From contig WHTU01000003.1 in NCBI GenBank assembly GCA_009377575.1, forward strand, positions 1 through 64,000: a stretch of DNA of 64,000 bases, written 5' to 3'. Origin of the DNA: Nitrososphaeraceae archaeon (lineage in GTDB: Archaea; Thermoproteota; Nitrososphaeria; Nitrososphaerales; Nitrososphaeraceae). The notes under the pieces are model-generated. The model saw only the letters and a list, made by a program, of their open reading frames with translations. It did no database searches and was not told the origin of the DNA. Positions within the stretch are counted from its first letter, which is position 1, and every line of letters begins with the position of its first letter. A program made the translations under genes and the position numbers. Of this stretch, positions 1 to 64,000 are shown piece after piece.

Positions 1-1
1 G

Positions 2-1009
2 TGTAAGGAAGCAGCTATGAAATGTTTGAGAAGGCTTCTACCTGAACTCAATCTGCAGGATGAAAAACTTGCTCCAGAGGTGCTAAATAAGCTCGTTGTT
101 ACCATGGCCGATTTTGAAAATGCTGTAAAAGAGGTTATGCCGTCGGCTATGAGGGAGGTATACCTTGAATCGCCTGATGTTCCATGGACTGCGATAGGGG
201 GGTTAGATGATGTTAAGCGTGAATTACAAGAGGCTGTAGAATGGCCACTTCGCTATCCTGATCTGTATACAAAGTTGGGCCACACCATGCCTAAAGGATT
301 ATTGATGTATGGACCTTCAGGCACCGGAAAGACACTATTGGCAAAAGCTGTAGCCACAGAATCGGAAGCCAATTTCATTAGCGTTCGAGGTCCAGAGTTA
401 CTTAGTAAGTGGGTAGGAGAGTCTGAAAGAGGTATACGTGAGATATTTAGAAGAGCTAGACAAGCTTCACCATGCGTAGTATTTTTTGATGAGATTGATT
501 CAATTGTACCGACGCGTGGTATGGGTGGAGACAGCATGGTCACTGAGAGAGTTGTATCCCAATTGCTAACTGAAATGGATGGAATCCAAGCTTTATCAGG
601 GGTCGTGGTTCTAGCAGCAACCAATAGATCAGACATGATCGACACTGCATTACTGAGACCAGGACGATTTGATAAGATAGTATTCGTTCCTATGCCTGAT
701 AAGCATGCCCGACAAAAGATACTGGAAATTCATTCTAAAGATAAACCACTGGGTCCAGATCTAGACTTAAAGAAGATCTCTGAACTTACAGACGGCTTTA
801 GTGGAGCAGATACAGGTTCTGTAGCAAACACCGCTGTTTCATTAGTATTACATGAATACCTAGCTAGATACCCTACTCCTGACGAGGCGGCTAAACACGT
901 GGCAGAAGCTCATGTGATGATGCGTCATTTTGAAGAGGCTGTGAAGAAAATCAAAGCTCAACGCGAGGGAAAACCAGGGGAAAGAGTTACGGTTCCGTAT
1001 TATCGGTGA
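2..1009 (+). CDS. cdc48: Cdc48/VCP-like AAA+ ATPase, C-terminal part (5' end outside window)
   Basis: The open frame already runs at the window edge (C-K-E-A-A before the first ATG at 17), so this is the 3' part of a longer gene. It covers the end of the D1 module and a complete D2 AAA+ domain: the linker ending in [14 protein letters not shown], Walker A GPSGTGKT, Walker B VVFFDEID and the RPGRFDK sensor/arginine-finger region. Cdc48 is a hexameric unfoldase that extracts proteins for degradation or recycling. The Walker A has Ser where Cdc48 normally has Pro (GPPGTGKT); the catalytic Lys and Thr are kept. The tail ends in TVPYYR. Identity of the family is secure; the N-domain and D1 cannot be seen. 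Confidence 0.93.
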
Positions 1010-1292
1010 TATCGATACCCACTATGGTAAATATTTCAAAATCACCATTTGCATTTAAATGAGCATAAAGTAAGACTTGATCTCATTTATTACTTGATAT
1101 TGGGAATTAGTATCTTGTTTGTCGGCATTGTAATGCTACTTGTTTGAGCTAGCCCTTTGATTCATGTGAATTTGCGTCCGGCATCTAGCAGCGATCTCAT
1201 GTACAACTCATCCCAATTAATTCGAGAATTGGCAATCCTATTACATAGGTTACGCATATTGAAGGTAGAGAAGAAATTACTCCGGTCCGTCT

Positions 1293-2702
1293 TTGACTAT
1301 GCGGAGCAATGTTTTTAAGTTATATGATTTACCGTTAACTAACAAAAAAGAATTGGTGGAAAATTCGCAAGTTCAACTAACAAAAAAACTAAATCTAGCA
1401 ACTCACCACATAAATCATTTTGCAGAACCCATCGAGATTGAGAAGCTTGCTGGACATTACGGCACTCCGCTGTACATAATTGATGAAAATACATTGCATA
1501 AGAGGGTGCGTGATCTTCGGAACGCCTATGCGAGGTTCAATGGGCATGTAAAGCTTGCATATTCTGTAAAGGCAAATTTTACTCCCGCTGTTCTAACTTC
1601 ATTCATTAAAGATGGAATTACTTTCGACATAACTTCGTTAGGAGAGCTTCACTTCCTAAGGAGATGCAAGGCACCCCCTGAGGACATGATATATACCAGT
1701 GTTACCGAAGAATTTCAAGAATATTATGAAGTGTTGCAATCGGGAATAAGAAAAGTTGTGGTTAGCTCCTTTAGCGGTATGACTAATTTGGCTAAAGCGG
1801 CACATAAGCTTGCCATCAAACCTCTGACAATGATCAGAGTTAATCCAGAAGTCGGTGTGAAAGCGGAGATATGTGCCTCATATAAGAATGGGAAATTCGG
1901 AGTTCCGCTGAAAGGGGGAACCATTGACAATGCTGCGCAAATGGTCAAGCATCTTATGGATAATGATTTGTTGCATTTTGAGGGTTTTCATTTTCATCTC
2001 GGATCTCAAATTACAGATTTCTCGTGTTTTATTCACGCTTTTGATAAGATGCACAATTTTATGACAAAAATGAAAAAAGAGTTTCCCAAATTTACCGTAA
2101 ATACGTTTGACATAGGTGGAGGCACCCCGGTATTTTATAACGAGTCCGTTCCAACGCCGTCTCAAATGGCAGACAGTTACATACCCAGACTCAACAGGTT
2201 GGTTGAATCACACGGATCATTTGATCTCTTGATTGAAAGCGGCAGATATCTTGTTGCAGAATCATCCATGCTGATATCAAAAATAGTAAACACAAAGGAA
2301 TATGATGAACAAGAAATAGTCATTGTTGATACTGGGTATCATCTATTGTTAGATGCGGCGCTTTTGAAGCAAGAATACCCACAAGAAACAGTATCCACAC
2401 TCAACCCTAGCAATGAACAAGGCCGTAGTGCAAATGGTAAAAGCATCCACCTAACAGGTAGACTGTGTGATACATATGATGTATTTCCCCAGTCTAAGGC
2501 ATCGGATCTTACCGGAGCAAAAGTTGGTAGATATGTTTCATTCTACAACGTAGGTGCTTATTCTGTCGTCTTCAATATGCCATTTCACTGCCAAACAAAA
2601 CCAGCTATTGTTATGAAGACTATGAATGGTGAATACAGGCTGGTTAGAAGAGGGATTTCCTACGAACAATTGTTTATCGACGAAGGTGGAAGCTTAATCT
2701 AA
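1293..2702 (+). CDS. lysA: PLP-dependent decarboxylase, diaminopimelate/ornithine type (LysA-like)
   Basis: Fold-type III PLP decarboxylase of 469 residues. Visible landmarks are the PLP lysine in AYSVKAN, the FHFHLGSQI strand, the glycine loop GGGTP and the ESGRYLV phosphate-binding region. The C-terminal barrel has LCDTYDVF, where diaminopimelate decarboxylases usually show CESGDVF. It is somewhat longer than typical LysA because of an N-terminal segment of about 40 residues before the barrel. Diaminopimelate decarboxylase makes lysine from meso-DAP; the altered ESGR and CDTYD motifs leave another basic amino acid or a polyamine precursor possible. It stands alone, with about 280 bases upstream; an ATG at 1299 is an alternative start. 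Confidence 0.75.
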   Translation: MTMRSNVFKLYDLPLTNKKELVENSQVQLTKKLNLATHHINHFAEPIEIEKLAGHYGTPLYIIDENTLHKRVRDLRNAYARFNGHVKLAYSVKANFTPAVLTSFIKDGITFDITSLGELHFLRRCKAPPEDMIYTSVTEEFQEYYEVLQSGIRKVVVSSFSGMTNLAKAAHKLAIKPLTMIRVNPEVGVKAEICASYKNGKFGVPLKGGTIDNAAQMVKHLMDNDLLHFEGFHFHLGSQITDFSCFIHAFDKMHNFMTKMKKEFPKFTVNTFDIGGGTPVFYNESVPTPSQMADSYIPRLNRLVESHGSFDLLIESGRYLVAESSMLISKIVNTKEYDEQEIVIVDTGYHLLLDAALLKQEYPQETVSTLNPSNEQGRSANGKSIHLTGRLCDTYDVFPQSKASDLTGAKVGRYVSFYNVGAYSVVFNMPFHCQTKPAIVMKTMNGEYRLVRRGISYEQLFIDEGGSLI

Positions 2703-2763
2703 TGTGGTCTCGTCTCAACTGGGTTGAAACATGCGTTTGTTGTCTATTTATTCCAGATTATGT

Positions 2764-3081
2764 ATGAGTACAATGAACGACCTAGACTGGAACAAGGATG
2801 GACAGATTAAGGTCAGAGTGCATATCATTGTAAAAGGTAAGGTACAGGGAGTTTATTTCAGACAGAATGCTCAACGCGTTTGCAATGGATATGGAGTGAC
2901 AGGTTGGGTACGCAATATGGAGGATGGAAGTGTTGAAACTATACTTGAAGGGGACAAAAATTCTGTTGAAGATGCAATCAGCTGGTTTAAGGTGGGGCCG
3001 CCGAGTGCACATGTAGAAAAGATTGAATTGAGATATGATAGATATTCAGGGGAATTTCAAGATTTCAAAATAAACTACTAG
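2764..3081 (+). CDS. acyP: Acylphosphatase
   Basis: Small alpha/beta enzyme of about 105 residues that hydrolyses acyl phosphates such as carbamoyl phosphate or 1,3-bisphosphoglycerate. The acylphosphatase signatures are both present: VQGVYFRQNAQ, which carries the phosphate-binding loop and catalytic Arg, and GWVRNMEDGSVE, which carries the catalytic Asn. The open frame extends up to 2731, but homology begins well inside it, so the ATG at 2764 (or 2773) is preferred. It lies 60 bases after the LysA-like gene on the same strand and may be co-transcribed with it. Confidence 0.9.
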   Translation: MSTMNDLDWNKDGQIKVRVHIIVKGKVQGVYFRQNAQRVCNGYGVTGWVRNMEDGSVETILEGDKNSVEDAISWFKVGPPSAHVEKIELRYDRYSGEFQDFKINY

Positions 3082-3153
3082 TATCGCTTTCCATGATCTA
3101 TAACCTAAATATCACTTTCATATCAGCAGCCAGAGAGTTGACTGAGTCAAGAA

Positions 3154-3981
3154 ATGCACGGAAGTACAAGTATGAAATCAACGTCAAATAGCCCTACGCC
3201 CTCATTAACGATATTGAAACTATCTACCCCATTACTTGAAGTCATGCGAAAAGAATTAAAAGCTGCCATAGGAAGTGAGAGATCTGTTGCGGTGGCCTTC
3301 TCTGGCGGACTTGATAGCTCAGTGCTTGCAAAGATGTGTAAAGATTTGAACAGCTCAGTAACTTTATTGACGGTGGGATTTGCAGGCTCACATGATATGG
3401 TCTTTGCCACGACTATTGCTTCAACGTTACAGTTCCCTCATAAAAAATATGAAATCCAACAGGATGAATTCTATGAAAAACTGAAGGAGGTAGAACGGAG
3501 AATTAATTGCGGTATTGCGTCACATTTGGAAAACTGTATTGCCTATCTATTTATAGCTCGTTTGGCTAAGGAAAATGGTTTTAGGGTAGTACTTACTGCG
3601 AATGGTTTAGACGAACTTTTCTGTGGCTACAATCAGTATCGATTTGTGTATAAATATGGTGAATCTAGTATTATGGAGCTTACGAAGGTAAAGATTTTAA
3701 ATGAATTGTTACTTATGGAAGAGATCGCAACAGTAGCCTCTGATTACGGCGTATCTATTAACAAGCCATTTCTATCAGAGAAGTTCATCGAATTTGCCAA
3801 TACTATTCCAATTGATGAGAAAATAAAGGGCGAAAATGATATTCTTAGGAAACATATCATACGGAGACTTGCAATAGATATAGGTGTACCGCAGGAAGCT
3901 GCTATGAAACCTAAAAAGGCACTGCAGTATGGCTCTTCAATTCACAAATATTTTATGAAGCAGAATCATCATAATCAATGA
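3154..3981 (+). CDS. Asparagine-synthase-type ATP pyrophosphatase (synthetase domain only)
   Basis: A 275-residue protein matching only the C-terminal synthetase domain of AsnB. The N-terminal half holds the PP-loop AFSGGLDSSVLAK, and TANGLDELFCGYNQY is the second AsnB signature. The N-terminal glutaminase domain (about 200 residues with Cys2) is absent, and no such domain is encoded next to it. Family knowledge says the domain adenylates a carboxylate and amidates it with ammonia; free ammonium or a partner amidotransferase would be needed. Substrate is unknown. The ATG at 3172 is an alternative start. It follows acyP by 70 bases. Confidence 0.8.
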   Translation: MHGSTSMKSTSNSPTPSLTILKLSTPLLEVMRKELKAAIGSERSVAVAFSGGLDSSVLAKMCKDLNSSVTLLTVGFAGSHDMVFATTIASTLQFPHKKYEIQQDEFYEKLKEVERRINCGIASHLENCIAYLFIARLAKENGFRVVLTANGLDELFCGYNQYRFVYKYGESSIMELTKVKILNELLLMEEIATVASDYGVSINKPFLSEKFIEFANTIPIDEKIKGENDILRKHIIRRLAIDIGVPQEAAMKPKKALQYGSSIHKYFMKQNHHNQ

Positions 3982-4024
3982 AAATATCTAAAACATAGAC
4001 GAACAGAGGATGCAGGATTTTATT

Positions 4025-5407
4025 TTAAGGTGGATGAGCATATTTGAGCTGCGCTTCGCTGACCATTTTCGTTATGTTTTCAATTATACTTGACGATGCT
4101 GCAAGATGTTTTCCTGGCTCAAAAATGTTAACTAATTCTTCTGATGTCAAATGTTTTCTCAATTCTGGATCATTTTGAATGGCGTCGAGGAATGATTGTC
4201 TATTTTCGATGGCTGAGAAAGCAACCCTTTGGATGTCTCGATAAGCGTCAAATCGAGGGATACCTTTCTTTATGAGCTGATCCAACACGAATTCGGCGTA
4301 AATTTGGCCATTAGTCATTCTCAAGTTCGAAATAATTCTTTCGTTATTAATTTCCAAATTGATGAGGACATTTGTCATTAAATTTAGCATTTCATCCAAA
4401 AGAACGACTGTCATAGGAATGGTAAATCTTTCATTGGCTGAGTTTGACAAATCTCGTTCATGCCAAAGAGAAACGTTTTCCATTGCCACACCTACTAACG
4501 CTCGCAAAAGTCTGGACAGAGATGAAACCCTCTCGCTTTTGATGGGATTACGTTTAACTGGAACGGCGCTACTTCCCATCTGGCCTCTTTTGAAGTGTTC
4601 AGATACCTCTCCGATTTCTGTTCTCTGCAAATTTCTGATTTCAACTGCGATCCTGTCCAGGGTTGTTCCTACAAGAGCGAAGAAAAATTGCGCCTCTGCA
4701 TACCGTTCCCTAGGGACTACTTGAGTTGCAGCATCGACCGGAAATAGACCCAATCTGTTAGCGACTACTCTTTGCACTTCTAACGCAAGTTTATCCATTA
4801 CTGATCCTGTTCCAACTACTCCAAGTGTCTTGCAAACCAGAAAGCGTTTTTTCCCCTCGTCAATTCTTTCCAAATGTCGGACAATTTCTGATGCCCAGAC
4901 TGCGAACTTAAGACCGAAAGCAATTACACTGGCATGCTGGCCGTGAGTCCTCCCAACTGCTGGCAAATCTTTGTATTGTACAGCACGATCTGCAAGGACC
5001 CTTGCTAAACGGAGTAATTTGTTTTCGATGATCCTTATCGAGTCCCTTATTTGCAGAGAAGTACTTGTATCTACTATGTCGCTGCTTGTTAATCCGTAGT
5101 GTACCCATGGTTTGGCCATCTCTGAACATTCTTCCGCGATTGCTTCTACAAATGCAGCAGTATCGTGATCACTAATCGATTCCAACTCCTTTATCCGTTT
5201 CAAACTTATTCTATTTGAATTTGCAACTTGTGCAATTTCCTTGGAGGCTCTTTCTGGAATTATTCCTAATTCGCCTTGTGCCCTAGCAACTTCGGCTTCA
5301 AATCTCAACTGGTAGTCTAGTTTGCGAATGTCATCAAATATTTCTCGAATTTCTTTGCTTCCATAGCGACCACTATCTAAGGGTAAGATAGGCATCAGTG
5401 ATTGCAA
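4025..5407 (-). CDS. purB: Adenylosuccinate lyase
   Basis: Lyase of the fumarase/aspartase superfamily, 460 residues, acting twice in purine synthesis (SAICAR to AICAR, adenylosuccinate to AMP). The start IxPLDSGRYGS matches the family N-terminus (DYGRYG); GRTHGQHAS holds a catalytic His, and the flexible signature loop GSSAVPVKRNPIKSERV carries the catalytic Ser and substrate-binding residues. Length is as expected for archaeal PurB. It is convergent with the asparagine-synthase-like gene and divergent from the broken glutamine synthetase, with about 190 bases between the two starts. Confidence 0.95.
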   Translation of the reverse strand: MQSLMPILPLDSGRYGSKEIREIFDDIRKLDYQLRFEAEVARAQGELGIIPERASKEIAQVANSNRISLKRIKELESISDHDTAAFVEAIAEECSEMAKPWVHYGLTSSDIVDTSTSLQIRDSIRIIENKLLRLARVLADRAVQYKDLPAVGRTHGQHASVIAFGLKFAVWASEIVRHLERIDEGKKRFLVCKTLGVVGTGSVMDKLALEVQRVVANRLGLFPVDAATQVVPRERYAEAQFFFALVGTTLDRIAVEIRNLQRTEIGEVSEHFKRGQMGSSAVPVKRNPIKSERVSSLSRLLRALVGVAMENVSLWHERDLSNSANERFTIPMTVVLLDEMLNLMTNVLINLEINNERIISNLRMTNGQIYAEFVLDQLIKKGIPRFDAYRDIQRVAFSAIENRQSFLDAIQNDPELRKHLTSEELVNIFEPGKHLAASSSIIENITKMVSEAQLKYAHPP

Positions 5408-5595
5408 TTAACCCGAAAGAATAAAATTGTTATGAAGTATATTTTAGAATGATACCGTACCAATTCCTTTAACCATTTAGATGACGAGGAATCCCTAACT
5501 TCTTATCCTTCTAGAGCATACGTCATCTGTTTACGGGTCAGACAATGTATTGAAAGCTTAATTATGGGATAGATGTCCTATCATGAGACATTCCA

Positions 5596-7060
5596 TTGCC
5601 TTATAAAGTTACTGACGGTAAAATAGAATCTTTGTCATTTACCCCCAGCGAGGTTATGCGTAGGTTGAGAGTTGATAAAATCAAATTCATTGATTTACAG
5701 TTTACTGGTTTAACAGGACGGTTTCATCATACTACAGTGGCCGCCAATATGTTTCGTGCTGAAGACTTTGAAATTGGGCTTCCGAAAGTTGATGGATCAT
5801 CTATACGAGGATTCACAGAAATCCAGGAATCTGATTTAATAATAATGCCTGATCCCTCTACGTACACTACTATCCCATGGCTTGAAAAAGATCAGACTGC
5901 TCGATTGATTTGCGATGTTATTAAAGGAGATTCTAAAAGAGACGCATTCGTCAGACCCCAGAGGGATAGCGGATAAGGCAGAGAAATATGTTCGGAAGCA
6001 AGGATATGAATATTCTTACTGGGGCCCCGAAGTTGAGTTTTTTGTATTCGACAAGCTTGAGGTGAACACTATGACTCCTTATCATGGTCAAAGCTATAAA
6101 ATAACCTCGAGGGAATCACCATGGTCAGCAGAAGGTGCAGGTTATGCACTTCGTTTGAAAGAAGGCTACCTTCCCAGTGCTCCCGGAGATAGTCTCATGG
6201 AGTATCGAAACGAATGTGTAGATGTGCTAAGCAACAACTTCGGAATTATTTGCGATGCACATCACCATGAGGTAGCAACTGCCGGTCAGTGTGAAATCGA
6301 TATTCGATACGATACTCTGGTAAATTCCGCAGATTCAGTACAAAGTTACAAATACATTGTAAAAAATGTAGCCAAGAAACATGACATGATTGCTACAATG
6401 ATGCCTAAGCCTATCGCGTTAGATAATGGTTCGGGGATGCATGTTAATGTAAGCCTGTGGAAAGATAAGAAGAATCTCTTTTTTGACGCGAATGATAAAT
6501 ATGCAGAAGTATCCGAGCCTGCGAGATATTTTAGAGGTGGAGTGTTAGACCATGCCTCTGCGCTCGCAGCCATAGTTGCTCCAACTACAAACTCTTACCG
6601 TCGGCTTGTTCCAGGGTACGAGGCCCCAGTATACATCTCGTGGAGTACTGGGAATAGATCGGCCATAATTAGGATCCCTGCCCACTACAGGGGTGAAAAG
6701 TTCTCGGTATACAAGTGACTTGAATTTAGAGCACCAGATCCTTCTTGTAATCCCTATTTGGCTTTCTCAGCAATAATGGCCGCTGGATTTGATGGCGTCA
6801 ACAAACGTACCTCAATTGGAGATCCAATTAATGAGGATATTTTTAAGATGACCTCTAAGAGAAGATCTGAACTTGGCATAAAACAACTGCCAACTAGTTT
6901 ACGTGATGCCTGTGAGGAATTGCGGAGTGACAGGGAATTCCTGAAGCCGATATTTAGCGATGATACAATTGATACTATTTTAGAACAAGAAATTAAGGAC
7001 TATAATGAGGTAGATGTCAGGCCTCATCCTCACGAATTTTCGATGTATGCTGATGTATGA
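5596..7060 (+). pseudogene. glnA: Glutamine synthetase type I, disrupted by one frameshift and one nonsense codon
   Basis: The pieces together cover a full-length GlnA. The first piece (TTG start at 5596) holds the beta-grasp domain; the second the catalytic ExE strand ([10 protein letters not shown]), SGMHVN and [13 protein letters not shown]; the third EFRAPDPSCNPY and the C-terminus. Two lesions are visible. The frame shifts by one in the A4 run at 5935-5938; removing one A restores [13 protein letters not shown]. An in-frame TGA at 6716-6718 replaces the residue before LEFRAPDPS, where the family has Arg, consistent with CGA to TGA. As written the gene cannot make an active enzyme. A functional second copy elsewhere in the genome would be expected. 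Confidence 0.85.
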
Positions 7061-7462
7061 TGATGAGGATGTAAATAAGGACGTAAATAATGTTGCCCTT
7101 GTTAGAAGATGAAGAACCTTGATCTAATTTATTGTACGAAGTTCAATTATTTTGGTTCTCTGGGATGTAAGTCGTCATTGCAAAAATTTCCCTAGATATG
7201 CAGCCTGATCCTAAGAGTGGGAACAAGCTGTTAGGCTTAATGCTTAAAGAAAATACACCAGCTTAACAAATAGCATGACAATGATTAAATGATCTAGAAT
7301 GCGATTTATCTTAATTGTGAACTACACAAGTTCATTAGGATAGTGCTGGGAGCCGTCAACATTGAGAATGCTTGAAGAGATCACCCCTCATCGAATTCTT
7401 AAGAGGTAAGAATCAAATAAGTGGCTCCAAATTAATTTGGCAAAATTCAACCCATCCCATCA
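7061..7462. other. Intergenic region, no gene seen
   Basis: About 400 AT-rich bases between the convergent ends of the broken glnA and the threonine ammonia-lyase gene. It opens with GATG-rich sequence and a short direct repeat of GTAAATAA (near 7070 and 7084). No open frame with recognisable similarity, tRNA or strong hairpin was found. Confidence 0.5.
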
Positions 7463-8701
7463 TCATCTAAGTACTCTGAACTTTATCCCTTGTTGCCTAA
7501 GCAAGTTTATGAGACGTTCCTCATGAGATCCGTCTTCGACCTCTAGACTTAAGTACACACCTGCTGTTCCTGCAGAAATGTTAGAGCTTAGTCTATCATG
7601 TTCAACCTCGACAATATTTACGCTTAAGTCAGCAATACAGTCAACTACACTCTTCAACGCTCCTGGTTTATCGGGCAATTGAATGAATATTTTGAGCATT
7701 CTACCCATATACATTAAACCCTTTGCCACCACCTGTCCCAAGAGGTACATGTCAACATTTCCGCCAGATAAAAGGGCAATTACCTTTTCATTCCTTCTTT
7801 CGTAACCGTTGGAGACAAGATATGCCAAACTAGCTGCTCCAGCAGGTTCTACTACGAGCTTCGCCCGTTCCATTAGCAGAAACATGGTCTTAACGATAGA
7901 TGTATCATCTACTAACACTATGTCATCAATTAACTGACTAATTATCTCGTAGGTCAACTCCCCAGGTGATTTTACTGAAATGCCATCCGCTATAGTATAA
8001 CCCGAGTTAATGGTTTGCAATTCTCCTTTAGTAATAGATTCTTTCATGGAAGGAAAAGCTTCCGATTGAACTCCAATGATCTTAACATTGGGCCTCTTAG
8101 CCTTCACGGCGATGGCTATTCCTGCTGCCAATCCTCCGCCTCCAATGGGTAGGTAGATCCTATCAAAATCATTTAGGTCCTCTAGTAGTTCCAAACCGAT
8201 TGTTCCCTGCCCGCATACTACCTGGCTATCGTTAAACGCATGAATGATTGTAAGCCTTTCCTCCTTTGCGATACGAACTGTCTCATCCCACGATGCATCA
8301 TAATTCTCACCGGAAAGAATCACTCTTGCTCCATAAGACCTAGTTGCGGCAACCTTTGCAGGGGAGGCATTTCTAGGCATTACTATAGTACAACGAATAT
8401 ATTCTTTAGAAGAAGCGTAGGCAAGTCCTTGGGCATGGTTCCCTGCTGAAGCAGCTATTACTCCACTGGATCGCTCTTGACTGGTTAGAGAATTTAACTT
8501 CGTAAAAGCACCTCTGACCTTAAACGATCCTGTTTTTTGTAAACACTCCAGCTTGAGGAATATATCTGTACCTACCAATCTTGAAAATATATCAGATTTG
8601 TGTAATGGAGTTTTTCTTATACTCATGTCTAGGGAACTTCTGGCTATCGATATATCCTCTATTGTGGGATACTTGCTGGAAGGAATACCTACGCTGTTCA
8701 T
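7463..8701 (-). CDS. ilvA: Threonine ammonia-lyase with C-terminal ACT domain
   Basis: Fold-type II PLP enzyme of 412 residues that deaminates threonine to 2-oxobutanoate for isoleucine synthesis. The PLP lysine lies in GSFKVRGA, the Asn/Gly-rich phosphate loop in SAGNHAQG, and GGGGLAAG is the second PLP-phosphate-binding loop. From about residue 335 an ACT domain follows (IFIQLPDKPGALKSVVD), the usual allosteric module for feedback by amino acids. Length fits the catabolic/biosynthetic short form with one ACT domain. Single gene; promoter probably within the 500-base gap upstream. Confidence 0.93.
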   Translation of the reverse strand: MNSVGIPSSKYPTIEDISIARSSLDMSIRKTPLHKSDIFSRLVGTDIFLKLECLQKTGSFKVRGAFTKLNSLTSQERSSGVIAASAGNHAQGLAYASSKEYIRCTIVMPRNASPAKVAATRSYGARVILSGENYDASWDETVRIAKEERLTIIHAFNDSQVVCGQGTIGLELLEDLNDFDRIYLPIGGGGLAAGIAIAVKAKRPNVKIIGVQSEAFPSMKESITKGELQTINSGYTIADGISVKSPGELTYEIISQLIDDIVLVDDTSIVKTMFLLMERAKLVVEPAGAASLAYLVSNGYERRNEKVIALLSGGNVDMYLLGQVVAKGLMYMGRMLKIFIQLPDKPGALKSVVDCIADLSVNIVEVEHDRLSSNISAGTAGVYLSLEVEDGSHEERLINLLRQQGIKFRVLR

Positions 8702-9200
8702 TCGGAGTATATTTATTGTTGCCCCCTCCCCCTTACTTATAATTTTGTGTTCACTATATGACGTGAAGACTTTGTAATAAATAGACGTTGTTACTAATTT
8801 TGAGAAAAGCCAAATATTTTTGGTTTGGGTTCATGATATCCTAGGTGCCAAGAGTTATCATGTCATAGTGCTCCTTTTTATTTTTGCAAGAGTTGCATGG
8901 ATATGGTTTGAGGAAGCATGTACACAATGCGACAGAATGTTGACTGTTCTAATAGCGAGATGCACTACCTGCCGACTTTTGGGACATATTTAGTCGTGAT
9001 GGATCAAGAAGAGTGTTTGAGGAAACAACATCTGCTGTAATTTCATGAATCACACTTCAAACAGAAAGTCGATTGAAGTAGGCAAATATGAGCGATGAGA
9101 TGATTTTCCTCACATAGCGAGCAGAGTACCTGTGGAATGCTGGACGCTTAGAGCAAAGGAACGTTTAATAGACCTCCAGCAAAATTTTCTGACTGAATAG
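8702..9200. other. Divergent intergenic region between ilvA and EF-2
   Basis: About 500 bases between two divergent genes. It must hold both promoters, but no convincing TATA box sits at the leaderless distance of either start. No ORF with coding character, tRNA or repeat was recognised. Confidence 0.4.
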
Positions 9201-11402
9201 ATGCCTAAATTCAAATCAACCCAGGATATAATTAGAATTATAGGAAATAAAGAGCAGATTCGCAATTTTGGGGTCATTGCTCATGTCGATCATGGCAAAA
9301 CAACCATGAGTGATAGCCTCTTGGCGGCATCAGGAATTATTTCGCCGTCGGTTGCAGGACAGGCACTTGCTCTAGATTCAATGAAACTTGAGCAGAATAG
9401 GCAGATGACAATTAGAGGCGCAAACGTCACTCTGTATTATGAGAAAGAAGGGAAGGAGTACGTGGTTAACATGATTGATACGCCCGGACACATAGATTTT
9501 ACTGGCAGGGTTACTCGTGCGCTGCGGGCGATTGACGGAGCGGTTGTGGTTTCAGACTCCGTTGAAGGGATAATGACTCAAACTGAGACGGTAACGAGGC
9601 AGGCTTTAGAAGAGAGAGTAAGACCTGTTCTGTACATAAACAAGATTGACAGATTGGTAAAGGAATTGAGATTAGATGCCACAGCTATGCAAAAGTGGTT
9701 GTCTAATATCATCGCCGACTTTAATCATTTGATAGATATATACGCAGAACCTGAGCTCAAGGAAAAATGGAAAGTTAGTATCCAAGGGAACAGTGTTGCC
9801 TTTGGTTCAGCGAAGGATAGATGGGGATTTAATTTCAAAGTCGCACAGAAAAAAGGAGTCAGTTTTAAAGATGTTTACGATGCATATACATCTGATGATC
9901 CTGGTGCAATTAAGAACTTGGCGGAGAGAGCTCCACTACATGAAGCTGTTCTCGGGATGGTAGTTGAACACCATCCACCTCCTCATGTTGCGCAACGATA
10001 TCGAATACCGAAAATTTGGCCTGGCGATTTGAATTCCGAGCTTGGTAAATCTCTCATTTCATGTGATGACAAAGGTCCAGTAGTAATGATGGTGACTACG
10101 ATAAATGTTGATCCACAGGCAGGGAGAATAGCAACAGGACGACTTTTCTCAGGTACCGTCAAAGATGGAGATGAAGTATATTTGATTGATGCAAAGCGGC
10201 CAGGGAAAGTTCAATCTGTAAATATCTATATGGGAAATACTCGCGAACTGGTAAACATGTTGCCCTCAGGAAACATTCCTGCCTTACTTGGATTGGACTA
10301 CGCAGTCGCGGGTGAGACAATATCCACAGTGAAGGCAATTCCAGCTTTTGAATCAATTAAATATGTTTCAGAACCAGTTGTAACAATAGCGGTAGAACCT
10401 AAGCATCCAAGAGATCTGCCCAAATTAGTTGAAGCCCTGCGAAAGCTAACAGTGGAAGATCCTAATCTGATAATAAAAATCAATGAAGAGACAGGTGAAA
10501 CACTTATGGCAGGTATGGGGGTCCTTCATCTTGAAATTGCTACGTCTCTTTTAGAGGAAGCAGGTTTGGACATAACTACGACTCAGCCATTAATCAACTA
10601 TCGTGAAACGAGCAGAAATAAAACAAGCCCTATCATGAGCAAGTCTCCTAACAAACACAATAAGATCTTTATGCGAGTGGAGCCCCTAGGTGGGGAAATA
10701 ATCGATATGATCAGGACTGGTCAAATTAAAGAAGATATGGACAAGAGGGAAATGGCTAAAATCCTTCGTGAAAAAGGATGGAGTGCAGATGAGGCACGTA
10801 GCGTAGCTGTTTTAGACGTAACTGGGAATATGCTTATAGACGAGACAAAAGGTGTTCAATTTATTCAAGAATCCATGGATTCCATTAAGTCGGGGTTTGA
10901 TGATGTGATACATTCTGGACCAATTGCGCATGAGACTGTCAGAGGAGTCAAGTTTGTGCTACATCACTTTGTTCCTCACGAGGACCCTGCGCATAGAGGG
11001 TTAGCTCAGTTACTGCCGGCGACACGTAGGGCCATGCTTGGCTCGATGCTGATAGCAGATCCTACATTACTCGAACCGATTCTTGGCATTGAGGTAAAAT
11101 GTCCTCAGGAACAGATTGGTACCGTAGCAGGAATTCTCTCAAGTAAGCGAGGAAAATTGATCAACGTGGATCAAAAGGGGCTTATCACGATTATCCAAGG
11201 CGAAGTCCCTGCATCTGAAACTTTCGATCTTTCGGAAATAATGCGCGGTGGTACCGCAGGGAAGGCTCTGTGGAGTACATATTTTAAATCTTGGCAGGCA
11301 GTACCCCAATCTATCTTGCGGAGCTTAGTCGCTGACATACGTAAAAGAAAGGGTCTAAATCCGGAGCCACCCAATCCAGACGAATTCATAGATAAAGAAT
11401 AA
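9201..11402 (+). CDS. fusA: Translation elongation factor aEF-2
   Basis: Ribosomal translocase GTPase of 733 residues, the archaeal/eukaryotic type. G1 is AHVDHGKTT, G3 is DTPGHIDF and G4 is NKID. The domain IV loop ends in HEDPAHRG, where His598 is the residue modified to diphthamide in archaeal EF-2. The C-terminus carries the Arg/Lys-rich tail seen in archaeal EF-2. Length and all five domains appear intact. It is monocistronic here, not in an str operon with ribosomal proteins S12 and S7. Confidence 0.97.
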   Translation: MPKFKSTQDIIRIIGNKEQIRNFGVIAHVDHGKTTMSDSLLAASGIISPSVAGQALALDSMKLEQNRQMTIRGANVTLYYEKEGKEYVVNMIDTPGHIDFTGRVTRALRAIDGAVVVSDSVEGIMTQTETVTRQALEERVRPVLYINKIDRLVKELRLDATAMQKWLSNIIADFNHLIDIYAEPELKEKWKVSIQGNSVAFGSAKDRWGFNFKVAQKKGVSFKDVYDAYTSDDPGAIKNLAERAPLHEAVLGMVVEHHPPPHVAQRYRIPKIWPGDLNSELGKSLISCDDKGPVVMMVTTINVDPQAGRIATGRLFSGTVKDGDEVYLIDAKRPGKVQSVNIYMGNTRELVNMLPSGNIPALLGLDYAVAGETISTVKAIPAFESIKYVSEPVVTIAVEPKHPRDLPKLVEALRKLTVEDPNLIIKINEETGETLMAGMGVLHLEIATSLLEEAGLDITTTQPLINYRETSRNKTSPIMSKSPNKHNKIFMRVEPLGGEIIDMIRTGQIKEDMDKREMAKILREKGWSADEARSVAVLDVTGNMLIDETKGVQFIQESMDSIKSGFDDVIHSGPIAHETVRGVKFVLHHFVPHEDPAHRGLAQLLPATRRAMLGSMLIADPTLLEPILGIEVKCPQEQIGTVAGILSSKRGKLINVDQKGLITIIQGEVPASETFDLSEIMRGGTAGKALWSTYFKSWQAVPQSILRSLVADIRKRKGLNPEPPNPDEFIDKE

Positions 11403-11599
11403 TAAGTTTTATTCTTTAGAATTAATTTGTATTTCTTTTTGTCTTAGGCGTTAGTCTCCGTGATTTTATCTGACTATCTTGCTCTAGAAAACAAATGGCC
11501 CTCACAACAGAAATAGACAGTTTTTAACTTGCAGCTCAAATATCAGGTATTTTATTACGGAAAACTGTGTTAATTTGTCCATTCTTGGACGTCTGCTAG

Positions 11600-12847
11600 A
11601 TGTTTTCAATGTTTACAAAACTCCCAATAGTTATAAGCGACAGAATCATTTCCTTACTCAAAATGAAACTTGATCATCCCAGGTACACAGAGCGATTTGG
11701 GGCAATTAGCTTACACGGTGTACAGCGTGTATATGAGTTAGATTCTGGCTTTAGCAATGGGAGGCCCACTTCAGAGACTATTCGTAGCATCGGAAATGAA
11801 GAGATTTCTGAAATAGAAAAAAAAATGGCCATCGTGATTCCTATTAAAGGTGAACGTCTAAAACTACTTGAAGGTGTGTTAAGTGGTATTCCGCACGATT
11901 GCCTTACGATCATTGTTTCGAACAGTCCCAGGCAACCTGTCGACAGGTACAAATTGGAAAAGGAGGCTTTGGAGCAGTTTAACCGTTTTGTTGGTAAGAA
12001 CGCGTTGATCTTGCATCAGAAAGATCCCGGACTATCAGATGCGCTTAAAGAAGTTGGATATAACAGCATCTTTGGACCGGATGATTTAGTTAGGAATGGA
12101 AAAGCTGAAGGCATGATTACTGGGATGCTCCTTGCTAAGATGGCTGGAAAGGATTATGTTGGTTTTATCGATGCGGATAATTACGTTCCCGGCGCAGTTA
12201 ACGAATATGTTAAGATCTTTGCATCAGGACTTGCCATGTCAAATAGCCCATATACGATGATTAGGATTTCATGGATTTACAAACCTAAAGTTTCAGAGAG
12301 TGGTCTGTACTTTTCCAAGTGGGGGAGAGTCTCGGAAATAACTAATCAGTATCTTAACTCTCTGGTTTCTTATTATACCGGCTTTGAGACCGAAGTTATG
12401 CGTACCGGTAACTCGGGTGAACATTGTATGTCTATGAAACTTGCCGAATTGCTTACTTATTCATCTGGCTTTTCGGTAGAACCATATGAAATAGTTAACG
12501 TCCTGGAAGAATTTGGCGGGATCCTACCTACAGAAAATCAAGAAGCGATGGACAAGGGGATAGAAATATGTCAAGTAGAAACACGCAATCCTCATTTTCA
12601 TGAAGAGAAGGGAGATGATCACATTAAAGAAATGTTCTTCGGGTCACTTGGTTGTATTTATCACAGCAAGATCTGTCCTCCGAGGTTACGGGAGAAAATC
12701 GTAGAAGAATTGCGCAATCGATCTATGTTAGAAGAAGGACAGGAAATAAATACCCTAAGAAAGATCAATCCATTTGACAAGATAGACATGCGACAATTTG
12801 CAAATATACTTCATGAAAGGGCTTCGAGCTTGATTCATTTTGTTTAA
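11600..12847 (+). CDS. mpgS: Mannosyl-3-phosphoglycerate synthase (GT55)
   Basis: Glycosyltransferase that joins GDP-mannose and 3-phosphoglycerate to mannosyl-3-phosphoglycerate, the precursor of the osmolyte mannosylglycerate. Family landmarks are IPIKGERLKLLEGVL near residue 80, DADN as the metal-binding DxD-like motif in VGFIDADNYVPG, and the RTGNSGEH segment. Length (415) is normal. The phosphatase MpgP, commonly the next gene, is not in this window. The ATG at 11609 is an alternative start. Product identity is well supported by the whole sequence pattern. Confidence 0.9.
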   Translation: MFSMFTKLPIVISDRIISLLKMKLDHPRYTERFGAISLHGVQRVYELDSGFSNGRPTSETIRSIGNEEISEIEKKMAIVIPIKGERLKLLEGVLSGIPHDCLTIIVSNSPRQPVDRYKLEKEALEQFNRFVGKNALILHQKDPGLSDALKEVGYNSIFGPDDLVRNGKAEGMITGMLLAKMAGKDYVGFIDADNYVPGAVNEYVKIFASGLAMSNSPYTMIRISWIYKPKVSESGLYFSKWGRVSEITNQYLNSLVSYYTGFETEVMRTGNSGEHCMSMKLAELLTYSSGFSVEPYEIVNVLEEFGGILPTENQEAMDKGIEICQVETRNPHFHEEKGDDHIKEMFFGSLGCIYHSKICPPRLREKIVEELRNRSMLEEGQEINTLRKINPFDKIDMRQFANILHERASSLIHFV

Positions 12848-13178
12848 TGTCCTAGTATGGTTGATCGCAAATTGAAATTCTTTTGATAGTGGATAAATTG
12901 TTAACTTATGATTAAGAGGTAGATTTTTTTGTTCTATGCACCATTTTGACTTGCGATCCTCGATTACAAGTTTATGTGAATAGTATTACTCTCATATCAT
13001 AGTAACAGTAACAATTACAAGCGAAAGGATTAAAGGATACTATATATATTCTTTAAATTGAGAATACAGACCATCGTCGTGACTCTGAATGTTTCAACAA
13101 TTACAGAAGTTATGCAACAATATTAGCTAGCTAATAGTTACAATCTCCTTTAATATCAGCTACGATAATTATTCAGAT
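12848..13178. other. Intergenic region with TATA-like box
   Basis: 330 AT-rich bases between mpgS and the acyl-CoA dehydrogenase gene. A strong TATA-like run (ACTATATATATTC) lies near 13039-13051, about 130 bases before the next start, so a leader would be long if it is used. No gene seen. Confidence 0.45.
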
Positions 13179-14453
13179 ATGTGTTATCATGATCTCTCTG
13201 AAATGAATTTTAATATTTCTAGGCGACAGAAAAATTTCCTAATGAGAGTAGATGACGCATCAAAATTATTGCGGGATTACGAAGAAGAATGTTACCTTAA
13301 TGAAAGAATTAATGACAGGATTATACCAGTTTTCAAAAATATTGGAATGCTAGGCTGCCCAATTTCTACTAAATATGGGGGAATGGGGTACGATTTCCTT
13401 ACTTACTGCCTCGCTCTGGAAAGGATTGGGGAAGAAGGAAGTTCTGTTAGGACATTCTTATCAGCTCATACTTCAATTGGTCAACTAGTCCTTCAGGGGT
13501 GGGCTAACGAGGCACAGAAAAGAGAGTACCTTCCGCGTACCACGAGAGGGAGAAGCATAATAGCGTTCGCCCTTACCGAACCCAACGCCGGCAGCGATCC
13601 AACTTCTATGGAGATGGTATTTGAAGAGAAAAGCGATCATTATATCCTCAATGGAAGGAAGCAGTGGGTTGGTAATGGAACGATTGCCGACTTGCTGACT
13701 ACCTATGCAAAGGAACGAAACAGTAAAGATCTACGCGGAGATGGAAAAATCTCTGCATTTATAGTAGATAAAGATTGTCAGGGGATAAAGCGAAAAGAGA
13801 TCAAAAACAAATTGGGCCTCCTCACAATAAAGAATGCCGAACTCGTTTTCAGAAATTGCATTGTTCCCAAGAAAAACCTCTTGGGAATGAAAGGACATGG
13901 TTTGAGCATAGCATACAGCGCCCTCATAGATGGTCGTCTGAGCGTCGCAGCAGGAGCTGTTGGTGTCATTAAGGATTGTTTGACAGAATCAATCTTTTAT
14001 GCGAAACACAGAACCCAACATGGAGAACTTCTGGGGAAAAAGCAGCTAATACAAGAGCATCTTGCAAAGATGGTAGTAAGTCTAGAGAGTTCAAGATGGC
14101 TTGTTTATCGTGCGGCTATCACTAGACAGCGTTTGCAACATTATGTCGAGACATTTAAGAGAGAAAATATTGATTGGCAGATGAAATTGAACAGATCCAA
14201 TGAGAAGTACATTCAAATCAGAAATGAGGCGGATAGACTTTCCGCAATATCTAAATTCTATGCGAGCAATTGTTCGTTTGATGCCGCTAATCGTTCTGTT
14301 CAAATATTCGGCTCATCTGGATACACTAAAAAATCTAGGGTTGCAAGACACTTCTTGGATTCTCGTGCCACTATGATCTACGAAGGCGCAAATGAGGTAC
14401 TGACGCTTAAAATTGGCTCACAAAGCTTGGGCCAGGAATTTAGAGCCTACTAG
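13179..14453 (+). CDS. Acyl-CoA dehydrogenase family flavoprotein
   Basis: FAD enzyme of 424 residues (415 if translation begins at the ATG at 13203) that oxidises acyl-CoA to enoyl-CoA. The FAD/substrate signature ALTEPNAGSD is present, and the C-terminal catalytic Glu is in MIYEGANEVL, the position used by short-chain and glutaryl-CoA-type members. Central and C-terminal helical domains are intact. Substrate cannot be told from sequence. No electron-transfer flavoprotein, thiolase or CoA ligase gene is adjacent, so the pathway is open. Confidence 0.9.
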   Translation: MCYHDLSEMNFNISRRQKNFLMRVDDASKLLRDYEEECYLNERINDRIIPVFKNIGMLGCPISTKYGGMGYDFLTYCLALERIGEEGSSVRTFLSAHTSIGQLVLQGWANEAQKREYLPRTTRGRSIIAFALTEPNAGSDPTSMEMVFEEKSDHYILNGRKQWVGNGTIADLLTTYAKERNSKDLRGDGKISAFIVDKDCQGIKRKEIKNKLGLLTIKNAELVFRNCIVPKKNLLGMKGHGLSIAYSALIDGRLSVAAGAVGVIKDCLTESIFYAKHRTQHGELLGKKQLIQEHLAKMVVSLESSRWLVYRAAITRQRLQHYVETFKRENIDWQMKLNRSNEKYIQIRNEADRLSAISKFYASNCSFDAANRSVQIFGSSGYTKKSRVARHFLDSRATMIYEGANEVLTLKIGSQSLGQEFRAY

Positions 14454-14739
14454 CTGTCGGTGATTTCCGTTGATATAGGCAAGAGATTTCCGCAGGCACT
14501 ATAGTAAACTGTTGGTACGATGGATCTATATACAAAACTTTCATCCAATGGTAATGACACCGTCATCTGTATCAAACACATGACCTTCTAACTGTTATTT
14601 GTAACCCGTAATTTATTGTTACCACTTCCTCTATCTCTACTTCTTATCCCCCATTCTGTTGAGAATATCTATAAATCTCCCATTTTTATGTAAATCTAGT
14701 CAATCTTTTTATTAGTCACTTGTGAATCATGCATTGAGA

Positions 14740-15762
14740 ATGAAGATTGCTGTAGCGGGGATCGGTGTCGCTGGTGCATACCTTATGAACAAGCTCAGTC
14801 AAGATCGGGACAACACAGTAAAGGGCTTCGAGAGAATGCCAGAGTCCAAACATGACGCAGTGTGTGCTTGGGCAACATGCGACAACGTAATGGATGGTTT
14901 AGTAAAGGAATGTGGTTTGGATTTCAGCAAGTACGTTCTCCACAAAGGTAAGAATATGAGGGTCGAATTGATAAATGATTGTATTGACATCAAGTTAAGT
15001 GGTATGGTTGCTTATGATAAATTACAGCTCATAAAAGATATGATACGTGGTACTGATATAGAATTTGGAAAGGTTCCACGGAAGGAGAACTTAGAATCTG
15101 ATTTTGATCTTATCGTAGACGCTACAGGCTTTCACAGGAACTATTTGCCTAAAGTTAGCAATGAGACTTGGATTCCATGCGTACAATACAAAGTGAAATA
15201 TGATCGAAATAGAAATCCATATGATGACTTTTACTTGAAGGCATTTTCCAACATGTCAGGATACTTTTGGTATTTTCCTCTCAATAATGGATATGCTCAT
15301 GTAGGAGCTGGTGATTTCGGACGAAAGTACACGATTGGATTCCTTGATGAATTTCTTAGCAGGCATGACTGCGAAATCATTCATAAGGTAGGCAGACCGG
15401 TCAGAATAAGTCCCCCTTCTCTATGTGAACCGTTTTCAGATGGCAGAAAAACAATAGGGGTAGGAGAATCGATTGGTACCGTCTATGCATTGTTGGGAGA
15501 AGGAATCGTCCCATCAACTTGGTGCGCACAATTATTTGTAGAACATCTAAATGATCTGAATAATTACAGGGATGCAGTATTGAAGAAATTTGATATCTAC
15601 TCCCTCGTTCATAAATTCATCAAAATGAAAATTTCAGGTAGATTTAGTTTACTAAGGAATTCTCGCGACTTGTTGAGAATCTATACTCATATGAAGATGA
15701 ATGAAAAGAGATATGGAATGAAGGTTAGAATGAAGAACATGTTAAAGATCTCAAGAATATGA
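14740..15762 (+). CDS. Geranylgeranyl-reductase-like FAD-dependent oxidoreductase
   Basis: About 340 residues. The N-terminus MKIAVAGIGVAGAYL is a Rossmann dinucleotide-binding fold with GxGxxG, followed by a Glu-type strand end (KGFERMP). GYFWYFPLNNGYAHVGAG resembles the conserved aromatic segment and the later IGVGESIGTVYALLGEGI the FAD-binding GD/GEG region of archaeal geranylgeranyl reductases. Such enzymes saturate isoprenoid chains of membrane lipids or menaquinone. The open frame begins with GTG at 14722, but ATG 14740 starts exactly at the Rossmann strand and is preferred. Substrate is inferred only from family. Confidence 0.75.
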   Translation: MKIAVAGIGVAGAYLMNKLSQDRDNTVKGFERMPESKHDAVCAWATCDNVMDGLVKECGLDFSKYVLHKGKNMRVELINDCIDIKLSGMVAYDKLQLIKDMIRGTDIEFGKVPRKENLESDFDLIVDATGFHRNYLPKVSNETWIPCVQYKVKYDRNRNPYDDFYLKAFSNMSGYFWYFPLNNGYAHVGAGDFGRKYTIGFLDEFLSRHDCEIIHKVGRPVRISPPSLCEPFSDGRKTIGVGESIGTVYALLGEGIVPSTWCAQLFVEHLNDLNNYRDAVLKKFDIYSLVHKFIKMKISGRFSLLRNSRDLLRIYTHMKMNEKRYGMKVRMKNMLKISRI

Positions 15763-16314
15763 GGAAGGCTCTCAATTGTTCAGATTGCCTAGACCCTACT
15801 GTAATTGCTGCAATATTGGAATAAGACCTACTGAGACATGAATCATTAGAATCTGAACCGTGCCAATGACCGTGTAGCAATATTCTGGTAAGGACTAATA
15901 ATCAGCAATTAAGAAGATAGAGGACTAAATAGCTCCTCGTAGCTGGTGGTATAGTGCATGACACGACGCATCGTCGTTGCTGTCTTTTTCAATTGAAACG
16001 GGCCTTATATATCATTTTTTATTTTAGGGTCATATGGTATTTCAGTGTAATTCTTAATACATTGAGTAAATTCTTTAGTAGGTATTTGGGAATAACAGTA
16101 CTTGTTGTTTCAGTTGTTATGCGTGGACCGTGATGACTGCCGGATTATATTTTACTTTCATAATAAAATCAGAGAAGAAACTCATCTGTGCAGGTTAATA
16201 TTTGGCATAAATAATTATTCGAAGAATATGCTATTTTATGACAGGCTGTTGCGAGAAATATTTTACTCATACCTCTAGTCACAAATATATGAAAGCAAGA
16301 GGATTAAAGGATGA
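15763..16314. other. Intergenic region before pfdA
   Basis: About 550 bases without a coding frame of note. It contains a terminator-like hairpin (annotated separately) and a TATA-like TTATATATC near 16006-16014. An AT-rich stretch precedes the pfdA start. No RNA gene was recognised. Confidence 0.45.
15963..15990 (+). terminator. Hairpin with T-rich tail
   Basis: Perfect 6-bp inverted repeat ACGACG / CGTCGT with a three-base loop at 15963-15977, followed by TGCTGTCTTTTTC. It resembles an intrinsic terminator or a processed 3' end, although it lies 200 bases beyond the reductase stop codon. Confidence 0.4.
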
Positions 16315-16797
16315 ATGAGCAGCGGAGTCAGTGGCGAACAAGCCGCCCTCGAACAAAAGATTAATGAAATGATGCAGCAAGCAAGGGTGCTTGAAGCTCA
16401 TTTGAATGAGATCATTTCTCGTGAGGCAGCTGTCAGTAGACTGTTAGATGAAGCCAAATTAGCATCTAGTGCGGTACAAGAGGTTCAATCTGAAACAGAA
16501 GTTGAATCGTATGTCCCTGTTGGAGTTGGGGTTCATATGAAAGTATCAGTTCCCCCTGTTAAGAAATTGCTTATCAATATAGGCGCAGGAGTGGCAGTGG
16601 AAAAGAGCAGAGAGGATACACTTAACTATATAGAGTCTAGGTTGAAGGAGTTTGAGATCGCTTTGAAACAGCTAATGGGGCAAAAACAACAGGTATCTCT
16701 TCGAATGGAGCAAATTCAAGTTCAAGTCAACGAAATGGTACAGAGAGCTACTTCTGGTAGGAGCAACTTAACTAAATCCAGTAGCAATAATAATTAG
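16315..16797 (+). CDS. pfdA: Prefoldin alpha subunit
   Basis: 160-residue protein with two long coiled-coil helices (about residues 5-55 and 100-150) separated by the beta-hairpin region EVESYVPVGVGVHMKV and LLINIGAGVAVEKS, which is the diagnostic prefoldin-alpha segment. Two alpha and four beta subunits form the jellyfish-shaped co-chaperone that hands unfolded proteins to the thermosome. It lies 25 bases before ftsY, the usual archaeal neighbour. A short polyasparagine tail ends the protein. Confidence 0.93.
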   Translation: MSSGVSGEQAALEQKINEMMQQARVLEAHLNEIISREAAVSRLLDEAKLASSAVQEVQSETEVESYVPVGVGVHMKVSVPPVKKLLINIGAGVAVEKSREDTLNYIESRLKEFEIALKQLMGQKQQVSLRMEQIQVQVNEMVQRATSGRSNLTKSSSNNN

Positions 16798-16822
16798 TCC
16801 CATTAAGATTACAGAGACGTAA

Positions 16823-18427
16823 ATGTTTGAACAGCTCAAAAGGGCATTTTCTGATGCAGCTAGAAACATATCGTCTCATAAAGAAATTTCTGAAAGAGAT
16901 TTAAATAATCAATTATCTGAACTTGAACTTTCTCTTCTTGAAAGTGATGTTGCCCCAGAAGTTGTAGACGACCTTGTTGGAAGCTTGCGAACCGAATTAC
17001 TTGGCTTAGAACTTGAGAAGGGACAGAGCGCAGAAGAAGTGATCAGGCTCAAGCTCAGAATTCGAATAGCAGACATGTTTAATAAATCTGGGAGTATGAA
17101 TCTTATCCAACAAATCAGAGCTAAGAAGGAAGAAGGGAAAGGACCATTTATTATACTTCTACTTGGAATTAATGGCACTGGTAAGACAACGACTATCGCG
17201 AAAATTGCTCGTCTATTTAAGAAAAATGGAATATCAACTGTACTTGCTGCAGCAGATACTCATAGAGCAGGGGCAATTGAGCAGCTATCGCAACATGGAG
17301 AAAATTTGTCTATCAAAGTCATCTCGCAGAGATATGGAGCCGATCCGTCTGCTGTCGGACGTGACGCTGTGGATTATGCTTCTAAACATCGAATAGATAC
17401 GGTACTAATTGATACTGCAGGCAGAATGCAGACTGCAAAGAATCTGATGGATGAAATTAGCAAGATAGTCAGAGTTGTGAAACCAGATATCAAATTATTT
17501 ATCGGTGATTCATTGGCAGGAAATGATACCATTAATCAGGCACGTGAGTTTTTTGAATATACCAAATTCGATGGTGCAATACTAACCAAGACTGATGCAG
17601 ACGCCAAAGGAGGTTCAGCCATATCGATTGTGCATGCCACATCAAAGCCTATCGTCCTCTTGGGAATGGGACAAAGCTATGACGATATAACACCTTTTAG
17701 TTCTGAGAAATTTCTCGATTCGGTCTTTGGTAATTCCCCTTTAGTTGGCGAACCTGAGGTCCTTTCTGGTGATATCATTCAACATGATATAATCAAACAG
17801 GACACGAACAGAAATGAAAGAACTGCAGCAGATATAGAACTACCATATGAGAAGGCAACTTTGAAAACAGTGAGAAACGAAGATACTTCTGAGAGACTTA
17901 GTCAAAAAATAGATAGGACACCCGCAGAATTGCCATCAGATTCATATGATTCTAGATCTAACAAACATGAATCATTAAATACAGTCGATTCTGAAAAGCT
18001 TACTATACAGAAGGAGCAGCCAGAGCAACAAGAACGACATTTAGAACAACCACAACATTCAGACCAACAGCAAGAACACGGACAAAAGCAGCAAGAAGAT
18101 CAAGAACAGCAGTCGCGGGGTATTACTGCAACATCTGACAAGAAACTTGAGTCAACAACAGAAAAATATGAACCTGGTGGTTTTTTTAGAGGATTGTTCG
18201 GTAAGAAGAACAAGAACAAGACACAAGATCCAGAAAAGGTCTTTACAAACGAAAATCATACTATCAAGAGCTCTCATGAAATTGATCCTCCCTCATCCAT
18301 GGAATCAGAAAGGGAGTCCAAAGCTAAGAATATAGCTGAAAACAACGAGAAAAAAATCAAAAGTCAGAAGGAAGGCGAAGAAGTAGTATATCTAACAGAT
18401 GAAGATATTGAAGACCTCCTTAAATAA
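16823..18427 (+). CDS. ftsY: Signal recognition particle receptor FtsY with unusual C-terminal extension
   Basis: SRP receptor GTPase that docks ribosome-SRP complexes at the membrane. Residues 1-95 form the helical N domain and about 105-305 the G domain: G1 GINGTGKTTT, the DTHRAGAIEQL insertion-box motif, DTAGR, GDSLAGND and TKTDADAKGG. The normal C-terminal helix ends near FLDSVFG. A further 230 residues follow, rich in Gln, Glu, Lys and Ser, with a Gln-rich run near 395-430 and, near residue 452, GGFFRGLFGKKNKNK, an amphipathic/basic patch like the membrane-targeting motif at the N-terminus of bacterial FtsY. The last codons overlap argF by 29 bases. Confidence 0.93.
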   Translation: MFEQLKRAFSDAARNISSHKEISERDLNNQLSELELSLLESDVAPEVVDDLVGSLRTELLGLELEKGQSAEEVIRLKLRIRIADMFNKSGSMNLIQQIRAKKEEGKGPFIILLLGINGTGKTTTIAKIARLFKKNGISTVLAAADTHRAGAIEQLSQHGENLSIKVISQRYGADPSAVGRDAVDYASKHRIDTVLIDTAGRMQTAKNLMDEISKIVRVVKPDIKLFIGDSLAGNDTINQAREFFEYTKFDGAILTKTDADAKGGSAISIVHATSKPIVLLGMGQSYDDITPFSSEKFLDSVFGNSPLVGEPEVLSGDIIQHDIIKQDTNRNERTAADIELPYEKATLKTVRNEDTSERLSQKIDRTPAELPSDSYDSRSNKHESLNTVDSEKLTIQKEQPEQQERHLEQPQHSDQQQEHGQKQQEDQEQQSRGITATSDKKLESTTEKYEPGGFFRGLFGKKNKNKTQDPEKVFTNENHTIKSSHEIDPPSSMESERESKAKNIAENNEKKIKSQKEGEEVVYLTDEDIEDLLK

Positions 18428-19349
18428 GAAGGATTTTTTGAGTCTTAATGACATATGTAAAGAGGAGATCTTATCAATCTTAGAGTTGTCTAAGAATCTC
18501 AAGAGGGACTTGAAGAATGGAAAATCATCCCAATTATTGAAAGGGAAAACACTTGCCATGATTTTTCAGAAACCCTCTACGAGGACCAGACTAAGTTTTG
18601 AAACAGGAATCCTTCAATTAGGTGGGACTGCTATCTATCTGAGTTCAAACGATCTTCAGCTAGCTAGAGGAGAATCTATCGAAGATACAGCTCGAACGCT
18701 TTCGCTCTACGTTGACTTGATTATGGCACGTGTATATGCACACTCAGATATTGAGAAACTTGCATCATATTCATCTGTTCCCGTGATAAACGGACTTTCA
18801 GATACTTTTCATCCTTGTCAAATTTTGGCCGATCTCCTCACGATTCAAGAGCAAAAAAATACATTCAATGGATTGAAAGTTGCGTGGATAGGAGACGGTA
18901 ATAATGTTTGCAATGATTTAGTACTTGGTTGTTCAAAGATAGGCATGAATCTTTCGATTGCCTGTCCTCCGGGGTTCGAGCCAAATGATGATGTACTAGA
19001 TATAGCAAGAAAAGAAGCTTACAGAAGTTCTACAGAAATATCGATCACAGATGATCCTTTAAATGCCGTTCGAGATGCGGATGTATTGGCAACAGACACA
19101 TTCATATCCATAGGAAAGGACGGAGAAAGACAGCGCAGAGAAGAGATATTCTTACCTAGATACCAGGTAAATTCTGATCTGTTAAGTTTGGCGAAACAAG
19201 ATTGCATATTTATGCATTGCCTTCCGGCCTCCCGAGGTCGAGAAGTCACTTCCGAAGTAATTGACGGAAAGGCATCTGTGGTGTGGGACCAAGCTGAAAA
19301 TAGGCTACATGTGCAGAAGGCGTTAATGAGTATGCTACCTTTGAAGTAG
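18399..19349 (+). CDS. argF: Ornithine carbamoyltransferase
   Basis: 316 residues; transfers the carbamoyl group to ornithine to make citrulline in arginine synthesis. The carbamoyl-phosphate motif STRTRLSF, the HPCQ motif and the ornithine-binding HCLPA motif are all present. The ATG at 18399 lies inside the end of ftsY (29-base overlap, different frame). The next in-frame ATG is far inside the conserved part, so translational coupling to ftsY is likely. No other arg gene is adjacent. Confidence 0.95.
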   Translation: MKILKTSLNKKDFLSLNDICKEEILSILELSKNLKRDLKNGKSSQLLKGKTLAMIFQKPSTRTRLSFETGILQLGGTAIYLSSNDLQLARGESIEDTARTLSLYVDLIMARVYAHSDIEKLASYSSVPVINGLSDTFHPCQILADLLTIQEQKNTFNGLKVAWIGDGNNVCNDLVLGCSKIGMNLSIACPPGFEPNDDVLDIARKEAYRSSTEISITDDPLNAVRDADVLATDTFISIGKDGERQRREEIFLPRYQVNSDLLSLAKQDCIFMHCLPASRGREVTSEVIDGKASVVWDQAENRLHVQKALMSMLPLK

Positions 19350-19714
19350 CCCACTTATTGTTCGTAATGGCTTGGTGTCGATGAGTGATTTTTTTGTTGC
19401 TAGCTAGCTAATGAGACTAATAGGTGTAGGGAGAAGTATTCGAGATGTTATGATTGGCTTGTACAATTCACACTCCGCCAAAACTAGGACTTATTCCAGT
19501 CTGAAGTGGTCGTATAATACATGACATTTTGGAAGTTATGATAGAGGATTAGTATCTTTCAAATTTGACATGTTTGTTCTAAGTAATTTTTGATTATCGG
19601 AAAAGACAAACCCACAGTTAGTACTAAACTCATTGTTTCCTACTCTAGGACTAGTATACTCATTTAGTTATCATAGAAATTTACCTTTATATTATGGCTA
19701 CTAGGTGAATATTC
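19350..19714. other. Intergenic region with leaderless-type TATA box
   Basis: 365 bases. A TATA-like CTTTATATTA at 19684-19693 lies about 27 bases before the ATG at 19715, as expected for a leaderless archaeal transcript. Nothing else was recognised. Confidence 0.5.
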
Positions 19715-20101
19715 ATGCCTTCTGACGAGTTGCAGGAAATAAGAAGGGTTTTTCGAGGATTACAAACTCTGTATCAATTGCATCTCCCAAAAATAAATCC
19801 CGCACTAATAGACGATTTGCTCATCCGCGAACAAGAGGAAGTAGAAAAACATAATAATGCACCAACTTCATCTCCGCCCTTTTATATGGTCGAAATATCC
19901 ACTACGAAGAGCGCAGATCCAGAAAAAATGAAAAATTTGATATTCAAAAAGACAGGGCTTCTGCCGTCAGTATATGAAAATGGTACTCATTACGTAGCAA
20001 ATATGAGACTGACTCTGGAATTACTAAAGGCGATAAGTGAATCTGAGGAAGGAATAGTGAAAGTTTCAGGGGACTATACCGGAGGCATAGCTGGAAGATG
20101 A
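19715..20101 (+). CDS. Hypothetical protein, 128 aa
   Basis: No family was recognised. The protein is soluble with no signal peptide. The first 45 residues look helical and amphipathic (QEIRRVFRGLQTLYQLHLPK); a central segment (PPFYMVEISTTKSADPEKM) begins a probable alpha/beta part, and the end is glycine-rich (SGDYTGGIAGR). A TATA box about 27 bases upstream and good codon structure support a real gene. Single gene between argF and a secreted protein. Confidence 0.65.
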   Translation: MPSDELQEIRRVFRGLQTLYQLHLPKINPALIDDLLIREQEEVEKHNNAPTSSPPFYMVEISTTKSADPEKMKNLIFKKTGLLPSVYENGTHYVANMRLTLELLKAISESEEGIVKVSGDYTGGIAGR

Positions 20102-20536
20102 AATCAAAAAACTAGTAGAATAATGTCGATAGTCCTGTTTGCGAGAGTGCAATATTATAAGCAAGTTTATTTATGGTTCTGCCAATTTTGCATAGCATCA
20201 TCATTCAGTTACTTGAACATAGTTGAAACGAGATTCTAATTGTTTCCTGGAAGTTTGTCCATAGTATTTCATTTTATCCATGTTAGAACATATTAATGGG
20301 AGATGACAAACGTGAGGGGATATCTTGTGCAGTCCCGATGGCGAAGTCAACGGGAGTTCAGAGCAATTTTGAAAATTGTTTCCATTTACGAACCGCCCAC
20401 CAATTTATCGTGATCTTCCAAAGTGGATCAAATGAATCGATTGGTCCCCAAATACAGAATTAAGTAGTTATATAGAATCTTTCATAAAAAAATATATTGT
20501 TGGAGTTCTCCTGAGATGCATTCCAGACGTAATGCA
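20102..20536. other. Convergent intergenic region, no gene seen
   Basis: 435 bases between two convergent genes. No open frame, RNA gene or clear terminator was recognised; several T-rich runs are present. Confidence 0.45.
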
Positions 20537-20920
20537 TTAAGTAACTGGATCTGCTTCTGCGATTACCACGTGTTTGCCGACTTGATCATGACCAAGTGTC
20601 TCCAAAACGGTAAACGGTAACGTCTCACCTGGTTGGAGCGTCTGAGACGGTGAAGTAATGAACCTACTGGTCTCAAGTAAAAGTTGTCCGTTTGGATCGT
20701 AGAACTGCACGTTAACTCTTACATCATCTACAGGTGCAGTCGAATTGTTTACAATCTGTCCTTCCAGCTCTACATTATTTGTAGGGCCTGCTATTAGCTC
20801 GACTTGAGCTGTTTCCAAGTTGACAGTGTTTTGTTGTTTTTGTGCTAATACCTCAGCAGTTGTAAAGATCGTCATTGCCGCCAATACGGGAACTAATACT
20901 TTGATGATTGAGTTTGTCAT
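20537..20920 (-). CDS. Secreted FxLYD-like beta-sandwich protein
   Basis: 127 residues. Residues 1-26 are a signal peptide (hydrophobic core VLVPVLAAMTIFTTAEVLA, then AQ), after which a single Ig-like beta-sandwich follows. The pattern NNVELEGQIVNNSTAPVDDV with VNVQFYDPNGQLL and a final LPFTVLE strand resembles the FxLYD family found on archaeal and bacterial cell surfaces. Function is unknown; such domains are usually small extracellular binding modules. A short AGGTGA ribosome-binding-like site precedes the ATG. Confidence 0.7.
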   Translation of the reverse strand: MTNSIIKVLVPVLAAMTIFTTAEVLAQKQQNTVNLETAQVELIAGPTNNVELEGQIVNNSTAPVDDVRVNVQFYDPNGQLLLETSRFITSPSQTLQPGETLPFTVLETLGHDQVGKHVVIAEADPVT

Positions 20921-21109
20921 TCACCTGAGTTATCTTTTTACATCCTTAAAAAGTGTTCACTAGTACATACAAATTCAGTCCGAAGCGAAATATTGCCTAA
21001 TAAAATCAGGCGCTTACTACTACTGCTAACATGTCAGCTAATTCAACCAACGAACAGCTATCTGAAAAAAGGAGAGATTGGATGATTTATCGCACTACAT
21101 TTCAAGTGT

Positions 21110-22300
21110 TTACGGTCTACGCTCCTGCTTTTGATTTTGTTGCTGCTGTTGCTGTTGCTGTTGTCGATGCTGATGCAATATGTCAGGTACCGAAATCCAT
21201 CTCTTGAATGAAGTAGATTGTGTAGTCGTTGGCTTAGCGATCGATGAATGTGGAATTGTCGAAATCCTTTCTAGATCCGGAAATTTGGAACGAATCTCCA
21301 TTTCAACCTGCAGACATATCATCTCTACATCCTTGAGTGGCTTATCACCATCTACTTCAATATGCACTTCAGCTTGGGAAACCATTCCTGCTGGTCTGAG
21401 CAAGACTGACCTAACCTTGACTTTAGTTTGTGATTGTTCTAGTCCTTCACCAACCCTAAACTGCTTTTGCTCGATATGTTGCTTGATAAGTTCAGTGAGT
21501 TTGGGATTCTGCCACGAATCTACAAGTATTAAAGATGACTTTTTTAATGAGATATATGATACAGAGAAAATGTAGCATGCAATTATCATCCCTCCTATCG
21601 CATCCATCTGTAAAAATCCAAATTGTGTAGCGACTAACACACTAAAGAATCCAATAATAGATGCTGAACCATCTTTTATTGAATTCCTTGCATCTGTTCT
21701 TAATGATAACAGATTATACCTATTTGCAATGATTCTCATCTGAAATGCCCTATGCAAGGAGATTGCACCGGCTGCAGCCAAAACTACCATAATAAATAGT
21801 GGATGTTTGATCTCATGAGGATGCAATAGTGCTTGATAAGAATTGTAAAATATTACTACTCCTATGGCTATCATCCCTATAGCGGCCATTAAAGCGGCAA
21901 AGCTCTCTACCTTGTGATATCCAAAATGGAATTTCTTGTCCGCAGGTCTATGGGCAATTCGAAGACCCAGTAACACGACGAAGGAAATCGCGGCATCAGC
22001 TATAGAATCTATACCGTCTGCTGTTGCAACTACACTGCCGCTTATATATCCTGCTGTAATTTCGACAATTCCAATGCTTACAAGAGTGATAACGGATATT
22101 TTTGCAATTCTTTGTCCTGCTAGTATCCCTTCACTTACAAGGCTGTTGTGCTCGGTAAACGTACTACTGGGATTTGATTCTCCAGTGCTATTTGATTTCT
22201 TACCCTCGAAGTTTAACCCTTTATCCCGACTTCGAGATAAACCCTTCACGACACTATCGCTACTATCATCATCAGAAGCTCCGGTATTACTGTCGTCCAA
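21110..22300 (-). CDS. Cation diffusion facilitator (CDF) metal exporter
   Basis: 396 residues. A hydrophilic Asp/Ser-rich N-terminus (about 65 residues) is followed by six membrane helices. The metal site of helix 2 is visible in DGIDSIADA and the helix 5 counterpart in TDARNSIKDG; KFHFGYHKVE is the conserved loop after helix 2. A cytoplasmic ferredoxin-like domain (VRSVLLRPAGMVSQAEVHIEVDG) follows, and the protein ends in a Gln tract of nine residues plus a basic tail. CDF proteins export Zn, Fe, Mn, Co or similar in exchange for protons. Metal choice cannot be read from the sequence. Confidence 0.9.
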   Translation of the reverse strand: MDDSNTGASDDDSSDSVVKGLSRSRDKGLNFEGKKSNSTGESNPSSTFTEHNSLVSEGILAGQRIAKISVITLVSIGIVEITAGYISGSVVATADGIDSIADAAISFVVLLGLRIAHRPADKKFHFGYHKVESFAALMAAIGMIAIGVVIFYNSYQALLHPHEIKHPLFIMVVLAAAGAISLHRAFQMRIIANRYNLLSLRTDARNSIKDGSASIIGFFSVLVATQFGFLQMDAIGGMIIACYIFSVSYISLKKSSLILVDSWQNPKLTELIKQHIEQKQFRVGEGLEQSQTKVKVRSVLLRPAGMVSQAEVHIEVDGDKPLKDVEMICLQVEMEIRSKFPDLERISTIPHSSIAKPTTTQSTSFKRWISVPDILHQHRQQQQQQQQQNQKQERRP

Positions 22301-23469
22301 TTTCTAGAATATGCATTCATTAGTACTCATTGGCATGATATAAACATCGCGCATTAGAGAATTTTCATATTTATTTCGATATATTTCATCATTTCTGTTG
22401 GTAGAGAAGCATATAATAGATATATTGGAAGTAAATGCATAAAAGTTAAAATATCCACACTAGACTTGACTAACCGGTTTATATTCTTACTAGATACGGA
22501 GACAAGCACCAGCAATCGATTTCTCGCAGAATAAAAGAGTTTTGAGAATGGAAAGAAAACAGCGACGACACTATCGCATTTGTAACAGAGGCTGATATAT
22601 CTTCATGTAATAGGATGTGTATCCGAAGCGAAATATATTTGTTCTAACACCTATTTCAAAAGTTTTTACAAATATTGGGACCATATGTTTATTACAACTT
22701 GGACTAAAATTGCGGAGAATTTGAAGTTCAAAAAACTTATCAGGATATGTAAGTAACAGCAAGTCCGAACAACAAAGAGAAGATAGTCAGAAAAGATAGA
22801 TTATTAATAAAGTAGTTACGTACGGGTGAAAAATACGTGAATAATTCTTGTTGATATGAAAGTATGGGTCTGCCTGCATCCCTCGATTCAAAAATCTTTA
22901 CAGATGTTTCTACCATTAAAATAATAGTACTAACAATCTTCCTGGCAGGTCTCTATTAATTAGTCTCACGTTCCTTCTCGCCACTCCTGGATGGTATCCT
23001 GGTCAGTTATTATGCAGTTCAATTAGCGAAAACTGATGTAGTTTCTCTTTGTCCATTTAATACATAGTACCCTACACTCAGTAGTCTGTCATTACTTATG
23101 TATCAAGTATCTAACGGCATAATATTTCATATGGTTTAGTAACTATAAGTTTATCATAATAATGATTCACATTAATTAGAGACTGACATCCATCCCTATA
23201 TACCAGGATCGTAGAAAAATATTCATAGAGGCCGTTAGTTAGTATTCACGGCAATTTTGAGGAGCGAACAATCAGAGTTTACCTAGAATAAAAAAACTAC
23301 AACAACTTAGCGTATAATAGTTATCGTGCTCTGTCAACAGAATATATCATATTAATTTGGAAGTCTTGATTTATTTAAACAGATTATCAAATTCTGACAC
23401 ATAGTTGTCTCAAATGAAACGACATAATTTTCAAGCTATTTATATCAATGTATTTAATAAGAGTGAAAC
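22301..23469. other. Long gene-free region between CDF and MFS genes
   Basis: About 1,170 bases between two divergent transporters, the longest non-coding stretch here. Short frames (for example 22571-22762 on the minus strand) lack coding character. A TATA-like TATTTATATC at 23437-23446 lies about 28 bases before the MFS start. No tRNA, repeat array or recognisable structured RNA was found by eye. Confidence 0.5.
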
Positions 23470-24957
23470 ATGTCGCCGTCACCTAATTCAGACGATACTG
23501 AATCCCTGTTATTTCAATTGGGAACAAGAATAGATTCCCTAGAAAAAATACCTATGAGTGCCGGCGTCCTATTGGCGATAAGTTTGGCAAGCTTTTTTAC
23601 CTATTATGATTTTTCAAATTATGCATACATTTCCCCAATGTTGAAGGAGAGCTGGAATATTCAAGACTCGGAGATCGCCCTCGGAGCTTCTTTAACAGTT
23701 TTAGGGTATGTTATAGGTGCAGTACTCATTACGATTTATGCGGATCTCTATGGAAGAAAACCCGCTCTTGTAATTTCAGTTTTACTGTTGGCAGGAGGCT
23801 CTATCCTAGCGGCGTCCGCACAAGATATGACCCAGATGGTCATATTTAGACTGATTACAGGGATCGGGATTGGTTCAGAAATCGCAATTGTAGCGACATA
23901 TATCGGTGAAATATCACCAAAATCAAAGAGGGGTAGATATACCTCACTGATAGTCTTTTTTGGATGGACAGGTATTGCTCTATCTGGACCCATTTCTTTT
24001 GCATTGTTCGAAGGCGAAATCAACGATTTTGTTCAGATAGATGGTTGGCGAATAATTCTAGCGATAGCGGTAATACCAGCTCTATTCGCACTAATTTTAA
24101 GAATGCGTATGCCAGAGTCCCTGCGATGGTTGATATCCAAAGGTAAAATGGAGGAAGCCAATAGACTACTTATCAAGCTAGGATTAGATCCGATCACACG
24201 TCAAGGAGTTGTAAATCACTCTGAAAGGGAAAATGCATCAAATAATGTCTCAGATGTCACAAAAGAATTCAAACAAGAAGACAAGAAAGGATTAAAGAGA
24301 TCGAGCCATGGAGCCGATAAGAATCTGACTATTCTGTTTAGAAATATCGTTACTTTTAGAAATATCGTTACTAATAGGAGAATTGTTTTTAGCAGAATTT
24401 CCATCCTTTCAGCTATTTGGTCGCTTGCGCTAATACCAATTTACGCTTCACTTTTACTGGTAGTTGAGTATACTAACCAAGGATATGAAATTGGAGAATC
24501 CATAGCTGTGAATATGATTGCAAGCTCCGGGTTCGTGGCTGGAGGTATATGTTCACTTATCATTGCAGACAGGATTGAAAGAAAATACCAAATCGCATTA
24601 TCATGCGCTGTTATGGGGATGGCATTTATCTTACGAGGTATATTTATACAAGATTATCTAGGATTGGTCATCTCTAGCTTCATGGCATTTGGGGCTAACG
24701 CATGGATGATCTCAAATCTCTTAACCTACACAGCAGAAAACTTTCCTACAGAGATTCGTTCCACGTGCTCTGGCATTGTTGAAGGTGCAGGCAGATTAAT
24801 TGCCACAGTTGGTCCGTTTGTCTTTATCATGCTTGTAACTTTCGGATTTTTCAATCTGATGGTTGGGCTAGCAGCATTTAGCTTTGTTGCAGCTATAGTA
24901 GTCTTATTACTAGGAAGGAATACGCTGAATCTGTCTTTGGAAAGGTTGAACGGATAG
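23470..24957 (+). CDS. MFS transporter (sugar/aromatic-acid porter type)
   Basis: 495 residues with about 12 membrane helices. The loop 2-3 signature ADLYGRKPAL and the related SPKSKRGRYTS after helix 4 are those of the major facilitator superfamily. The central cytoplasmic loop (about residues 235-310) is long and contains an exact tandem duplication, FRNIVT twice. Substrate is unknown; the closest motif pattern is of sugar, aromatic acid or metabolite:H+ symporters. A TATA box at 23437 suggests a leaderless transcript. The neighbour downstream is convergent. Confidence 0.88.
   Translation: MSPSPNSDDTESLLFQLGTRIDSLEKIPMSAGVLLAISLASFFTYYDFSNYAYISPMLKESWNIQDSEIALGASLTVLGYVIGAVLITIYADLYGRKPALVISVLLLAGGSILAASAQDMTQMVIFRLITGIGIGSEIAIVATYIGEISPKSKRGRYTSLIVFFGWTGIALSGPISFALFEGEINDFVQIDGWRIILAIAVIPALFALILRMRMPESLRWLISKGKMEEANRLLIKLGLDPITRQGVVNHSERENASNNVSDVTKEFKQEDKKGLKRSSHGADKNLTILFRNIVTFRNIVTNRRIVFSRISILSAIWSLALIPIYASLLLVVEYTNQGYEIGESIAVNMIASSGFVAGGICSLIIADRIERKYQIALSCAVMGMAFILRGIFIQDYLGLVISSFMAFGANAWMISNLLTYTAENFPTEIRSTCSGIVEGAGRLIATVGPFVFIMLVTFGFFNLMVGLAAFSFVAAIVVLLLGRNTLNLSLERLNG
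24337..24372 (+). repeat. 18-bp tandem duplication in MFS gene
   Basis: Two perfect copies of TTTAGAAATATCGTTACT stand head to tail at 24337-24354 and 24355-24372. The unit keeps frame and adds six residues to the central loop of the transporter. Confidence 0.9.
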
Positions 24958-25041
24958 GCCAGTTAAAATGACTCGTTAGGATTGCTAGTAGATTAATGGT
25001 TGTCAGAGATGTACGGATCTGGTATGACACGAGTTATTTAA

Positions 25042-25749
25042 TTAGTAACGCTGAGAATCCAGGATCATCCTAGCAGTTTGAAAGATTTGTATCCACATTC
25101 CCCACGTTAATCTACCTGTATTAGTATTCTGCCTGCTTGGATGATATGACGATAAAAGAACCTTGTTACCTTTGATATTAAACTTTCCACCGTGTTGAAA
25201 CTCTATCGCTGTAGACCCGATAAGCTTGCAATATGTTTGAAATGCAATATGTCCAAGAGTGACGATAACCTTAATTGTTTTATCAAGTAAATCCAATTCA
25301 GATCTTAGATATTGGGTACAGTTTGTTATTTCAGATGGAGTGGGTCGATTATGGGGAGGGGCACATCGTGCGACAGCAGTAATATATGTATCTTTTAGTA
25401 CAAATCCGTCATTCTTGCGCTGACTGACACCGGAGCTAGAAAACCCCGTTTGGAATAACGCCTTGGCTACCCAGTCTCCCGAGCCATCACCTGTAAACAT
25501 ACGTCCAGTTCTATTTCCACCGTGAGCAGCCGGTGCTAGTCCTATAATTAGTAACCTCGCATTGGCATCTCCAAAGCTAGGAACTGGTCTTGCCCAGTAA
25601 AGTTCATTTCTGAACCGTTTTGGTATGTTTGCAGCAATTAATGATATATGTTCTGATAACCTTGGGCAGATCTTACACCTTATTACTCTCGTATTAATCT
25701 CCAAAAGCTTCTCCTTTGAATCACAGTTTCCAACATTGTAGTACTTCAA
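25042..25749 (-). CDS. Uracil-DNA glycosylase, family 5 (UDGb)
   Basis: 235 residues; removes uracil and other deaminated bases from DNA. Motif 1 GLAPAAHGGNRTGRMFTGD and the final HPSRQNTNTGRLT are those of family 5, which lacks the usual polar catalytic residue of other families. The four iron-sulphur cysteines are visible: C25 and C28 (RCKICPRL), then a pair 15 residues apart in RCAPPHNRP and ITNC. Length is normal. Single gene, convergent with the MFS gene. Confidence 0.93.
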   Translation of the reverse strand: MKYYNVGNCDSKEKLLEINTRVIRCKICPRLSEHISLIAANIPKRFRNELYWARPVPSFGDANARLLIIGLAPAAHGGNRTGRMFTGDGSGDWVAKALFQTGFSSSGVSQRKNDGFVLKDTYITAVARCAPPHNRPTPSEITNCTQYLRSELDLLDKTIKVIVTLGHIAFQTYCKLIGSTAIEFQHGGKFNIKGNKVLLSSYHPSRQNTNTGRLTWGMWIQIFQTARMILDSQRY

Positions 25750-26071
25750 TGTAAATACTTACTCTTCGGCCTTAAGGTTAACTTCCTCGAAGGTAACCCA
25801 TATATATTAATATTTTAGGGCGAGTTTCAGATTGGCGGAACCTGTTCTAGGTGCACATCTGCGTGATAAAGTTACTACCGATGTTCTGAATAGGGATCCC
25901 CAACTTTGGTGAGCGCATACAATGTGTCGTAGTGATTCTGTTTATGATTAGGAATTCTTACTAATTTTCATTGATATACCATCAGGAATATCAAAGGATT
26001 TCTTTACTGAATAGTGTTTTTTAAATATCTGGTGATATAAGTATGCAGTTGTTAGAGATGCAGGAGGATGA
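25750..26071. other. Divergent intergenic region
   Basis: About 320 bases between the glycosylase and the SelD-like gene. CAGGAGG at 26061-26067 is a ribosome-binding-like site for the latter. No gene seen. Confidence 0.5.
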
Positions 26072-27469
26072 TTGCGGTTGACTGAAGAATTTTGGCAAAA
26101 GATAGAAGAATATCGAAAATTGGGGTTCGACCCTTTGAGGTGGGTTGCTACCGGTTCTAATGAAATTGATAATTGGACACTTAATCACGCGGTAAAGGAA
26201 ATGAAACGCAGCTCTATAAAGTTGGATACAAATTGGTATGACGCATTCCATTACGCAGATGGGAAAGCACCTGATCTTAGTAGAAGGGTCTTTTCCATAC
26301 GCGATCCTGCAGTTGAAAACGAGGTTGAACTTAAACACGCCCTTGCTATATTCCGAGTTCATAAGGAGATAGAGAACGATTCTTCCTTATTTACGGGGAT
26401 TCTGAACAATTTCTTCAGAAATTTCCGGTGTAAAGTTTCCATTAGTAAAAGTACATTTGCAGTTACAGAGCATAGGGATGCACAATTCGCCTTATTTGAC
26501 TATATTGGTTTGCATAGAGGAGATAAGGTAGGTTTTACGGCTGCGGATAATGCTACGGCTCATGTGATTGATCCTACATTGAAGCCCGACTCTGAGCTCC
26601 ATACAGACATCCCCATGACGCGATGCATCGATCATTTGAATCTGATTGGATGCACATCAGGATTTAACCTCTACCCCATATATGATTCTCCTCAAGAATC
26701 TACACTTGATACGATTAGAAAAAATCTTGATGCATTCACATCCAGATATAATCTCAAGATGGATGATTACAGCTCACTTAAGATAGGAAAGCTCTTCTTT
26801 GGTGCGACAGGGATTGCTAACACCTTCAAAGAACTACCTACAAATTATGACCAGATTGAGGAAACTATGCAGATTATTATCACTAATCCGCTCGGGTCAT
26901 TGATGGCATTAAGTCTATTTACACTAGCACAAATAGATGAGAAGATTATTTCTACTTTAGAAACCAAAGGCGTCACCAACCAAGATCTAGTATCTGCAAA
27001 AGATGAATGCATGAAGAACCTGAGTGAACCGCATTTTTCACTGGGAAAAATAATCTCAAAATATTGTCCTAACTTTGGGGATTCACCGCAGAAGAATGAT
27101 AACTTAATAGCGGTTCATCCTTTAGGTAGTGATGGCATACTCGGTTTATGGAAGCTTGCCCGAATAAGCAATTGTCATCTTGTGGTCAACGACGTTCCAA
27201 TGATGTTTGAGGAAATTGCAAGACTAGCTTCAAGTGAAGCACTCGTAACAAACCCAACGGCTGCTATGAACGGATGTCATACCATTGTCGCAACGAAAGA
27301 CATTTCAAATATAGTACTTGACGAATTGCGAAGGCATAACTTTAGAGCAACTGTCATAGGTTTTGTTGCGAGAAAGGGAGAGCCAAACGTTACCTTTGAA
27401 AGTAATGTTAAAGAGCACTTCGCTGCAAATATAGGGTTATCTATACTTAATAAAATAACAGATAAGTGA
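26072..27469 (+). CDS. SelD/PurM-like (AIR-synthase-related) protein
   Basis: 465 residues. The middle and C-terminal parts follow the layout of selenophosphate synthetase and AIR synthase: HTDIPMTRCIDHLNLIG resembles the dimer-core Asp motif, and SDGILGLWKLARISN followed by NPTAAMNGCHTIVATKD matches the SelD pattern (TGFGLLGHL and DPQTSGGLL). The GGC-type catalytic Cys/Sec loop of true SelD is not visible, so ordinary selenophosphate synthesis is unlikely. An N-terminal domain of about 120 residues has no recognised match. A stop codon abuts upstream, so initiation is at TTG 26072 or TTG 26078 behind CAGGAGG. Confidence 0.6.
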   Translation: MRLTEEFWQKIEEYRKLGFDPLRWVATGSNEIDNWTLNHAVKEMKRSSIKLDTNWYDAFHYADGKAPDLSRRVFSIRDPAVENEVELKHALAIFRVHKEIENDSSLFTGILNNFFRNFRCKVSISKSTFAVTEHRDAQFALFDYIGLHRGDKVGFTAADNATAHVIDPTLKPDSELHTDIPMTRCIDHLNLIGCTSGFNLYPIYDSPQESTLDTIRKNLDAFTSRYNLKMDDYSSLKIGKLFFGATGIANTFKELPTNYDQIEETMQIIITNPLGSLMALSLFTLAQIDEKIISTLETKGVTNQDLVSAKDECMKNLSEPHFSLGKIISKYCPNFGDSPQKNDNLIAVHPLGSDGILGLWKLARISNCHLVVNDVPMMFEEIARLASSEALVTNPTAAMNGCHTIVATKDISNIVLDELRRHNFRATVIGFVARKGEPNVTFESNVKEHFAANIGLSILNKITDK

Positions 27470-27561
27470 AAGAAGATGTTGGTGGTTACATGACGGAGAT
27501 TATAAAGTCCTCAAATGCTCGGAGTTTTATTTGATTGCTGAACTTCGTGAGGTTAGATCGC

Positions 27562-28668
27562 CTAATCTGAGAATTTGTTAGTCCGATTCTCATCAGTATC
27601 TTTCTTGTTAAATGACATTCCTCCATCTGGTCCGTCCCTGCCTTCCTTTACCGAAACATATTTGATTCTAATAAATGAAAGTATAATTGCTAATCCGAGG
27701 ATTCCAAAAATAATAGCTATAGAAGTAGGTATCGGTATTTCGTAAACCTCTGAAATTAACATCTTGATGCCTATGAAAAGTAATATTGCTGCCAGTCCTG
27801 GTTTTAGATAGTAAAATTTGTCTATCATTCCAGCGAGAAGGAAGTACAGGCTCCGCAAGCCCAATATTGCAAATATATTAGAAGTTATTACTAGAAATGA
27901 GTCTGTTGTGATTGCAAGAATTGCAGGAATAGAATCAAGAGCGAACACCAAATCAGTCATTTCGATAATTACCAGTGCAATTAGCATCGGAGTTGCATAC
28001 ATTATGCCATCTGATGCTCGATGAAGAAACTTGTCTGAGGTATCTCCTTTTAGCTCTATAGGAACAAACTTTTTCAAAATTCTTACTGCAATGTTCTTTT
28101 CTATTTCTATCTTTTTTTCCTTTTTTTCTACTAGCATTCGTATTGCGGTGAATATCAATAGACCACCAAAGATGTATATCATCCAATGAAATGATTCAAG
28201 CAGAGAAATCCCTGCTAGAATTAGGACTACCCTCAGCCCAATTGCACTTAGTATCCCAAGCATCAACACCTTGTGCTGATATATGTATGGAATACCAAGT
28301 GATGAAAATATTAGCACGAATACAAACATGTTATCTACACTTAGTGATTTTTCAATCGCATACCCTGTCAGAAACAAGATTGATTTGTCATATCCCATAC
28401 TTACAAAAATTAGACCTGCAAATACGCCTGCTAGCGAAATCCAGATTATGGTCCAACGCAATGCATGTTCGAATGTTTTCTTATTTCTCTCTTGGTGACT
28501 TAGAAGCTGTACATTATTGTCTGTAGAGTTCTTATTCTTTGAAGATATTCTTAACCTTATACTCTCAATCATCCCTAAGTCTATCGCTAATGCTATCCCT
28601 ACGAATAATCCAAAGGCTATCCACATTAAAGATTGATAACTACTATCCGCGAATACAAGAGGTTCCAT
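27562..28668 (-). CDS. TerC family membrane protein
   Basis: 368 residues with about nine membrane helices. The diagnostic segments are YAIEKSLSVDNMFVFVLIF, which carries the acidic Asp in a helix, and MTDLVFALDSIPAILAITTD, the repeat-related second acidic helix. TerC/Alx proteins are linked to manganese efflux and tellurite or pH stress. A charged, disordered C-terminal tail of about 30 residues follows the last helix. Single gene. Confidence 0.92.
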   Translation of the reverse strand: MEPLVFADSSYQSLMWIAFGLFVGIALAIDLGMIESIRLRISSKNKNSTDNNVQLLSHQERNKKTFEHALRWTIIWISLAGVFAGLIFVSMGYDKSILFLTGYAIEKSLSVDNMFVFVLIFSSLGIPYIYQHKVLMLGILSAIGLRVVLILAGISLLESFHWMIYIFGGLLIFTAIRMLVEKKEKKIEIEKNIAVRILKKFVPIELKGDTSDKFLHRASDGIMYATPMLIALVIIEMTDLVFALDSIPAILAITTDSFLVITSNIFAILGLRSLYFLLAGMIDKFYYLKPGLAAILLFIGIKMLISEVYEIPIPTSIAIIFGILGLAIILSFIRIKYVSVKEGRDGPDGGMSFNKKDTDENRTNKFSD

Positions 28669-28956
28669 CGTCTAAATGATAAGAAATTTTTAGTCTAAGC
28701 TATATATGACTTGCAGGTATTCAATGTATTACTTTGTATTGCCACATCATCCAGACCCTTGATAATACTAAGCATGTCTTTTAAAATAGGCAAATGGTTT
28801 ACCGTGAATAACCTAAACTAATTCTACTTTTTTATTTCCTAGGGTATGTTAGCTATACAAGATAGACAAGTCATAAAGTCTGCAGAAAAATTTCTAATCT
28901 CACGAAGAATTAGTTATTCAACCGACAACCGTGACTAAACACTGCTTATAATTTGT

Positions 28957-29340
28957 TCAAGTCATCATGTAGTTGTTAATCTTCATAGGTTCAAGGATTT
29001 TTATCCGCTGCTCGGGAAAATCGTCAACAATTACGTCAAAGCTCATTTCTCTCAAAGTTTCTGGAACACCGATCATCACCTGGTCACTTGAAATAATGCC
29101 TTGTGCAGCATTTTCGATCTCGTCTTGAGATTTGTTATCTCTTATATGTTCGATCACATATGCACAAAAGATGCCAAGTGTTTCGTTGGCGTTGATCTTG
29201 AGACCCCTTCCAATCTTTTTCTTGATCGAGGCTACGGTATTGAAAAATATCGATTCCTCTTCCTTATCCGGATATTGGAATACCCTTACGAATGGAGGAG
29301 TATCGAGTTCCCCACGCACTAAGACTCTAATATCTATCAT
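28957..29340 (-). CDS. Urease gamma-subunit (UreA)-like protein coupled to a ureohydrolase
   Basis: 127 residues. From residue 25 to 115 it lines up with UreA throughout: an N-terminal helix, then GRGLKINANETLGIF (UreA: ARGLKLNYPESVAL), EHIRDNKS (EGARDGKS) and SSDQVMIGVPET (TREQVMEGVPEM), ending near KILEP (where UreA has VTVHNP). A 20-residue extension precedes the match. No ureB, ureC or urease accessory gene is in the window. The start codon overlaps the stop of the ureohydrolase gene by four bases (ATGA), so the two are translationally coupled. In urease UreA is structural and binds no nickel; its role here is unknown but presumably tied to the ureohydrolase. Confidence 0.7.
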   Translation of the reverse strand: MIDIRVLVRGELDTPPFVRVFQYPDKEEESIFFNTVASIKKKIGRGLKINANETLGIFCAYVIEHIRDNKSQDEIENAAQGIISSDQVMIGVPETLREMSFDVIVDDFPEQRIKILEPMKINNYMMT

Positions 29341-30461
29341 CGATTGTCTCTTTTTGGGGGCACTGCTTTAGGACCGTTGCCAAAATCATAAGTATGTCCC
29401 TTCCCACGATAGAACTTTGGCCTTACAGGATTTCCTTCCTTTTCCCCTTTCTTAGTGAGCGAAAGCCCGGCTAAAAGTTCAACAATTAGTCGATTTGCCA
29501 AGCCTGAAGTGATTCCCCCATTGTAGGAGTTGACATCGCTTACATCGTAGTTGGGTGCTACTTCTACTAAATCGAATGCAAACTTGTCTGGATCGAAAGA
29601 TGTGGACAATAGTCGCATTAATCTCATACCCTCTCTAGAAGTGAGGCCATTGGGTTCAGGCTCCCCAGTGCCCGGAGCATAGGCGGGATCAAATGTATCA
29701 ATGTCCCAGCTGATATAAACTGCATCAACATCATCATTTGCCCTATCAGCCGCTTCCTTTGCAATCGTATCTATTCCCATTTCTTCGACATCTAACATTG
29801 TAAACCACTGGAAATCCTGATCTGCCATCCACTTATAGAGATCGGGTCCGGGCCAGTATCCCCTTGGACCAATCAGGGTATAATTTTTGCCTTTTAGACA
29901 TCCTAGCTCCATAATTCTTCTTATGTGTGCCCCATGATCATATTTGAAGCCACAAAGCCCTTGTGGAGCGCAATCAGCATGAGTATCGATATGGATCATT
30001 CCAATGTTTTTGTATTTCTTCGCAAATGCTCTTACATTAGCGAAGGTGATTGAATGATCTCCACCTAACATTACAGGAATCCCATCGATATCGAGAACTT
30101 CCTTCACCTTATCTGTCATTCTTCTGTGTGATTCAATGACGTCTCCTGGAGATACTACAACATCACCATAGTCTATAGTTCTGAATACGCCAAAAGGATC
30201 TACTCCAGTTTCAATGTTAAAATGTTCATATGGAGGAGATGGCACGGTCGAGGCTGCACGGATTGCACGCGGTCCGTATCTTGCGCCAGGTCGTATCGTC
30301 GTACCAAAATCAAAGGGCTCCCCAATTATAGCTACATCGGGCTTTATTTTTTCTAATTCCTGACGGGATCTAAGCCAAGGTAATTTCAGAAATGTTGGTA
30401 TTCCAACAAAAATCGGCTCATCATTACCTTTGTACGAATCCCCATAGAATTCCATTCCCAT
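29337..30461 (-). CDS. Ureohydrolase of the arginase/agmatinase superfamily
   Basis: 374 residues, longer than typical agmatinase because of about 40 N-terminal residues. All six dinuclear metal ligands are present: His136 (GGDHS), Asp159, His161 and Asp163 (DTHAD), Asp243 and Asp245 (SWDIDTFDP). The family hydrolyses a guanidino group to urea; agmatine is the usual archaeal substrate, but Ni-dependent guanidine hydrolases belong to the same superfamily, so guanidine, guanidinobutyrate and others remain possible. First gene of a two-gene operon with the UreA-like protein. Confidence 0.88.
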   Translation of the reverse strand: MGMEFYGDSYKGNDEPIFVGIPTFLKLPWLRSRQELEKIKPDVAIIGEPFDFGTTIRPGARYGPRAIRAASTVPSPPYEHFNIETGVDPFGVFRTIDYGDVVVSPGDVIESHRRMTDKVKEVLDIDGIPVMLGGDHSITFANVRAFAKKYKNIGMIHIDTHADCAPQGLCGFKYDHGAHIRRIMELGCLKGKNYTLIGPRGYWPGPDLYKWMADQDFQWFTMLDVEEMGIDTIAKEAADRANDDVDAVYISWDIDTFDPAYAPGTGEPEPNGLTSREGMRLMRLLSTSFDPDKFAFDLVEVAPNYDVSDVNSYNGGITSGLANRLIVELLAGLSLTKKGEKEGNPVRPKFYRGKGHTYDFGNGPKAVPPKRDNR

Positions 30462-30885
30462 CTTTTATTCGCTAAATAATAGGATACGGGGTAATGTTTT
30501 TAAGCATTTCTAAGTAGTTTACGAATTCCATTTCATGAAAGAAGAGACTACATAAAGTGATATGTTCTCAGATTTAGAATCAGATATAGATTGATAGTGT
30601 GAAATATGAGTTTTGGCATAATACATGGATATTCTCTTATTTTTATTTACGTTTCCTAACTTGGGTCCCTTGGTCATATATCCACGCAAACCTTTCTGGA
30701 TACATTACTGTGGCCAAAAATTATTGGGTAAATGACTATTCGTAAATTCGATAGATGACACAGAATTGTTAAATGATATACTAACGTAATCTACGCATTG
30801 TATAATACTATACTGATGGCGTTCCCCAATGGAGTGAATTACAAATCAATACTTTTTTATAGTTACTCTCCTTATATGATGTGCG
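30462..30885. other. Intergenic region, divergent, no gene seen
   Basis: About 420 AT-rich bases between the ureohydrolase start and a small ORF. TATA-like TTTTATAG and TTATATGA runs occur shortly before 30886. No RNA or repeat was recognised. Confidence 0.4.
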
Positions 30886-31140
30886 ATGAATGCGGTTAGA
30901 AATGAAGGTGATGTCGAAGCGCGAGCAGCAGGAGCAATTGAGACATTGTATGGAAAGGATATAACAGAGTTAAAGCTAAGATCTTTATTCTCTATGCCAA
31001 ATGAACAAAAAAGGGAGGAATGGGATGCGCAGACCACTTTTATGTTAAATAGCCTTCAGTATGTGGTAGATCTAACTATTAGAGAACAAGATGGCATTAT
31101 AACAAATGCTAGACTAATAGATGTAATGAAACCTCTTTAA
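30886..31140 (+). CDS. Small hypothetical protein, 84 aa
   Basis: Acidic-to-neutral, probably all-helical protein with no signal peptide or Cys/His motif. It was not matched to any family. Coding is supported by a start near TATA-like sequence and by balanced codon use, but no motif confirms it. It lies between the ureohydrolase operon and the P-II-like gene on the plus strand. Confidence 0.5.
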   Translation: MNAVRNEGDVEARAAGAIETLYGKDITELKLRSLFSMPNEQKREEWDAQTTFMLNSLQYVVDLTIREQDGIITNARLIDVMKPL

Positions 31141-31374
31141 CGCTGCCATTCTATATTCAAGCATTTATCTGGGTAACCTCCCAGAAAACATAGTTATCGA
31201 TTTACAATTGATACTAATCCCATTTTAACGCGACAAGTTTGGAAACTTTTCTTTTTTTAGTTATCATGCATTCTAAGGGTAGTTATTTTATGAGACATTC
31301 AATTCGTAATCTACGTGATTCAACTGTGCTATATGATACCCTAGTATTGGTAGTATACATATATGAAGGGAGTA

Positions 31375-31397
31375 TTTTTATACATAGTGTCTATGTA
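31375..31397 (+). promoter_or_regulatory. TATA box with perfect palindrome, P-II-like gene
   Basis: TTTTTATA at 31375-31382 lies about 28 bases before the ATG at 31407, as in leaderless archaeal promoters. A perfect inverted repeat TACATAG-TGT-CTATGTA (31381-31397) overlaps its downstream edge and the region before the expected transcription start, an ideal place for a repressor. Confidence 0.55.
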
Positions 31398-31406
31398 TAT
31401 AATACT

Positions 31407-31766
31407 ATGAAGGAATTGAATGTCTTTATTCGTTCAGAACACCGTTCAAAAGTGACCGACATACTCCAAAGAAATAGAGCAGGCATCAGTTTTTTCGAAG
31501 TGCTTGGTACAGGGAATACATCTAGTGCAACTCCGGAAGTGGTACATTCATACAGAACGGGTAGAACCACTGTCCCTGAATTTGTAACAAGGCTTCTGGT
31601 TATGACAGTTGTGTCCGATTCTTCTGCAAAAAGAATAGTTGATGAGCTCGTAAATAGTTTCGGAGAAGGTTCAGAGCCTTATGGCGCACTCTTTGTAAAA
31701 GATGTCACCGACGCTTATCAACTGGGGACAAAGCTAGTCGGCGATGAAATGCTGACACCTAAGTAG
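31407..31766 (+). CDS. P-II-like nitrogen regulatory protein
   Basis: 119 residues with the P-II fold: strand MKELNVFIRSEHRSKVTDIL, the start of the T-loop at FFEVLGTGNTS, a second strand LLVMTVVSDSSAKRIVDEL and the end LFVKDVTDAYQLGTK. The usual uridylylation motif (YRGAEY) is replaced by HSYRTGR, and the nucleotide-binding B-loop (TGDGKIF type) reads GEGSEPYGALF, so ligand binding may differ from GlnB/GlnK. The frame is open back to 31239, but homology and the TATA box point to the ATG at 31407. No ammonium transporter is adjacent. Confidence 0.75.
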   Translation: MKELNVFIRSEHRSKVTDILQRNRAGISFFEVLGTGNTSSATPEVVHSYRTGRTTVPEFVTRLLVMTVVSDSSAKRIVDELVNSFGEGSEPYGALFVKDVTDAYQLGTKLVGDEMLTPK

Positions 31767-31969
31767 CCCAAATCTTCTGTTTAGAGGATATCCTGCTCAA
31801 TAGGCGTTATTTGGTATGCTTTCAGGACCTGTGAAATATGACTTATTGTATGGCTGATGATTTGAGAAGAGTTTCACTGGTTCCACGGCATACCAGGATC
31901 AATCAAAAAACCCGTCCCGGTTTCATGATTAGGCGAAACGTGGATAAAGCAAACCGACGAAATCTCAAA

Positions 31970-33673
31970 TCAATAATAGTGATGCATAGGCCTTTGTTGT
32001 TTCCCGAGTCGATCGAAATAATGGTCATGCTTCTTGTCTCCTCCGGGATGTGAATGCTCTACTCCGTCTGCGTGGCTATGAGTCTGCATTTTGGGTTTGG
32101 CCATCAAGACATCATCCACACGTAATAACATGCAGGTTACCTCCACAGCTGTTTTGAGAATTTGTTCTTTAACTATCGATGGCTCGATCACTGAGGAAAA
32201 GATATTATCCACCTTTCTACTTTTTGAATCGATTCCATACCACTTAACCTTGCTATTAGAAGGCAAGTGTTTAGACCTCAATTGGATTATCGTGTTGACT
32301 GTATCCATTCCAGCATTTCTAGCGAGTGTAATTGGTATTTCCTCCAATGCATCAGCGAATTTCCGAAGCACGAGCTGAACACGACCATTAATTTGTCTAG
32401 ATTTATCTCTAACGATAGATGCTACCTTCATTTCAGTAGCTCCAGCACCTCCAACTATTCGAGGTGATAGAATATAGTCTCTTAGAACAGCGAACCCATC
32501 CAAGGCAGACCGATGGTACTCATCGAGTACCCTTTTCGAGTTTGCCCTCAACAGAAGAGTTACTGATTTTGGATTCCTACAGTCATCGATAAAGACCATC
32601 TTGTCTTCACCAACCAATTTTTCATATACTTTTCCCGCATAACCTAAGGTACTAGATGGTATGGGACCATTCAAGTCTTTGATAACCCTTGCAGTTGTTG
32701 ATTTTTCCAACCAAAGCATATCATTTTCTTTAACTCTATGAAGGGAGATAACATCTGCTCTTGATAAGTGCTGTTGCACAATCTTGCTTATTCCCTTCTG
32801 AGAAATCACGATATTTGCTCCAGAATCTATAATATTCTGTACCTTAACTTCGAGTAGTTCATATTCAGATCTGTGGTAATTCTCTAGCTGATCATAGGAT
32901 GATATATTCAATTCAGAATTAGTCCTGGTCCTACTCTTATCAAGTTCTTCATTAGTTAGAAGTATCTTGGCATTGTCAACCTGTTTGACCCTGGATGACG
33001 CGTTAAAGGTCTTGTCAATCACTGTGCCTCTTATTAGGGTAGTATCAGAAGAGTTGCCCAGTTTTTCTTCAATTTTGATGTCGTCTATATCGATCATTTT
33101 GTTCCTCAAATCTGCAATGCTCCAAACGGCCTCAACTACTAGATCAGCTGCGCTAGTATTTTCTCTAGCAACAACTCCGGATATAGACCTAGATCGGAGG
33201 CAAGTCTCGGCCAACTTACTCATTACCTCTCTGCGTATACTGGTTGATGATACTGAAATTCGGTTGAGCGTCTGAAGCGATATATCTAGACCCATAAGAT
33301 AGCCATCAATTATAACAGATGGAGCGATTCCAGACAACAGCAATTCTTGCGCCTTGGATAGTAATTCTCCCGACAAAATGACAACCGAAGTAGTACCGTC
33401 TCCTACCTCATTGTCTACTGAATTGGCTGCCTCTATGATGATTTTTGCTGCAGGATGTTCTACATCGAGTTTTCTCAAAATAGCCGAACCATCTTTTGTC
33501 ACCGTGATCTCTCCCATAATATCGATATACACTTTTTCCAATCCACAAGGACCAAGTGAATTTTTAACAAGGTCTGCAATCAAGGCAGCTGCCAAGAGAT
33601 TATACCGACGACTCTCGCCCTCTTGACTTCTCCGAAGTCCATCACCGAATAGTTGTTCCATGCGATGATCCAT
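31970..33673 (-). CDS. thsA: Thermosome (group II chaperonin) subunit, divergent, His-rich tail
   Basis: 567 residues. Chaperonin motifs are present: LGPCGLEKVYID near the start, the ATP site VGDGTTSVV, VTKDGSAIL, and GGAGATEM with a late VDDVLMAKP. The usual N-terminus and the apical helical protrusion are more divergent than in the main thaumarchaeal subunits. The tail after AKPKMQ is rich in His (eight in about 38 residues, including THSHADG and KKHDHY) where thermosomes normally have GGM-type repeats. Folds proteins inside a double-ring cage; this copy could be a specialised or metal-sensing subunit. Single gene. Confidence 0.9.
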   Translation of the reverse strand: MDHRMEQLFGDGLRRSQEGESRRYNLLAAALIADLVKNSLGPCGLEKVYIDIMGEITVTKDGSAILRKLDVEHPAAKIIIEAANSVDNEVGDGTTSVVILSGELLSKAQELLLSGIAPSVIIDGYLMGLDISLQTLNRISVSSTSIRREVMSKLAETCLRSRSISGVVARENTSAADLVVEAVWSIADLRNKMIDIDDIKIEEKLGNSSDTTLIRGTVIDKTFNASSRVKQVDNAKILLTNEELDKSRTRTNSELNISSYDQLENYHRSEYELLEVKVQNIIDSGANIVISQKGISKIVQQHLSRADVISLHRVKENDMLWLEKSTTARVIKDLNGPIPSSTLGYAGKVYEKLVGEDKMVFIDDCRNPKSVTLLLRANSKRVLDEYHRSALDGFAVLRDYILSPRIVGGAGATEMKVASIVRDKSRQINGRVQLVLRKFADALEEIPITLARNAGMDTVNTIIQLRSKHLPSNSKVKWYGIDSKSRKVDNIFSSVIEPSIVKEQILKTAVEVTCMLLRVDDVLMAKPKMQTHSHADGVEHSHPGGDKKHDHYFDRLGKQQRPMHHYY

Positions 33674-34033
33674 GTATCCTCCACGTGTCTGATTTAAACT
33701 ATTTAAGGCTTGTCTGATGCAGGATCGAGAACGCCGTTAGGAAAAATTGATTGGAAAACCTCATTCAAAAAATAATTGAAAATTTTGAATTCTAGTCACC
33801 TACTAATCAGATTATGAGAATTAAAGCATATAAATCTAATAATTGTTTTTTATCGATAGATTACATGTAGTATACGAATGTTCGTTCACTCTCATATCCG
33901 TAATTTACATTATTTGGCCTAAAATTTATATAATTTCACGTTTAGAAATCAATGTGCAATTCGATGGCATCGTTCTCGCTGGTCTAAATAGTGGTAACGT
34001 ACCTTTTGTAAGATTAACCTTGGAGGTATCACT
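33674..34033. other. Divergent promoter region of thermosome and SSS transporter
   Basis: 360 bases. AATTTATATAAT at 33922-33933 is a good TATA box on the plus strand; with it the transporter mRNA would have a leader of about 75 bases, ending in a GGAGGT ribosome-binding site (34022-34027). No gene seen. Confidence 0.5.
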
Positions 34034-35548
34034 TTGTTAGACGGATATGCGATTGGGGTTATAGCATTTTTGGCGCTTTCCCTTATTGTTGGGACTCTGG
34101 CTTCTAAGCTTGTAAAGAAAAGCAGCAAGCGGTTTATGATTGCAGGCAAGAGTTTGCCGCTTATCTTCGTAGGGACAATGCTCGCTGCGCAATCTATCGA
34201 TGGTAATTCTTCACTTGGAAATGTATCACTAGTTTATCAATTTGGATTCTGGTCAGGAGCAGCTATTCCAATAGGCCTAGCGGCATGCCTCATCTTAACG
34301 GCGATATTCTATGCGAATAAACTGAATAAAATGTCAATGCTTACGTTGCCAGATTTCTATTTCAGGAGATTTGGAAATGCTAGTGAAGGTATTTCTGGAA
34401 TCATTATGATGGTAAGCTTCGTAGTGTTGGTAGCAGGCAATTTTGCGGCAACAGGATATATCTTATCGGTGGTGTTACATATTGACTTCATATGGGCAAT
34501 GCTAATTGGAGCGATAATCGTCTTGATTTATACATATGCAGGAGGTCTATTCTCCTCGGCTTATACAGACATTTTTCAAATTTATTTAGCGATAGGTGCA
34601 TTTTGGGCAGCATTTCTATTCTTCGCAGGAGGCTTTGCTGGCGTCAGCTTTGATACTATCCTAGGCAGCGCTCCGCCGGGGTATTTGGATTTATCTGGGC
34701 TAACTGATATGGGCAATGGTGCACTGGTTAATTGGGCTGGAATAATGGCGCTAGCTATAGGCGATATCGTAGCACTAGATTTTATGGAAAGGGTGTTCTC
34801 AGCTAGGGACGGGAAAACTGCAAGAAGAGGCGCCTTCATGGGAGCGGGATTAACAATACTGACTATCGTTCCCACAAGTATGATGGGGATTGTTGCGCTA
34901 TACTTCCTCCCAAATCTGGTTGATCCCTATACCGCTTACCCTGATCTAGCGATAAACCATGTTCCGTTCGTTATTGGATTAGCGTTACTCATGGGAGTCC
35001 TTGGTGCCTCGATGTCAACTGCAAATGGTGGATTGCTCGCCATTTCCAGTGTCATGTCAAGAAACATTGTTCAAAGAAATATCTTGAAAAGGGTACTAAA
35101 ACGTCCAGGAATGGGAGACAGAAAGTTACTGATGGTGACGCGTATTTTTACTATTCCAATGATGCTAGCTGCTTTCGTACTTGCATACATGATACCTCAA
35201 CCCGGTGTTTATCTGATCCTTGCATTTGATATCGTGTTTGCTGGTGCTTGGGCTCCGCTAACATTAGGTTTATTCTGGAAGAAGGCCAATACGCCTGCAG
35301 CATTGTCTTCACTCATTATCGGCTCGTTACTTAGATTGATCTTATTCTTCATTATACCAGTCGAATTAGCAGGTTTAGATACATTGATACCTCCAGTAAT
35401 ATCTGTTATAATATTTGTTGTAGTAGCTCTGGCAACCCAAAAGAAATATCCTGGCAGATATGGAGTAGTCGATTATGTTCCACCTGAAGAAGATGTAATA
35501 AATGGGGAAGATCTGAAGGGATTTGTCGCACCAAATGCAGGGAAATAA
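34034..35548 (+). CDS. Sodium:solute symporter (SSS family)
   Basis: 504 residues with about 13 membrane helices. RFMIAGKSLPLIFVGTMLA is the SSS start, and AGGLFSSAYTDIFQIYLA and FVIGLALLMGVLGASMSTA carry the conserved Na+-site regions of the LeuT fold. The start is TTG at 34034, six bases behind GGAGGT. Family members import urea, pantothenate, proline or other small solutes with sodium; this one is not assignable further. Its place close to ureohydrolase and P-II-like genes makes a nitrogen-containing substrate plausible but not shown. Confidence 0.88.
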   Translation: MLDGYAIGVIAFLALSLIVGTLASKLVKKSSKRFMIAGKSLPLIFVGTMLAAQSIDGNSSLGNVSLVYQFGFWSGAAIPIGLAACLILTAIFYANKLNKMSMLTLPDFYFRRFGNASEGISGIIMMVSFVVLVAGNFAATGYILSVVLHIDFIWAMLIGAIIVLIYTYAGGLFSSAYTDIFQIYLAIGAFWAAFLFFAGGFAGVSFDTILGSAPPGYLDLSGLTDMGNGALVNWAGIMALAIGDIVALDFMERVFSARDGKTARRGAFMGAGLTILTIVPTSMMGIVALYFLPNLVDPYTAYPDLAINHVPFVIGLALLMGVLGASMSTANGGLLAISSVMSRNIVQRNILKRVLKRPGMGDRKLLMVTRIFTIPMMLAAFVLAYMIPQPGVYLILAFDIVFAGAWAPLTLGLFWKKANTPAALSSLIIGSLLRLILFFIIPVELAGLDTLIPPVISVIIFVVVALATQKKYPGRYGVVDYVPPEEDVINGEDLKGFVAPNAGK

Positions 35549-35729
35549 TCTAATATTTTCTTAACTTAGATATTTCATGAAACAGTATCGAGCGGTGGTA
35601 TAAGTCGTGAGCGAAAAAAAGTGAAAAAAATGTCACATGCACATGGGTCAGAGCTTGCTGTCTTTTGGTAAGGAATCCATGATGGTATGCGTCTTGTTCA
35701 GGTGCCATTGCCTACCAAATGTTAATTAG

Positions 35730-36281
35730 GTGAGCCAATACATTTATGCTATGCCTTCGAGAGGATACGAGACCATAGGATTGAAGCCTGCGATCCTTCA
35801 GAGACTGCAGGTCGCTACGGATGAGCATTATCCTGGCATGTTCCTTCCTAGCGCATTGATAATGATGATGAATGAAATAAAACGAGGCCAATATACAGTT
35901 GAAATGCACAACATGAAGATAGATTTCTCCGGTAGGTATTCCTCATTGACTCTTAGATTGGATGTAAAGGAATGGCTTGTTGAGAATCACAAAACTCTAA
36001 AGGAGGAATATAGTCAAAGATATAGAACGGATAGTTTCACAAAATTTGCCAGTTTGTTTATGATAAATGTCTTCGAATCCAAGTCCACGTCTAGGGACTA
36101 TGTTATTAGACTAAAGGAAGCTGATTTTCGATGGTTAGAGGAGGAATATCAAAAGCGAAGGCAGGAATACAAAAGTCAATTTGGAATTTACAATTTTGAG
36201 CGATTTGCAGATCTCTTTCTCAAGGATCTTTTTAATAGAGTTAATGCAGCCAAAAGGATTTTGACATATGAGGAAATTTAA
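35730..36281 (+). CDS. Hypothetical protein with three RHH-like repeats
   Basis: 183 residues, not recognised as a known family. Three segments share a strand plus two-helix pattern: about 13-53 (YETIGLKPAILQRLQVA then LPSALIMMMNEI), about 70-115 (SLTLRLDVKEWLVENHKTL then FTKFASLFMINVF) and about 122-172 (YVIRLKEADFRWLEEEY then FERFADLFLKDLF). This resembles ribbon-helix-helix units fused in tandem. Start is GTG 35730 or ATG 35751, the latter closer to the first strand. No signal peptide. Confidence 0.65.
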   Translation: MSQYIYAMPSRGYETIGLKPAILQRLQVATDEHYPGMFLPSALIMMMNEIKRGQYTVEMHNMKIDFSGRYSSLTLRLDVKEWLVENHKTLKEEYSQRYRTDSFTKFASLFMINVFESKSTSRDYVIRLKEADFRWLEEEYQKRRQEYKSQFGIYNFERFADLFLKDLFNRVNAAKRILTYEEI

Positions 36282-36645
36282 CCACCTTGAACCAAATTTT
36301 GCAACGTCTGACTAGTGATAGCACTATTCAACTATTTCCATTCTAGTCTTGTTAATTTAGGTGAATCAATTTTTGTTATTATATTAAAAACAGTGTTTCA
36401 TGTGGGTTTGTATACTGTTCCCTAAGAAGAAATTGCTTTAATTGTTGTGATTAACAGTGAAGTACCGATAACAGACTCTGGCCAAAATGACCACTTAGAT
36501 TGAACACAAAAACAACGGATTTGATTTAGGTGAAAGTACCATTAAATCACAATAATCCAATACTCATAAGCAAACCGTTATTACTCAACTGTTACCTAGG
36601 GACCATATATTGGAAATGTTTAAGACTAATGAACATTGATACAGA
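36282..36645. other. Intergenic region, no gene seen
   Basis: About 360 bases. A short frame at 36530-36712 overlaps the next gene in another frame and lacks coding character. Nothing else recognised. Confidence 0.4.
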
Positions 36646-37158
36646 ATGCAGTATTTGGTTCATTTCTTTCGAAACAGACCTCAGAGCTCCATCATTATCA
36701 AGGAAGAGATAATTAGAATTGTAAATAAAAACAAAAAAGATATTCCTGATGACCATACGCACTTTTTAGCTAAAGTTGAAGAAATTCTCTCTCACTTTCC
36801 AGAATATAATCCAGAATGGGGGAATAGAACTGTCTTCAGATTAGCTAAGGCAGAAGCGTTAAATCCGATTTACGAAGAGGCAGTTTATTCTGAAAACATA
36901 ACACTCCCGAATGTTAAACATGATATAGATCTTGTTTTGAAAATGCTAAATTATAAACGTGAACAAAAAGGCTTTGAAAAGGTGAAAATGCCTTTGTTTA
37001 TTCAACCTGACGAACTATATCACGCATATGTACATGGAAGATTCGCTTATGAGATTAAAAATATAGTGTCTCAGTTGGTAATTGTTTTTCAGAAGGGTTC
37101 GATAGATTACATTGGGTTTGTATTTGGCTTCAAATTCGCGATTCTTGAGGCCAGGTAG
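36646..37158 (+). CDS. Hypothetical protein, 170 aa
   Basis: Soluble, mostly helical protein of unknown family, without Cys clusters or signal peptide. The first 75 residues are charged and helical (IIIKEEIIRIVNKNKKDIP). The C-terminal part, YEIKNIVSQLVIVFQKG followed by IDYIGFVFGFKFAILEA, is hydrophobic and could pack as a sheet. The end is 10 bases from the convergent UspA gene. Confidence 0.55.
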   Translation: MQYLVHFFRNRPQSSIIIKEEIIRIVNKNKKDIPDDHTHFLAKVEEILSHFPEYNPEWGNRTVFRLAKAEALNPIYEEAVYSENITLPNVKHDIDLVLKMLNYKREQKGFEKVKMPLFIQPDELYHAYVHGRFAYEIKNIVSQLVIVFQKGSIDYIGFVFGFKFAILEAR

Positions 37159-37168
37159 GCTAACTTGT

Positions 37169-37651
37169 TCATTTCACTAACAGGACAGGGCACTGAGAAT
37201 GACTAATTATCGCAGAGGATACGCTTCCGACTAGCAGGCGTTTAAATTTAGATAACCCTCTTGTTCCAACGATTATGAGGTCTATCTGGTTCTTTTGTGC
37301 ATATTTTGTTATTATACCCACTATTGACGTTCCATCATTTTCTAATATCTCGATTTTGCTGCCGACTCCATTCTTCTTTGCATTTTTTTGGATTGGTTCA
37401 ATCCATTTATGGGCTTCATGTGCCTTAGCCTGCAAGAATGCTGATACCATTTTCAGATCGCCGTACTTTGCACGCAAACCAATAACACCTCCTTGTTTAA
37501 TATCCGGAAGCACATGCAAAATCACCAAATCTGCCTTTTCCAGCTTGCAAAGATGTATCGCAAAATTAGCAGCTCTAATAGAAGAGTCCGACCCATCGGT
37601 TGCTACAAGAATACGTTTAACAGTTACAGAGTTTGAGTTATGCTCGTCCAT
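37169..37651 (-). CDS. Universal stress protein (UspA family)
   Basis: 160-residue single-domain UspA with the ATP-binding pattern G-2x-G-9x-G-S (GTRGLSKFKRLLVGSVSS) and the start RILVATDGSDSS. The family acts as nucleotide-binding stress modulators; the particular function is unknown. Convergent with the upstream hypothetical gene. Confidence 0.9.
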   Translation of the reverse strand: MDEHNSNSVTVKRILVATDGSDSSIRAANFAIHLCKLEKADLVILHVLPDIKQGGVIGLRAKYGDLKMVSAFLQAKAHEAHKWIEPIQKNAKKNGVGSKIEILENDGTSIVGIITKYAQKNQIDLIIVGTRGLSKFKRLLVGSVSSAIISHSQCPVLLVK

Positions 37652-37943
37652 TAAGCAATTATTCTCTATCTGAAGTTCTATAAAAATATCATTCTTGTAA
37701 ATGTAGATTACGTATTACTTACCATAATAACGCCTTTTTCAATTTACCTCCCTACATGAATACTTTCATGCATATTGCTTCTGGATAATCAGACAAGATC
37801 AAAGCTTACATTTATGGAATTGATAACTGGATGTGATACAATAATCCCATATTGAAATAATGTTATTAATTCAAAATTTTATGATGTTTATAAAATCACA
37901 AAAGTCTTTGATTCTAGAATTAAACTCACATGCCGGATATGAT

Positions 37944-39386
37944 TCATATTCTGAGCAAGGTGTCGATGAGTAACACCGCAGTACCAGCTAACACGGTAAG
38001 AACCATAAATGGAAATCCGACCTTTATGAATCGATTAAATGTGATTCCATAATGGAGCTTTTCAGCTAACCCCCCCGCTATAATTGCAGCACTAGAACCA
38101 ATTAATGTTCCGTTACCGCCAAAGTTTGCCCCTAAAGATAATGCCCACCACAAAGGACTTATTTGAAAAGAGTCGAATGCAGAAGCAATAATTGAGTTTT
38201 CGTTAAGTGAATCAATTACTGGAATCATTGTAGCAGTAAATGGAATATTGTCCACGAATGCGCTGGACAATGCGGATAGCCATACGATTATCAGAAAAGT
38301 AAACCAGGGATCCCCATTTGTTATATTAATTGCGAGATTTGATAGTAAAGTTATCAATCCCGCTTGTTGTGCGAAGCCCACAACAATAAATAGACCCGTA
38401 AAAAACAGTAACGTGGTCCAATCCATTTCATGTAGAACTTGTTCTGGAGGAAGTCTCGTTATGATAAGCAGAAAAGCTGCTCCACCCAGGGCAATAATCG
38501 AGGGTTCTAGATTAAGAATCCCGTGAAATGCAAAAAGTACTATGACACCAATGAGTACTCCAAGTGATTTCTTTAATGTTTTAATGTCTTTTAGATAAGC
38601 ATACTCATTCTCTTTCATTACTCCACCGCGATCATCTATCCTGGCTTTCAATTCATTTCGGAACAAATACCTTAGCAATAGTAAAGTTACGCAAAGTGAA
38701 ATGGCGACCGTCGGGCCCATATGTATGATAAATGCGTTAAAATCAATACCTGCGGCAGATCCAATCATGGTATTAGGGGGATCGCCTATCAAAGTAGCTG
38801 CTCCTCCTACATTGGATGCGAGCACCATCGCGATTACAAAGGGAATGGGAGATAGCTTAATCGATCTGAACAGAGATAGTTACAGGTACCATCAAAAGGA
38901 CCGTAGTTACATTGTCTATGAACATCGATATGGTTGCAGTAAAAACGCAAAGTAAGATCATTAACTTCCAGAGATTCCCTTTCGAGGCTTTTATCGCCTT
39001 AATGCCTACAAATTGAAAAATACCTGTGTTTGACATGATGGCAACAATAACCATCATTCCCAATAGGAGTCCAATGGTATTAAAATCGATATAACCTAAG
39101 ATTTGCTCGAAGCCATTATTCGTTTGGAAATCTCCCACAGCAATAGCAATTGTAACAACGACCACTGCTCCAAAAAGAGCAATGGTAGTCTATGAACCAT
39201 TTCGAAGGAGAGGGCTATATAGACACACAACAATACCAAAGCAACCAGCCTTAACTGTAAAGATATTTGAAGCCCTATTAAATCAGGGAGGAGCAATAAT
39301 AGAAAGGAAAATAATAGTATGACACAAATACCGATTGTAAATTTCGTATTCTGCAGATGATACTTGGTCAAATATTTGATACTCAT
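37944..39386 (-). pseudogene. NhaD/ArsB-type ion permease, disrupted by two frameshifts
   Basis: Three frames together give one ion-transporter superfamily permease of about 480 residues, similar to NhaD Na+/H+ antiporters and ArsB. Landmarks are IDFNTIGLLLGMM, SMFIDNVTTVLL, SNVGGAATLIGDPPN and FVDNIPFTATM. The first break is at 39188/39189: adding one A after HR (cataga) restores HRTTIALFGAVVVV. The second is at 38861-38866: frame changes between SVQI and IKLSPIPFVIAMVL (plus one or minus two). The C-terminal 294 residues are intact. Either an error in the assembly or a decaying gene. Confidence 0.82.
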
Positions 39387-39840
39387 AAATGGCGTCTAAA
39401 TGATATTTGCAAAGTGCATATCCAAGGCATGATCCATCTTGAATTGACTAAATCACTGGGCACAATCATTAATCCAATGAGTTCATCTTTCATAGTATAA
39501 ATATGCTACGTTGTAATATGTAAAATGCATATTTGGCTGAATGCCAACGGCCATGCTCAATCGTGGATTACTTATCTATGTACTTCTTTAAATCATAATA
39601 ATAGACATATATTATAGTTTTTTAATTGGGCCGATTCAAAAAATAGTCTTGGTTTGGATAAGAATTTATACCCTGTTTTTTAAAGAGGGAGTAACAAGTT
39701 ACAGTTAAGGAGTTTTTGGCGGATCTATAAAAATTGATAAATAAGAGGAATTATTGGGGATTTTTGTTCTAAAATATCCGCTGCTTTAAATAGAAATTAG
39801 AATAGAATTTAAGGGCAACATTACTATAGCTGGATATTAC
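39387..39840. other. Divergent intergenic region before Kef-type antiporter
   Basis: About 450 very AT-rich bases with TATA-like stretches such as CATATATTATAG near 39606. No gene or RNA recognised. Confidence 0.45.
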
Positions 39841-41079
39841 ATGGTGCTAGAGGAAAGTAGCGTTCAATTTGTTCATCTGATAATCTCACTTGCTATATTA
39901 TTATTCGCTGCGAAACTATTTGCAGAGTTGTTTCACAAGTTGAAATTGCCGGTGGTGCTGGGCGAACTCTTGGCTGGAATAATAGTTGGCCCTTTTGCCA
40001 TAGGGGGATTATTTCTCTTTGATGGTGAGCCGGTAGTGATGCTTGATGAAACTGTACGTAATATTGGGGAAATATCAGCCATTGTCATCTTGTTTGTAGC
40101 AGGACTTGAGATTACACCTCGAGAATTCTTGAGGGGAGGAGCCGCTTCTTTTACAATAGGAACACTTGGCGTTATTCTACCATTTTTTGTGGGATTCGTT
40201 GTCCTAACATTCTTCGGGTTCGATGCCTTAGAGTCAATGTTAGTAGCTACGGCACTTACGGCAACAAGTATCGCGATATCTGTGCAGGTCTTAACAGAAA
40301 TAGGAAAGATGCAGACAAAAGAAGCCAGATTGATATTAGGTGCGGCAATTGTGGATGACATCCTTGCTATTGCTATACTGTCTGTTGTAACTACCATGGT
40401 CCAAACTGGTGATATCTCCCCTGAATTAATGGACGTAGCGATTTTGATTCTTCAGATATTAGGACTGTTTACGGCGCTATTGATAGGATCTATATTTTTA
40501 ATTCCGAGATTGCTTAATGTTCAGAGGTTATGGAAATCTAAGGGCAGTATAGAAGGAATTGTAACTGCTTCCTTCTTTGGAGCTGCAGGAATAGCCGCGT
40601 TCGTGGGACTATCGCCGATCGTGGGAGCGTTTGCTGTAGGGATGGCAGTAGCTAGTACGCGTCTCATTAAACAAGTCGACGAATACGCCGAAAAGCTGTT
40701 AATAATTTTCGGTCCGCTCTTTTTTGTCATTATCGGAGCACAGGTAGACCTGCGCGGAGTAAATCTGAACGTGTTGTATCTTTCAGGATTAGTAGTAGCC
40801 ATAGCTGTGACAACAAAAGTCGTGGGATGTGGACTTCCCTCAATCATATTCTTAAAAGATAAGACGAAAGCGTTTAGAGTCGGAATTGGAATGATCTCAC
40901 GAGGCGAAGTGGGACTTATCGTGGCAGGAGTAGGCGTATCAACCGGAGCGCTATCTTCAGATATATATACTACGGTCATAATCATGGTTGCCCTTACTAC
41001 CATTATTACTCCTATTTGGCTCAAGAGATCGTATACGAATGATAAAAATTTGATGCCTCAACCAAGCTCATCTAACTAA
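39841..41079 (+). CDS. Kef/CPA2-type cation:proton antiporter
   Basis: 412 residues, about 12 membrane helices. PVVLGELLAGIIVGPF is the conserved second-helix motif of CPA2, ATALTATSIAISVQVL and GAAIVDDILAIAIL hold the ion-binding region with the Asp of the antiporter core, and MISRGEVGLIVAGVG is the matching late helix. No RCK/TrkA regulatory domain is attached, so this is the short form. It exchanges Na+ or K+ for protons. The adjacent NhaD-like gene is broken, so this may be the active antiporter of the locus. Confidence 0.9.
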   Translation: MVLEESSVQFVHLIISLAILLFAAKLFAELFHKLKLPVVLGELLAGIIVGPFAIGGLFLFDGEPVVMLDETVRNIGEISAIVILFVAGLEITPREFLRGGAASFTIGTLGVILPFFVGFVVLTFFGFDALESMLVATALTATSIAISVQVLTEIGKMQTKEARLILGAAIVDDILAIAILSVVTTMVQTGDISPELMDVAILILQILGLFTALLIGSIFLIPRLLNVQRLWKSKGSIEGIVTASFFGAAGIAAFVGLSPIVGAFAVGMAVASTRLIKQVDEYAEKLLIIFGPLFFVIIGAQVDLRGVNLNVLYLSGLVVAIAVTTKVVGCGLPSIIFLKDKTKAFRVGIGMISRGEVGLIVAGVGVSTGALSSDIYTTVIIMVALTTIITPIWLKRSYTNDKNLMPQPSSSN

Positions 41080-41261
41080 AACTCGAACTTTGTCTAGCTA
41101 CACAGGTTTACGGCTCGTCTTATTTACTTTTTACGATTCCAAACAGATAACTTATGCTGCTGTATTAACTTCCGTAACTCAATCTAATTTTTGTCTCTTA
41201 TCACGACGAAATCAAATGACTTTTCTGCTATGGCCTGGAGATTTCTGGTTTCACTTTCCCA

Positions 41262-41990
41262 TCATAGTACTAGATATAGTAGTAAATAGCGTTTCTCTAA
41301 AGGATCGTTCTTATCAATTTGAAAGACTCCAAATGTTGATTTTGTGATCCTGAGAAATTCCTTTAATTCTTCTTGAGTTATCTTGATGTTGTCATTCTTG
41401 CTGCGTTCTTTGATTGCACGACAAGACCAGTGATCCCCGTACTGCTCAATAAGACAAATATCGATTTTGGTACAATCATTCTCTTCTATTGGTACCGTAT
41501 TTGGAGGTAGCTTCCATCGGCTTCTTCTTTCCTCTATGAAGAATTGTGTAGGTACATCTACGATTTTTAAGTAAACATCTTTCTGACCAATTCTAGAGAA
41601 TACAACTTTTTCTAGGTAATTTAGTAATTCCTCTTCGACTTGATTTGTCATGTTTGAAACATTCATGTCATTTTGCAATACAAGAGGCTTGGAGTCACAT
41701 TCATGAGTTGGCTTTAATAATGCCCATAATTCTATAGGATAAGATACAGGCCGCAAGGGGCAACCTGATAAACACTTTTCACATAGCGATATACGATAAC
41801 CTACTGGGAGTTTGTCATTCTTAATTGGTATATTCTCCTTTTTTCGATTGCAATTAGACACCATTTGTATCATTAATGATTTGATTATTTCGTTAAGGCT
41901 TGAATTTGCTGATCCTTGTTGTGTGAATTCAGGTAATAAACGACTGACTTCACTAAGCCTACGAATGTTCTCCATTAATTGATTTTGCAT
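41262..41990 (-). CDS. Probable C-terminal part of the zinc-finger protein (separate frame)
   Basis: 242 residues of unknown family. It begins inside the end of the upstream zinc-finger frame. The first 30 residues, MENIRRLSEVSRLLPEF, look like the continuation of a helix that begins in the other frame (DVEKIEKK). A Cys cluster (LCEKCLSGCPLRP) may bind metal or fold. If one A is added to the A8 run at 41990-41997 both frames fuse to a protein of about 335 residues. Function unknown; regulation of the neighbouring membrane-transport genes is a guess only. Confidence 0.6.
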   Translation of the reverse strand: MQNQLMENIRRLSEVSRLLPEFTQQGSANSSLNEIIKSLMIQMVSNCNRKKENIPIKNDKLPVGYRISLCEKCLSGCPLRPVSYPIELWALLKPTHECDSKPLVLQNDMNVSNMTNQVEEELLNYLEKVVFSRIGQKDVYLKIVDVPTQFFIEERRSRWKLPPNTVPIEENDCTKIDICLIEQYGDHWSCRAIKERSKNDNIKITQEELKEFLRITKSTFGVFQIDKNDPLEKRYLLLYLVL

Positions 41991-42268
41991 TTTTTTTCTA
42001 TCTTCTCCACGTCATCAATAGGTGTATTCTGACGATAAGGGACATAATACGTGTAAGCTGATGATTCGGTAAATTTCCCATGATTGAAGAAGGAAGGTGA
42101 CTGCACCGAGTTTAGGACAGATCTGCTCCCATCGACAGAAGCTGAAGCCGGCTGTCTCCCACCATGCTTTCTCTTAATATGTATATGCATATTCCACGGT
42201 CTTTTTGAAGTTTGGCTACAACCAGCATATGGGCAATAAAGTAATCTTCCAGATGTCATCTGTAGCAA
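41975..42268 (-). CDS. C2H2 zinc-finger protein, N-terminal frame
   Basis: 97 residues. One classical finger is visible with spacing C-x4-C-x12-H-x4-H (Cys12, Cys17, His30, His35), followed by a flexible segment. The frame stops at CKIN directly after an A8 run. The gene is probably the 5' part of the next entry. Archaeal C2H2 proteins are thought to bind nucleic acid. It diverges from an RHH gene, with CTGCAG repeats between them. Confidence 0.7.
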   Translation of the reverse strand: MLQMTSGRLLYCPYAGCSQTSKRPWNMHIHIKRKHGGRQPASASVDGSRSVLNSVQSPSFFNHGKFTESSAYTYYVPYRQNTPIDDVEKIEKKCKIN

Positions 42269-42287
42269 ACCTCCACCCTCTTAGGAC

Positions 42288-42314
42288 TTACTGCAGTTAC
42301 TGCAGTTACTGCAG
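42288..42314 (+). repeat. Three 9-bp direct repeats (TTACTGCAG)
   Basis: TTACTGCAG is repeated three times head to tail, followed by a partial unit TTAGTG. Each unit contains the palindrome CTGCAG. It stands 20 bases upstream of the zinc-finger start and about 190 bases before the divergent RHH gene, a likely binding site for either regulator. Confidence 0.75.
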
Positions 42315-42478
42315 TTAGTGGTACAGATTCGAAATGGTACATTTCTAGTAGAATTACGCTTTCGCAGTATAAAAATAATAAGGATACCAAAACACTAGAA
42401 CAAATTCAGTCTACTGGTAGTCTGACTTACATGGTCTCTTGGTATACTTTTCGTTTAGTAAACTACAAATATAGTGTT

Positions 42479-42742
42479 ATGGAGTCGATGTTAATGAAAA
42501 GGATGGAAAGTAAAAAACTGTCGAAAGTAGTATCAACAAAACTTACTTCCGAAGATTATGATCTTTGTCGGAAGATAGCTAGAGAGTATTACATTAATGA
42601 AAAAATTAAGTCTCCGTCTGTTTCAGAGCTAACAAGATTAGTCTTATATAGAGTGTTAGATACATATCGCCATCGCAAGAATATTCCTTCGGATGCGCAG
42701 CCCCCACGATCATCATTTAGATTTCCAAAGGTAGGCAGGTAA
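42479..42742 (+). CDS. RHH-like DNA-binding regulator
   Basis: About 87 residues. KVVSTKLTSEDYDLCRKIA forms a strand and first helix, and SVSELTRLVLYRVLDTY a second helix, the ribbon-helix-helix pattern. The frame is open from 42431, but the preceding residues (MVSWYTFRLVNYK) do not look like this family; ATG 42479 or 42503 is preferred. TATA-like AGTATAAAAATAA lies near 42367. A small basic tail ends the protein. Confidence 0.6.
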   Translation: MESMLMKRMESKKLSKVVSTKLTSEDYDLCRKIAREYYINEKIKSPSVSELTRLVLYRVLDTYRHRKNIPSDAQPPRSSFRFPKVGR

Positions 42743-42839
42743 GTAGATTCAAAGTAATTTTTTGAATTAGTCTGCTCATACTTGAGAAGTCAATGAGAAT
42801 CCTTCCTCAAATCGCTAACCCCATTAAATAAAGCTAATG

Positions 42840-43241
42840 CTAATCAAATAAATTAGAAGGTGGGTCTTCGTTTTGATCAGAATCGTTCATATATCCTATT
42901 ACAGTGTCTGCCACGTCGCCAGCATCCTTCGTACTTGCTGCTATCACAACTATCATCTTTTGGTTTAGATTTTCATCTGGATATAGCTTAATAAATTTGA
43001 ACTTGTCATACTCTAGAACATCCCATTTATGACGCCCGAGCAAACTTTCAACAGTTTCATTGTCAGCAACTGCGACAGATCTGATATCGAGGGCGGAAAT
43101 AACTTTTTCGATCTTCGACCTATCCAACTCTGAGCCCGGTGCAGTGAAGAGTTCTGAAATGTTCCCGGATCGATCAATCACAAACGCAGCAAAGATCTTT
43201 TCATCGATCTCGACGAGGTGCTGAACTCTTTCGAATGACAT
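42840..43241 (-). CDS. Hypothetical protein, roadblock-like
   Basis: 133 residues. Alternating strand/helix pattern: FAAFVIDRSGNISELF, IEKVISALDIRSVAVAD, WDVLEYDKFKFIKLYPD, KMIVVIAAST and a last helix. This suggests a roadblock/LC7-like or related thaumarchaeal sensory fold, but no exact family is claimed. The C-terminus is acidic and probably disordered. Single gene. Confidence 0.6.
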   Translation of the reverse strand: MSFERVQHLVEIDEKIFAAFVIDRSGNISELFTAPGSELDRSKIEKVISALDIRSVAVADNETVESLLGRHKWDVLEYDKFKFIKLYPDENLNQKMIVVIAASTKDAGDVADTVIGYMNDSDQNEDPPSNLFD

Positions 43242-43433
43242 TCAGTCTGCTTCTCCAATTTAGATCTTGGTGTGACAGGATTTATGCATTTATGCATTTG
43301 CAAAATTGTGTCGTGTGGTACACTATCAGCGAAAATTAGCCTGCCAGGTCTTAATATACGTAAATGGAGTTTTTGTGTTTAACTTAAATCACATAAACTC
43401 TAATACCAATCGGATACCAAGAGCCTGTGGAAA

Positions 43434-44318
43434 TTGGAAATTGAACAGAGGATACTCAGCCTCCTGCAATCTGTCCCCTTGGATAAATATTCAATCCACA
43501 GAATGATACCGACTGAATCTATATTTGCAATCTCCAAGGCAATCAAGGACCTTCAACAGCGAGGACAGATTCATGTTGCGAAGTATAGAAAGGATACGAG
43601 AATAGGAATTTCTATCCCTTTGTACTCTGTTCACACTCGTTCTGAAAAAGACAGTGAGTTGCATGCTGGAGACGTACTTGGAGGTATGGCGACTAATAGA
43701 TATGCAGAGTATGAATTTGTTTTAAGAAGTCTGATATCCCGAGACATCAAGGCAAAAATATTGGATGTGGGTTGTTCAACCTCAGCGTTCTCTAGTAAGA
43801 TCTCAAAATTCAGTCGAAACAGATGCGAAATCATTGGTATTGACATAGTTAATGAAATAGATAATCTAGGTTTCCCATTAATATTGATGGACGCAATGAA
43901 TATCGGTTTTAAGAATAAGACATTTGATCAGGTAATGTGTCTCAGCACTATGGAACATATCGGGCTTGATCATGAAGGTGTAAACGCCAAACACAAAGAT
44001 CCTAATTGTGGAATAAATGGCGATGCACTTGCAATGAAAGAAATTTGGCGTGTACTAAAAGATAAAGGTACTTTAATCCTTACAGTTCCCTACGGTAGAT
44101 TAATTATCAAACAGCAGAGTTGTAGAGTCTATCATAAAGATTCACTTTCAATTTTGACCAATATGTTCTTCGTTGTCAAGAAAGAGTTTTTTGGCCTAAA
44201 AAAAGGTAAATGGACTAAGTGTAATGAACTAGAAGCAAACAAATCAACATCGTTAGAGTATTCAAGTCAGAAGTTTCACAGCGAAATAATAGCATGTTTG
44301 CTCTTGGAGAAAAGCTAA
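43434..44318 (+). CDS. Winged-helix plus SAM-dependent methyltransferase fusion
   Basis: 294 residues. Residues 1-65 (EQRILSLLQSVPLDKYSI to SIPLYSV) look like a winged-helix domain. From about 100 a class I methyltransferase follows: motif I AKILDVGCSTSAFS, the acidic end of strand 2 (IIGIDI), and motif IV-like FDQVMCLSTMEHIG with a long insertion before the KDKGTLILTVPYGR strand. Substrate unknown. The start is TTG 43434; no in-frame ATG fits better. Confidence 0.72.
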   Translation: MEIEQRILSLLQSVPLDKYSIHRMIPTESIFAISKAIKDLQQRGQIHVAKYRKDTRIGISIPLYSVHTRSEKDSELHAGDVLGGMATNRYAEYEFVLRSLISRDIKAKILDVGCSTSAFSSKISKFSRNRCEIIGIDIVNEIDNLGFPLILMDAMNIGFKNKTFDQVMCLSTMEHIGLDHEGVNAKHKDPNCGINGDALAMKEIWRVLKDKGTLILTVPYGRLIIKQQSCRVYHKDSLSILTNMFFVVKKEFFGLKKGKWTKCNELEANKSTSLEYSSQKFHSEIIACLLLEKS

Positions 44319-44535
44319 GAGGAGGTTGGCTTACTCTTTAATTGAGGATACTGTCTAAATTGTGTCATATTGAATGAAGTAAAAGACAGTTTTCTTGGGA
44401 TGTTCAATCTGCTCATTGTAGAGTTTTGTCAAGTACTATTCACCGTGCCATATAGCATTAAAAATATGACTTGGCAATCATAAAGATGAATATGTCCAAT
44501 CTAATAATACACAAATATTCACAATTTATTTCGTC

Positions 44536-45840
44536 ATGTTCAACAATAAGGAATCTTTAGGATTCTTAACTCATCGACGACGCTCAATACTAATAGTGAT
44601 TGCGGTATTTGGAATCCTTGCACAATTGGCACTATTTGGTGCATATGAGAATGTAGTAGCGACTTCTAACAATGATGATGATCAAAAATTAGATGTCCAA
44701 TGCGAGACCGGCAAAGAAGATGTATGTTTAATAGCGGCATGCATGGGTCATCCTTGTGTCTGGTATCAAAATAGTAGCGGCGTAGAAAGAAACTTTGATG
44801 TCGCCATTACTAAAAACACTACGCCCAGCTGGGGTACATTGGATGAAGACGTTGTATCGAATGTTATGCAAATTGATGATGGTTGTACGGAATCAACTAC
44901 TAATATCCAATTGATTAGCACAAGCAGAATGGATGATGCCAGGAGTGTTGACAACGATGATGATGATGATGACAATGATGATGGTAATAACAATGACAGC
45001 GTCTTTGCAAAACTTTTAGATAACGACTATGATACAAAATGGGAGGAAGAAGGATTCGGATCTTTCATACAAGCTGATTTAGGTTCAGTAGAATCAATCT
45101 GTAATGTAGGGATCGCCTGGGACAAAGGAGATGAAAGATCATATAACTTTGTAATATCTACATCTGATGACGGAACCACCTTTACTGATTCTCTAAGAGG
45201 GACGAGCAGCGGATCTACCGAAGCATTAGAGACATACGACTTGACCGATGTAGATAGCAGGTTTATTAGAGTTACAGTTTTTGGCAATAACGACGACAAT
45301 AATGATGAACATGATACAGCTGCAATAAATGAAATCAGAGTAGGAACTTCCACCGCGGCGGCCGGTTCTCAATCTAATAACAACGCATCGAATGGACAAT
45401 CAGAGCTGGCCGAAGAGTCACTGAACGGTAATAATAATGCTTCCTCGTCGACTAACTCAACTGAGATTACACCTGACAATTACATTTCTGAACTGACTGA
45501 TTTGATGGTTACCGATAGCTACGAAGATAGAGTACAAAAGCAGTTCGTGGACACCAATCTCCCCCCTTCAGTCGAGGACCTGAACATTAGAGCAGCCTCT
45601 GTCTCTTCCTTAGAGATTGAGCTGAAAGGTTCAGACCTCAGTAGTCCTGACGAATTGGATTACTCGGTTGTCGACCTTCCAACGCATGGTATTCTAAAAG
45701 CCGGAACTGATCAAAATCGTATTCTGTACTATCCAAATCCTGGCTACATTGGCTCCGATAGTTTCACCTTCAGAGCTATTGACGATCAGGGCCTAGAAAG
45801 CGTCCTAGGAACAGTAGATATTGCTATCGAAGATTCCTAA
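44536..45840 (+). CDS. Surface protein with F5/8-type C and cadherin-like domains
   Basis: 434 residues. An N-terminal membrane segment (SILIVIAVFGILAQLALFG) anchors or exports it. Four Cys lie between residues about 55 and 75. An Asp/Asn-rich run (residues about 139-155) precedes a discoidin-like (coagulation factor 5/8 C) domain: FAKLLDNDYDTKWEEE, IQADLGSVESICNVGIAW, SRFIRVTVFGN. A Ser/Asn linker leads to a cadherin/VCBS-like domain ending in YYPNPGYIGSDSFTFRA. Such proteins bind glycans or other cells; Asp runs may bind Ca2+. Confidence 0.75.
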   Translation: MFNNKESLGFLTHRRRSILIVIAVFGILAQLALFGAYENVVATSNNDDDQKLDVQCETGKEDVCLIAACMGHPCVWYQNSSGVERNFDVAITKNTTPSWGTLDEDVVSNVMQIDDGCTESTTNIQLISTSRMDDARSVDNDDDDDDNDDGNNNDSVFAKLLDNDYDTKWEEEGFGSFIQADLGSVESICNVGIAWDKGDERSYNFVISTSDDGTTFTDSLRGTSSGSTEALETYDLTDVDSRFIRVTVFGNNDDNNDEHDTAAINEIRVGTSTAAAGSQSNNNASNGQSELAEESLNGNNNASSSTNSTEITPDNYISELTDLMVTDSYEDRVQKQFVDTNLPPSVEDLNIRAASVSSLEIELKGSDLSSPDELDYSVVDLPTHGILKAGTDQNRILYYPNPGYIGSDSFTFRAIDDQGLESVLGTVDIAIEDS

Positions 45841-46184
45841 ACGCACAGAAAAATTGTGATAAGGCGCGCCCCCGCCCCGCTTATTTGTTTTTGAAAAGTA
45901 GTTCTTAAAGGTTATAACTGGAGTGAGGGCATCCTATTCCTTTAATATCAATTGTATGTTCGATAGAATGCTCAAAAATTTTCACACAGCATCAAATATG
46001 CTGGTGAATTGTAGAACACACTATCGTTAATGACCACAAAAATGCCTTATACGCCTTTCAGCCTCGGAGCTATTTTCTTTATTTGTTTTCTAGAGAAGGG
46101 TATTGCACTTTTTTATTAGTGCACAAGGTAGAAAGTCGCACACTGACATAGTAAATCATTTTTCATTTGCGAATTTGGTATCGC
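45841..46184. other. Intergenic region with an all-GC 18-mer
   Basis: 344 bases between convergent genes. At 45863-45880 there are 18 consecutive G/C bases beginning with GGCGCGCC, very unlike the AT-rich surroundings, followed by a T-rich run. No gene seen. Confidence 0.55.
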
Positions 46185-46571
46185 TTAATCTTTAGGGTTA
46201 CCGATAATTAATTTATTATCTCTTAATGTTATAACCAATACTTTATTCTTAATTAACCTGCTTTTAAGTTCCCTATCAATTGTTGCTACAGCGCAATTAT
46301 GGCACCTAGAATATTTTATGATGGCATCGTCGGCGTACTTTGATGGGGGAAGACTAATCAAATTGAATTTAGACCCTATCAAAGATAAAGCCGCCCTTGC
46401 CATCCTTGATCGCTTTGGGCCAGAATGGCGTTCTAACTGTCTTAATTCGTCCGCTACTATATTAGGAACAGTGAAATGCAAGCTACCTAGAAATGATTCA
46501 ATACTTTCAATATTTCGCAATGGGTTTGAGCCAAGAACCATCATAAAGCTGGTATCGCATATTACTTCCAT
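46185..46571 (-). CDS. PIN-domain protein (predicted nuclease)
   Basis: 128 residues. The first metal-binding Asp is Asp6 (EVICDTSF), VADELRQLE gives the Glu and CAVATIDRELKSRL the late Asp. The order fits the FCF1/VapC-like PIN fold of small archaeal nucleases. No partner antitoxin-like gene is adjacent, so a housekeeping RNA-processing role is more likely than toxin-antitoxin. Confidence 0.82.
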   Translation of the reverse strand: MEVICDTSFMMVLGSNPLRNIESIESFLGSLHFTVPNIVADELRQLERHSGPKRSRMARAALSLIGSKFNLISLPPSKYADDAIIKYSRCHNCAVATIDRELKSRLIKNKVLVITLRDNKLIIGNPKD

Positions 46572-46878
46572 TATCCGGATGAAGTCTATTAGTAAGTATT
46601 AAATCATCTGTCCATTAGTCAAGCAGAAGTAATCTAGCCTGCCTTGGTGAGAAAAAAGAACTGAACTGTGAAAACTAGACAAATCAATCAAGCTGCTGCG
46701 TGTTACTCCAATAGAGACATTATCAGTGAGAATAGTGTTTACTATATCACCAGGAGACTTTTATTTTTCTATTAACGCGAGGAAGTATTCAAAAATCCCA
46801 TCTCTGCATTGGAAAAAGGATATAAAATGAAGAGTTAATGCAAGTTTGGTGGGCCTGCATTACATTCCATTTAATAGA
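46572..46878. other. Intergenic region, no gene seen
   Basis: About 300 bases between two genes on the minus strand. No open frame of note, hairpin or RNA gene was recognised. Confidence 0.4.
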
Positions 46879-47430
46879 CTACATATATGAATTGGTTCCA
46901 ATATCCCTTTTTTCGAATGTAGAGTTAAAAATCTGATCTGGTTGTAGCACGGCTATTCCGGTTACGTTCCCTAAAATCTCTATTAGTACTATCCAACTTG
47001 GGGCGTCTAGGTCCACCGGATTGTCTATTTCCTTAGCAATAGTGCGTATAAGATCTAAAGACCTTAGGGAAGAATTGTGCCTTTTTTCGACTGACAACTT
47101 AAAGGAATCAGAAGAGGATAATTTCCTTTTAGACAAATCACTGGCCGCCATTGCTATTTCAGACGGATGGGAATTTGTAACGGATTCGATTGGAATAACC
47201 CTCAAAACATACCTAAATCGCCAGTCTTCGGAACGAACTATATCCTTGAATTTTTCGATTACCTGAAAAGGGTCAAAGCGGGTATTTCCCGTAATTAATC
47301 CTGAAATATTTGTAACCTCAAAAAAGGCATCAGAGTCTCCAATATCATCAAGCAAATCCAGCATCTCATCTATAGCGTCAAACTCTCTGTATCGAAAGGT
47401 CGTCGCTATCAGATTGAATTTATTTAACAT
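46879..47430 (-). CDS. THUMP-domain protein (Tan1-like)
   Basis: 183 residues. LIATTFRYREFDAIDEMLDLL is the start of a THUMP-type fold, IRTIAKEIDNPVDLDAPSWI and VLIEILGNVTGIAVLQ its characteristic end. THUMP domains bind the 3' end of tRNA; stand-alone proteins of this kind are related to Tan1, which takes part in tRNA N4-acetylcytidine formation. Separated from pgk by 90 bases. Confidence 0.8.
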   Translation of the reverse strand: MLNKFNLIATTFRYREFDAIDEMLDLLDDIGDSDAFFEVTNISGLITGNTRFDPFQVIEKFKDIVRSEDWRFRYVLRVIPIESVTNSHPSEIAMAASDLSKRKLSSSDSFKLSVEKRHNSSLRSLDLIRTIAKEIDNPVDLDAPSWIVLIEILGNVTGIAVLQPDQIFNSTFEKRDIGTNSYM

Positions 47431-47519
47431 AATATCTTCATCAGAATTGAGTGTCCCGTGAGCCTATACGGGAGCTGTATTAAAGCTTTTCATTCTCCCA
47501 TCCTTTCTACTCTTCATAT

Positions 47520-48716
47520 TTAATGTATATCAAGTACCTCTAGTCCGGGCATCGAGTCACCGGCTAGAAATCGAAGAGTCGCACCACCACCTGTGGATAC
47601 ATGACTCACTTCTCCTTCTGAAACACCCGATGTCTTCATAGCCTGAAGGGTATCTCCCCCACCAACTAAGGTCTTTGAACCACGCCAAAATGCAAGGGCC
47701 ATGCTTTTTGCAATATTTATAGTTCCGTTTGCGAACATTGGAATTTCAAATGAACCCATAGGGCCATTCCAGAATATAGTACCAGATGTGCTTCCTCCTA
47801 TCTCTGAAGAATATTTTTGAGCGGTTTGAATCCCGATATCAAACCCCGATGAACCTTCGGGAATATTTCCTTCCACCACTACTGCCGAAGAACTTTCGTT
47901 CACTGAAGAAGACACTATATGATCCATCGGTAGCATTATTTTTTCGCCATAAGAGGATAGAGCCTCAGTGGCCCATGCCAAATGTTCATTATCTATAAGT
48001 GAGTTCCCGGTTTTTGATCCATTTGCAAGCAGAAATGTATAGGCAGTTGCTCCTCCGAGTAGAAGCTTATCAGCTTTAGGTAACAAGTTCTCCAGTGCGC
48101 CAATTTTGTCTTTTATCTTGACTCCACCGACAACAAGGATCAGCGGTTTAACCGGATTATCTCGTATCATGGACAAATATTCAACCTCTCTCTTCAGGTT
48201 CAACCCAGCTGCTCTCTTATCAAAAAGCGATACGGCCCCGTGCGTCGAAGCGTGTTTTCTATGAGAAGTACTAAATGCATCGTTGACATAAAAATCCCCC
48301 AAGGTTGCAAGATGATTAGAAAAATCCGGATCATTGAGTTCCTCTGCTTGATGAAATCGAAGATTTTCTAATAAAAGAATATCTCCTTTATCCATAGCTT
48401 CAATTTCTTTTTCTACTGCACTCCCAACACAATCATCGGCGAATTTGACTTTATTGACTGGAAGAATTTCTGAAAGTCTTTGAGTAATAGGTCTTAGAGA
48501 GTATTTTTTCTCAGAACTCATAGGACGGCCCAGATGAGACATCAAAATCAATTTAGCTCCTCGCTTAGTTAGATATTCGATAGTTGGAATAGCCATTCTA
48601 ATACGATAATCCTCTCCAATTACGCCGTCATCCATGCTGACGTTGAAGTCGACTCTCATCAACACCTTTTTTCCGTAATAATTCGAGTCATCGAATTCTA
48701 AAATACTTCTCATCAT
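47520..48716 (-). CDS. pgk: Phosphoglycerate kinase
   Basis: 398 residues; interconverts 3-phosphoglycerate and 1,3-bisphosphoglycerate in gluconeogenesis. MRVDFNVSMDDG is the family signature, SHLGRP the Arg/His substrate-binding loop, and GGGDTLQAM with GGGATLRFLAG the C-terminal nucleotide region. The start could be the second Met. Length normal, no accessory fusion. Confidence 0.96.
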   Translation of the reverse strand: MMRSILEFDDSNYYGKKVLMRVDFNVSMDDGVIGEDYRIRMAIPTIEYLTKRGAKLILMSHLGRPMSSEKKYSLRPITQRLSEILPVNKVKFADDCVGSAVEKEIEAMDKGDILLLENLRFHQAEELNDPDFSNHLATLGDFYVNDAFSTSHRKHASTHGAVSLFDKRAAGLNLKREVEYLSMIRDNPVKPLILVVGGVKIKDKIGALENLLPKADKLLLGGATAYTFLLANGSKTGNSLIDNEHLAWATEALSSYGEKIMLPMDHIVSSSVNESSSAVVVEGNIPEGSSGFDIGIQTAQKYSSEIGGSTSGTIFWNGPMGSFEIPMFANGTINIAKSMALAFWRGSKTLVGGGDTLQAMKTSGVSEGEVSHVSTGGGATLRFLAGDSMPGLEVLDIH

Positions 48717-48787
48717 TTTTGTTACGTAAGTATGGAGTTCGGATTATAAGCCTTGTCACGAATTTCAAATCGCTGTTTCAGCTCAGC

Positions 48788-49018
48788 TTATTGGTCCAAA
48801 ACATATTTCCTTTGAAATTCAGCAAAACGGAGATCAAAATTTTTCGTAACCCGGGTGATAGATATTCCCGGTGGGATGCTTAATGATAATGATTTACTTA
48901 TCGACATAGTCAGTCCATCAATTCGATACTCAGATTTCATTGCTGAGGAATATCCGTTTTGATTATTTTTGATTTTTTTGATCGAAAATACAACATAATC
49001 TTTTCGGTTTATTCTCAA
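48788..49018 (-). CDS. Questionable small ORF, 76 aa
   Basis: Basic small protein without recognised domain; the C-terminal half (SIPPGISITRVTKNFDLRF) could form a short fold. It lies between pgk and a decayed gene with no clear promoter. It may be real or chance. Confidence 0.3.
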   Translation of the reverse strand: MRINRKDYVVFSIKKIKNNQNGYSSAMKSEYRIDGLTMSISKSLSLSIPPGISITRVTKNFDLRFAEFQRKYVLDQ

Positions 49019-49084
49019 TGCTGAGTAATGGGAATAATTTCGGTGGAAAGGGATAAGGACCGGGACAGCGCTTCCTTTCTTGCT

Positions 49085-50092
49085 TCAAAAATATTGGAGA
49101 TATCGTTCTGCAAGTAGGAGGTGTGCGTCTGCCTCCTTGAGGAGTTTGGATTTTTTTGGTTCGATACTCTCATATCTTACTTGAAAATATGAGACCTTTG
49201 CCCTGACGAATGCTTTGTAGCAAATCAGAAACCCTAGTATTTTTTCAGTGAATAATCCTTGCTCCCTGATACATAATCTTCCACAAAAATTGTCTGTAGA
49301 TCTTTACGCCTATGGTACTCTAAATCCATAGAAAGGTGAGCTACATCCTCTGCAACGTCTGCATACCTCAGAGAGTCATTAAATTCTATCCTGTCATATA
49401 AGTAATATTTTCTATCTTTGACAATGAATATATTCTTCAGATATAGATCTCCGTGAATATCTCTAATTTTCATATTGGAAATCCGATCTAGAAAGAATTC
49501 TTCATTGTTCACGACGAATTTGATTAGCCTGTGTTTAGCGTGCGTACGATACTTGACACCCGAGTCTGGACATTGTACGAAAATTTTCTTTTATTTTGGA
49601 TTTCAAGAATTTAAGCTGCCCATATCTTTGCATCGCCGTATTGGTCAATGCAGTAGAATGAAATTTAATCAGGATAGATACTATTTTCCGAATATTTGCA
49701 TCACTTACTTTGTGATCTGCTAAGAGCCTGTCCATTCTATATTCCGGGCTAATGCGTTTCATTTTAACGGCATATTCTACCGCTTTTCCTTCCTCCGTTA
49801 ATGACTTTGCAATAGCTATTCTGTTATTATTTTCTCCTCGAAGCGGTACGATTCTGCTTACACCTAAGTACATGTCCTTACATAATCTTCTATTTTGCTC
49901 AACTTCTTTGTAGCAATATTTCTTTCTTAAGTTCAAAGTCGAAAAGTCAAGTACTCCTCCAAACTATATTTGCTTCTTAACCTTGTATGCATAAGGTCCA
50001 GCCAAAAAAATCCAAGAGATACGTGTATTTTCAGTCTGGATATTTGGTGCCTCATATGGATAAGCGTCCTTATTTGGAAGTCCCGTGTACAC
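49085..50092 (-). pseudogene. Aminoglycoside-phosphotransferase-like kinase, decayed
   Basis: Pieces in three frames give a protein like the APH-like part of bifunctional phosphotransferase/ATP-binding proteins. Visible in order: AYPYEAPNIQTENTRISWIF, LDFSTLNLRKKYCYKEVEQN, IRDIHGDLYLKNIF (catalytic Asp), EFNDSLRYADVAEDVAHL (metal-binding Asp) and CYKAFVRAKV. Lesions: in-frame TAG at 49964-49966 (before FGGVLDFS); an extra base in A4 at 49580-49583; a missing base in T6 at 49240-49245. The last segment ends at a TGA at 49085. The start is uncertain (GTG at 50090-50092). Certainly inactive as read. Confidence 0.8.
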
Positions 50093-50531
50093 GTGATATT
50101 GCGAAGAGTCAGTCGCCTTTATAGTAACTAATCATCCCCTCACCTTCATTTTCGTCAATGCAATTTATTGGCTTCTGATATCTGAAACGTCTCCTTATAG
50201 TGTGGGTTAATGTTTACTGACATTAATCGTAAATATGTTCTAACCGGCTTCAAGATATATTCTATGGTTTTGAGTTTTGAATATTCGTAATTATATTATT
50301 TTCGGAAACAGGTAAAAGAAGGATGTCACAAACATGATCTTATTATTAACCGTCTCGTTTGCAGCTTTTATTTTGTGAATGCAATAAAAACAATAATAAT
50401 TAGAAAATAGATTACTTATCAAATCGCTGATCTTTCTTCCCAGTTGTCTACCGCCATCAAAGGTAATTTTTTGCAAGTCTTTTAGTGTATAAAAGATAAT
50501 AGTGATATATTTGAGCAACGTCTGAATCCTA
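50093..50531. other. Intergenic region, no gene seen
   Basis: About 440 bases. A minus-strand frame at 50291-50596 is low-complexity and not accepted. A start-proximal TATA-like TAGTGATATATTTG lies near 50500. Confidence 0.4.
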
Positions 50532-50750
50532 ATGAGTAGGAGAAAGGGAAGACTTCGGGAGGTATTTAGTAAAGCGATATATGCAGATGATCCCAAACTC
50601 TATATTGTGAGTTATCGAGACTTCGATTCAATCCTGGATCTCCCTCTTTTAGAATTTGTCAGATTATCTGAAAATTTTGAGCTAATCCCCCTGAGCAGAA
50701 TATCCAGCATTAGGAGAGAGGATAAAGTCCTGTATCAAAAGAGTTCTTAG
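50532..50750 (+). CDS. DUF504-like (MJ1316-type RNA repair) protein
   Basis: 72 residues. KLYIVSYRDFDSILDLPLLE and FELIPLSRISSIRREDKVLY follow the DUF504/MJ1316 pattern (YxVxxRG, IPxHRI.xI), a small predicted RNA-end recognition domain. The highly conserved RGA part is changed, so the assignment is tentative. The stop overlaps by four bases the end of the convergent cupredoxin gene. Confidence 0.55.
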   Translation: MSRRKGRLREVFSKAIYADDPKLYIVSYRDFDSILDLPLLEFVRLSENFELIPLSRISSIRREDKVLYQKSS

Positions 50751-51160
50751 TTCTCTCTCACTACAATGTTTCCTCTCATAGTAGCGGGATGAAGAGAGCA
50801 GTAATATTCAAATTCTCCTGGTTTTTCTGAAGCGATTGCCGTAACAAAATCCTGTTCGGGCGATAGAATAGCAGTATTGATATTCAATTCATCAACAATA
50901 AAATCATGCCTCACCAAGTCTTTGTTCAGGATAGTCAGCTTGTTTGGCTCATCGATTTTAGCGTATATGGTAGGATTAGTTTCGTTGAACAGGTTATCCT
51001 TAGCGACAAGCAAAATACCTTCTCTTATGTCAAGGGATGAAGGTTGCGATGGATTCACTAGATTTCCAATACCCCATAAACCTCCAACAGTGATGAAAGA
51101 GATGGCTATAATAGCGATAATGTTATTGCGGATCATTTTATTGATAACACCATATTTCAA
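50747..51160 (-). CDS. Membrane-anchored cupredoxin (plastocyanin-like)
   Basis: 137 residues. A hydrophobic N-terminal segment (IIAIIAISFITVGGLWGIG) anchors it facing outside. The type-1 copper ligands are His85 (VRHDF), Cys121, His124 and Met128 (YYCSLHPATMRG). Ammonia-oxidising archaea use many blue-copper proteins as electron carriers in place of cytochromes c. Start is ATG 51160 or the internal Met9. Confidence 0.88.
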   Translation of the reverse strand: MKYGVINKMIRNNIIAIIAISFITVGGLWGIGNLVNPSQPSSLDIREGILLVAKDNLFNETNPTIYAKIDEPNKLTILNKDLVRHDFIVDELNINTAILSPEQDFVTAIASEKPGEFEYYCSLHPATMRGNIVVREN

Positions 51161-51514
51161 TTTTATCAGGAGATCGGCGTACGTAAAGTGCGCTATCTTG
51201 CAAATAAGAGTTGCATCCCTTTATGAAGATAGGAGGAGTGACTCATCTTAGTTCGAAACATAAATATCTATTCGGTATTATATGTCTTCATTCTGTGTTT
51301 GGTTTGTCCAATCCTTTGTCTAGATAAAATAGGTACACTTGAAAATGACTGAAGTCCTATCATTGTAGTAAAAAATGACCACCCTACTTGTTCTCAAATT
51401 ATTTCTTCGGTACCTATCACTAGATATTGCCATACATTACGATAAAGTGCGTTGTACGATGATTCTTACAAACTAAGTCCATAAGTCAATAATTGGTTAA
51501 CCCTTCTTGTAAGA
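51161..51514. other. Intergenic region, no gene seen
   Basis: 350 bases between the cupredoxin start and the tRNA-Leu 3' end. No open frame or structure was recognised. Confidence 0.4.
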
Positions 51515-51629
51515 TGCGGGAGGTGGGATTTGAACCCACGGACCCCTTAGGGATGAGGTATCCCCGCCACATGGATCTGAGCGTCGTGCCAACGGTCTCA
51601 CGCCTTTGGCCATGCTTGGCAACTCCCGC
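51515..51629 (-). tRNA. tRNA-Leu (anticodon CAG), with two apparent introns
   Basis: Acceptor stem GCGGGAG / CTCCCGC, discriminator A (51515), D-arm GCC...GGC, a long variable arm and a T-arm GTGGG-TTCAAAT-CCCAC: a class II tRNA whose 5' half matches tRNA-Leu. The anticodon region is too long. Removing 51583-51596 (14 nt) and 51558-51573 (16 nt) leaves a perfect stem TGAGG/CCTCA and loop CTCAGAT, giving anticodon CAG with T33 and a mature length of about 85. The exact splice points are ambiguous by a base. Encodes no CCA. Confidence 0.85.
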
Positions 51630-52166
51630 GTTTGTTTCTCAATTGAATCAACTGAGATTTATATCCTGTCAATTCGATTCCTGATATCAGAGGTTATTTG
51701 TTTTCGAAGGCACACAGCTTCAGGTCGAGAATCGCCCAACCAGAGTAGAAGTAAGTTAAGAATTTTCCTTTACACTGTTGATGTTAGTACGCTTAAGATA
51801 ACGAATGAAGGTATGGGTCTTTGGATCTGATTAGATCATGTGGTACGAATCATGGCAACTTAAACAAGAAACAATTGATATGAATATTCCTCTATTCAGG
51901 ATCTAATCTTGCTGAAATTTCATTGTAGAATCAGCAATGGGAGGGCAGCGATTATGCCTTAATGCATCACTGTAAAAACTCCATAATTCAAGATATTTTT
52001 CTTTTACATAAGTACCTGCAAAAGAATGGCAAAGTAGAATTGCTATGCAGCCTCCAAATTATAAAAACTAGAAGCATTTCCTTAAACACAGCATAGAACA
52101 TTTGCGCTAGCATGCAGGACGTATTCAGGAACAAACTTAAATTCAATAGCTGACATTATCCTCATA
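51630..52166. other. Intergenic region, no gene seen
   Basis: About 540 bases between the tRNA-Leu 5' end and the hydrolase gene. No frame with coding character; no convincing RNA structure. Confidence 0.4.
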
Positions 52167-52838
52167 TTGTACGAACAGGAAGATATCCAGATCTCATGGA
52201 CAGGCCATGATGGATTTAGGATAAAAGGAACAAACAACCAGAATAACCAATTGACGGTCTATATCGATCCCTACCAACTAGCCTCCAAGTACCAGAATCA
52301 GAATGACGCAGACGTAGTTTTGATAACCCATGATCATTTCGATCATTTAAGCATCGATGATTTGAAACAAATAATTAATATCAATACAAGTATAATATCA
52401 TCCACCGAGTGTGTTGAAAAATTAGCTGAACTGAAATTGAAAGAAATTAGGGGATTAAAGCCTGACGAAAAAACTACTATTAAGGGTCTGACAATTGAAG
52501 CGGTTCCTGCCTACAATACTAATAAAAAATTCCATCCCAAGTCTGATGGAAAGGTAGGATTTGTTTTTAGTATAAATGAAAAGAGGATATATCATGCTGG
52601 TGATACAGATTTGATCCCAGAAATGGAATCTGTGAGGCCAGATATCGCACTTGTTCCTGTCTCAGGTACTTATGTGATGAATGCGGAAGAAGCCGCTAGT
52701 GCTGTCAACGAACTACTTCGACCCAAGAAAGTCGCAATACCTATGCATTACAATGCTATCGTCGGTACAGAGGAGGACGCTAAAAAATTCAAAAATCTTG
52801 TTAAAGCGTGTAAAGTAGAAATTTTATCCAAAGAATGA
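52167..52838 (+). CDS. Metallo-beta-lactamase-fold hydrolase (UPF0173-like)
   Basis: 223 residues. The zinc motif HxHxDH is in LITHDHFDHLS; later metal ligands are in YHAGDTDLIP and PMHYNAIVG. The small size and VYIDPY strand fit the UPF0173/ascorbate-lactonase-like subgroup. Substrate unknown. The start is TTG at 52167. Confidence 0.88.
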   Translation: MYEQEDIQISWTGHDGFRIKGTNNQNNQLTVYIDPYQLASKYQNQNDADVVLITHDHFDHLSIDDLKQIININTSIISSTECVEKLAELKLKEIRGLKPDEKTTIKGLTIEAVPAYNTNKKFHPKSDGKVGFVFSINEKRIYHAGDTDLIPEMESVRPDIALVPVSGTYVMNAEEAASAVNELLRPKKVAIPMHYNAIVGTEEDAKKFKNLVKACKVEILSKE

Positions 52839-52887
52839 AGAAGTTCAATCATTAATCTAGCGTCATGAGTAGACTGTTTTAAAAAAC

Positions 52888-52896
52888 TTATATATT
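52888..52896 (+). promoter_or_regulatory. TATA box of the Lys-rich small gene
   Basis: TTATATATT lies about 30 bases before the ATG at 52922, the geometry of a leaderless archaeal promoter. Upstream is a run of A that fits a BRE. Confidence 0.6.
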
Positions 52897-52921
52897 ATCA
52901 ATTTATTTCATATGATTGAAA

Positions 52922-52993
52922 ATGGCTGCTAAGAAAAAAGCAAAGTCTGCAAAGAAAGGAGAGAAAAAATCGACCCGATCCTCAAAGAAGTGA
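52922..52993 (+). CDS. Lys-rich micro-protein, 23 aa
   Basis: Twenty-three residues, eleven of them Lys, plus one Arg (starts MAAKKKAKSAKKGEKK). It has a well-placed TATA box and is followed by a hairpin with T-rich tail, so a distinct transcription unit is likely. It resembles basic tails of histones or ribosomal proteins. Nucleic-acid binding is inferred from charge only. Confidence 0.6.
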   Translation: MAAKKKAKSAKKGEKKSTRSSKK

Positions 52994-53016
52994 TCACTTT
53001 TTAGTTACTGATCATG

Positions 53017-53060
53017 GAGGCTCAATGAGGTCACCAAAGAGCCTCTCTTATTCTTTTTGT
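53017..53060 (+). terminator. Hairpin with T-rich tail after the Lys-rich gene
   Basis: GAGGCTC at 53017-53023 pairs with GAGCCTC at 53039-53045 (7 bp, loop 15) and is followed by TCTTATTCTTTTTG. It fits a transcription terminator of the small gene. Confidence 0.6.
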
Positions 53061-53626
53061 AATACTCCATATTGGTTGTGATATCTTTTTCTTAGGCATT
53101 GTCTCTGCGTAGAACTTTTGACACTTTTCATTAAATTTGATTTTTCCAATCATTGTCCCTTAAAAATTGGGTATAGTTGTTTTTCTGCTAAAACCGTTCA
53201 ATTCTTCAACCAATCTTTCTCATTTCTGATGACAGTACGGAAAACAAAATAGGGAAAATACCACGGGACTTGACGACCCAGTGGAACAGTTTAGAAACTT
53301 GGTTTGTCGCGATTTTGATCTACTAGATCGTTATCCTAAAACTTCAGATACTCTCTATCGCAATAGTCCCAAACGAACATTAATAAATTGCGACGTGCAC
53401 AAGACCACATATCCCAACAAGATCTTTATAGTCCGAGCGCGATTTTGTTAGATCGTCTGACAACCGCATTAGTTATTAGGTCGCCGTCGAATTAAAGACC
53501 AACCCGATTCATGAATTGAATAAAGTTAACTGAAATCTAATGACAATGAAAAAGTTTTTGATTTCGGCAAAGATAGAAAGAAGAAACACTAACTATAAAA
53601 AGCTCGAATGTATCGTAAAGGAACGG
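53061..53626. other. Intergenic region before tRNA-Ser, no gene seen
   Basis: About 570 bases. No coding frame. Some moderately G/C-richer stretches (near 53240-53300) could be a small RNA but no fold was established. Confidence 0.4.
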
Positions 53627-53753
53627 GCAGATGTGGCAGAGTGGTCTTCTCTAAATGAGAACAAAATAATGCGTCGGCCTTGAGTGAATCAGGTCAGAAG
53701 ATAGCCGATTCGCCTTCGGGCGATCAGGAGTTCGAATCTCCTCATCTGCGCCA
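53627..53753 (+). tRNA. tRNA-Ser (anticodon UGA), with two apparent introns, CCA encoded
   Basis: Acceptor GCAGATG / CATCTGC, G73 then CCA encoded, long variable arm with a GCC-TTCG-GGC hairpin, T-stem AGGAG/CTCCT: class II, Ser by G73 and anticodon. Anticodon stem TCGGC/GCCGA (53674-53678, 53704-53708) encloses CT-TGA-G plus an 18-nt insert (53685-53702) at the canonical 37/38 site. The D-loop has a second insert whose hairpin TTCTC/GAGAA (53647-53661) follows the GG of the D-loop. Without both the length is about 85. The 3' CCA ends six bases from a convergent gene. Confidence 0.9.
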
Positions 53754-53759
53754 TTTTAT

Positions 53760-54863
53760 CTAAAATTGCTCCTTTCTAATTGTCCCTCGGCGATGCTTCT
53801 TTGGTAACTTTGAGCTATGTGCTGATCTTATCCTTCTTTCCAACTTCGAGACAATTTCCTTCGATGCAGATATGGGATCATATGCCACGGCTTTCGCATC
53901 AACAATGCTATTGTTTGTCATTAGTCTTGCCCTAATGGAATATTTTCTTGTCTTGTGCTTGTCTACGTAAATAGTGACCAACCGTATATTTTCTAATCTC
54001 CCCTCAATCTTTTTCAGGAATTTTGTTATGTTTCTTTCAATTTCATTCTTGTCATCCTCACTTTCAGGATCTGAAATGTGTATAAAAGTAGGACCCCCAT
54101 GCTTCGGAAGCAATAACTCGAGTACATCTTTTGGAGTAATCACACCAATCGGACGTTTGTTTCCTACTACAACAACTTCTTCATGATCCTTTAAGTCTCC
54201 AGTTAAATCATTTATTTTTGATCCTTGTTCTACAGAGTAAGCATTTCTCATTATATCCTTCACTTTTACCTCTCGTATTACAGCCATTGTACCTAGTCCA
54301 GGAGACTTACTTGCTCTCTCCCTCGGTTTAGATATCATATGCACAATATCTAATACATTTATGATTCCTGTCAAAACACCGTCTTTGCTGATAACGGGCA
54401 AACGTGATATGTTGTATCTCCTCATCTTTGAAAGGGCATTCCCAAGAGTATCGTCTCCCTCTAGTACTATAGCACCACTCATAACTGAATCTACTGTTGC
54501 ATGACCAAACCTAGCGTTCACTACTATGTCTATTTCACTGACTATTCCTTCTAATTTAGAACTATTCTCAATGACTGGGAACGCGCGATTTCCTGCATTT
54601 AGTATCATCTCTATAGCTCGCTCTACTGCGACCTCACGACCTAGAGTGGGGGTTTTCGAGATGAAATTCTTAAGCTTAGATTCCGGAGAGGCATTAACTG
54701 AAAGAAATTCCTTTGCGAATACCATTCCCAAATAGTCATCGCTGTCATTAACGATAGGAATCTGGTTTAATCTGTTTGAGTGCATTAGATTAAGTGCCTT
54801 TGAAACAGTATCTTCAGGAGATAAGGAAATTACATCCCTTACCATAATGTCGTCTACTTTCAT
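53760..54863 (-). CDS. Four-CBS-domain protein with HPF-like C-terminus
   Basis: 367 residues: CBS motifs start near residues 1 (VDDIMVRDVISLSPEDTV), 65, 125 (VDSVMSGAIVLEGDDTL) and 205 (VKDIMRNAYSVEQGS), forming two Bateman modules that bind adenine nucleotides. From about 260 the sequence (FIHISDPESEDD, then ENIRLVTIYVDKHKTR and YSIRARLMTNNSIVDAKA) resembles the hibernation-promoting factor (HPF/RaiA) ribosome-binding fold, followed by a basic tail. Suggests energy-dependent ribosome silencing. Convergent with the tRNA-Ser gene. Confidence 0.82.
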   Translation of the reverse strand: MKVDDIMVRDVISLSPEDTVSKALNLMHSNRLNQIPIVNDSDDYLGMVFAKEFLSVNASPESKLKNFISKTPTLGREVAVERAIEMILNAGNRAFPVIENSSKLEGIVSEIDIVVNARFGHATVDSVMSGAIVLEGDDTLGNALSKMRRYNISRLPVISKDGVLTGIINVLDIVHMISKPRERASKSPGLGTMAVIREVKVKDIMRNAYSVEQGSKINDLTGDLKDHEEVVVVGNKRPIGVITPKDVLELLLPKHGGPTFIHISDPESEDDKNEIERNITKFLKKIEGRLENIRLVTIYVDKHKTRKYSIRARLMTNNSIVDAKAVAYDPISASKEIVSKLERRIRSAHSSKLPKKHRRGTIRKEQF

Positions 54864-54927
54864 TGTGTTTTATGATGATCCTAATCATTACATTAAAAAC
54901 CTTCCTCTACATATAACAAACGATCGG

Positions 54928-55110
54928 ATGGCTGATAGACGCCTTATCTTAATTGCTGCCATAATAATAATACTGGTTAGCGTAGTTACAATATATTTAG
55001 CCCCTTCCGATACGATCATCCCTATTCCTAATCCCGATGAAAATAGCACACACAACAACGACGACAACATTAGCACGCCGCAAGGTGGTCTTAGTCAGGA
55101 CTCTCCCTAG
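54928..55110 (+). CDS. Small single-pass membrane protein, 60 aa
   Basis: A membrane helix (LILIAAIIIILVSVVTIYL) follows the start MADRR. The remaining 35 residues are Pro/Asn/Asp-rich and likely outside. The frame is open from 54847 but the extra residues overlap the CBS gene promoter; ATG 54928 is preferred. No family recognised. Confidence 0.5.
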   Translation: MADRRLILIAAIIIILVSVVTIYLAPSDTIIPIPNPDENSTHNNDDNISTPQGGLSQDSP

Positions 55111-55245
55111 ACCAGCAATTACAATAAAAGCTCTTAAAAGTACAAAGTCAATAGTTGAATTATTAGGTTTTCAGTTTTGAGATCAACAAACCAGTGATTA
55201 TGATACTGTAATAAATGATGTATGATGCATGATGTATGTTGTTTG

Positions 55246-56550
55246 TCACACCGCTATCCCTGAACCTATTAATCGCCATCTATCCGATAGCCTTCTGCTG
55301 ATTGCTACCCGGCTATTTGGCAACAAACAGACTGGCTTTTTTAGTTTAATATCAATTTTAGTAGAGTCCTTAGCATTTGTAACCGTCCCCAACGTTGCAG
55401 CCGTTCCTATATTCAATCTAAGAGATTCCTTGATTCGTATGGGGTCTACTTTTACCAGTTCTTGAGTTCCAACTGCAGTATCAAAAAGATAAACTTCGAT
55501 ACTTATACTATCTACGTTTTCAGGCAGAGTGGATGGCTTTCCTACTACAGAACCAATGAGAGAATCACTCTTTATAAAGGTAGGATCTAATCTTGTTCCA
55601 ATTGCAACTAGGCCTCCAGGTCTAACTGATTCAACTAAACCTGCACCGGTTCCTAAGGTTGAGATGACTGAAGTAATAGGCTCATATCTACTCCTCTTTT
55701 CATCGTAGAACCCAGGCCTAATTTCGATCTCATCTCCTATCAAAAACTCTCCTTGAACTAGTGCGCCCCCTATTACCCCGCCTCTCACCCTCTGGACTTG
55801 AATACCAGGCTTATTCACGTCAAAAGATCGCAATACGTGCATTATAGGTTTAGCAGTTTTGTTTCGAATCGGATTCTTGAGTTTGTTTTCTATGGCTTCG
55901 ATGAGAGCATCTACGTTTACTCTGTGTTGTGCTGATACAGGAATGATAGGAGCCTCCTCTGCAGTGCTACCACTTACGAATGACTTAATCTGATCATAGT
56001 TCTCCAATGCGCTCTCGTATTCAATCAAATCTACTTTATTCTGAACAATCACTATTTCCTTTATTCCTAATACTTGCAGGGCCAAGAGATGTTCTCTGGT
56101 TTGTGGTTGTGGAACTTTCTCATTTGCTGCAACAACAAGTATTGCTCCGTCCATCAATGCGGAGCCTGAAAGCATATTGGCCATCAAACTTTCATGACCA
56201 GGGGAATCTACAAAACTGACTACGCGTAGCAGCTCTCCTGGTTTACTACAATTTGTGCACGTAGGATTAGACGAATAGCATTCTGGTGCAGGACAATCGG
56301 GGCACTTATAAAAGGCTGCATCTGCATACCCAACTTTGATAGTGATACCTCTCCTTAATTCCTCACTGTGGGCACTAGTCCATACACCTGTAATCGCTTC
56401 AACCAGTGTAGTTTTACCGTGATCGACATGACCTGACGTTCCAATATTGATATTGGGTTGGTAACCATACTCTTTAACATACCAATCGGGCAGACTTTCT
56501 TTCCAATGCAATGATCTTCGTGAATTAACTGGGAATATTAAGGTAATCAC
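55246..56550 (-). CDS. eif2g: Translation initiation factor aIF2, gamma subunit
   Basis: 434 residues. GTPase with G1 GTSGHVDHGKTT, G3 DSPGHE, G4 NKVD and a zinc knuckle (CPDCPAPECYSSNP then CTNC) typical of aIF2-gamma. The two beta-barrels follow. Binds Met-tRNAi for start-codon selection. The ATG at 56550 adds 13 residues before MHWKESLPDWY; TTG 56511 is an alternative. Close to eS6, a common archaeal pairing. Confidence 0.95.
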   Translation of the reverse strand: MITLIFPVNSRRSLHWKESLPDWYVKEYGYQPNINIGTSGHVDHGKTTLVEAITGVWTSAHSEELRRGITIKVGYADAAFYKCPDCPAPECYSSNPTCTNCSKPGELLRVVSFVDSPGHESLMANMLSGSALMDGAILVVAANEKVPQPQTREHLLALQVLGIKEIVIVQNKVDLIEYESALENYDQIKSFVSGSTAEEAPIIPVSAQHRVNVDALIEAIENKLKNPIRNKTAKPIMHVLRSFDVNKPGIQVQRVRGGVIGGALVQGEFLIGDEIEIRPGFYDEKRSRYEPITSVISTLGTGAGLVESVRPGGLVAIGTRLDPTFIKSDSLIGSVVGKPSTLPENVDSISIEVYLFDTAVGTQELVKVDPIRIKESLRLNIGTAATLGTVTNAKDSTKIDIKLKKPVCLLPNSRVAISRRLSDRWRLIGSGIAV

Positions 56551-56742
56551 AGGCCATTTCGATTAACAGAAGAGACCCTTAGCATTAATTTCAAATACAT
56601 TAAGGATTTCTAATAAAAGAAAACTTTTCATCCTATGGGACCTTATCAGATTTCTAGATATTCAAGTGTACGACTTGTATATGACGATCTGGTGGATGAC
56701 TTGGAAAACAGCCGATATAACTCTTGTCCAAAGTCTAGGGTG

Positions 56743-57138
56743 TCAAGGTTTGGGTTCTTCTTCTACAGATTGTTCAGTTGCAGATTTTTCAGGTAACTTT
56801 CCCTCAAGCAGTTTACAATTTAGCTGATATATTTCCTCAGTAACCATACTGCCTCTAATTAGCTTTCTTATTCTAACGCCAGGATTACGATTACGCATTC
56901 CTACTCCTCTCGCAAGCAAGATATACTTTTTTACCCCTCCATGGAGATCAGGCCTCATAGGTGTGCCCGATTTGTCACTGCCACCGGTGATCTGCATTTT
57001 ACCATTAATACCAACAACATTTGAGTCGATAACATCACCTATTTTTAGCCCAAGGAGTGGAATTGCTACCTTGTCCTTCAATTCTTGACTAAGACTTTTT
57101 CCCGTACTATCTGAGATGACAACCTTGAATTGAGCCAA
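56743..57138 (-). CDS. rps6e: Ribosomal protein eS6
   Basis: 131 residues. The start MAQFKVVISDSTGKS and the signature GGSDKSGTPMRPDLHGG are those of eS6. The tail GKLPEKSATEQSVEEEPKP is an acidic extension. Structural protein of the small subunit; located 190 bases before aIF2-gamma on the same strand. Confidence 0.95.
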   Translation of the reverse strand: MAQFKVVISDSTGKSLSQELKDKVAIPLLGLKIGDVIDSNVVGINGKMQITGGSDKSGTPMRPDLHGGVKKYILLARGVGMRNRNPGVRIRKLIRGSMVTEEIYQLNCKLLEGKLPEKSATEQSVEEEPKP

Positions 57139-57287
57139 TGCACTACTACTTTGAATATGCAGAAGTATGGGCTTTAATTAACTTTTGGATAGCTTCTTCA
57201 ATCCAAATTCTTGATGCTACGATCATCATTTAAAGTCTTTTGACTATTCTGCTCAAGAATCATGTGTGGTATATAGTCATTCGACGA

Positions 57288-57494
57288 TTAGAATCCGCTC
57301 TTGTCTAGATTTGCTTGATAATCATCTGACATATTCTGAGCTATCCCCTTCATAGTCTCTAAGTACGATTCATATGAAGAGCTAAACCCGCAGTGGCTAC
57401 AGCCAACCTTTGTCATTTCCTCATCGACTACTGCTTCATTTCTACACTTTGGACATTTCGCCTTCAACAAAGTCACGCAGTATCTGCAAGTCAA
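57288..57494 (-). CDS. Small zinc-ribbon protein
   Basis: 68 residues. Cys pairs CRYC, KCPKC and GCSHC make one or two zinc ribbons; the last 30 residues are helical. The start is TTG 57494, two codons after an in-frame stop. Unknown function, possibly nucleic-acid binding. Faces away from the aminotransferase gene. Confidence 0.65.
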   Translation of the reverse strand: MTCRYCVTLLKAKCPKCRNEAVVDEEMTKVGCSHCGFSSSYESYLETMKGIAQNMSDDYQANLDKSGF

Positions 57495-57722
57495 ACTGTA
57501 TTAACTTTTGGTTTCCAATCCACCCTGCAAAAAACAAATAAAGGATATTTTTCTTTCCTGAAATCAACCTAAAGTAGTCGTACTCACCCAAATTCAGAAT
57601 ATGCTTGGACGCCAATCTTCTAATGTGCTGTTATTTGTTGCGTATGATTTTAGGTAAAGCATCTAAAAGTGTCGGTGGATTTGATATCCTTAATTAGGTC
57701 TTCTCGCAGATCTAACTCTAAA

Positions 57723-58928
57723 ATGATTCCCATAAACAGACCTTGGCTTAGTGATGAGGAAAAAAAGGAAATACTAATGGTGCTTGACGAAGGCGTTCTT
57801 ACGTCTGCTGCATTAGAGGGGGGAAAGAGAGTTCAGGAATTCGAATCTCTTCTTAGACGCTATTTAAACATTAAGCACGTGCTTGCAGTGAATTCTGGTA
57901 CTTCTGCTCTTTTAGCTGCATTACTAGCATTAGGATTGAAAGAAGGCGACGAAGTACTTTTACCTTCGTTTACATTTGTTGCTTCAGCTAATTCTGTAGT
58001 AGCTGCTGGGGCTACACCAGTATTTGTTGATATAAACAAAGCTGACTATACTATCGATACCGGAGATCTTGCTAGGAAGATTACAAAAAAGACTAGAGCT
58101 ATTATGCCAGTCCATCTTTATGGCCATCCGGCAGATATGGATGAAGTAATTGAATTAGCAAAGAGTAATTCTCTCGAAGTAATAGAAGACGCGTGCCAAT
58201 CATTAGGTTCCGAGTACAGGAAGAGACAGACGGGAACAATAGGTTTGATGGGTTGTTTCAGTATGTATGCAAGCAAAGTACTCACTTCTGGAGAAGGTGG
58301 TGCGATCACAACAGATGACGATCTGCTGGCTGATCGATTAAGAATGATACGCAATCATGGAATGGTAGAAGGTTATGACACAAGAGTATTCGGTCTCAAT
58401 TTGCGACTCCCTGAAATAAGTGCCGCGATCGCGAAGGGCCAAATGAAAAAACTTAACGAGATGCTAGAAAAAAGAAGAAACAATGCAAACCTGTTAACCG
58501 ACCTGCTTACACGTTCTGACTTTGACGGATTGATAACACCAACTGAACCAGAGGACGGTCACAAGAAATTTAATTGGTATCTTTACACGGTGGCATTAGA
58601 CGGTCAAAAGGCCAAAGACAAGATTAACACTTTTGATCCTCTAGACTATGCTAGTACCCGAGATCTAATAAAAGATAAGATGGCAAATAATGCTAAGATT
58701 GGGGTAGCGGTATACTACGATCCCCCTGTTCATTTAACTCCGTACTATAAAGAACTTGTACAAACCCGGCTCCCAAATCAGGCCCGAGAAATACCCAATA
58801 ATTTGAGAACTACAGAATGGGCAAGCAAACATGTGCTTTCCCTGCCTGTGCACCCTCTTCTTTCTGTGCGCGATATTGAATATGTAGCAAACAGCTTCAA
58901 TTCAGCTAACGAAAATCTAAAAAAATGA
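57723..58928 (+). CDS. DegT/DnrJ/EryC1/StrS-type sugar aminotransferase
   Basis: 402 residues, PLP-dependent, fold type I. INRPWLSDEEKKEIL is the family start, GTSALLAALLALGL the cofactor loop, HLYGHPADMDEV the next conserved segment and SMYASKVLTSGEGGAI carries the Lys expected to bind PLP. Enzymes of this kind aminate keto-sugar nucleotides for surface glycans. Open frame begins GTG 57669, but ATG 57723 matches the family. Confidence 0.92.
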   Translation: MIPINRPWLSDEEKKEILMVLDEGVLTSAALEGGKRVQEFESLLRRYLNIKHVLAVNSGTSALLAALLALGLKEGDEVLLPSFTFVASANSVVAAGATPVFVDINKADYTIDTGDLARKITKKTRAIMPVHLYGHPADMDEVIELAKSNSLEVIEDACQSLGSEYRKRQTGTIGLMGCFSMYASKVLTSGEGGAITTDDDLLADRLRMIRNHGMVEGYDTRVFGLNLRLPEISAAIAKGQMKKLNEMLEKRRNNANLLTDLLTRSDFDGLITPTEPEDGHKKFNWYLYTVALDGQKAKDKINTFDPLDYASTRDLIKDKMANNAKIGVAVYYDPPVHLTPYYKELVQTRLPNQAREIPNNLRTTEWASKHVLSLPVHPLLSVRDIEYVANSFNSANENLKK

Positions 58929-58981
58929 AATCATCTACTATAGTCCATAAGTCCTAATATCGCAACTTTCTATGCGATGTA

Positions 58982-60169
58982 TTGCGACTTGTCATCTATA
59001 CTGGTAAAGGTGGGACTGGAAAAACAGTAAGTGCCTGTTCAACTGCGTTGAAGTTGTCTGGTCTGAAATCCAGAACACTTCTAGTTTCCGCCGACCCTGC
59101 CCATACTTTGGGTGATGCATTGATGGCAGGAGAGATAGGAGGAAAACCTACAAGAATTTCTGCTGACTTGTACGCAGCTCAAGTAGACCCAGTCGTAGAG
59201 ATGGATTTACATTTCAAGACAATATTTTCCTACTTTGCGTCGTATTTTCAGGCCAAAGGTATGGATGATACCATTTCGTATGAGTTGGCCATGTTACCCG
59301 GAATGACCCAATTACTCTGCTTGCTGAAAATTGAAGAGTCTGTAAGATCTAGAGAATATGATGCGATAATTCTGGACATGCCGGCATCGGGCGAGGCATT
59401 GCGATTCCTATATTTTCCAAAAATTGTAGGAAGTCTAAGCATGAGGCTCTCAGGCCTTGCCGGCCTTGTTAGTGGCTTCGGTCGACTACTCCAGCCGTAC
59501 TTTTCAGGCTCGGCTCCTTCAACTGACTTGATGAAGACTGAAGCGGATTTGCTTCTTAGATTGGAAAAACTGTCAAAGTTAATTTTTGATCCAAACATTA
59601 CTAGTCTCAGGTTAGTTGCTAATGCGGACAGCTTTAGCATGGAAAATGCAAAAAGGACCTTAATGTCAGCCAATCTGTACGGTATTAATGTAGACATGAT
59701 TATCATCAACAAGATTATGCCTCAAATTCGTAGCGAGGATAGTTTCTTAGTTAACTGGGCTGATTTTCAACATGCTAGAGTAACAGAAGCTAAATCAAAC
59801 TTTTACCCATTGCCAGTTAAGGAGGTCCCTCTTTACAGTGAAGAACTAAGAGGGATAGAGATGCTTAAGCGAAACGCCGAGATCCTATTTGGGGACCAGG
59901 ATCCGAGTCAAATTTTTTATCGTGAAAAGGTTTTTGAATTTAAAGGCGATAGTTTAGGCCTCACTTTAAAAGTAAAGGTTCCTTTTGCAAAGAACTCAGA
60001 CTTTTTGGTTGAACGTATCTCAGACCGAATCACTATCAAAGTAGCTACTAACATAGGTTACGTTGTAAATGTCGTTCCATTGCCTGCTATTACTTTAGGA
60101 ATGAAACTCAAAGCCGCTCGGTTAACTGATAAGGAATTAGTGATTTCGTTTGAGAGTAATAGAAACTAA
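58982..60169 (+). CDS. ArsA/Get3-family ATPase with HSP20-like tail
   Basis: 395 residues. Deviant Walker A GKGGTGKTVSA, VSADPAHTLGDAL as switch region, and ILDMPASGEALRFL the A-loop-like motif (DTAPTGHTLRLL in family). From about 320 an ArsA-HSP20-like beta-sandwich follows (FEFKGDSLGLTLKVKVPF). Either tail-anchored protein targeting or anion export; no arsB or other ars gene is adjacent, so the first is favoured. Start TTG 58982, 53 bases behind the aminotransferase. Confidence 0.9.
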   Translation: MRLVIYTGKGGTGKTVSACSTALKLSGLKSRTLLVSADPAHTLGDALMAGEIGGKPTRISADLYAAQVDPVVEMDLHFKTIFSYFASYFQAKGMDDTISYELAMLPGMTQLLCLLKIEESVRSREYDAIILDMPASGEALRFLYFPKIVGSLSMRLSGLAGLVSGFGRLLQPYFSGSAPSTDLMKTEADLLLRLEKLSKLIFDPNITSLRLVANADSFSMENAKRTLMSANLYGINVDMIIINKIMPQIRSEDSFLVNWADFQHARVTEAKSNFYPLPVKEVPLYSEELRGIEMLKRNAEILFGDQDPSQIFYREKVFEFKGDSLGLTLKVKVPFAKNSDFLVERISDRITIKVATNIGYVVNVVPLPAITLGMKLKAARLTDKELVISFESNRN

Positions 60170-60285
60170 AAAGGATGAATCAGATAGAATAAGTTTCTAA
60201 ACTATGTAATCTTATGTCTGAATCTCCAATATGAATCCTTCATTACCTATAGATACTACATGCGCTAAACTTTTCGTAATAATCT

Positions 60286-60792
60286 ATGAACAGAGTCTAT
60301 TCAGTTCTAATGGCAATAACTATGTGCGCCATGTATTTGGTCGGTACGGTTAGTCTTTCTAACCTTGTTCTTGTTAAAGCTCAAGATTCAAGCGCTAACC
60401 ATTCAACTATAGAAAATCTACCTGTTATAAACCAAGATACGTCAACACAACAACAAGCTAGCAACGACAAGGTTTCATTCAAGATTAAAGGGATAGACTA
60501 CTCTACCAAAATAGCGCAGATATTAGTTACTATCGATGGTAAAACTTATGCTAACAACTTTGATCCGATATCCTTATTGGATCCCCACGATGACGGAAAT
60601 GGTGTGATACAATTTGATATGCTAATTCCTAGAGATGCTATAAAGCCAGGAAGCACATACACCGCGTGCATTAAAGTCTTGGAGGACACCGATAGCTATG
60701 GCAATAATTTGGCGTGCCAGACTGGTTCGACTGATGAAATACACTCTTTATCAGGGCAAAACCAAAATCAACAGGTCAATCTATATCTGTAG
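60286..60792 (+). CDS. Secreted protein of unknown function, 168 aa
   Basis: A signal peptide (about 1-32, ending VLVKAQ) is followed by a Ser/Gln-rich linker and a beta-sandwich-like domain with VSFKIKGIDYSTKIAQILVT and TACIKVLEDTDSYGNNLAC (two Cys). Family not recognised. A short Gln/Asn tail ends it. Confidence 0.6.
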   Translation: MNRVYSVLMAITMCAMYLVGTVSLSNLVLVKAQDSSANHSTIENLPVINQDTSTQQQASNDKVSFKIKGIDYSTKIAQILVTIDGKTYANNFDPISLLDPHDDGNGVIQFDMLIPRDAIKPGSTYTACIKVLEDTDSYGNNLACQTGSTDEIHSLSGQNQNQQVNLYL

Positions 60793-61171
60793 TTTTGAGT
60801 TATGCATTTGAATCGAGCAAAGTAATCTTTTAATTGAGGGGGCAGAGCCTCTGAGTTTTGCGCTGGATGTAAGGGACACTTGCGATGATTTCACAATACC
60901 ATCTATATATTTGAGGTCGTTCTGTTCTACCATATTAATGGTCGATGACGATCAAGGTTTCCATTCAATATCAGTGCACAGATTGGTCTGCAACTGGCGC
61001 TGATGGGTGAATAAAGCATAAGAATGTCAACAATCAGGCTTCATCTTGCCACCATCTGTTGATCCAGTCGTCAATTTATCGGCATGTTAATTCTTTATAT
61101 TTTACTTTTGTATCGATATTAATAATGCAAATATATTTATTATTTATAAACTTAATAATTATTAATATTAG
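60793..61171. other. Intergenic region upstream of nikR-like gene
   Basis: About 380 bases. The last 60 bases are almost pure A/T and carry the promoter and operator annotated separately. No gene seen. Confidence 0.5.
61117..61167 (+). promoter_or_regulatory. Promoter and candidate operator of the NikR-like gene
   Basis: TTAATAAT at 61119-61126 and ATTATTAA at 61158-61165 are an inverted pair flanking TATA-like TATTTATAAA (61141-61150). The right arm is itself part of the perfect palindrome TTAATAATTATTAA (61152-61165), seven bases before the ATG. The same half-sites occur before the znuA-like gene. Confidence 0.5.
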
Positions 61172-61555
61172 ATGACGATAGTTAGTATATCCTTAAATGA
61201 CGAAATTCTGAACGAAATGGATAAATTACAAAAATCACTGGGATTTAGTGGACGATCAGAGATAGTTAGAGCAGGAATCAGAGGCATGATATCTGAAGAA
61301 AGATCTCGGCAGGACCTGGTTGGATACATTCACGCAATACTATTGGTTATTCATAACGAAGCTTCTGATGACGAAATAAGCAATCTAAGACATGCCTATG
61401 ATGAACTGATAGCAACTCATCTGCATAGCAAAATTGATCGAGATAGATGTCTAGAGATATTTTTGTTGAGAGGTGATGCAAAACCTATGAGAGATATGAC
61501 AAAAAAATTTCAAGCGAATAAAAAGATGGATAATGTTCAATTGATAGCGATGTAG
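61172..61555 (+). CDS. nikR: NikR-like metal-responsive repressor
   Basis: 127 residues. Residues 1-45 are an RHH domain (IVSISLNDEILNEMDKL, FSGRSEIVRAGIRGMI); the rest is an ACT-like metal sensor. By alignment with the NikR pattern the nickel ligands would be His74, His85, Cys93, while the fourth (His in LHVH) is Lys87 (LHSK). A different metal preference is thus possible. It precedes a Zn/Mn-type ABC importer with a shared operator candidate. Confidence 0.85.
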   Translation: MTIVSISLNDEILNEMDKLQKSLGFSGRSEIVRAGIRGMISEERSRQDLVGYIHAILLVIHNEASDDEISNLRHAYDELIATHLHSKIDRDRCLEIFLLRGDAKPMRDMTKKFQANKKMDNVQLIAM

Positions 61556-61964
61556 GAAGAGGGAGATATCTTTAATGAGGCCTATATTTGGTAATGAGTG
61601 ATTGGATATCTAGTACGATACTGATTGCGTCTAATGTATGATATCTTGTAATTATGCTATGCTGTGGGGAAGGTGTTCCCGAAGTGTAGGCAGGTGTTGA
61701 TGCTGTAGATAGTACTTTGCCGCTCAAGATGTTGATGACACACTCCTAAGATGCGAAGCTCTTCCATATGCCAAAACTTCAACTAAAAACGAATTTGATG
61801 TTATTTATTCAACGAGGATTCTTCCCCTTGTATTTCGCATGAAGAGTATGAATTGTAATAATAGGCCCAACGCATTTTCGTCGAGGGAAGTTAATAATAG
61901 TATTTATATGAGAATATTAAAATTATTAATAACACTTATATTCTTATTAGCGGCATCTTGATCT
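61556..61964. other. Intergenic region upstream of znuA-like gene
   Basis: About 410 bases. The last 75 hold the promoter/operator annotated separately. No other gene or RNA recognised. Confidence 0.45.
61891..61929 (+). promoter_or_regulatory. Promoter and candidate operator of the metal importer
   Basis: TTAATAAT (61891-61898) and ATTATTAA (61922-61929) form an inverted pair around TATTTATATG (61901-61910), the probable TATA box. The half-sites match those before the NikR-like gene. The leader would be about 30 bases. Confidence 0.5.
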
Positions 61965-62930
61965 ATGACAATCTATTATCACATTCTCCTTATCACAGTT
62001 CTCTTTTTTATTGCGCCGGGCAGTTCAGTAATACACGCCTCTGAGAACGACGTAGCCCTGGAGAATGACACCTCTAAAACGTTGGTCATATCTAATTCTA
62101 ATTTATCCGAACCCATAGCACAACAATCATCAAAAATAAATGTGGTTGCCTCATTCTTTCCCATATATGAATTTGCGAAGCAAGTAGGAGGGGATAGGGT
62201 AAACATAATGACCCTCATTCCAGCCGGTGTAGAGCCACATGACTATGAGCCTACGATCCAACAACTACAAGAAGCAGAAAATGCAGATGTAGTATTCTTC
62301 AACGGTCTGGGATTTGAGGATTCTTGGATAGGCAGGATCAACAATGATAATTTGGTCGATACAAGTGCTCTCTTGAATTTGTCTCAAGGTAGTAAAATAA
62401 GAAATCCTCATGTTTGGCTGGATCCCGTCCTTGCAAAGGCCCAAGTACAGCAAGTAGAAAATGCGTTAATAGAAATCGATCCTAATATCAAACTCTACTA
62501 CCAGAATAATGTGATGAACTTTACTGCGGAGTTAGATGCGTTAGATTCTGAAATAAGAATTGTACTTCAAGCCTGCAACAAGAAGGATTTTATTGCATTT
62601 CATGATGCATTTGGCTACTTTGCCAATAGATATGGACTAATTCAACATAGTGTCCAAGGAATCTCACCAGAAGGCGAGGTTCTACCTCAACGAATTGAGC
62701 AAACTATAAGATTGGCCGATGATCTTGGGCTGAATGTTATTTATGCAGAGGAATTGGTAGACCCTAGATTTGCTGAAGTTATTGCTCAAGAAATCCCAAA
62801 TGGCAAGGTACTCGTATTGAGCCCTTTGGAAGGGATTGAGAAGGAAGAAATGGACACAGGAATAGGGTATCTCGACAAGATGGAGCAAAATATTTCTAAT
62901 TTGAAAGTGGGTTTGGAATGCTCAATCTAA
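61965..62930 (+). CDS. znuA: Metal ABC transporter, substrate-binding protein (ZnuA-like)
   Basis: 321 residues. A signal segment (ILLITVLFFIAPGSSV) is followed by a cluster A-I fold. The three His ligands are His92 (EPHDYEP), His149 (NPHVWLDP) and His213 (AFHDAFGYF); the usual final Asp (DPLG) reads SPLEG. No His-rich loop is seen. It captures Zn2+ or Mn2+. First gene of an operon; overlaps the ATPase gene by 13 bases. Confidence 0.92.
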   Translation: MTIYYHILLITVLFFIAPGSSVIHASENDVALENDTSKTLVISNSNLSEPIAQQSSKINVVASFFPIYEFAKQVGGDRVNIMTLIPAGVEPHDYEPTIQQLQEAENADVVFFNGLGFEDSWIGRINNDNLVDTSALLNLSQGSKIRNPHVWLDPVLAKAQVQQVENALIEIDPNIKLYYQNNVMNFTAELDALDSEIRIVLQACNKKDFIAFHDAFGYFANRYGLIQHSVQGISPEGEVLPQRIEQTIRLADDLGLNVIYAEELVDPRFAEVIAQEIPNGKVLVLSPLEGIEKEEMDTGIGYLDKMEQNISNLKVGLECSI

Positions 62931-63727
62931 CTTCCGCTAATCCAATAGTGGAAATAGACCACTTATCATATTGGTACGATTCCTCATTTCTCTCCTTAGA
63001 TGATATTTCCTTTGTTATGGAGCAAGCTGACCTGCTGGGGATAATAGGTCCTAATGGTGCAGGAAAGACCACTCTTTTTAATTGCATCCTTGGAATTCTG
63101 CCAGATTATAGGGGTAATGTTAAACTTTTTGGGAAAGAGATCATGAAAAATAGAAAAGTATTGTTGAGCAAAGTAGGATATGTTCCTCAACATGCATCAA
63201 TTGAACAAAGCTTTCCTGCAAACATAGAGGAGATCGTTTCTTTCGGATTGCTTGGATCCCTCGAGAAGTTTAGTCGAAGTTATGCAAAGGACCAAGTCCA
63301 TAAAGCAATGCAGATAGTGGGATTAATTGATAAGAAGAATAAAAGGTTCAACGAGCTATCCGGCGGACAACAACAAAGAGTCCTAATCGCTAAGGCCATG
63401 GTACATAATCCTAAGCTACTAATATTAGATGAGCCCACAAGTGGTATAGACGAAGACGCACAGGATAAATTTTATGATCTGATTCGAAAGCTCAATGCAG
63501 AAGAAAAAATATCTATTATCCTATCTTCGCATGATTTAGATGCAATAAGTAAGCTTGCCAACAAAGTCGCGTGCATCAACAGAAAAATGCATTTTCATGG
63601 AGATGCGAAAGATTTCTTTGGTGATGAAAACATGCTCAAGACTTATTATGAATCCTCGATGCAGGCGCATTTAAGGCTACATCAATTCAATGCCAAATCC
63701 AATCCTCAAAATGTTCCATCTACCTAA
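62918..63727 (+). CDS. znuC: Metal ABC transporter, ATP-binding protein (ZnuC-like)
   Basis: 269 residues. Walker A GPNGAGKTT, the Q-loop in VGYVPQHASIEQS, signature LSGGQQQRV, Walker B LLILDEPTSG and the switch His in SSHDLD. Typical of metal-type importers of the ZnuC/MntB group. Overlaps the binding-protein gene by 13 bases and is followed 20 bases later by the permease. Confidence 0.95.
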   Translation: MLNLTSANPIVEIDHLSYWYDSSFLSLDDISFVMEQADLLGIIGPNGAGKTTLFNCILGILPDYRGNVKLFGKEIMKNRKVLLSKVGYVPQHASIEQSFPANIEEIVSFGLLGSLEKFSRSYAKDQVHKAMQIVGLIDKKNKRFNELSGGQQQRVLIAKAMVHNPKLLILDEPTSGIDEDAQDKFYDLIRKLNAEEKISIILSSHDLDAISKLANKVACINRKMHFHGDAKDFFGDENMLKTYYESSMQAHLRLHQFNAKSNPQNVPST

Positions 63728-63747
63728 AACCAAATAGGTTTAGTAAA

Positions 63748-64000
63748 ATGACCCTCTTGGAAATTTTGGAGTTCGGATTCATGCAACGTGCATTAATCTC
63801 GGGCATTGCTGTTGCCACTATATGTTCTGCTATCGGTCTATTTCTAGTTCTTAGAAAGCATTCATTATTTGGAGACGCGATGTCTCACGTTGCTTTTGGT
63901 GGTTTATCTATAGGATTATTCCTCAATCTATATCCAATATGGACGGCATACGCCTTTACTTTAATCGCCGCGTTGGGAATTACAAAAATGACGGATTCCA
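63748..64000 (+). CDS. znuB: Metal ABC transporter permease (ZnuB-like), 5' part
   Basis: The first 84 codons are in the window. MQRALISGIAVATICSAIGL and FLVLRKHSLFGDAMSHVAFG are the start of ABC-3 family permeases, with three membrane helices visible. It completes a znuA-znuC-znuB operon. The rest lies beyond the window edge. Confidence 0.9.
   Translation, partial: MTLLEILEFGFMQRALISGIAVATICSAIGLFLVLRKHSLFGDAMSHVAFGGLSIGLFLNLYPIWTAYAFTLIAALGITKMTDS

Follow-up and report, generated by a model that had tools for sequence, protein, structure and literature searches.

The window, a stretch of 64,000 nucleotides of a Nitrososphaeraceae archaeon (contig WHTU01000003.1), contains a tRNA-Leu(CAG) gene on the minus strand (51629..51515), and an earlier sequence-only reading had located it correctly. 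We take the host to be an ammonia-oxidising archaeon of soil. The gene comprises three exons and two introns, all read from the minus strand. Exon 1 (51597..51629, 33 nt, GCGGGAGTTGCCAAGCATGGCCAAAGGCGTGAG) provides tRNA positions 1-30 and is followed by intron 1 (51583..51596, 14 nt, ACCGTTGGCACGAC), which interrupts the non-canonical position 30/31 and is missing from orthologues in several other families. Exon 2 (51576..51582) consists of the seven nucleotides GCTCAGA, which correspond to positions 31-37 and include the anticodon CAG (51577-51579). Intron 2 (51560..51575, 16 nt, TCCATGTGGCGGGGAT) lies at the canonical position 37/38 and precedes exon 3 (51516..51559, 44 nt), which harbours positions 38-72 with the variable arm, the T arm and the acceptor strand. 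The discriminator base A73 is found at 51515. Upstream of the gene, the TATA-like promoter element ATATAAAT (51657..51664, minus strand) ends 27 bases before G1 and is conserved in the genus, being kept in 4/4 congeners inside GGATATAAATCTCAG.

The cloverleaf becomes intact only once the introns are removed, as seen both with ARAGORN and by exhaustive enumeration. The Rfam tRNA model aligns to the unspliced gene with all of its 71 positions and a score of 34.2 bits, the anticodon arm holding a long insert. In its default mode without introns, ARAGORN calls no tRNA in the window, in agreement with the initial observation that the unspliced anticodon region cannot be folded as a normal arm. Once intron 1 is taken out, the program calls Leu(CAG) and reports a canonical intron of 16 nt; with both introns removed it calls Leu(CAG), as the sequence-only reading had it. 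The spliced tRNA counts 84 nt, or 85 with A73, close to the mature length of about 85 originally proposed, and the intron lengths of 14 and 16 nt were likewise right. When two segments are removed exhaustively, four distinct sequences with a leucine anticodon are obtained; the joint TGAG|GCTCA is common to all of them and places intron 1 at 30/31, where it had been expected. Two further joints from this enumeration, with the loops CTCAATA and CTCAGTA, were rejected as unsupported by orthologues.

A DNA search with the gene gave matches in 69 of 70 Nitrososphaeraceae genomes, and every Leu(CAG) gene read in this family contains both introns (63/63). An exact two-intron pattern was recovered from 62 of the 70 genomes, and its reversed version from none of 300. 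The eight misses are mostly incomplete genomes, and in two cases intron 2 exceeds the pattern length. The same pattern found no match in 230 sampled genomes of the order outside the family; since it is specific to the present sequence, such a non-match does not show that introns are absent there. Among the scanned named genomes, the carriers are Nitrososphaeraceae and related Nitrososphaeria. In other families of the order, all three states are present. Uninterrupted 84-nt Leu(CAG) genes, which read GCTCAGAACC without a break, are those designated L112-L117, L121 and L123. L116 reads GGCGTGAGGCTCAGAACCTCATCCC, which equals the spliced sequence predicted here, and the remaining ones (L112-L115, L117, L121, L123) agree with it at the joints. 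Only the 37/38 intron is present in L120, L124, L138 and L155, and both introns are present in L140, L154, L156 and L160-L163. At 67 nt, the intron of L155 (genome G076) is unusually long compared with those at 37/38 in the other genes read. Within one order, Leu(CAG) orthologues that lack introns, that have intron 2 alone or that have both form a clean natural series for studies of tRNA intron gain and loss.

For the comparisons below, a set of 71 two-intron genes was used: 63 CAG genes from Nitrososphaeraceae, seven CAG genes from other families and one UAG gene. Within this set, intron 1 ranges from 13 to 37 nt (61 distinct sequences) and intron 2 from 15 to 44 nt (56 distinct sequences). 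Exon 2 is GCTCAGA in 65 genes, GCTCAGG in five and GCTTAGA in the single UAG gene. Comparison between genes shows, at the level of sequence, both predicted introns, their boundaries, the first bulge-helix-bulge (BHB 1) and its conservation.

The sequence-only reading had described both introns as non-canonical, near 30/31 and 39/40, with a nine-base middle exon (GCTCAGATC) that would give U38. Such a model has identical intron lengths and a perfect stem, but we consider it very improbable. The base 3′ of intron 2 is A38 in 71/71 genes whereas the first base of the intron varies (T in 42, A in 25, G in two and C in two). Moreover, intronless orthologues possess A38 and read CTCAGAACC at the second joint, and a BHB central helix at positions 32-35 suits an intron at 37/38. 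As the intronless and intron-2-only orthologues fix the joint, A38 is exonic and intron 2 is canonical, so that only intron 1 is non-canonical. The middle exon is indeed very short, as had been stressed, at seven nucleotides instead of nine.

Two other readings can practically be dismissed: a gene with one intron and an unusual arm, such as the tRNA-Trp(CCA) with a 19-nt intron that ARAGORN calls in the intact gene when one intron is allowed, and a decayed tRNA pseudogene. When every single segment of 8 nt or more is removed in turn, no model combines five anticodon-stem pairs with U33 (a one-intron model had been named as refuting two introns). The exons, including the 7-nt one, are kept family-wide while the introns vary, and 51629..51515 is the only Leu(CAG) gene seen in this assembly. 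A simple intron-aware caller can assign the wrong amino acid to this gene, tryptophan for leucine, and the misnaming of window positions 51515-51629 as Trp(CCA) is an error which automatic annotation could carry. The locus is almost certainly a Leu(CAG) gene with BHB introns at 30/31 (non-canonical) and 37/38 (canonical), which would be removed one after the other.

The sequence-only reading had suggested a check for BHB motifs, and the outcome differs in degree between the two introns. In BHB 1, the CACG of intron 1 (51585..51588) provides one strand of the central helix and C25-G28 (51599-51602) the other, with the bulges AG|A and AC|G. A central helix of four pairs, flanked by two three-base bulges, is found in 71/71 sequences; when the pairing is slid by one base, the fraction drops to 0-1% of the 71. 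Compensatory changes are observed at two positions, from U27-A or U27-G to C27-G and from G28-C to A28-U. In BHB 2, the GGGG of intron 2 (51562..51565) is the partner of C32-C34, and only three of the four central pairs are formed in the window, where A35 lies opposite G. Across the set, all four pairs are present in 51 sequences and at least three in 70. These pairing figures count sequences, mostly from one family, rather than independent events. The short BHB segments fold no better than shuffled sequence (z of 0.14 and 0.35), and the precursor, when folded freely, has a minimum-energy structure other than the BHB form. As single-sequence folding energies alone (z ~0) give no support for the BHB, this support is comparative. 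The end of intron 2 can also pair with exon 3 (GGGAT/ATCCC), which may be a side effect of the variable arm.

The two structures compete for the same nucleotides: U27 and G28 are used by BHB 1, yet BHB 2 needs them for its outer helix. If the full precursor is constrained to form BHB 1, the median cost in the 71 genes is 3.7 kcal/mol. A constraint to form BHB 2 together with the anticodon stem costs 14.4 kcal/mol in the precursor, a value reduced to 4.7 kcal/mol after removal of intron 1 (medians over the same genes). The direction of the difference, intron 1 first, is the same in 71/71 genes, an energy argument that is to some extent circular, given that the two strands forming the outer helix of BHB 2 are interrupted by intron 1. 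Intron 1 likely leaves before intron 2, an order suggested by these energy estimates, since BHB 1 is cheaper in the precursor and occupies U27 and G28. This agrees with the general description of sequential removal (PMC8450103).

In the proposed pathway, the splicing endonuclease would first cut out intron 1, recognised with C25-G28 paired to the intronic CACG in BHB 1, and RtcB would ligate G30 to G31. With intron 1 gone, the anticodon stem 27-31/39-43 could form and so provide BHB 2 with its outer helix; there, the anticodon-loop bases C32-A35 would be paired to the last part of intron 2. Excision of intron 2 would then yield the 84-nt tRNA. A gene for the RtcB ligase is present in the genome. 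Cleavage at non-canonical sites would call for an endonuclease of the alpha2beta2 type. One splicing-endonuclease gene (PF01974) was found in this 99% complete draft, whereas 12 relatives, including three congeners, have two apiece; the single gene probably reflects an assembly gap. We infer that the Leu(CAG) gene is expressed and that these enzymes act in the host organism.

A related arrangement is seen in another leucine tRNA gene of the same genome. L170 (G000:C111:167007-167086) encodes tRNA-Leu(UAG) and carries two introns, one on either side of GCTTAGA. Such two-intron Leu(UAG) genes were matched by an exact pattern in 34/70 Nitrososphaeraceae genomes. Its BHB 1 covaries with that of Leu(CAG), with CGCA/UGCG in the former and CGUG/CACG in the latter. 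Intron 2 of Leu(UAG), which ends in ...CCTACA or ...CCTAAA before ACCCTG, misfits the canonical central helix at 32-35.

Several features have precedents. Two or three introns per tRNA gene have been described, as have introns so close that one must go before the second BHB forms, and non-canonical tRNA introns are reported in Thaumarchaeota (PMC8450103). Position 30/31 is a listed non-canonical intron site (PMC4090602). In kind, the Leu(CAG) gene does not differ from the multi-intron tRNA genes of Pyrobaculum, Thermofilum and Thaumarchaeota (PMC8450103, PMC3218864, PMC4090602); what sets it apart is a middle exon of only 7 nt and an arrangement kept across one family. The tRNA-Thr(GGU) of Caldiarchaeum subterraneum has two introns as well, at 24/25 and 45/46 instead of 30/31 and 37/38 (PMC3293823). 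Furthermore, the split tRNA-Lys(CUU) of Nanoarchaeum and Staphylothermus is broken at 30/31, the site of intron 1 here, and in the tri-split tRNA-Gly of Caldivirga the anticodon lies on a short central fragment (26-37), comparable to exon 2 (PMC4090602). Both are assembled from separate genes joined in trans, whereas the parts of Leu(CAG) all lie in one gene. No published account of this gene was found in the mainly open-access literature searched; tRNA databases probably list it.

The Leu(CAG) gene is real and family-wide, and it is a further example of an already known type of archaeal tRNA gene. Beyond this, we tentatively propose, as a possibility we hold to be somewhat less probable than its opposite, that the family-wide 7-nt exon (loop bases 32-37 and one stem base) may rank with the shortest internal exons known in tRNA genes, and that together with an obligate order of removal, 30/31 before 37/38, it may represent a conserved trait of Nitrososphaeraceae that is common to two leucine isoacceptors.
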